Of a stretch of DNA of 32,343 bases, positions 1 through 32,343 are shown piece after piece. Position 1 is the first letter of the stretch. Every line of letters begins with the position of its first letter. Under the pieces are notes generated by a model. The model was given only the letters and a program-made list of their open reading frames with translations, searched no databases and was not told the origin of the DNA. This DNA is from Halanaerobiaceae bacterium (GTDB lineage: Bacteria > Bacillota > Halanaerobiia > Halanaerobiales > Halarsenatibacteraceae), in assembly GCA_007130465.1 (NCBI GenBank), contig SLSL01000059.1, forward strand, positions 1 through 32,343, read 5' to 3'. Both the position numbers and the translations under genes were made by a program.

Positions 1-171
1 ACAGGAAATATTAGATTACCAGAAGGAGTAGAGATGGTAATGCCAGGAGATAATATTGAGATGGAAGGCGAACTGATTACTCCGATAGCAATGGAAGAAG
101 GATTAAGATTTGCTATTCGTGAAGGTGGCCATACTGTTGGTGCTGGTGTTGTAACAGATATTGTTGAGTAA
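1..171 (+). CDS. tuf: Elongation factor Tu, C-terminal fragment (5' truncated by window)
   Basis: Frame 1 reads [56 protein letters not shown], the classic EF-Tu domain 3 end; located upstream of rpsJ as expected. Confidence 0.97.
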
Positions 172-182
172 GTTACTTTAAA

Positions 183-221
183 ATAGAAAAAGTGAGGGGT
201 TAATTCCTCTGCTTTTTCTAT
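183..221 (+). terminator. Stem-loop between tuf and rpsJ (terminator or attenuator)
   Basis: ATAGAAAAAG (183-192) pairs with CTTTTTCTAT (212-221), with inner GAGG/CCTC; followed by a T-rich but interrupted tract. Confidence 0.65.
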
Positions 222-270
222 CTTTATTTAATTTTTCATCAGCCTCTAAAGGAATAAAGGAGGGAAGAGA

Positions 271-582
271 ATGCCCAAACATGAAAAAATAAGAATTAAA
301 TTAAAAGCATATGAGCATGAACTTTTAGATAAATCTGCAGAAAAAATTGTCTCAACGGCTGAAAGAACTGGAGCAAATATTTCAGGACCAGTTCCTTTGC
401 CAACGGAAAGAGAGATCTTTACAGTTTTAAGATCACCTCATGTTCATAAAGATGCTAGAGAGCAGTTTGAAATGAGAACACACAAAAGGCTAATAGATAT
501 ATTGAAGCCTAACTCGAAGACTGTTGATGCATTAATGAGGTTAGATCTACCTGCAGGGGTTAATATAGAAATTAAATTATAA
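271..582 (+). CDS. rpsJ: 30S ribosomal protein S10
   Basis: [30 protein letters not shown]...; first gene of S10 operon. Confidence 0.98.
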
Positions 583-614
583 GATTTAATTGTATGATTG
601 GAGGTGTATTATAA

Positions 615-1235
615 ATGTCCAAAAGTTTAATAGGGAAAAAATTAGGAATGACTCAAATTTTTAGTGAAGATGGAGAGTCAGTTCCTGTTACTGTTATAGA
701 AGCTGGTCCATGTGTAGTAACACAGGTTAAAACAGAAGAAAAAGATGGTTATTCAGCTGTTCAGATTGCTTATGGTGAAGTTAAACCTAATAAAATTAAT
801 AAACCCCAAAAAGGGATATTTGAAAAATTAGGTGTAAAGCCTAAAAAGCATATAAGAGAATTTAGGAATCTTGGTTTTGAAGATATTGAACCTGGAGATA
901 AGTTAACTGTTGAGCAATTTGAAGTTGGTGACTTGGTTAATGTAGCTGGTATTTCTAAAGGTAAGGGCTTTGCAGGTAACATTAAAAGACATAATCATGC
1001 AACTGGTCCTAAAACACATGGTTCAAGAGCTTATAGAATACCAGGGTCTATTGGATCAACGGATTCTTCAAGAGTTTTTAAAGGACAAAAACTACCAGGA
1101 AGAATGGGACATGACCAAGTTCAAATGCAAAATCTTCAGATTGTTAAAGTTATGAAAGAAGATAATGTTATACTTGTTAAGGGTTCTATTCCTGGTCCTA
1201 AAAAAGGCATTATAACAATTGAAAGCGTAGAGTAA
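615..1235 (+). CDS. rplC: 50S ribosomal protein L3
   Basis: MSKSLIGKKLGMTQIF...; synteny. Confidence 0.98.
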   Translation: MSKSLIGKKLGMTQIFSEDGESVPVTVIEAGPCVVTQVKTEEKDGYSAVQIAYGEVKPNKINKPQKGIFEKLGVKPKKHIREFRNLGFEDIEPGDKLTVEQFEVGDLVNVAGISKGKGFAGNIKRHNHATGPKTHGSRAYRIPGSIGSTDSSRVFKGQKLPGRMGHDQVQMQNLQIVKVMKEDNVILVKGSIPGPKKGIITIESVE

Positions 1236-1264
1236 TACTCTGGCTAGGAAGGAGGAGATATTGA

Positions 1265-1897
1265 ATGCCCGAATTATCTGTATATAATAATAGTGGTAAT
1301 GAGGTCGAGAAAATAAATTTGAATAAAGAAATATTTGAGGAAAATATTAATGAGCATGTTGTTCATGAAGCTGTAACTGCACAATTAGCAGCTAAAAGAC
1401 AAGGCAATGCATCTACTAAGGGTCGTAGTGAAGTTCGTGGCGGTGGAAGAAAACCGTGGCGACAAAAAGGTACTGGTCGAGCAAGACATGGTAGTATTCG
1501 ATCACCTTTATGGGTTGGTGGCGGAATAACTTTCGGACCTAAACCTAGAAGTTATAAGAAAAAGATTAATAGAAAAACTAAAAAGCTTGCTATAAGATCA
1601 GTTTTAACTGCAAAAGCAGATGCTGGTGAGTTATTGATTATAGACAATTTATCATTTGATAGACCAAAGACTAAAGATGCTACAGAACTTTTAAAGAATT
1701 TAAATTTAAGTGATAAAAAGGTTTTGTTTGTTTTGCCTGAAAAGGATAAAAACGCCTATTTATCAATTAGAAATATAACTAATGTAAAAACTATGGTTTT
1801 AGATGGAATAAATGTTTACGATCTATTAAATAATGATATGGTTGTAATTCCTCAACCAGCTTTAGACAAATTAGAGGAGGTGCTCTTAAATGGATAA
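1265..1897 (+). CDS. rplD: 50S ribosomal protein L4
   Basis: contains [31 protein letters not shown]; synteny. Confidence 0.98.
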
Positions 1898-2180
1898 TGC
1901 ACGTGATATTATAATTTCACCTCTGATTTCAGAAAAGACTATGGAATTAATGGAAGAAAATAATGCATATACTTTTAAAGTGGTCAAAAAAGCAAATAAA
2001 ATTCAGATTAGACAGGCCATTGAAGAAATATTTAATGTTAAAGTAGTTAAAGTGAATACTATGAATATGAAGGGTAAAAGAAAACGGTTAGGTTTTACTG
2101 AAGGGAAAAGACCTGATTGGAAAAAAGCTATTATTAAACTTGTTGATGGAGATAGTATTGAAATATTTGAAGGCATGTAA
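1890..2180 (+). CDS. rplW: 50S ribosomal protein L23
   Basis: [23 protein letters not shown]; overlaps rplD end by 8 nt. Confidence 0.97.
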
Positions 2181-2208
2181 TAAATAAGTAATAAAGGAGG
2201 GTAAAGTT

Positions 2209-3042
2209 ATGGCTATTAAGAAATTTAAGCCAACCACTCCTTCCCGGAGATATATGACTGTTTCTGATTTTAAAGAGTTGACAAGTAAAGAACCTGAAAA
2301 AAGCTTGTTGGCTCCATTAAAAAAATCAGGAGGTAGAAACTCAAACGGTAGAATTACATCTCGCAGACGGGGTGGAGGACATAAGAGAAAATATAGAATT
2401 ATAGATTTCAAAAGAAATAAAGATGGTATTCCTGCTAAGGTAAAAACTATAGAATATGACCCTAACAGATCTGCTAGGATTGCACTATTAACTTATTATG
2501 ATGGCGAAAAAAGGTATATTTTAGCTCCTAATAAAGTTGAAGTTGGTGATGTTTTAGAGACTGGCTCTGGTGCTGATATTAAACCAGGCAACGCTCTTCA
2601 ACTTTCAGATATGCCTGTAGGTACAATCGTTCATAATATTGAAATGCAACCTGGCAAAGGTGGACAAATTGCAAGATCTGCTGGTGTTATGGCACAAATT
2701 CTAGCTAAAGAAGGCAAATTTTGTCATATCAAAATGCCATCAGGTGAAGTTCGTTTGATCAGAAAAGAATGTAAAGCAACTGTAGGTCAGGTAGGAAATA
2801 TTGAACACGAAAATATTGTTATTGGTAAAGCTGGGCGTTCACGTTGGTTAGGTAAAAGACCAAAAGTAAGAGGTGTTGTTATGAACCCTCACGATCACCC
2901 ACACGGTGGTGGTGAAGGCAAATCACCTGCTGGTAGACATCCAGTAACTCCTTGGGGACAGAAGACTATGGGTAAGAAAACAAGAAAGCCTAAAAAATCT
3001 GATGAATATATTGTTAAATCCCGCAAGGCTAAAAAACGCTAA
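2209..3042 (+). CDS. rplB: 50S ribosomal protein L2
   Basis: [21 protein letters not shown]..., [26 protein letters not shown]. Confidence 0.99.
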
Positions 3043-3063
3043 AGCGGAAAGGGGGATTTAATC

Positions 3064-3348
3064 TTGGGTAGATCATTAAAAAAAGGACCGTTTGTAGAAG
3101 AAAAATTGATGGCTAAGATTGATGAGATGAATGAGACTGGCCAGAAAAATGTTATTAAAACCTGGTCAAGAAGTTCAACAATTTTTCCAGAAATGGTCGG
3201 TCATACTATTGCTGTTCATGATGGTAGAAAGCATGTACCAATCTATATAACAGAAGAAATGGTTGGGCATAAATTAGGAGAATTTGCTCCTACTAGAATT
3301 TTCAGATCACACAGTCGTCACACAGAAAGATCAACAACTCTTAAATAA
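3064..3348 (+). CDS. rpsS: 30S ribosomal protein S19 (TTG start)
   Basis: [15 protein letters not shown]; synteny. Confidence 0.98.
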
Positions 3349-3385
3349 ATTGATAATAGTTTTGTTTTAAATGAGGGGTGATAAA

Positions 3386-3727
3386 ATGGAAGCTAAAGCA
3401 ATTGCAAAGCATGTAAGAATGTCTCCACGCAAAACCAGGCAGGTCATTGATCTGGTTAGAGGAAAGGATGTGGGGGATGCTATCGCAATTTTGAAGAATA
3501 CTCCAAAGAGGGCATCTAAGACAATAGAAAAAGTTGTTAATTCAGCAATTGCAAATGCCGAAAACAATCATGATATGATTGTTGAAGATTTGTATATTTC
3601 AGAAGCTTATGTTGATGAAGGCCCTACAATGAAAAGATTTAGACCAAGGGCTATGGGTCAAGCATCAATGATTAGAAAAAGAACGAGTCATATTACTATT
3701 ATATTAAAAGAGAAAAAGGAGGGATAA
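3386..3727 (+). CDS. rplV: 50S ribosomal protein L22
   Basis: ORF track starts at 3371, but [26 protein letters not shown] from ATG 3386 fits the family and the RBS AGGGGTG better. Confidence 0.96.
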
Positions 3728-3729
3728 TT

Positions 3730-4374
3730 TTGGGTCAAAAAGTAAACCCCCATGGACTTCGTGTTGGTGTAATAAAAGATTGGGATGCTAAATGGTATGC
3801 AGATAAAAATGATTACTCAGAGTTGCTTCATGAAGATATTGAAGTTAGGAAACATATCAAAGAAAAAATGTTTGACTCTGGTATTTCTAGAATTGTAATT
3901 GAAAGAGCAGCCAAAAGGCTTAAAATAGATATTCATACTGCTAGACCAGGGATGGTAATTGGTCGCGGTGGTTCTGAAGTTGATGCTTTAAGACAGGATG
4001 TTGAAAATATTACTGGCAAGAATGTACAGATTAACGTTGTTGAAGTAGATAATCCTGATATGGATGCTCAATTAGTTGCTGAAAATATTGCTGGACAGTT
4101 ATTGAAACGAGTTTCATTTAGGAGAGCTATGAAACAGGCTATGAATAGAGCTATGAGATTAGGTGCAGAAGGATTTAGAGTTCAAAGTAGCGGTAGATTA
4201 GGTGGCGCTGAAATGGCAAGAAGAGAAGGATATAGTGAAGGAAGTGTTCCGCTTCATACTTTAAGAGCAGATATAGATTATGGTTTTGCAGAGTCAAAAA
4301 CTACCTATGGAACAATAGGTGTTAAAGTATGGATTAATAAAGGAGAAATACTTCCAGAAGTGGATGAAGACTAA
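3730..4374 (+). CDS. rpsC: 30S ribosomal protein S3 (TTG start)
   Basis: [26 protein letters not shown] domain GMVIGRGG. Confidence 0.98.
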
Positions 4375-4404
4375 AAGTATTAATCATAGGAAGGAGGCAA
4401 CAGT

Positions 4405-4833
4405 ATGCTTGTCCCAAAAAGAGTAAAACATCGTAAGCAACACAGAGGACGCATGAAGGGCAAGGCTCAGAGAGGTACAAGAGTAACTTTTGGAGAATAT
4501 GGCCTTCAGGCTTTAGAACCTGCCTGGATCACTAATAGACAGATAGAGGCTGCTCGGATTGCTCTTACTAGATATATAAAAAGAGGCGGAAAAGTTTGGG
4601 TTAAGATTTTCCCTGATAAACCAATTACAGCTAAACCTGCTGAAACAAGAATGGGTAGCGGTAAAGGTGCAGTTGAAAACTGGGTTGCAGTTGTAAAGCC
4701 TGGTAGAGTAATGTTTGAATTAGCTGGTATTGACGAAGAGATTGCACGTGAAGCTATGAGATTAGCAGCTCATAAATTACCAATCAAAACTAAATTTGTT
4801 GCCAGAGATGGTGGTGAATCCAATGAGAGTTAA
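4405..4833 (+). CDS. rplP: 50S ribosomal protein L16
   Basis: [24 protein letters not shown]. Confidence 0.98.
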
Positions 4834-5029
4834 TGAATTAAGAGATTTAACTGATATGGAATTAGAGCAGAAATTAGATGAATTTAAAGAAGAACTTTTT
4901 AATCTTCGTTTTCAGCATGCGACTGCTCAATTGGATAATCCGATGAGAATAAGAGAGGTCAAAAGGATTATTGCAAGAATTAAGACGATTTTAAGAGAAA
5001 GAGAACTAGGTATACAACAGGAAGCTTAG
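4823..5029 (+). CDS. rpmC: 50S ribosomal protein L29
   Basis: ATG at 4823 gives [55 protein letters not shown]; overlaps rplP by 11 nt. Confidence 0.96.
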
Positions 5030-5052
5030 TTTAAGCTGGAAGGAGGTTTATT

Positions 5053-5313
5053 ATGGAAGTAACTAGAAATGAGAGAAAAGAAAGAATAGGATTTGTAGTT
5101 AGTAATAAAATGGACAAAACTGTTTCTGTTACAGTTGAACGAAGAAAACAGCATCCAATGTATAAAAGAGTAATCAAACGTTCAAAAAAATATAAAGCCC
5201 ATGATGAAAATAATGAATGTAATGAGGGAGATAAAGTTCGGATTGTAGAAACACGTCCATTAAGCAAAACAAAAAGATGGCGTGTTATTGAAATTTTAGA
5301 AAAAGCTAAGTAA
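5053..5313 (+). CDS. rpsQ: 30S ribosomal protein S17
   Basis: [33 protein letters not shown]; synteny. Confidence 0.97.
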
Positions 5314-5339
5314 ATAAACGGAATAGAGGGGTGATTTAA

Positions 5340-5708
5340 ATGATTCAAGCAGAATCTCGCCTAAAAGTTGCAGATAACTCTGGCGCCCGTGAGTTGCTTT
5401 GCATTAAAGTTCCAGGAGGAAGTAAGAAAAAATATGCTGGTGTAGGCGAAAAAATTGTATGTAGTGTAAAAGAAGCAATTCCTGAAGGGATGGTAAAGAA
5501 AGGTGAAATAGTAACAGCTTTAGTTGTAAGAACAAAGAAAGCAACTAAAAGACCTGATGGTTCATACATTAAATTTGATGAAAATGCAGCTGTTATTATT
5601 GATGATCTAGATAACCCTAAAGGAACAAGAATTTTCGGTCCAGTTACTAGGGAGTTAAGAGATAATAATCATATGAAGATTGTATCCCTAGCACCGGAAG
5701 TATTATAG
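5340..5708 (+). CDS. rplN: 50S ribosomal protein L14
   Basis: [28 protein letters not shown]. Confidence 0.98.
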
Positions 5709-5726
5709 TCAAAGGAGGGGTACTAG

Positions 5727-6038
5727 GTGAAGATCAAAAAAGGTGACCAGGTTGAAGTTATTACTGGAAAAGATAAAGGTAAACGTGGCGAAGTTTTAAC
5801 TGTTGATAGAAAGAAAAATCGGATTGTAGTTGAAGGCGTTAATATTGTCCACAGACATATGCGCCCAAGTCAGGATAATCCACAGGGTGGAATAATTGAA
5901 AATGAAGCCCCTATACATGCTTCAAATGTAATGGTTGTTTGTGCAGCATGCGATGAAAAAAGTCGCCTGGGTTATAAAAATTTGGATAGCGGTAAAAAAG
6001 TTCGCTATTGCAAAAAATGTGATGAAACAATAGAATAA
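5727..6038 (+). CDS. rplX: 50S ribosomal protein L24 with C-terminal zinc-ribbon-like motif (GTG start)
   Basis: [23 protein letters not shown] (KOW); C-terminal CAAC...YCKKC. Confidence 0.97.
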
Positions 6039-6064
6039 CTGCTGGATGAAAGGAGGTCAGTGAT

Positions 6065-6604
6065 ATGACAGTTTTAGCAAATCAATATCGTGAAGAGATA
6101 AGACCGGCTTTGAAAGAAGCATTTGGTTATGACAATATTATGGAAGTTCCGGAATTAGAAAAAATTACAATAAATGTTGGTTTAGGGGATGCTAAAGAAG
6201 ATCCTAAACTTTTGGATACAGTTGTTGATGAGATTGCAAGAATTACTGGGCAGCAGCCTACAGTTACTAGAGCTAAAAAAGCTATAGCCAACTTTAAAAT
6301 CCGTGAAGGTATGCCTGTTGGCTTAAAAGTTACATTAAGAGATAAATTGATGTATGAATTTCTATATAAATTAATTAATGTGACTATTCCTCGTATTCGA
6401 GACTTTAGAGGTGTATCTGCAAACTCATTTGATGGAAGAGGTAATTATAGTCTTGGAATAGATAATCACACAGTATTTCCTGAAATAAAAGTTGATGATG
6501 TAGATGTAGTTCATGGACTGCAGATTACAATTGTTACATCAGCTGAAACAGACGAAGAGGCATTTGAACTATTAAGTAGAATGGGGATGCCTTTTAAAAA
6601 GTAA
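6065..6604 (+). CDS. rplE: 50S ribosomal protein L5
   Basis: [21 protein letters not shown]; synteny. Confidence 0.98.
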
Positions 6605-6641
6605 ATCTTTATGAGTTAATATTTAAAAGGAGGGATATTTA

Positions 6642-6827
6642 GTGGCCCGTAAAGCTTTAATAGAAAAAGCAAACAAAGAACCGAAGTATTCTACAAGGAA
6701 AAATAATAGATGTAGCCGGTGTGGCAGATCTAGAGCATATATGAGAAAATTTGATTTATGCAGAATTTGTTTTAGAGAATTAGCACATAAGGGAGAAATA
6801 CCAGGAGTTAAAAAAGCAAGCTGGTAA
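6642..6827 (+). CDS. rpsZ: 30S ribosomal protein S14, zinc-binding type (GTG start)
   Basis: 61 aa; [25 protein letters not shown]. Confidence 0.97.
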
Positions 6828-6846
6828 ATGAAAGGAGGTTTTCTTT

Positions 6847-7242
6847 ATGAACACAGATCCTATTGCTGACATGTTAACTAGAGTTAGAAATGCAAATAAT
6901 GCAGGTAAAAGTACTGTTAATATTCCTGCTTCTAATATAAAATTAGGTTTAGCTGAAATATTAAAAGAAGAGGGCTTTGTTAATGATGTAAAAATGATAG
7001 AGCGTTATCCTCAGAATGATATTAGAGTTTATTTGAAGTATGGTGAGGATGATGAAAAAGTAATAACTGGTATAAAGAGAATTAGCAAACCAGGATTAAG
7101 AGTTTATGTTAAGAAAGATGAAATTCCACAGGTGCTTGGAGGATTAGGTTTAGCAATTTTATCTACTTCTCGTGGAGTACTTTCAGATAAAGAAGCTCGT
7201 GAAAAAGGAGTAGGCGGAGAGGTTCTCTGTTACGTCTGGTAA
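6847..7242 (+). CDS. rpsH: 30S ribosomal protein S8
   Basis: [21 protein letters not shown] ... [26 protein letters not shown]. Confidence 0.98.
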
Positions 7243-7265
7243 TATAATAGTAGGAGGTGAATAAT

Positions 7266-7796
7266 ATGTCCCGTATTGGAAAATTACCTGTTGAAATACC
7301 TGAAAAAGTTAAAGTTGATTTTGATGGTACTACCTTGAAGATTAATGGTCCTAAAGGCGAATTGAGCAGGGATATTCATGATTTAATAGATTTGGAAATT
7401 AAAGATGATGAAATTATTATTAAAAGAAATGGAGAGTCTAAAGATGATCGTTCTCTTCATGGAATGACAAGAAGTCTGATTGAAGGGATGGTAACTGGAG
7501 TTATGGAGGGATATTCAAAACAACTGGAAATGGTTGGAGTAGGATATAGTGCTTCAATGCAAGGCAATTCATTGAAGATTGAAGCTGGATATTCTCACCC
7601 AGTGGTTATTGAGCCTTTAGAAAATATAGAATTTGAAGTTGAAAAGAATAAGATTACAGTTAAAGGTATTGATAAGCAGCAAGTAGGCAATGTTGCTGCT
7701 CAAGTTAGAGCTGTCAGAGCACCTGAACCTTATAAAGGCAAGGGGATTAAATATATCGATGAAAGAATTAGAAGAAAAGAGGGTAAAACTGGTTAA
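7266..7796 (+). CDS. rplF: 50S ribosomal protein L6
   Basis: ATG at 7266 gives MSRIGKLPVEIPEKVKVDFDG; ORF track start 7257 is probably too far upstream. Confidence 0.97.
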   Translation: MSRIGKLPVEIPEKVKVDFDGTTLKINGPKGELSRDIHDLIDLEIKDDEIIIKRNGESKDDRSLHGMTRSLIEGMVTGVMEGYSKQLEMVGVGYSASMQGNSLKIEAGYSHPVVIEPLENIEFEVEKNKITVKGIDKQQVGNVAAQVRAVRAPEPYKGKGIKYIDERIRRKEGKTG

Positions 7797-7846
7797 TATT
7801 ATTAATTGGTTATGCCTAAAGTTGTTGAAGAAAGGAGTGAAATGTT

Positions 7847-8212
7847 ATGAGTAAGTTGGATAAAAGAGCTGCTAGGGAGAGAAGGCATAAAAGAATTAGA
7901 AATAAAATTACTGGAACACCTTCTAAACCAAGAATGGCAGTTAAACGTAGTCTTAAAAATATGCATGTTCAATTAATAGATGACTTAAGAGAGATCACTC
8001 TTGTTTCAGCTTCAAGTTTAGAATCAGCTGTAAAAGATGAAGTTGCTCATAGGGGCAATAAAGAAGCGGCTAAAATGGTCGGGAAGTTAGTTGCCGAAAG
8101 AGCACTTGAAGAAGGAATTGAAGAAGTTGTATTTGACAGAGCAGGATATAAATATCATGGTAGGGTGAAAGCCCTTGCAGATGCTGCAAGAGAAGCAGGA
8201 TTAAAGTTTTAA
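7847..8212 (+). CDS. rplR: 50S ribosomal protein L18
   Basis: [24 protein letters not shown] ... [26 protein letters not shown]. Confidence 0.98.
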
Positions 8213-8230
8213 GGTGAAGGAGGCGAATTA

Positions 8231-8731
8231 ATGAATAATATTGATCCAAATAAATTAAACCTGGAAGAAAGAGTAGTTGATATTAATAGAGTTTCTAAAG
8301 TTGTAAAAGGTGGACGGAGATTTAGTTTTACTGCTTTAGTTGTTGTTGGAAATCAGGATGGCTATGTTGGCGTTGGTTATGGTAAAGCTAATGAAGTTCC
8401 TGAGGCTATTAGAAAAGGAATTGATGATGCTAAAAAGAATTTAATTGAAGTTCCTTTGGTTGATAGAACAATACCTCATCAAATTAACGGTATATTTGGT
8501 GCAGGAAATGTTTTATTAAAACCTGCAGCTCCTGGTACTGGAGTTATAGCTGGAGGTCCGGTTAGAGCAGTTGTTGAATTAGCTGGGATTAACGATATTT
8601 TAACAAAATCACTCGGAACATCTAATCCAATCAATATGGTTAAAGCAGCAATAAACGGTTTGGATAGATTGAAAAATGTTGAAGATGTTGCCAGGCTAAG
8701 AGGTAAAACTCCAGAAGAAATTACTGGTTAA
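8231..8731 (+). CDS. rpsE: 30S ribosomal protein S5
   Basis: [27 protein letters not shown]. Confidence 0.98.
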
Positions 8732-8765
8732 ATATATTTATATGTTAATAAGGAGGTGCTGGTAG

Positions 8766-9209
8766 ATGAAATTGCATAATATAAAGCCTAAAGAAGGCTC
8801 AAAGAAAAAGAGACAGAGATGCGGTAGAGGTATTGGCTCTGGTAGAGGTTATACCAGTGGAAGAGGAGCTAATGGTCAAAACAGTAGATCTGGTGGGGGA
8901 GTTAGAATCACTTTTGAAGGTGGGCAGACTCCTTTATTTAGAAAGCTTCCTAAGAGAGGCTTTAATAATAAAAATAAAAAAGAATATACAATTCTAAATG
9001 TTTATCAACTAAACATCTTTGAAGAAGGTTCAGAAATTACTCCGGAGTTGTTAAAAGAAAATGGAGTAGTTAATAATATTGCTTCCGATGGCGTTAAGAT
9101 TTTAGGAGATGGTGAATTAGATGTAAGCCTTACTGTTAAGGCTAACGCATTTACTAATTCTGCTATTGATAAAATTGAAGCCGCTGGCGGGAAGGCTGAG
9201 GTGGTATAA
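8766..9209 (+). CDS. rplO: 50S ribosomal protein L15
   Basis: [38 protein letters not shown]. Confidence 0.98.
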
Positions 9210-9210
9210 T

Positions 9211-10479
9211 TTGCTAAAGGCACTCAGTAATGTTTTTAAAGTTGAAGAATTAAGAAATAAGGTATTATTTGTTTTAGGTGTAATGGTAGTATACAGGATT
9301 GGTGCCCATATACCTGTTCCTGGTGTTGACATTGCAAGGGTTCAAGAAATGTTATTTGGTGGAGGTCCTGGAGGAGTTTTTGACTTCCTTGATTTATTTG
9401 CAGGTGGTGCTTTAAGTAACTTTTCAATATTTGCAATGAGCATAACACCTTATATTACAGCATCAATTATCTTGCAGTTATTACAGGTTGTTATTCCCAG
9501 GCTAGAAGAATTAGCCCGAGAAGGTAGGGAAGGTAAAAAGAAGATTGCTCAATATACAAGGTACTTGACTGTAGCTCTTGCTTTAGTTCAGGGGTTTGGT
9601 ATTACCACTTATATAAGGCAATTTGGAGCAATTCCTGATCCTAGTGTTTTTGATTTGACAGTTATTGTTGTAAGTCTTACTGCAGGTACTACTTTCCTAA
9701 TGTGGTTAGGTGAACAGGTTAATGAATATGGCATTGGTAATGGTATTTCAATTTTGATTTTTACCTCAATTATTGCAAGATTTCCATCTGATATCATGCA
9801 AACCTGGACCTTATTTAGAGCTGGTACTGTAACAGCGTTTAACTTATTGATATTTTTAATTTTGGCTATTATTATAGTGGCTGGAATAATTTTTGTGCAG
9901 CAGGGAGAGAGAAGAATACCTGTGCAGTATTCAAAAAGAATTGTTGGTAGAAAAGTATACGGTGGTAGAAGTACTCATTTACCAATGAAAGTAAATCAGG
10001 CTGGAGTTATGCCAGTTATTTTCGCATCTTCAGTACTTTTATTCCCAGGAGTTATTGCTCAAATTCTTCCTTTTGGCTGGGCAGAAGGTATGGCTAATGT
10101 GATAAGGCCTGGTTCGACATTATATATTGTATTATATGGTCTATTAACAATGTTCTTCACGTATTTTTATACTGCTATTACATTTAATCCAGAAGAAGTT
10201 GCAGATAATATGAAAAAGCATGGTGGCTTTATACCAGGAATTAGACCAGGAAGATCTACGATAAAATATTTAGATAAAATTTTAGTCAGGGTTACTTTAG
10301 TAGGAGCTCTATTCTTGACAGCAGTTGCATTATTACCATTTGCTATGGGTCCATTAACTGGTGTGGATATTGCGTTTGGTGGTACATCCTTATTAATTAT
10401 GATTGGTGTAGCCTTACAGACAATGCAGCAGATAGAGTCACAATTATTAATGCGTCATTATGATGGGTTTATGGAATAG
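9211..10479 (+). CDS. secY: Preprotein translocase subunit SecY (TTG start)
   Basis: TTG at 9211, in frame with the ORF, gives LLKALSNVFKVEELRNKVLFVLGVMVVYRIGAHIPVPGVD; starts 1 nt after the rplO stop. Confidence 0.96.
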   Translation: MLKALSNVFKVEELRNKVLFVLGVMVVYRIGAHIPVPGVDIARVQEMLFGGGPGGVFDFLDLFAGGALSNFSIFAMSITPYITASIILQLLQVVIPRLEELAREGREGKKKIAQYTRYLTVALALVQGFGITTYIRQFGAIPDPSVFDLTVIVVSLTAGTTFLMWLGEQVNEYGIGNGISILIFTSIIARFPSDIMQTWTLFRAGTVTAFNLLIFLILAIIIVAGIIFVQQGERRIPVQYSKRIVGRKVYGGRSTHLPMKVNQAGVMPVIFASSVLLFPGVIAQILPFGWAEGMANVIRPGSTLYIVLYGLLTMFFTYFYTAITFNPEEVADNMKKHGGFIPGIRPGRSTIKYLDKILVRVTLVGALFLTAVALLPFAMGPLTGVDIAFGGTSLLIMIGVALQTMQQIESQLLMRHYDGFME

Positions 10480-10492
10480 GAGGTAACTATTA

Positions 10493-11146
10493 ATGAATCT
10501 TGTCTTTTTAGGACTTCCTGGTGCAGGTAAAGGCACACAGGCACAAATATTAGCTAAAAAATATAATATTCCTCATATATCAACAGGAGATATATTTCGT
10601 AATGCTATAAAAAATGAAACCCCATTAGGAGTAAAAGCTAAAGAATATATAGATTCTGGAGAACTAGTGCCAGATGAAGTTACTAATGGAATTGTCAAGG
10701 AAAGATTGCAGAAAGAAGATTGCAATCAAGGATTTATACTGGATGGTTATCCAAGGACCCTGGATCAAGCAGAAGCTTTAGACGAAAACATGAATCAATT
10801 AGATAGAAAGCTTGATTTAGTAATATATACTAAAGTTAAAGAAAGTGAATTGATTAAAAGGTTGACTGGTAGAAGGATTTGTGAAGATTGTGGAGCAACT
10901 TATCATGTTGAATTTGATCCACCTGAAGTTGAAGCAATATGTGATAAATGTGGAGGCAATCTAATTCAACGTGATGACGACAAAGAAGAAACTGTAGAAA
11001 AAAGAATTAATGTAAACAAAGATAAAACTGACCAACTAATTAATTATTATAATAAGAAAGATATATTAATTGAGATTGATGCTGAAAAAGAAATTGATGC
11101 AGTAAGCAATGAGATAGTAGATGTTATCGAGGAGAAAGTTAAATGA
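10493..11146 (+). CDS. adk: Adenylate kinase with Cys4 zinc-type LID
   Basis: GLPGAGKGTQAQ; LID motif CEDCGATYH...CDKCGG. Confidence 0.98.
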   Translation: MNLVFLGLPGAGKGTQAQILAKKYNIPHISTGDIFRNAIKNETPLGVKAKEYIDSGELVPDEVTNGIVKERLQKEDCNQGFILDGYPRTLDQAEALDENMNQLDRKLDLVIYTKVKESELIKRLTGRRICEDCGATYHVEFDPPEVEAICDKCGGNLIQRDDDKEETVEKRINVNKDKTDQLINYYNKKDILIEIDAEKEIDAVSNEIVDVIEEKVK

Positions 11147-11892
11147 TAATCAGGAAATCTAAAAGAGAAATTGATATAATGTTAAAAGCTAACACTATTG
11201 TTGCTGAAACTCATGAATTTTTATCAGAAAAAATCAATCCTGGTATTAGCACTTATGATTTAGATAAAATGGTAGAAGAGTTTATTGAAAATAAAGGTGG
11301 TAAGCCTTCTTTTAAAGGTTATAGAGGATATCCTGCTTCTGTTTGCTTATCTATTAATGATGAAGTTGTTCATGGAATACCATCTAAATCAAGAATTTTA
11401 GAAGAAGGTATGATTTTAAGTGTTGATATCGGAGTTTATTATAAAGGATTTCATGGAGATGCAGCTCGGACTTTTGCGGTTGGCAATATTTCTCAAAAAG
11501 CTAAGGACTTAATTGATGTTACCAGGCAATCTTTAGATATGGGAATTGAAAATGCTATAGTTGGTAATAGACTTACAGATATATCTAATGCAGTTCAAAC
11601 TCACGTTGAAAGTTTTGGTTATTCTGTTGTTAGAGATTATGTTGGACACGGAATTGGGCGTGATATGCATGAAGATCCTCAAATCCCTAATTTTGGACCT
11701 GCAGGCAGAGGCCCCCGATTAAAAGAAGGTATGACATTAGCAATTGAACCAATGGTAAATATAGGACATTTTGATGTAAAAACCAAAGATGATGGTTGGA
11801 CTGTAGTTACTGAAGATGGAAGTCTTTCAGCTCATTGGGAGGATAGTATCGCTATAACTAAAGAAGGACCTAAAATTCTAAGTAGAATTTAA
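11143..11892 (+). CDS. map: Methionine aminopeptidase type I
   Basis: GIPSKSRILEEGMILSVDIGVYYKGFHGDAARTF...YVGHGIGRDMHEDPQIPNF. Confidence 0.98.
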   Translation: MIIRKSKREIDIMLKANTIVAETHEFLSEKINPGISTYDLDKMVEEFIENKGGKPSFKGYRGYPASVCLSINDEVVHGIPSKSRILEEGMILSVDIGVYYKGFHGDAARTFAVGNISQKAKDLIDVTRQSLDMGIENAIVGNRLTDISNAVQTHVESFGYSVVRDYVGHGIGRDMHEDPQIPNFGPAGRGPRLKEGMTLAIEPMVNIGHFDVKTKDDGWTVVTEDGSLSAHWEDSIAITKEGPKILSRI

Positions 11893-11918
11893 ATATGCTT
11901 TTACTTGCAATGATTATG

Positions 11919-11927
11919 TGGTATAAT
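11919..11927 (+). promoter_or_regulatory. Candidate extended -10 promoter (TGGTATAAT) for the infA-rpmJ-rpsM...rplQ transcription unit
   Basis: TGnTATAAT match 27 nt after the map stop, followed by a ~155 nt leader to infA; -35 is weak. Confidence 0.55.
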
Positions 11928-12087
11928 ATAGGGTAGCTTAAAAACGGCTTATAAAATTTATTGAATTAGTTTAGTGATATTGTTTTATGTTTGATAAATA
12001 TTTGTGAATATAGACTTATTTGCTAATGAATTTAGAAATTAAAATGAATTTAAATACCTTTAATTATAAAGGGGGGTAAAATATTAT

Positions 12088-12309
12088 ATGTCTAAAGAAG
12101 ATCCGATTGAAGTTGAAGGTACAGTGGTAGAGCCCTTACCAAATGCTATGTTTAGAGTTGAACTTGATAATGGCCATAAAGTTTTAGCACATGTATCAGG
12201 TAAAATGCGAATGAATTATATTAGAATTTTACCTGGAGATAAAGTTACAGTAGAATTATCACCTTATGATCTTTCTCGTGGAAGAATAACTTATAGACAT
12301 AAAGCATAA
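12088..12309 (+). CDS. infA: Translation initiation factor IF-1
   Basis: [73 protein letters not shown]. Confidence 0.99.
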
Positions 12310-12346
12310 TTCTATGTAATAAATGTTTTATGGAGGTGTTTTATAA

Positions 12347-12460
12347 ATGAAAGTTAGACCATCTGTTAAACCGATTTGTGATAAATGTAAAGTTATTAGA
12401 AGAAACAAAACCGTTATGGTAATTTGCGAAAATCCAAAGCATAAACAGCGCCAGGGTTAA
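12347..12460 (+). CDS. rpmJ: 50S ribosomal protein L36 (not in the supplied ORF track)
   Basis: Read from sequence: [37 protein letters not shown], 37 aa; RBS TGGAGGTG upstream. Confidence 0.98.
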
Positions 12461-12483
12461 ATTTTTAAATGGAGGTGTAAAAA

Positions 12484-12840
12484 ATGGCTAGAATAGAAGG
12501 TGTAGATTTACCAAAAAATAAAAGAGCTGAAATTGGCTTGACATATATTTATGGTATAGGACGTTCTAGAGCTAATGATATTCTTGAAGCAGCAGGTGTT
12601 GATCCAGATACAAGAATAAAAGATCTTACTGAAGCTGAAATAGCTAAATTAAGAAGTGAAATAGATGATTATGCTGTAGAAGGTGAGCTCAGAAGAGAAA
12701 GAAGGGCTGATATCAAAAGACTCAAAGATATAGGTTCATACAGAGGTTTAAGGCATAGAAGAGGTCTTCCTGTTAGAGGTCAGAGAACTAGAACAAACGC
12801 AAGGACAAGAAAAGGTCCTGTAAAACCTATTAGAAAATAA
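12484..12840 (+). CDS. rpsM: 30S ribosomal protein S13
   Basis: [34 protein letters not shown]. Confidence 0.98.
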
Positions 12841-12872
12841 TACAATTTAGAACGAGGAGGGAATTATTTTAG

Positions 12873-13271
12873 ATGGCTAAAGGTAAGAAAAAAACTAAAA
12901 GAAGAAAAAAGAAAAATAAAAAGTTTATAGAAAAAGGTCAGGCTTATATAAAATCAACCTTTAATAATACTATTGTCAGTATTACTGATATGGACGGTAA
13001 TGTTGTTGCCTGGTCTAGTGCCGGGAAAGCAGGTTATAAAGGGTCAAGAAAAAGTACACCATTTGCTGCACAGATGGCAGCTGAAAATGTTGCTGAAGAA
13101 GCACAAGAAATGGGTTTAAAAGAGCTGCAGATTTTTGTTAAAGGTCCTGGTTCAGGTAGAGAATCTGCTATAAGGGCTATTCAATCTGCTGGAATAGAAG
13201 TAACTTTAATCAAGGATATCACTCCTATTCCTCATAATGGTTGTAGACCACCGAAAAGAAGAAGAGTTTAA
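12873..13271 (+). CDS. rpsK: 30S ribosomal protein S11
   Basis: [44 protein letters not shown]. Confidence 0.98.
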
Positions 13272-13302
13272 TAATTTAATAAATTAGGAGGTGCTAATAT
13301 AA

Positions 13303-13929
13303 ATGGCAAAATATACAGAAGCAAAATGTAAACATTGTCGTCGTGAAGGTGAAAAGTTATATTTAAAAGGAGAAAGATGCTATTCTGAAAAATGTGCTTT
13401 TGAAAGAAGACCTTATGCCCCTGGAGAGCAAGGACAGGGTCGGAGAAAGCAATCAGAATATGGTAATCAGCTTAGAGAAAAACAAAAGGTTAGAAGAATG
13501 TATGGTATGATGGAAGACCAATTTAGCAGTACATTCTCAGCTGCTGCCAGAAAAAAAGGTGTTACTGGTGAAAACTTCTTGCAGCTATTAGAAACAAGGC
13601 TTGATAATACTGTGTTTAGAATGGGCTTTGCTACATCCCGTTCTCAAGCAAGACAATTAGTTTTACATGGTCATATATATGTTAACGGCAGTAGAGTTAA
13701 TATAGCTTCATATCAGGTAGAAGAGGGAGATACTATTAGTGTTAAAGATGCTAGTAGAAAGAAAAATTTCATTAAAGATGTTTTAGAGACAAATGAAGAA
13801 TACAATGCTCCTGAATGGTTAAGTGTTAACATGGAAAAAGCAGAAGGTACTGTTGTAAGGATGCCTGAAAGAGATGATATTGAACATCCAATTAATGAGC
13901 AACTTATAGTTGAGTATTATTCACTTTAA
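13303..13929 (+). CDS. rpsD: 30S ribosomal protein S4, zinc-motif type
   Basis: CKHCRREGEKLYLKGERCYSEKCAFERRPYAPGEQG; S4 domain present. Confidence 0.98.
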   Translation: MAKYTEAKCKHCRREGEKLYLKGERCYSEKCAFERRPYAPGEQGQGRRKQSEYGNQLREKQKVRRMYGMMEDQFSSTFSAAARKKGVTGENFLQLLETRLDNTVFRMGFATSRSQARQLVLHGHIYVNGSRVNIASYQVEEGDTISVKDASRKKNFIKDVLETNEEYNAPEWLSVNMEKAEGTVVRMPERDDIEHPINEQLIVEYYSL

Positions 13930-13980
13930 GCTGAAGATACCCTCAGCTGACAAGACTTGAGAGGAGGGTGTGATAATTAA

Positions 13981-14925
13981 ATGATAGAAATTGAAAAGCC
14001 GAAAATTAATAAATTAGAAGCCGACAGTAACTTTGGGAGCTTTGAAATTAGCCCTTTAGAAAGAGGTTATGGGACAACACTTGGTAATTCTATTAGAAGA
14101 ATATTGTTATCCTCGCTTCCAGGGGCCGCGCTTACATCAGTAAAGATTGAAGGTGCCAAGCACGAATATACCGCTATACCTGGAGTAGTTGAAGATGTAA
14201 CTGATATTATTTTGAATTTAAAAGGCGTTGTATTAAAATATAATGGTGAAGAACAGACAAGTATAAGGTTAGATGTTAGTGATAAAACTGACGTTGTTGC
14301 AGATGATTTTAAGGTTTCTGGAGATATAGAAATTGTTAATAAAGATCATAAGATTGCCACTTTGGCTCCTGAAGGTAGTATGCAATTAGAGGCAACTGTT
14401 GAAAAAGGCCGGGGATATGTTACAGCTGAAGAAAACAAGGAAAAATTCGAAAATATTATAGGGTTAATTCCTATAGATTCTTCCTTTAGTCCGATTGAAA
14501 GGGCTAACTTTAAAGTTGAAGATATTCGAGTTGGTCAGGTCACTGATTATGACAGACTTTTATTAGATGTTCATACAAACGGCAGTATAACTCCTGAAGA
14601 GGCAATTAGTCTATCTGCCAGAATTATGATAGAACATTTAGAGCTTTTCCTTGATCTAGACGATGATCTGGAAAATGTTGAGATTATGGTAGAAAAAGAA
14701 GTGGAAGAGAAAAACCAGATTTATGATACTACTATTGAAGAATTAGAATTATCAGTTAGATCTTCTAATTGTTTAAAGAGAGCTGGAATTAATAGTGTTG
14801 GGGAGCTAGTAAGTAAAACTGAAGATGATTTAATGAAAGTAAGAAATTTAGGTAAAAAATCATTACAGGAAATCAAAGATAAATTAGATGAAATTGATTT
14901 ATCACTAAAAAAACCTAAAGAATAA
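13981..14925 (+). CDS. rpoA: RNA polymerase alpha subunit
   Basis: ERGYGTTLGNSIRRILLSSLPGAALTSVKIEGAKHEYTAIPGVVEDVTDI. Confidence 0.99.
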   Translation: MIEIEKPKINKLEADSNFGSFEISPLERGYGTTLGNSIRRILLSSLPGAALTSVKIEGAKHEYTAIPGVVEDVTDIILNLKGVVLKYNGEEQTSIRLDVSDKTDVVADDFKVSGDIEIVNKDHKIATLAPEGSMQLEATVEKGRGYVTAEENKEKFENIIGLIPIDSSFSPIERANFKVEDIRVGQVTDYDRLLLDVHTNGSITPEEAISLSARIMIEHLELFLDLDDDLENVEIMVEKEVEEKNQIYDTTIEELELSVRSSNCLKRAGINSVGELVSKTEDDLMKVRNLGKKSLQEIKDKLDEIDLSLKKPKE

Positions 14926-14940
14926 AGGTGGTGTTTATTA

Positions 14941-15282
14941 ATGCCTAGAAGAAAGCTTGGAAGGACAAGTTCACATAGAAAAGCTATGTTTCGTAACATG
15001 CTAACTGACTTTTTTAGAAATGAAAGAATTGAAACAAGTCTTGCAAAAGCAAAAGAATTACGTCCGTTAGCAGAAAAGTTAATAACTATTTCAAAAGATA
15101 ATAGTGTTCAGTCAAGAAGAAAAGTTGCTAAAAAAATTAATGATAAAGAAGTATTAACTAAATTATTTGATGAAATTGGGCCGCGCTTTGCTGATAGACC
15201 TGGTGGATATACCAGGATTATTAAAATGTACCCTCGAAGAGGAGATGCATCCGAGAGAGCTTTAATCGAATTAGTTGAATAA
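14941..15282 (+). CDS. rplQ: 50S ribosomal protein L17
   Basis: MPRRKLGRTSSHRKAMFRNMLTDFF. Confidence 0.98.
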   Translation: MPRRKLGRTSSHRKAMFRNMLTDFFRNERIETSLAKAKELRPLAEKLITISKDNSVQSRRKVAKKINDKEVLTKLFDEIGPRFADRPGGYTRIIKMYPRRGDASERALIELVE

Positions 15283-15300
15283 ATTTAGTGGCATAATGAA

Positions 15301-16128
15301 GTGGGTGTAAAAATGAGCCTGATTGAAATAAAAGATGTTGATTTTTTATATAGAGAGCAAGAAAATAAAGCTCTATCAGGTGTTAACTTATCAATTGAAA
15401 AGGGTGAATTTATCTCAATAATTGGTTCTAATGGTTCTGGGAAATCAACACTAGCTAAATTGCTTAATGTTTTATTAGTTCCGACAAAGGGGCAGGTGTT
15501 TGTAGATGGTTTTGATTCATCTGATCCGGAAAATGTATGGAAGATAAGACAAAAAGTAGGGATGGTTTTTCAAAACCCTGATAACCAACTGGTGGCAACA
15601 ACTGTTGAAGATGATGTTGCTTTTGGGCCAGAAAATTTGGCTTTGCCTTCAGATCAAATAAGAGAACGAGTAGATAAATCCCTTGAAATGGTTGGTATGG
15701 GTGGTTATCAAAGCCATCCGCCCCATGAACTTTCAGGTGGTCAGAAGCAGAGGATAGCAATTGCTGGTATAATAGCAATGTTACCTGATTGTGTAGTTCT
15801 TGATGAACCAACAGCTATGCTTGATCCTATGGGACGAAAAGAGGTTTTAAAAACGATTAAATACCTGAATGAAGAAGAGGGTATTACTGTAATATTGATT
15901 ACTCACTTTATGGAAGAAACAATTTTCTCTGATAGGATTGTAGTTATGGATGGTGGAGAAATCAAAGAAATTGACAAGCCTGCAAAGATTTTTCAGAATA
16001 TCGAACTTATAAAAAATGCTGGTTTAGATGTTCCTGTAGCAGTTCAAATGGCGAATGAATTGAGAAGTTCAGGTCTGAACTTGCCTGAGGTAATGGATAT
16101 AGAGGAACTGGTGAATGCATTATGTTAG
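15301..16128 (+). CDS. ecfA1: Energy-coupling factor transporter ATPase EcfA1 (start may be ATG 15313)
   Basis: Walker A GSNGSGKST, LSGGQKQR, VVLDEPTAMLDP; position after rplQ. Confidence 0.95.
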   Translation: MGVKMSLIEIKDVDFLYREQENKALSGVNLSIEKGEFISIIGSNGSGKSTLAKLLNVLLVPTKGQVFVDGFDSSDPENVWKIRQKVGMVFQNPDNQLVATTVEDDVAFGPENLALPSDQIRERVDKSLEMVGMGGYQSHPPHELSGGQKQRIAIAGIIAMLPDCVVLDEPTAMLDPMGRKEVLKTIKYLNEEEGITVILITHFMEETIFSDRIVVMDGGEIKEIDKPAKIFQNIELIKNAGLDVPVAVQMANELRSSGLNLPEVMDIEELVNALC

Positions 16129-16994
16129 TTGAATTAAAAGATATTACCCATGTGTATAACCAATATAATCCGATAGTAGCCCTTAAAGATATAAACTTAT
16201 CTATTTCAAAACATGAATTCATTGGTTTGATAGGTCATACTGGATCAGGAAAATCTACTTTAGTACAATTATTAAATGGTTTAATAGAACCCACTTCTGG
16301 TAATGTATTATATGAAGATGAAGATATTTTTTCTGATAAAAAAAGATTGAAGTTTATTAGACAAAAAGTTGGTTTAGTATTTCAGTACCCGGAACATCAA
16401 TTATTTGAAGAAAGTATATATGATGATATTGCTTTTGGTCCAAAAAATTTAGGATTAAAAAAAGAAGAAATAAAAAATAGAGTAAAGGAATCTTTAGAAT
16501 TAGTAGGTCTTGATTATGATAACTTTAAAGATAGATCTCCATTTAATTTAAGTGGAGGGCAACAAAGAAGAGTAGCAATTGCTGGAGTTTTGGCTTTAAA
16601 GCCAGAGATTTTAATTCTAGATGAACCTTCTGCAGGTTTAGATCCTAGTGGGAGAAATAATTTATTAGAGTTACTTAGACACTTACATCAGGATATTAAT
16701 ATTACTATAATTTTAATTTCTCACAGGATGGAAGAAGTTGCAAAACTAGCTACTAGAGTTATTGTTATGGATGAAGGTAGAATTGTATTAGATGGCAACC
16801 CTGCTGAAGTATTCAGTGAAGAAAAAAGATTGCGTGAATTAGATTTAGATCTACCTGCTGTAACTTCGATACTTCATAATTTAAAATCAAAAGGATTACC
16901 AGTCAGGACAGATATTTTTGATATTACTGAAGCTAAAGATGAAATAATAAATGAATTAAAGAAGAATGTTCCTGAGGAGAAGAGATTATGTTAA
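16122..16994 (+). CDS. ecfA2: Energy-coupling factor transporter ATPase EcfA2
   Basis: GHTGSGKSTLVQ, LSGGQQRR, LILDEPSAGLDPSG; overlaps ecfA1. Confidence 0.95.
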   Translation: MLVELKDITHVYNQYNPIVALKDINLSISKHEFIGLIGHTGSGKSTLVQLLNGLIEPTSGNVLYEDEDIFSDKKRLKFIRQKVGLVFQYPEHQLFEESIYDDIAFGPKNLGLKKEEIKNRVKESLELVGLDYDNFKDRSPFNLSGGQQRRVAIAGVLALKPEILILDEPSAGLDPSGRNNLLELLRHLHQDINITIILISHRMEEVAKLATRVIVMDEGRIVLDGNPAEVFSEEKRLRELDLDLPAVTSILHNLKSKGLPVRTDIFDITEAKDEIINELKKNVPEEKRLC

Positions 16995-17779
16995 AAGATA
17001 TTACTATAGGCCAATATATTCCTGGTGATTCTTTTATTCATAAGTTAGATGCTAGAATTAAGATTATAATAACAATTATTATGATTACTGTGTTGTTTTT
17101 AATTGATTCTTTTATTGGTTTTGGTTTGTTTCTTCTTTTTGTAATTGGAGTTATGGTGATTTCTAAACTTCCAGTTAAAAGAGTATTAAATGGCTTGAAA
17201 CCAGTATTCTTTTTAATTATAATCACATTATTTCTCCATATGTTTTTGACAAGAGGTGGAGAAGTCATATGGGAATGGGGATTTTTAAGAATTGAAGAAG
17301 AAGGATTATTTACCGGTTTATTTATGGTCGGTAGAATTCTTTTATTAATAATGTTTACCTCACTGCTGACTTTGACTACATCTCCATTACAATTAACTGA
17401 CGGTATAGAATATCTTTTGAAGCCTCTAGCCAGATTTGGAGTGCCTGCCGGCGAATTAGCTATGATGATGACGATTGCTTTAAGGTTTATTCCAACTTTA
17501 ATGGAAGAAGCTGAAAAGATAATGAAAGCACAGAAAGCAAGGGGAGCAGATTTTGAAAGTGGCAATATTATCGAACGGGCTAAAAGTTTAGTTCCTTTAT
17601 TGGTCCCGCTATTTATAAGTGCATTTAGAAGAGCTGATGAACTGGCTCTAGCAATGGAATCAAGATGTTATCAGGGTGGAACAAATAGGACTAGATTAAA
17701 TGAATTGGAGTTAAGAAGGTCAGATATTTATGCATTAATTGGAGTTATAATTATTGCTGTTTTATTAAGTTTTAGATGA
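16988..17779 (+). CDS. ecfT: Energy-coupling factor transporter transmembrane protein EcfT
   Basis: Hydrophobic N-terminal region, motifs ARGA(D) and SRCYQGG; overlaps ecfA2. Confidence 0.95.
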   Translation: MLKDITIGQYIPGDSFIHKLDARIKIIITIIMITVLFLIDSFIGFGLFLLFVIGVMVISKLPVKRVLNGLKPVFFLIIITLFLHMFLTRGGEVIWEWGFLRIEEEGLFTGLFMVGRILLLIMFTSLLTLTTSPLQLTDGIEYLLKPLARFGVPAGELAMMMTIALRFIPTLMEEAEKIMKAQKARGADFESGNIIERAKSLVPLLVPLFISAFRRADELALAMESRCYQGGTNRTRLNELELRRSDIYALIGVIIIAVLLSFR

Positions 17780-17795
17780 TTTTGGAGGAGCTTTG

Positions 17796-18548
17796 ATGAG
17801 AAATGTAAAAATTATAGTTTCTTATGATGGTTCAAATTATAGTGGCTGGCAGAGACAAAAAAACACAAGAGAAACTATTCAGGAAAAATTAGAAAATGTA
17901 TTAAGTAAATTTCACAAAGAACCTAGTAAGATATATGGTGCTAGCAGGACTGATGCTGGTGTCCATGCAAGAGGACAGGTTTTTAATTTCAACTTAAAGG
18001 TCGATATCCCACTAAATAGATTGCCCCAGGCCTTTAATAGCGAACTGCCTAATGATATAGTATGTTTAGATGCTGAATATGTGAGCGATGAATTTCATTC
18101 TCGTTATGACGCTGAAGCTAAAAAGTATATTTATCGTATAGATAATAATTTATATAGAGATATTTTTATGCGTAAATATGCTTATCATATATATATGGAT
18201 TTAGACATTAAGGCTATTTCTAAATCAATTGAATGTTTGATAGGAGAGCATGACTTTTCAGCTTTTAGGGCAAAAGGTTGTCGGAGCAAGGAGCCTGTAA
18301 AAAATATTTATAAAGCAGAGTTTTATGAAGAGGCTGAAAATATTTATGCTTTAGAAGTTATTGGGTCAGGTTTTTTATATAATATGATGAGGATTATTGC
18401 TGGAACAGTTATTGAAATTGGTAAGAAGAAAAGAAAATTTGAAGATATGAGAAAAGTTTTGAATTCAAAGTGTAGAAATAATGCTGGGTTTACAGCCCCG
18501 GCTAAAGGCTTAACTTTACAAGAAGTTTATTATCCAATTAATGGATAG
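17796..18548 (+). CDS. truA: tRNA pseudouridine(38-40) synthase
   Basis: [35 protein letters not shown] 17796 sits at good distance from GGAGG. Confidence 0.97.
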
Positions 18549-18574
18549 TAACGAAACAAGGAGGGAATTATATT

Positions 18575-19015
18575 ATGAAAACTTATAGTGCAAAAGAATC
18601 AGATATAAATAGAAATTGGTATATTGTTGATGCTACGGATCAGACTTTAGGTCGTTTAGCATCAGAAGTAGCTCAATTATTAAGAGGTAAGCATAAACCA
18701 GAGTTCACCCCACATATTGATACTGGTGACTATGTAATTGTAATAAATGCTGAAAATATTAATTTGACTGGTGATAAATGGGATCAAAAAATACATTATA
18801 GTCATTCCAATTATCCAGGTGGACTTAAAGAGATAACTTATAGAGAATTAAGAAAAAAAGATCCTGAATTTATAATAGAGAAAGCAGTTAAAGGAATGCT
18901 GCCAAGTAATAAGCTTGGTAAAAGAATTGCGAAGAAATTAAAGGTTTATAAAGGAACTGAGCATCCTCATAAAGCTCAAAATCCAGAAAAATTAGATTTA
19001 AGTGAAAGGAGGTAG
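18575..19015 (+). CDS. rplM: 50S ribosomal protein L13
   Basis: [45 protein letters not shown]. Confidence 0.98.
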
Positions 19016-19022
19016 TTATTAG

Positions 19023-19415
19023 ATGGCTGATGTACAATATCGCGGAACAGGAAGAAGAAAGACAGCAACAGCTAGAGTAAGATTAATGCCAGGTAATGGT
19101 GATATGTTAGTTAATGGTACTGATATAGAAGATTATTTTCATAGAAAGTCTTTGATTCAGGATATTCAATCTCCGCTTGAAGTAACAAAGCAGCTGGGAA
19201 GTTTAGATTTAGTTGCTAATGTTAATGGAGGTGGCCTTTCAGGGCAGGCAGGAGCTGTTAGACATGGGATTGCAAGAGCATTGCTAGAAGTTGATCAAGA
19301 GTTTAGAACGCCATTGAAAAAAGCTGGCTATTTAACAAGAGATTCAAGAATGAAGGAAAGAAAAAAGCCAGGACTCAAAAAGGCAAGAAAAGCTCCTCAG
19401 TTCTCAAAAAGATAA
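19023..19415 (+). CDS. rpsI: 30S ribosomal protein S9
   Basis: [16 protein letters not shown]...[24 protein letters not shown]. Confidence 0.98.
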
Positions 19416-19439
19416 AATTTCATCAATTTATTTATTTTG

Positions 19440-19467
19440 CCCTTCTCAATACGAGAAGGGTTTTTTT
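19440..19467 (+). terminator. Rho-independent terminator of the rplM-rpsI unit
   Basis: CCCTTCTC-aatac-GAGAAGGG followed by seven T. Confidence 0.95.
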
Positions 19468-19474
19468 ATGAATA

Positions 19475-19527
19475 AAAATGCCTGGATAAATGATATCTCA
19501 AATAGATATCAAATACCCAGACATTTT
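19475..19527 (-). terminator. Long stem-loop, probable terminator of the minus-strand transporter operon
   Basis: AAAATG/CATTTT, CTGG/CCAG and GATATCT/AGATATC nested pairs; on the minus strand followed by TTTTTATT. Confidence 0.7.
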
Positions 19528-19544
19528 ATTTTAGATAATATATA

Positions 19545-20432
19545 CTATCTAGTTAGTTTTGGATCGAGGGCATCACGTAAACCGTCTCCCATGAAGTTGA
19601 TTGAAAGTACTGTAATTATTATCATGAAACCAGGTGGCATCCAGAACCATGGCCTTGACTCTAATATAACTAGATTACGGGCTTCATTAAGCATATTACC
19701 CCAGCTAGGCATTGGTGGTTGAATACCGAGGCCCAGGAAGCTTAAGGCTGCTTCAGATAAGATTGCAGCAGCAACTGCCAGGGTTGCATTAACTATTATT
19801 GGAGCAAATGTATTAGGTAAAAGATGCTTAAACATTATTCTAGAATCATTGGCACCAGAAGCTCTAGAAGCATGAATGAACTCTCTTTCTCTTAATGCTA
19901 GAACTTCTCCTCGGACAAGCCTGGCAACACCTGTCCAGCTTAATACACCAATTAAGACCATTAATCTATATAAACCAGGACCCCAGATGGATGCTATAAT
20001 AATTGCCATAATTAAGAAGGGTACACTTCTTACAATATCAATTAATCTGGAAATTAATGTATCGGTTAAACCTCCGAAATAACCTGCAATTAAACCCAGG
20101 GTTGTTCCAATAAATACAGAGATACTCATAGAAATTAGACCAACAAGAATACTTACTCTAGCTCCATGGAGCATTCTAGATAAGATACAGCGGCCAACCC
20201 GATCTGTTCCTAGAGGGAAGTCGCCTCCTGGAGGCTGATTAGCCTGTAAAATATTTGTTGAAAAAGGACTATTAGGTGATAGTTGTGGAGCAAAAATAGC
20301 CATTAAAGCTATTATAATTAAAACAATTAAACCTGCCATCCCTAATTTATTTTTCTTGAAGTGCCGCCAGGCAACCTGCCAGGGCGATTCAATTTCTTTA
20401 TCTATTTTTTGTCTATTTTTAACTTCTGCCAA
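19545..20432 (-). CDS. Peptide/nickel-type ABC transporter permease (DppC/OppC-like)
   Basis: WRHFKKNKLGMAGLIVLIIIALMAIFAP...; PLGTDRVGRCILSRMLHGARVSILVG; EAALSFLGLGIQPPMPSWGNML. Confidence 0.95.
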   Translation of the reverse strand: MAEVKNRQKIDKEIESPWQVAWRHFKKNKLGMAGLIVLIIIALMAIFAPQLSPNSPFSTNILQANQPPGGDFPLGTDRVGRCILSRMLHGARVSILVGLISMSISVFIGTTLGLIAGYFGGLTDTLISRLIDIVRSVPFLIMAIIIASIWGPGLYRLMVLIGVLSWTGVARLVRGEVLALREREFIHASRASGANDSRIMFKHLLPNTFAPIIVNATLAVAAAILSEAALSFLGLGIQPPMPSWGNMLNEARNLVILESRPWFWMPPGFMIIITVLSINFMGDGLRDALDPKLTR

Positions 20433-20446
20433 TTAGAAAACCTCCT

Positions 20447-21403
20447 TTAATCATATTTAATTCTTGGGTCGACAACTACATAAAGCATATCTGCTATTAA
20501 ATTACCAACAAATACTAGAATAGCAAAGATAACACCGGTAGCCATCATAACTGTGTAATTTCTCTGAAAAACAGCTCTAACAGATAAACGTCCAATTCCA
20601 GGCCAGGAGAAGACTTCTTCGATAATAACTGCTCCTGAGAAAAGCAAAGGAACCTGTAAACCCAGGATAGTAATAACTGGTATAAGTGCATTTCTTAATG
20701 CATGTTTATAAACTACAATACGTTCTTTAACACCTTTAGCTCGTGCAGTTCTTACATAGTCTTCTTTAATAACCTCTAACATACTTGAACGCATATAACG
20801 GGTTAAACTGGCCGCTCTAGCATATCCCAGGGCTACTATAGGTAGAACTGCATGGTGTAAATGAGTCCAGAAAGTTGGTGCGGCTGCAATTGGATCCTGG
20901 AATCCGCCGGTGGGCATTAGATCTAATTGGAGTGCAAAAACATAGAGTAATATTAATCCAAAAAAGAAACTAGGTATTGAAACGCCTAAAAATGCAAATA
21001 AGGTGGCTGCGTAGTCGAAAACTGAGTACTGTTTTGTAGCTGACAGTATCCCGATAGGAATTGAGATTATAAAACTGAGTATCATTGCACCTATTGTTAA
21101 GTAAACAGTGGGCATGATTCTAGCTCTAATTAAGTTCGCTACTGGCTGTCGAGTTGAATCCATAGAAAAACCGAAATCACCTCTAACGAAATCACCTAGC
21201 CAGCTTGCATATCTAACCATTAACGGGTCATCTAAACCCATAGCTGCATATCTTCTTTCCAGGTCTTCTCTTGAAATAGAGGGATCTTCAAGCCTGGCTA
21301 GTGGATCACCAGGTGCCATATTAATAATTATGAATAGTAAAAGGGATACAATGAGGATTACAGGGACCCCTTGAAGTATTCGGCGTAATAAATATTGGTG
21401 CAT
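20447..21403 (-). CDS. Peptide/nickel-type ABC transporter permease (DppB/OppB-like)
   Basis: MHQYLLRRILQGVPVILIVSLLLFIIINMAPGDPLA; ARAKGVKERIVVYKHALRNALIPVITILG. Confidence 0.95.
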   Translation of the reverse strand: MHQYLLRRILQGVPVILIVSLLLFIIINMAPGDPLARLEDPSISREDLERRYAAMGLDDPLMVRYASWLGDFVRGDFGFSMDSTRQPVANLIRARIMPTVYLTIGAMILSFIISIPIGILSATKQYSVFDYAATLFAFLGVSIPSFFFGLILLYVFALQLDLMPTGGFQDPIAAAPTFWTHLHHAVLPIVALGYARAASLTRYMRSSMLEVIKEDYVRTARAKGVKERIVVYKHALRNALIPVITILGLQVPLLFSGAVIIEEVFSWPGIGRLSVRAVFQRNYTVMMATGVIFAILVFVGNLIADMLYVVVDPRIKYD

Positions 21404-21452
21404 GGTCTTCCTCCTTTAAAGTATTATAAGAATAAATTATCTTTTAACATAG

Positions 21453-21482
21453 AGTAGATGGGGTTATATAACCCCATCTACT
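21453..21482 (-). other. Perfect 30-nt palindrome / RNA hairpin between SBP and permease genes
   Basis: AGTAGATGGGGTTATATAACCCCATCTACT equals its own reverse complement. Confidence 0.9.
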
Positions 21483-21534
21483 GATTTGATTTTTATTAAA
21501 TTATATTGTTTTATTTGACTCTAATAATCTAGAT

Positions 21535-23178
21535 TTATCTATAATGTTTTGGAATCCAGATATTTTGAATTTCAGTGAAGCCTCTACCAAATGGACTGAC
21601 AACACCAGGATCAGGTAAGAATCCACGGACTCTATCATTCATAATGTGAAGATAGATATCAGCATACATTGGGATATAAGGCATGTCTTCATTCCAGATC
21701 TGCTGGAATTCAACATAATATTCACGGCGTTCTACCTGGTCAAGAGTCTGACGTGCCATTTCAATTAGTTCGTCTGCTCTTTCATTAGACCAGTTAGTTC
21801 TGTTCCAGTCACCTTCACTGTGCCAGACTGAGTAAGGATCAGGATCTGCACCGAAACTCCAACCCATGAACCAAGTGTTTAAGTTACCATCATCAATTTC
21901 ATCGGTCATGGTATTGAATTCCATTCTCTCGATATCAACATCGAATCCAATTGAATTCAAGTTATCCTGAGATAAAGCCATTAACTGATCGATAAATTCT
22001 GAACCAGATGAAGCTGTCATTGTAAACTGAAGTAGCTCTCCATCTCTTTCATAGATGCCATCATCATTCATTTCCCAACCAGCTTCTTCAAGGATTTCCT
22101 GAGCTCTATCAGGATCATACTCATAAGGATTCAAGTCATCTGTATAAGCCCAGCTTGCCTGGGAAATAGGTGAGTTTGTAGTAACTGCTAAACCACTCAT
22201 AACTACTTCCTGGAAGCCCTGCCTATTAATACCATGAGCCATGGCCTGACGGACAGCCTGTTCGCCAACTGGAGTGTCAGCTTCAACATTGATACCGATA
22301 TAACCAAATCCATCTCTTATTGACTGGTGGATAGTTATATGATCCATTTCAGTAAATCTGTCGAAATTTTCTCCTGGAGGGTTGGCATAATCAACTTCAC
22401 CACGTTCGATCATCATTATAAGTGCCTGGTCATCAACATAACGGATAACGATTTCGTCTAAGAATGGACGGCCAGTTCTGAAATCATCAAAATACTTCAA
22501 TCTAGTGAATTCATCATCGCTATATTCAACGAATTCAAAGGGACCAGAACCAATTGGATTTTGGTTAAAGTCAATACCACTTAATTCAGATACTTCATAT
22601 TCGCCTAAGATATGCTCAGGTACAATACCGAAAATAGTGGTCTGAACCAAGAAAGGTGCATATAGACTCCGAAGTTCGATTTCAATAGTATGATCATCGA
22701 TTACTCGGATACCAGGTACTTCATCTGTTTCTCCTGCTCTAAATTCTTCGGCACCATCGATTTCCATGAAGTTGGAAGCTCTAACACCGTCATAATCTGG
22801 ATGCATGAATGTCTTAAAGGTAAATTCTACATCATGGGCAGTTACAGGTTCGCCATCATGGAATTTAGCTCTATCATCAAGAAAGAAGGTATAGGTCAGG
22901 TCATCTCTTTCCCAATCCATTGCCAGGGCAGGAATAGGTTGACCTTCTGGATCGACTCTATTCAATGGTTCAAAAACCTTACTGTTTATATTGCCATCAT
23001 AAACTGTTTCTGAAAATAGTGGGTTAAACATACCTTCAGGGGACTGGGTTTCTGCCATTACTAAAGTTCCACCATAACTATATTCGCTAATAATTTCTTC
23101 TGGAGTTCTGTCTTCTGCAGCAGCTGTGAATGAAAAAGCTAAAACTAATGCTAATGTTATAACTAAAATTTTTCTCAT
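21535..23178 (-). CDS. ABC transporter substrate-binding protein, family 5 (peptide type), Sec signal peptide without lipobox Cys
   Basis: MRKILVITLALVLAFSFTAAAEDRTPEE; DDLTYTFFLDDRAKFHDGEPVTAHDVEFTFKTFM; adjacent permeases. Confidence 0.95.
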   Translation of the reverse strand: MRKILVITLALVLAFSFTAAAEDRTPEEIISEYSYGGTLVMAETQSPEGMFNPLFSETVYDGNINSKVFEPLNRVDPEGQPIPALAMDWERDDLTYTFFLDDRAKFHDGEPVTAHDVEFTFKTFMHPDYDGVRASNFMEIDGAEEFRAGETDEVPGIRVIDDHTIEIELRSLYAPFLVQTTIFGIVPEHILGEYEVSELSGIDFNQNPIGSGPFEFVEYSDDEFTRLKYFDDFRTGRPFLDEIVIRYVDDQALIMMIERGEVDYANPPGENFDRFTEMDHITIHQSIRDGFGYIGINVEADTPVGEQAVRQAMAHGINRQGFQEVVMSGLAVTTNSPISQASWAYTDDLNPYEYDPDRAQEILEEAGWEMNDDGIYERDGELLQFTMTASSGSEFIDQLMALSQDNLNSIGFDVDIERMEFNTMTDEIDDGNLNTWFMGWSFGADPDPYSVWHSEGDWNRTNWSNERADELIEMARQTLDQVERREYYVEFQQIWNEDMPYIPMYADIYLHIMNDRVRGFLPDPGVVSPFGRGFTEIQNIWIPKHYR

Positions 23179-23273
23179 CTAAATTTTCTCCTCCTCATTT
23201 AGTTAGGTTAATCTTATTACTTTTGTTGCCATTTTTCAATAAATCTGACCTTAACCAATAAAACAGAAGTTTT

Positions 23274-23284
23274 TCACCTCCTTA
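23274..23284 (-). promoter_or_regulatory. Orphan 11-nt perfect Shine-Dalgarno (TAAGGAGGTGA) in the SBP leader
   Basis: Reverse complement of tcacctcctta; about 96 nt upstream of the SBP ATG, which has its own GGAGG. Confidence 0.5.
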
Positions 23285-23566
23285 TTATAATAAATTATAA
23301 TAATAATGTGACAATAAAATTACTGAGGGTATTATACTCAGCATCTTATTAATATATATTCTATTTCCAAAAGCAAAATCCTTTAAAAAAATTAAAATAA
23401 TTTTGGCAAAGTAAAAAAAATCACTATAGCAAAAAAATATTCGTTGAAATATGCAGGAAGTGTTGAAGTTTCATAGAATTAATTAAATAGCTAGAATATA
23501 TATCAACTGATTCCATTATACCTTATTTTTGTTCTAATGGCAAATATTTATAAGGAGGGATTTTTG

Positions 23567-24361
23567 ATGCTTGAAGGGTTATTTTTACCTCATCCACCTA
23601 TAATAGTTCCGGAAGTTGGTGGAAAAAGAAGGGAAGAGGCGGCTAAGACGATCTCGGCTTTTGAAGAGGCTGCTGAAGAATTTAGTGGAGAAGATGTAGA
23701 TTTGATAATTTTTGTTGGACCTCATGGGGAAATAGACTGGAATCAGATAACAATTGATATGGCAGAAAGATTCAAAGGTGATTTGAGCAGATTTAATGCC
23801 AGAGAGGTTAGTTTAAAATTGGAATCTGCTAATAAGTTTGCAGAAAAGCTGATCAAACATTTTGGTGATAAAGCTGAATATGATGTCAAAGGGATAAATA
23901 GTGGCAATTTAGATCATGGAATGATGGTCCCAGCATATTTTTTAGAAAAAGCAGGTCTTTCGAAGGAGATTCCCTGGTTGAAATTAAATATAGCTTTCTG
24001 GTCAGCTGAAAAATTATATGAGTTTGGTAAAATTGTAATGGAACAGGCTTTAGAGAATTATCATAATCCCAAAGTTATTATTAGTGGTGATCTTTCTCAT
24101 AAAGTTAATCATGGCGCTCCGGCAGGTTACTCGCCGGCAGGAAAAGAATTTGATGAAAAATTGGTGAATGATTTAGAGACAGGTAATCTGGGCAGTTTAT
24201 TAAATTATGATGAAAACTTTTTAGAGGAAGCAGGTGAATGTGGATATCGGCCATTAATGGTTGGATTTGGGTTGTTAGATGGTAGATGGAATGAGATAGA
24301 TGTTAAATCCTATGAAGCACCTTATGGTGTTGGCTATGCAGTGGCTGGATTTTATAGGTGA
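23567..24361 (+). CDS. MEMO family protein (AmmeMemoRadiSam system protein B)
   Basis: LFLPHPPIIVPEVG, GPHGEIDW, NLDHGMMVPAYFL, ISGDLSHKVNHGAPAGYSPAGKEFD, ECGYRPLMVGFG; ATG 23567 fits RBS AAGGAGGG better than 23537. Confidence 0.93.
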   Translation: MLEGLFLPHPPIIVPEVGGKRREEAAKTISAFEEAAEEFSGEDVDLIIFVGPHGEIDWNQITIDMAERFKGDLSRFNAREVSLKLESANKFAEKLIKHFGDKAEYDVKGINSGNLDHGMMVPAYFLEKAGLSKEIPWLKLNIAFWSAEKLYEFGKIVMEQALENYHNPKVIISGDLSHKVNHGAPAGYSPAGKEFDEKLVNDLETGNLGSLLNYDENFLEEAGECGYRPLMVGFGLLDGRWNEIDVKSYEAPYGVGYAVAGFYR

Positions 24362-24400
24362 AGTCTGACATAATAAGATAATAGAGGTGATACTCAGGTT

Positions 24401-24955
24401 ATGAATGAAAATGAGGTTAAAAATAAATTAGATTTAGGATTTGATCCTGTTAAGTTGGCTCGAGAAAGTTTAGAGGACCATTTTTATAATAAGGGTATAG
24501 CTGAAGAAAAGCCTGAAGGGTTAGATTTTAAGGCTGGTGCTTTTGTCTCAATAAAGAAAAAGGATGATAATTCGTTGAGAGGCTGTATTGGAACTATTAA
24601 GCCAACGAGAGATGATATTTATGAGGAAATAATTTGTAATGCTTATAATGCTGCTTTTTGTGATCCTCGTTTTCCTGAGTTGCAAGAAGCTGAATTAAAT
24701 AATATAATTATTTCAGTCTATATTATGATGCCTGCTGAGATTATCGATGATATTGAGGAGCTTGATCCTGAAAAATATGGCGTTATCTTAGAGAGAGGCA
24801 AGAAGAGAGGTCTATTATTACCGGATTTGGAGGGCGTTGATACTATTAAGGATCAGATTTCAATAGCAGCCCAAAAAGCAGGGATAAGTTTTAATAAAAT
24901 AATGGATGAGGGAACAAATATATATCGGTTTGAGGTAATCCGTTATAAGGAGTAA
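24401..24955 (+). CDS. AMMECR1 domain protein (AmmeMemoRadiSam system protein A)
   Basis: Signature SLRGCIGTIKP plus AFCDPRFPEL; flanked by MEMO and radical SAM genes. Confidence 0.95.
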   Translation: MNENEVKNKLDLGFDPVKLARESLEDHFYNKGIAEEKPEGLDFKAGAFVSIKKKDDNSLRGCIGTIKPTRDDIYEEIICNAYNAAFCDPRFPELQEAELNNIIISVYIMMPAEIIDDIEELDPEKYGVILERGKKRGLLLPDLEGVDTIKDQISIAAQKAGISFNKIMDEGTNIYRFEVIRYKE

Positions 24956-24960
24956 AAAAT

Positions 24961-25914
24961 ATGGAAACAAAAAAAGTTAGATGTAATATCTGTCCCCATA
25001 ACTGTAATTTGCAAGAAGGTCAGGAAGGTATCTGTATGGCCAGGGAGAATAGAGATGGAGAGATTGTGCCGTTGAATTATGGTGAGGTTGCTTCTATGTC
25101 AGTTGACCCGATTGAGAAGAAACCTTTATTTCATTTTAAACCTGGCAGTCAAATTTTATCAATTGGGACCTGGGGCTGTAATATGAAATGTGGCTTCTGC
25201 CAGAACTGGCAGTTAAGCCAGCAGAAAGTGCCGACCAGGCATTATGAGCCTGAGGAACTCCTTGCTGAGATTAAGAAACGAGGGTTATCCAGTCTGGCCT
25301 TTACCTACTCTGAGCCGATTATCTGGTATGAATATGTCTATGATACTGCCGGTTTAATGAAGGAAAATAATATTGATACTGTAATGGTCAGTAATGGGTT
25401 TATTAATGAAGGGCCTCTTTTAGAGCTCCTGCCCTATATTGATGGCTTTAATATTGATCTAAAGGCGATTGATGATGATTTTTACAGGCAGGAATGTAAT
25501 GGGCGTCTGGAACCGGTAAAAAATACGATTGGGAAAATTGCTGAATCTGGTTCTCATCTAGAGATAACTAATTTAGTGATCAGGGATAAGAATGATAGTA
25601 TTGATAAACTTGAAGAGTTAATAGATTTTATTAGTGGGATTGATAAAGAGATCCCTTTACATCTGTCAAGATATTATCCAGCCTATAAATATGAGCTTGA
25701 AGCAACAGATATTAATTTATTAAAAAAGGCTTATGAAATGGCCAGTGAGAAATTAAGTTATGTATATTTAGGCAATATCAGGGAGATGGATTATCGGAAT
25801 ACTAAATGTCCGGACTGTGGCAGGATGATTATAAGCAGGGACTATAGAATTAAGTTGAATATTGATGATGGTAAATGCAAATTCTGTAATCATGAAATTA
25901 AAGGTACTTTTTAG
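24961..25914 (+). CDS. amrS: AmmeMemoRadiSam system radical SAM enzyme
   Basis: WGCNMKCGFCQNWQLSQ (CX3CX2C); N-terminal CNICPHNC; C-terminal CPDC...CKFC ribbon. Confidence 0.95.
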   Translation: METKKVRCNICPHNCNLQEGQEGICMARENRDGEIVPLNYGEVASMSVDPIEKKPLFHFKPGSQILSIGTWGCNMKCGFCQNWQLSQQKVPTRHYEPEELLAEIKKRGLSSLAFTYSEPIIWYEYVYDTAGLMKENNIDTVMVSNGFINEGPLLELLPYIDGFNIDLKAIDDDFYRQECNGRLEPVKNTIGKIAESGSHLEITNLVIRDKNDSIDKLEELIDFISGIDKEIPLHLSRYYPAYKYELEATDINLLKKAYEMASEKLSYVYLGNIREMDYRNTKCPDCGRMIISRDYRIKLNIDDGKCKFCNHEIKGTF

Positions 25915-25983
25915 ATATAAAGGGTTAAAATATTAAGATATAAAATGTTAAAGTATTTAGATGTAAAGGCTTAAAAATACTTA
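25913..25983 (+). repeat. Three imperfect AT-rich tandem repeats (~23 nt)
   Basis: AGATATAAAGGGTTAAAATATTA / AGATATAAAATGTTAAAGTATTT / AGATGTAAAGGCTTAAAAATACTTA. Confidence 0.6.
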
Positions 25984-26038
25984 AATATAACAAAATATAA
26001 AAGAGTTGAATAAATATCACAATAGGAGATGATCACTT

Positions 26039-27379
26039 TTGGGGAAGTTATTTGGAACTGATGGAGTAAGAGGAGTTGCTAATCTGGAATTGACACCTGA
26101 GCTGGCTTTTAAAATTGGTGAGGCTGCTGCAGGGGTATTAATGGATGAAGCCAATGGTAAAAACAGGATTATATTAGGGAGAGATACCAGGGTTTCTGGA
26201 GATATGCTGGCCTCGGCAGTTATTGCCGGTGTAAGTTCTGTAGGGGTAGATATTATCGATCTGGATATTGTTCCTACTCCAGCGGTCTCGTATTTAACTA
26301 AGGAAAATGATGTGATTGGTGGTATAATGATCTCAGCCTCCCATAACCCGATTGAAGATAATGGAATTAAGGTTTTTGGCTGGGATGGCTGCAAGATATC
26401 TGAAAATTTAGAGATAAGGATTGAAGATATGATGGCTATTCCTACTGAGCCAGATGCAAGGCCTACCCATAATAATGTTGGCCAGGTTATTTGTGATAAC
26501 TTGTTGATAGCTGAATATATTGAGAATGTGATTTCATCGGTTAAAAACGATTTATCTGGCCTGAAAGTAGTTCTGGATTGTGGTCAGGGAGCTGGTTATA
26601 AAATTGGACCGGAAATTTTAAGAGAATTAGGAGTAATTGATCTAATAGCGATTAATGATGGAGGTAAAGGAAATTTAATCAATGTTAATTGTGGTTCAAC
26701 AGATACCTCTGGTCTTATTGAGAAAGTAAAGGAGACTGGGGCTGATCTTGGGATTGCTTTAGATGGTGATGCTGATCGGGTTATTTTAGTTGATAATCAG
26801 GGGAATATAATAGATGGTGATAAGATTATGTATCTTTCAGCTCTATCAATGCAGGAGAATGGAAGCTTGAAGAAGAATAAGATTGTGACGACTAAATATA
26901 GTAATTTAGGTCTTGATGAATCATTATCTAAATATGGAATTGAGGTTTTAAAGGTTAAAAATGGAGATAAATATGTTTTAGAAGGTTTGAAAGCCAATAA
27001 ACTTAATTTAGGAGGTGAGAAATCTGGACATATAATCTATTTAGATTATAATACAAGTGGCGACGGAATATTGACAGCTGTTCAGGTCATGGATTATGTC
27101 AGTCAGAAAAACCGGAACCTGGTAGAGTTATTAGAGGAATTCCAGGAATGGCCTCAATTATTGGAGAATGTAAGGGTTAAGAGTAAAGACTGGGAAGATA
27201 ACCAGGCTATAAATGAGGTGATAGCAGAAGCTGATAAAGAAGTTGATCCAGGTAGAATTTTTGTTAGGGCATCAGGAACTGAACCTGTAATTCGTGTTAT
27301 GCTGGAAGGTAAAGAAATTGAATTGCTGGAAAAATGGAGAGATGAATTGGCGGCTGTAATTGGAGAAGAATTAAATTAA
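26039..27379 (+). CDS. glmM: Phosphoglucosamine mutase (TTG start)
   Basis: MGKLFGTDGVRGVANLELTPELAFKIG; active site MISASHNPIEDNGIK. Confidence 0.98.
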   Translation: MGKLFGTDGVRGVANLELTPELAFKIGEAAAGVLMDEANGKNRIILGRDTRVSGDMLASAVIAGVSSVGVDIIDLDIVPTPAVSYLTKENDVIGGIMISASHNPIEDNGIKVFGWDGCKISENLEIRIEDMMAIPTEPDARPTHNNVGQVICDNLLIAEYIENVISSVKNDLSGLKVVLDCGQGAGYKIGPEILRELGVIDLIAINDGGKGNLINVNCGSTDTSGLIEKVKETGADLGIALDGDADRVILVDNQGNIIDGDKIMYLSALSMQENGSLKKNKIVTTKYSNLGLDESLSKYGIEVLKVKNGDKYVLEGLKANKLNLGGEKSGHIIYLDYNTSGDGILTAVQVMDYVSQKNRNLVELLEEFQEWPQLLENVRVKSKDWEDNQAINEVIAEADKEVDPGRIFVRASGTEPVIRVMLEGKEIELLEKWRDELAAVIGEELN

Positions 27380-27526
27380 AGCGCCTGATCCTATTATTAG
27401 GACGACGAGGTTGGGGATTATCGAACTATTCGGCGGATGTCCTCAGGCCAACTTACCTGGCCTTAAGTCTAGCAAGAAAAATCTAGAGGTAACTTTAGAT
27501 ACAAATTACTAGATAGGTAACTTAAA
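27380..27526 (+). ncRNA. glmS ribozyme: glmS ribozyme (GlcN6P-activated self-cleaving riboswitch)
   Basis: Conserved core A|GCGCC...GACGAGG..GGG.UUAUCGA..UUCGGCGG.UG, P1 TCCTA/TAGGA (27389-27393/27398-27402), P3 AGGCCA/TGGCCT (27445-27450/27458-27463), distal stem TTAAGT/ACTTAA with inner ATCTA/TAGAT and GTAA/TTAC; directly upstream of glmS. Confidence 0.96.
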
Positions 27527-27559
27527 AATACTGATTATGAGTGGAGGAAATAGATATAT

Positions 27560-29383
27560 ATGTGTGGAATTGTTGGTTATACAGGTAATGCCAATGCGGC
27601 AGAGATTTTAGTTAATGGACTCAAGAACCTGGAATATAGAGGTTATGATTCAGCGGGCATTGCAGTTTTAAATGAGAATAAATTAAATTCATATAAAAGT
27701 AAAGGTTCTTTAGATATGCTTGAAGATAAGCTGGCTAATAATGGTAAGATAGTTGCCGGGACTGGAATCGGTCATACTCGCTGGGCTACCCACGGGGTGC
27801 CTTCTGATTTTAATTCCCATCCCCATTCAGACTGTAATGGGAAGATAACTATTGTTCATAATGGGATAATCGAGAACTATCAGGTCTTAAAAAAAGAATT
27901 ACTGACCAAGGGACATAAATTTGATTCCAGCACTGATAGCGAAGTTGTGGTTCATCTGCTAGAGGATTTATATGAAGGTGATATGGTTCAGGCTCTGATA
28001 GAAGTTGATAAATTGATTGAAGGTTCCTATGCGATTGTTGCTATCTCAGAAGACGAGCCAGAAACTATTTATGGTCTAAAAAAAGATAGCCCTTTAGTTG
28101 CTGGGATAGGCAGAGAAGAGAATTATCTGGCTTCAGATATTCCAGCGCTGCTCTCTAAGACTAAAGATTTCTATATCTTTGAAGATGATGAGATAGCAAA
28201 GGTTAATAGAGAAAAGATAGAGTTTTATGGTCTTAATGGTAAACTTCTTGAAAAGGATGTATTTGAGGCTGACTGGGATGCTGACATGGTAGATAAAAAG
28301 GGCTATGATCATTTTATGTTAAAAGAGATAAATGAGCAGCCTGATGTTGCCAGAAGAATAATGGCTGATAGGTTTACTGAAACTGATATAGATCTCGGTG
28401 ATATTGAAGAGATTCTTGCTGGTGATTATAAGAAGATAATGATTACAGCCTGTGGTACGGCCTATCATTCAGGGGTGATCGGGAGATTTCTGATTGAGGA
28501 ATTTGCTGATATCCCTGTTGATGTTGAAATTGCCAGTGAACTTAGATATAAGAAAAACTTTATTGATAAAAATACTTTAATGATAGTTGTTAGTCAGTCT
28601 GGAGAGACTGCTGATACTCTGGCAGCTTTGAGGCTGGCAAAGAAGCAGGGAGCAAAGGTTGTGGCTTTAACCAATGTAATTGGCAGCAGCGTTGATAGAG
28701 AAGCAGATTCCAGTTTTCAGTTAATGGCTGGCCCTGAAATATCAGTGGCTTCGACCAAGGCTTATGTGGCAATGGTTTTAGTCTTTTATTTGCTGGCATT
28801 AAAACTTGGGAATTTAAATAATAATATTTCAAAGGCCAGATTAAAAGAGTTAATAGCTGGTTTAAAGAGGTTACCTTATAGAATTCAGGAGACAATTTCT
28901 GAATTTGATGAGATATCGAAGGAGATTGCTGAATCGATAAAAGACTATAAGAGTGTCTTTTTTATCGGGAGAAATATTGATTATGCCCTGGCTCTTGAAG
29001 GGGCATTAAAACTTAAAGAGATCTCTTATATTCATGCTGAGGCCCATCCTGCAGGAGAGCTTAAACATGGTTCCCTGGCATTGATTGAAGATGGCGTACC
29101 GGTATTTGCTATCACAACCAGGGAAAATGTTGCCATGAAGACATTATCAAATATCGAAGAAGTTATGGCCAGAGGTGGCCAGGTAAATTTGATTACAGCT
29201 AAAAATATTGAGTATGATAAAATAGAAGTAGACAATAAACTAATCCTGCCTGAAATGGATAATATCTGGTCTTCAGTCCTGGCGGCTATTCCGCTCCAGT
29301 TAATATCTTATTATACAGCTCTAGAATTGGAGAGGAATATTGATAAACCCAGGAATCTTGCTAAAAGTGTTACTGTAGAGTAG
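27560..29383 (+). CDS. glmS: Glutamine--fructose-6-phosphate aminotransferase (isomerizing)
   Basis: MCGIVGYTGNANAAEILVNGLKNLEYRGYDSAGIAV; GIGHTRWATHG; SQSGETADTLAALR. Confidence 0.99.
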   Translation: MCGIVGYTGNANAAEILVNGLKNLEYRGYDSAGIAVLNENKLNSYKSKGSLDMLEDKLANNGKIVAGTGIGHTRWATHGVPSDFNSHPHSDCNGKITIVHNGIIENYQVLKKELLTKGHKFDSSTDSEVVVHLLEDLYEGDMVQALIEVDKLIEGSYAIVAISEDEPETIYGLKKDSPLVAGIGREENYLASDIPALLSKTKDFYIFEDDEIAKVNREKIEFYGLNGKLLEKDVFEADWDADMVDKKGYDHFMLKEINEQPDVARRIMADRFTETDIDLGDIEEILAGDYKKIMITACGTAYHSGVIGRFLIEEFADIPVDVEIASELRYKKNFIDKNTLMIVVSQSGETADTLAALRLAKKQGAKVVALTNVIGSSVDREADSSFQLMAGPEISVASTKAYVAMVLVFYLLALKLGNLNNNISKARLKELIAGLKRLPYRIQETISEFDEISKEIAESIKDYKSVFFIGRNIDYALALEGALKLKEISYIHAEAHPAGELKHGSLALIEDGVPVFAITTRENVAMKTLSNIEEVMARGGQVNLITAKNIEYDKIEVDNKLILPEMDNIWSSVLAAIPLQLISYYTALELERNIDKPRNLAKSVTVE

Positions 29384-29394
29384 GAGGCTTTTTA

Positions 29395-29769
29395 ATGATT
29401 AAGGGACATGGTGTTGATATCATTAAGGTTGATAGAGTTAAAAGAATGTTAAATAGATTTGGTGAGCGATTTAAAGTCAGAATCTATACAGAAGAAGAGA
29501 TTGATTATTGTATGACTGCCTCCAATCAGGTTGAATCCTTTGCAGCCAGGCTGGCTGCAAAGGAGGCAGTCTATAAAATTTTAGGCAGAGAATTAGAAAC
29601 TTTATGCTGGCAGGAAATTTCGGTAAAGATGGAGGATTGCATTCCAACTATTTATTTAAATGGTTATGCAAAAGAAGCTGCCGAAGGGCTTGGAATTGAA
29701 TTCTGGCATTTAAGTTTAAGCCATGAGAGGGATTATGCACTGGCATCAGTGATAGCTGAAGGAGGTTGA
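29395..29769 (+). CDS. acpS: Holo-[acyl-carrier-protein] synthase
   Basis: GHGVDIIKVDRVKRML; AARLAAKEAVYKILG; LSLSHERDYALASVI. Confidence 0.96.
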   Translation: MIKGHGVDIIKVDRVKRMLNRFGERFKVRIYTEEEIDYCMTASNQVESFAARLAAKEAVYKILGRELETLCWQEISVKMEDCIPTIYLNGYAKEAAEGLGIEFWHLSLSHERDYALASVIAEGG

Positions 29770-29773
29770 TAGT

Positions 29774-31309
29774 TTGTTAGTTTTAAGATCAACTGAGATG
29801 GCTGCTGTAGATAAAGAGGCGATAGAATTAGGTTATCCAGAGATTATCTTAATGGAAACAGCTGGCAGGTCTATTGCCAGAGAGATTGATGAACTGGATT
29901 TCCTTGATGATAAATCAAAGATTACTTTTTTAATAGGTGGCGGGAATAATGGAGGAGATGGCCTTGTTGCTGCCCGTTATTTAAAGGAATGGGGCTATGA
30001 AAATTTAAATGTTTTTTTATTAAATCCTGGGGATGAATTAGAGGGGATAAGTCGAGAGAATTATAATATTTGCGAACTTCAGGATGTTGAGCTGGAGGTC
30101 ATTAATCCTGATAGTTTAGAGGATTTTCTAGAGATATTTAGCAGGGCTGATATTTTAATAGATGGAATTCTGGGCACTGGAATTACTGGAGAGGTTAGAG
30201 GTTTAGCGGCAGATTTAATTAAGATAATTAATGAGATACCGGTAAATGTTTTAGCAATAGATATGCCTTCAGGTCTATCCCTGGATTTTAATAGTGAGAC
30301 AGTAGTTAGGGCTGATTTGACTGTATCTCTGGCCAATTTAAAGGTTGCCCAGGCTGTTTACCCAGGTAGGCTTTACTGTGGAGAGATTATAATAGCCGAT
30401 ATCGGGATGCCGGCAAAGGCTTATCAGAAGCTCAGGCCAAAATATTTTATGCTCTCCAATCAGGAGGCAGCAAGGTTTCTACCATATAGAAATGAGACCG
30501 GTCATAAAGGAACCTTTGGTAAAGTATTAGTAATTGGCGGATCAGCTGGAATGGCAGGTTCTGTTAGCCTGGCTGGAGAGGCTGCTTTAAAGATAGGGGC
30601 AGGGATGGTAACGATTGCCCTACCTTCAGTGATTGCAGGTGATGTCAATAGTTATTCCAGGGAAATAATGACAGAGGCTCTGCCAGCCAATGATGGTAAA
30701 ATTACAACTGAAGCACTTGATAAAATCATTGAGCTTAGTAACGAGATGGATTTAGTAATTTTAGGACCTGGTTTAGGCCAGGGAACAGAGCAAGTTGAAT
30801 TAGTAGACGAACTATTAAAGGAACTTAAACTGCCAGTTGTCTTAGATGCAGATGGCCTTAATGCAATTAAAGATATTGAACAGTTAAAGAAAGCTGAGAA
30901 CAGGATTTTAGTGACTCCCCATCCTGGTGAGATGGCCAGGTTATATGATACCAGTATTCAAGAGATACTGGAAAATAGGTTTGAGTATATTAATGATTTT
31001 GTTGAAAGGACAGGTCAGACTATCATTTTAAAAGGTGCAGATAGCCTGATAGGATTGCCAGCAGGAGAGATTTTTATTAATCCAACTGGTAATGATGGCA
31101 TGGCTACAGCTGGCAGTGGAGATGTGCTGACTGGAATTGCTGGTGGTCTGATTGCTCAGGGACTTGACCTTGAGAAGGCTGGAATTGTGGCTCCCTTTAT
31201 TCATGGACAGGCAGGCGATTTAGCTGCTGATGTTAAAAATAGGTATTCAATAGTTGCTGGAGATTTAATTGCCTATCTGGCTGAGGCCATCAATACTATT
31301 AATAATTGA
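29774..31309 (+). CDS. nnr: Bifunctional NAD(P)H-hydrate epimerase / ADP-dependent dehydratase (TTG start)
   Basis: YjeF-N GGGNNGGDGLVAARYL; C-terminal NPTGNDGMATAGSGDVLTGIAGGLIAQG. Confidence 0.96.
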   Translation: MLVLRSTEMAAVDKEAIELGYPEIILMETAGRSIAREIDELDFLDDKSKITFLIGGGNNGGDGLVAARYLKEWGYENLNVFLLNPGDELEGISRENYNICELQDVELEVINPDSLEDFLEIFSRADILIDGILGTGITGEVRGLAADLIKIINEIPVNVLAIDMPSGLSLDFNSETVVRADLTVSLANLKVAQAVYPGRLYCGEIIIADIGMPAKAYQKLRPKYFMLSNQEAARFLPYRNETGHKGTFGKVLVIGGSAGMAGSVSLAGEAALKIGAGMVTIALPSVIAGDVNSYSREIMTEALPANDGKITTEALDKIIELSNEMDLVILGPGLGQGTEQVELVDELLKELKLPVVLDADGLNAIKDIEQLKKAENRILVTPHPGEMARLYDTSIQEILENRFEYINDFVERTGQTIILKGADSLIGLPAGEIFINPTGNDGMATAGSGDVLTGIAGGLIAQGLDLEKAGIVAPFIHGQAGDLAADVKNRYSIVAGDLIAYLAEAINTINN

Positions 31310-31323
31310 ATGGAGTGATAATT

Positions 31324-31770
31324 ATGAAAACTGCAAAAGATATAATGACTGAAGAAGTTATAACTATTGACCCGGAAACCAGTGTAGAAGAAGCAGCAGA
31401 ATTGATGAGTCAATATAATGTTAGTGGACTGCCTGTATTAGAGAATGGTAAACTGGTTGGAATTGTAACAGAGAAAGATTTGATTATTAAAGATAAGAAG
31501 CTCCATTTTCCAGATTATATTAATCTGATCGGTGGAATAATTTACCTTGAAAGTTATAAGAAATTTCAGGAAGAGTTTAAAAAATATATAGCAGTTAAGG
31601 TTAATGATTTAATGACCAAGCATGTAGAAACTATAAACCCTGATACTCCAGTCAGTGAGATAGCTGAATTAATGAGTAAAGAAGAGGTTAATAGGATGCC
31701 TGTGCTTGATGGCGATGAGTTGGTTGGAATTGTAACCAGGGGAGATTTAATAAAAAATATGTCGAAGTAG
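31324..31770 (+). CDS. Tandem CBS-domain protein
   Basis: AKDIMTEEVITIDPETSVEEAAELMSQYNVSGLPVLENGKLVGIVTEKDLI and a second copy; ATG 31324 preferred over 31306. Confidence 0.93.
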   Translation: MKTAKDIMTEEVITIDPETSVEEAAELMSQYNVSGLPVLENGKLVGIVTEKDLIIKDKKLHFPDYINLIGGIIYLESYKKFQEEFKKYIAVKVNDLMTKHVETINPDTPVSEIAELMSKEEVNRMPVLDGDELVGIVTRGDLIKNMSK

Positions 31771-31788
31771 TTATTTGGAGGTATTGTT

Positions 31789-32343
31789 ATGGTTAAAATA
31801 GTTATAACAGGATTTGATAATAAAATTGGGCCTGGGGATATAGTTGGTGCTTTTATCAATGAATGTGGGGTTGACAGTAATGATATTGGTAAAATAGATA
31901 TTAATTCCAGTCAGGCTGTAGTAGAATTAGAGGATAAAATAGCGGCTAAAGTCGTTAAAGTGATGAATGATAATAAAATTGGTGGTAATAGGGTTAAAGT
32001 CAGGGCGAAAAATGTTGATCATTTATTGCCGGAGGACCTCTTAAGATATATTGAGAATTCAAAGAGAAAGATTGAGGCTGAAAAGAATCATTTTGAAAAA
32101 GAGTATAATTATCTAAAAAAAGAGATAGATACAATTAAAAGATTGAGATCTGGAATAGCAATAAATGGTTTGAAGGCTCAGGTTGAGAATTGGATTGATT
32201 CTGATAATCTTATTTTAACCCTATATCATCAGATGCCTGGGCAGCTTTTACCGATAAGCCGCTTTAAACCTGGTGATTATATTGAGATTTCTTCAGGAAG
32301 TGTTAATAGAACTGTTTCAGGGCAGATTTTTGAAATAAATAAA
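31789..32343 (+). CDS. DbpA-type RNA-binding domain protein with coiled coil and probable SF1 helicase N-terminal region (3' truncated by window)
   Basis: Not in ORF track; 185 open codons: MVKIVITGFDNKIGPGDIVGAFINECGVDSNDIGKIDINSSQAVVELEDKIAAKVVKVMNDNKIGGNRVKVRAK... then charged helix and ...LLPISRFKPGDYIEISSGSVNRTVSGQIFEINK. Confidence 0.85.
   Translation, partial: MVKIVITGFDNKIGPGDIVGAFINECGVDSNDIGKIDINSSQAVVELEDKIAAKVVKVMNDNKIGGNRVKVRAKNVDHLLPEDLLRYIENSKRKIEAEKNHFEKEYNYLKKEIDTIKRLRSGIAINGLKAQVENWIDSDNLILTLYHQMPGQLLPISRFKPGDYIEISSGSVNRTVSGQIFEINK

Follow-up and report, generated by a model that had tools for sequence, protein, structure and literature searches.

The closest described relative of the locus studied here is the glmS ribozyme (Rfam RF00234), for example that of the Bacillus subtilis cdaA-cdaR-glmM-glmS operon. 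According to two reports, RNase J1 degrades the cleaved glmS product in this organism, and mutation of the ribozyme increases glmS mRNA more than 50-fold (PMC11780869; PMC6171935). A second point of reference comes from enterobacteria, for which an RNase E cut within the glmU stop codon UGA that frees glmS has been described (PMC2515195). Here, we describe a glmM-glmS locus in a window of 32,343 nucleotides (the whole stretch of DNA that was analysed; contig SLSL01000059.1 of a Halanaerobiaceae bacterium, assembly GCA_007130465.1), in which the core of the ribozyme begins almost immediately behind the glmM stop codon, and we compare this arrangement with that of related genomes.

The glmS Ribozyme and Its Position in the Window

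A covariance-model search with RF00234 identified a ribozyme directly upstream of glmS (Table 1). The match (E 2.1e-21) scored well above the curated gathering cut-off and spans the full model, positions 1–167. In the printed model alignment, the first G of GCGCC (G27381) is model position 13, and self-cleavage is accordingly predicted between model positions 12 and 13, i.e., between A-1 (A27380) and G1 (G27381); that the RNA is cut at all is expected from its family. A27380 is the sole nucleotide between the stop codon and the cleavage site (d = 1, where d is the number of nucleotides from the glmM stop to the cleavage site), and together with the final 11 nt of glmM it forms the single-stranded leader of the model (positions 1–12). 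The start codon of glmS lies 179 nt past G1. The original prediction had placed the glmM UAA one nucleotide from the ribozyme core, cleavage at A27380|G27381, and the whole in a glmM-glmS operon; the open reading frame and the model alignment bear out all three, and the search supplied the boundaries of the ribozyme.

Table 1. Features of the glmM-glmS locus (positions refer to the window).
Feature	Position	Strand	Evidence
glmM, phosphoglucosamine mutase, TTG start, 446 aa	26039..27379	+	ORF; a homologous ORF directly precedes the ribozyme in 221 genomes
glmM stop codon UAA (DNA TAA)	27377..27379	+	Sequence, ORF
Sigma-70-like match inside glmM, TGGACA-16-TATAAT, 11/12	27025..27052	+	Pattern match; matches near shuffle expectation
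glmS ribozyme RF00234, full-length	27369..27523	+	96 bits vs. gathering score 37; core motifs intact
Predicted self-cleavage site A27380|G27381	27380..27381	+	RF00234 model positions 12|13
Shortened P1 hairpin UCCUA-UUAU-UAGGA	27389..27402	+	Sequence and RF00234 alignment; P1 covaries among contact-type relatives
GACGAGG core	27404..27410	+	Invariant in 13-sequence alignment
glmS Shine-Dalgarno GGAGG	27543..27547	+	Sequence; proximal SD also in relatives
glmS, GlcN6P synthase, 607 aa	27560..29383	+	ORF with MCGIVGY N-terminus

The A-1|G1 dinucleotide is followed by an intact core (A27380 G27381 CGCC), and the four core motifs GCGCC, GACGAGG, ATCGA, and CGGCGG are all present. The same motifs are invariant or nearly so in an alignment of 13 ribozymes that contact a stop codon, with no variation in the active-site strand GACGAGG, whose G27404 corresponds to the catalytic G, known as G40 in the numbering of T. 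tengcongensis. Folding of this alignment yielded 29 consensus pairs, 15 of which show double changes that keep the pair. At about 5 bp, the P1 helix of the window ribozyme is unusually short, and the speed of cleavage could differ on this account. Genome-wide, the window's copy is the single glmS ribozyme. By every sequence feature checked, the element is a member of RF00234. It is an ordinary glmS ribozyme, to all appearances intact, within an operon of glmM and glmS. Its presence is overwhelmingly beyond chance, whereas the 1-nt spacing is not, because spacings vary broadly and this one belongs to the tail of short values. Regarding the region upstream of glmM (25915–26035), it is AT-rich and contains repeated degenerate units (TTAAA-ATA-TTAAGATATAAA-like).

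We consider it likely that a canonical glmS ribozyme acts here between two genes of one operon, with a GlcN6P-triggered cut that lowers GlmS and leaves the glmM frame complete. As in other members of the family, plentiful GlcN6P would lead to cleavage of the mRNA at the predicted site, and the downstream 5′-OH fragment carrying glmS would be degraded, probably by RNase J, so that GlmS falls. The genome contains an RNase J gene, read in part, its match being divided over contigs. The upstream fragment would comprise the complete glmM frame with the stop codon at its extreme 3′ end, and no large effect on glmM would be expected. The spacer between glmM and the ribozyme has shrunk to 1 nt in the window's genus, and competition would be the expected side effect. 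A terminating ribosome should cover roughly ten nucleotides downstream of the stop codon, which here include the GCGCC strand. By masking the 5′ strand of the core, ribosomes terminating on glmM would allow new mRNA to fold and cut only in the intervals between them. Geometry thus leads us to expect a degree of competition between translation of glmM and self-cleavage.

In this reading, glmM and glmS belong to one operon. Should glmS be transcribed largely from the promoter-like site inside glmM, contact between stop codon and ribozyme would be of little consequence. The site is mostly kept in G001, the second species of the genus; however, it shares sequence with codons for the conserved SGHIIYLDY motif, so that its conservation is expected anyway, and 44 promoter-like sites were found where shuffles of the same region gave 34.7 ± 5.8. 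We regard a dominant internal promoter as improbable. If real, the site would uncouple glmS from glmM transcription, and because of it part of the glmS mRNA could be independent of glmM.

Stop-to-Cleavage Spacing in Relatives

The spacing d was determined in the window's class (59 genomes), in 200 genomes sampled evenly across the phylum, in three complete families, and in a Clostridia-type sample. The ribozyme was found in 56 of 61 relatives, with glmM upstream in nearly all of them, and glmM lies directly upstream in 221 of 244 ribozyme loci. Comparison of these 221 genomes revealed that the close spacing highlighted by the original prediction is not general, the median d being 96 nt. Within the window's own family, d amounts to 1, 1, 30, 203, 217, 233, and 266; the two values of 1 belong to the two species of the window's genus, whose GlmM proteins are 86.6% identical, and a further genome of the family (G003) carries a different ORF upstream. 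Of the 111 genomes that the evenly drawn phylum sample contributed, 8 had d ≤ 1, none had 2–13, and 14 had 14–37, the remainder being spread to more than 400. The density in the range from −10 to 1 (0.67 per nt) resembles that at 14–37 nt. Short spacings are thus no denser per nucleotide, and positive selection for contact, which was considered, is not shown. Together with the variation from 1 to 266 inside a single family, this identifies contact between stop codon and ribozyme as a lineage state and no general rule. In total, contact (d ≤ 9) was found in 28 genomes from 12 genera and seven groups, and d ≤ 1 in 17 genomes from eight genera and five families.

Two pattern searches complemented this dataset. 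The pattern TAGCGCC...GACGAGG...ATCGA in named genomes retrieved about 30 recognisable ribozymes in the first 80 loci, none of them with stop contact, and a 15-base pattern across 399 genomes was uninformative owing to chance matches in 393. Individual genomes deviated from the common arrangement. G054 has two glmS ribozymes (L002 and L033), one of them without glmM upstream. A ribozyme match was lacking in G022, G025, and G031 (genus g15) and G027, family f7; these genomes are partly incomplete, and their relatives are nearly all positive. Some ribozymes of genus g88 (L308, L324, L393, and L394) contain unusually long insertions of more than 100 nt in the P1 region and also touch the glmM stop (d = −1 or 1), and G579 of the same genus has no locatable ribozyme core start.

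Longer spacers contain a signal of their own. Spacers of 25 nt or more are present in 178 genomes; in 70 of these, the final 110 nt contain AAGGAGG or GGAGGT, compared to 6.9 ± 2.5 in dinucleotide shuffles, and in the same stretches GGAGG was counted in 79 genomes and its complement CCTCC in one. This consensus Shine-Dalgarno (SD) sequence (AAGGAGGTGA), which lacks a start codon, peaks 20–29 nt before the cleavage site (e.g., in L012, L018, L024, and L045). In families f3, f6, and f7, it keeps an almost constant distance from the cut, with the glmM stop 29–240 nt away. Three roles were considered and rejected: a short translated ORF behind the SD (13 ATG within 4–12 nt downstream in 107 cases, with about 15 expected by a rough count), pairing with the ribozyme (a CCUCC-type partner in just 2 of 24 loci), and use as the true ribosome site of glmS, which in those spacer-bearing loci always has its own proximal SD-like motif. 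A 30S subunit docked at the start-less SD would reach the cleavage site, much as a ribosome terminating on glmM would in the window, or could guard the 3′ end of glmM.

The relatives also bear on a stronger role for translation. Contact may be kept since ribosomes that finish glmM block folding of the ribozyme; translation of glmM would then protect the mRNA, and the switch would act mainly when translation is slow. Spacings of −8 to 5 are kept within g1, g20/g24, and f29, where GlmM identity falls to 86.6%, 56%, and about 60%, respectively, although conservation inside genera can be explained by shared descent alone. In same-family pairs of 75–85% identity, d changed by a median of 6 nt where one member had d ≤ 9, compared to 63 nt where both had d ≥ 14, but short spacers also leave less room for change. 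Three families of the window's class have the start-less consensus SD in the spacer, 20–28 nt before the cut, from where a docked 30S subunit could reach the site. However, contact spacing is not enriched overall, and long spacers work in most relatives. Maintenance of contact by such gating is conceivable, though we find it rather doubtful.

Overlap of the glmM Stop Codon with the Ribozyme Core

In ten genomes (five genera, four families), d is negative, i.e., the glmM stop is split by the cleavage point or lies beyond it. Three of them, G045 (f10), G208 (f36), and G368 (f26), use U-2, A-1, and G1 of the ribozyme as a UAG stop, which cleavage splits into UA|G. The other seven belong to family f29, in which glmM continues beyond the cleavage point for two codons before it stops at the UGA formed by ribozyme U6G7A8; the final codons read AGC GCC UGA (Ser-Ala-stop), with the cut inside AGC. 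The eighth f29 genome, G201, has d = 0 (GUAA|GCGCC). Ribozymes of f29 score 80–101 bits with intact cores, and the overlap is kept while GlmM identity between genera falls to about 61–63%; near-contact in f10 is kept down to 56%. Averaged by genus, 16% of ribozymes contain U-2A-1G1 and 20% contain U6G7A8. After loss of the spacer, the core thus has stop codons at hand in two frames, which offers a simple neutral route to overlap. In the titles, abstracts, and passages of open-licence literature that were covered, no mention was found of a glmS ribozyme contacting or containing an upstream stop, a weak sign of absence.

In the ten overlap genomes, self-cleavage would directly yield a non-stop glmM mRNA, and GlmM might fall. 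The original prediction had proposed a similar outcome for the window: the upstream fragment would be trimmed at its 3′ end into non-stop mRNA, GlmM would decrease along with GlmS, and one ribozyme would govern two consecutive steps. In the form weighed here, trimming would run into the stop codon and tmRNA would clear the product. Besides the overlap genomes and the enterobacterial cut within the glmU stop, this idea is backed by the single nucleotide that shields the stop codon in the window and by a tmRNA gene in the window's genome. However, cleavage at d = +1 neither removes nor splits the stop; the upstream fragment, which would carry a cyclic phosphate at its 3′ end, keeps it intact, and the claim is therefore not supported for the window. 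Spacing is also unconstrained in most relatives, including those of the same family. Furthermore, a decrease in GlmM would push GlcN6P higher and create a self-reinforcing loop. Work on B. subtilis argues that extra GlmM uses up GlcN6P and relieves cleavage (PMC6171935).

Some relatives have a hairpin just 5′ of the cleavage site that would protect glmM. A GC hairpin between stop and cleavage site was observed in f26 (L249, L368, L370, L380, L381, L387, and L388) and f93 (L304 and L321); in f93 and several f26 genera, its 3′ foot lies 2–7 nt before the cut. Self-cleavage at these loci would leave glmM mRNA with a stem-loop at its 3′ end, and such protective-looking junctions disfavour a general loss of glmM. 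For the window, we thus judge a decrease of GlmM through non-stop mRNA to be very doubtful. The idea can be tested more readily in relatives than in the window, because four other lineages have the cleavage point within the stop codon or upstream of it. A wider version, which we think unlikely, applies to Bacillota with UA|G or U6G7A8: a GlcN6P-triggered cut would produce non-stop glmM and switch off GlmS and GlmM together, ribosomes translating glmM would unfold and protect the ribozyme, and the window would represent a neighbouring state.

Discussion

A GlcN6P-triggered cut that lowers GlmS and spares the glmM frame remains our preferred reading of the window; the wider interest lies in what contact could mean elsewhere. 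Should cleavage act on the upstream gene, glmS ribozymes would be switches with two sides instead of 5′-leader switches, and a non-stop mRNA controlled by a metabolite would represent a new mode of regulating genes from the 3′ end. The overlapping cases, UA|G and UGA within the core, pose the question of how a ribosome that has to read through this core and the folding of the RNA can share it. Should contact turn out to be without effect, the ribozyme would tolerate a translating ribosome at its very edge.

Among known systems, the window ribozyme shares sequence, structure, the place upstream of glmS, and an operon with glmM with that of B. subtilis. It differs in its shortened P1 and in its 1-nt spacer, the median in 221 genomes being 96 nt and one Bacillus (L178) having 184 nt. 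As a functional parallel to cleavage at a stop codon, the RNase E cut inside the enterobacterial glmU UGA comes nearest. A cut at the stop of the upstream gene likewise separates an amino-sugar gene from glmS in E. coli and Salmonella (PMC2515195). There, however, the upstream gene is glmU, the cut is made by a protein nuclease, RNase E, together with GlmZ/Hfq instead of a self-cleaving, GlcN6P-sensing RNA, and processing accompanies activation of glmS, not repression. Control by trans-translation of the arfA type, in which an mRNA lacks a stop and its output depends on ribosome rescue (PMC10107115), follows the same logic as the stop-splitting relatives, but involves no metabolite-sensing RNA, and glmM of the window retains its stop codon.
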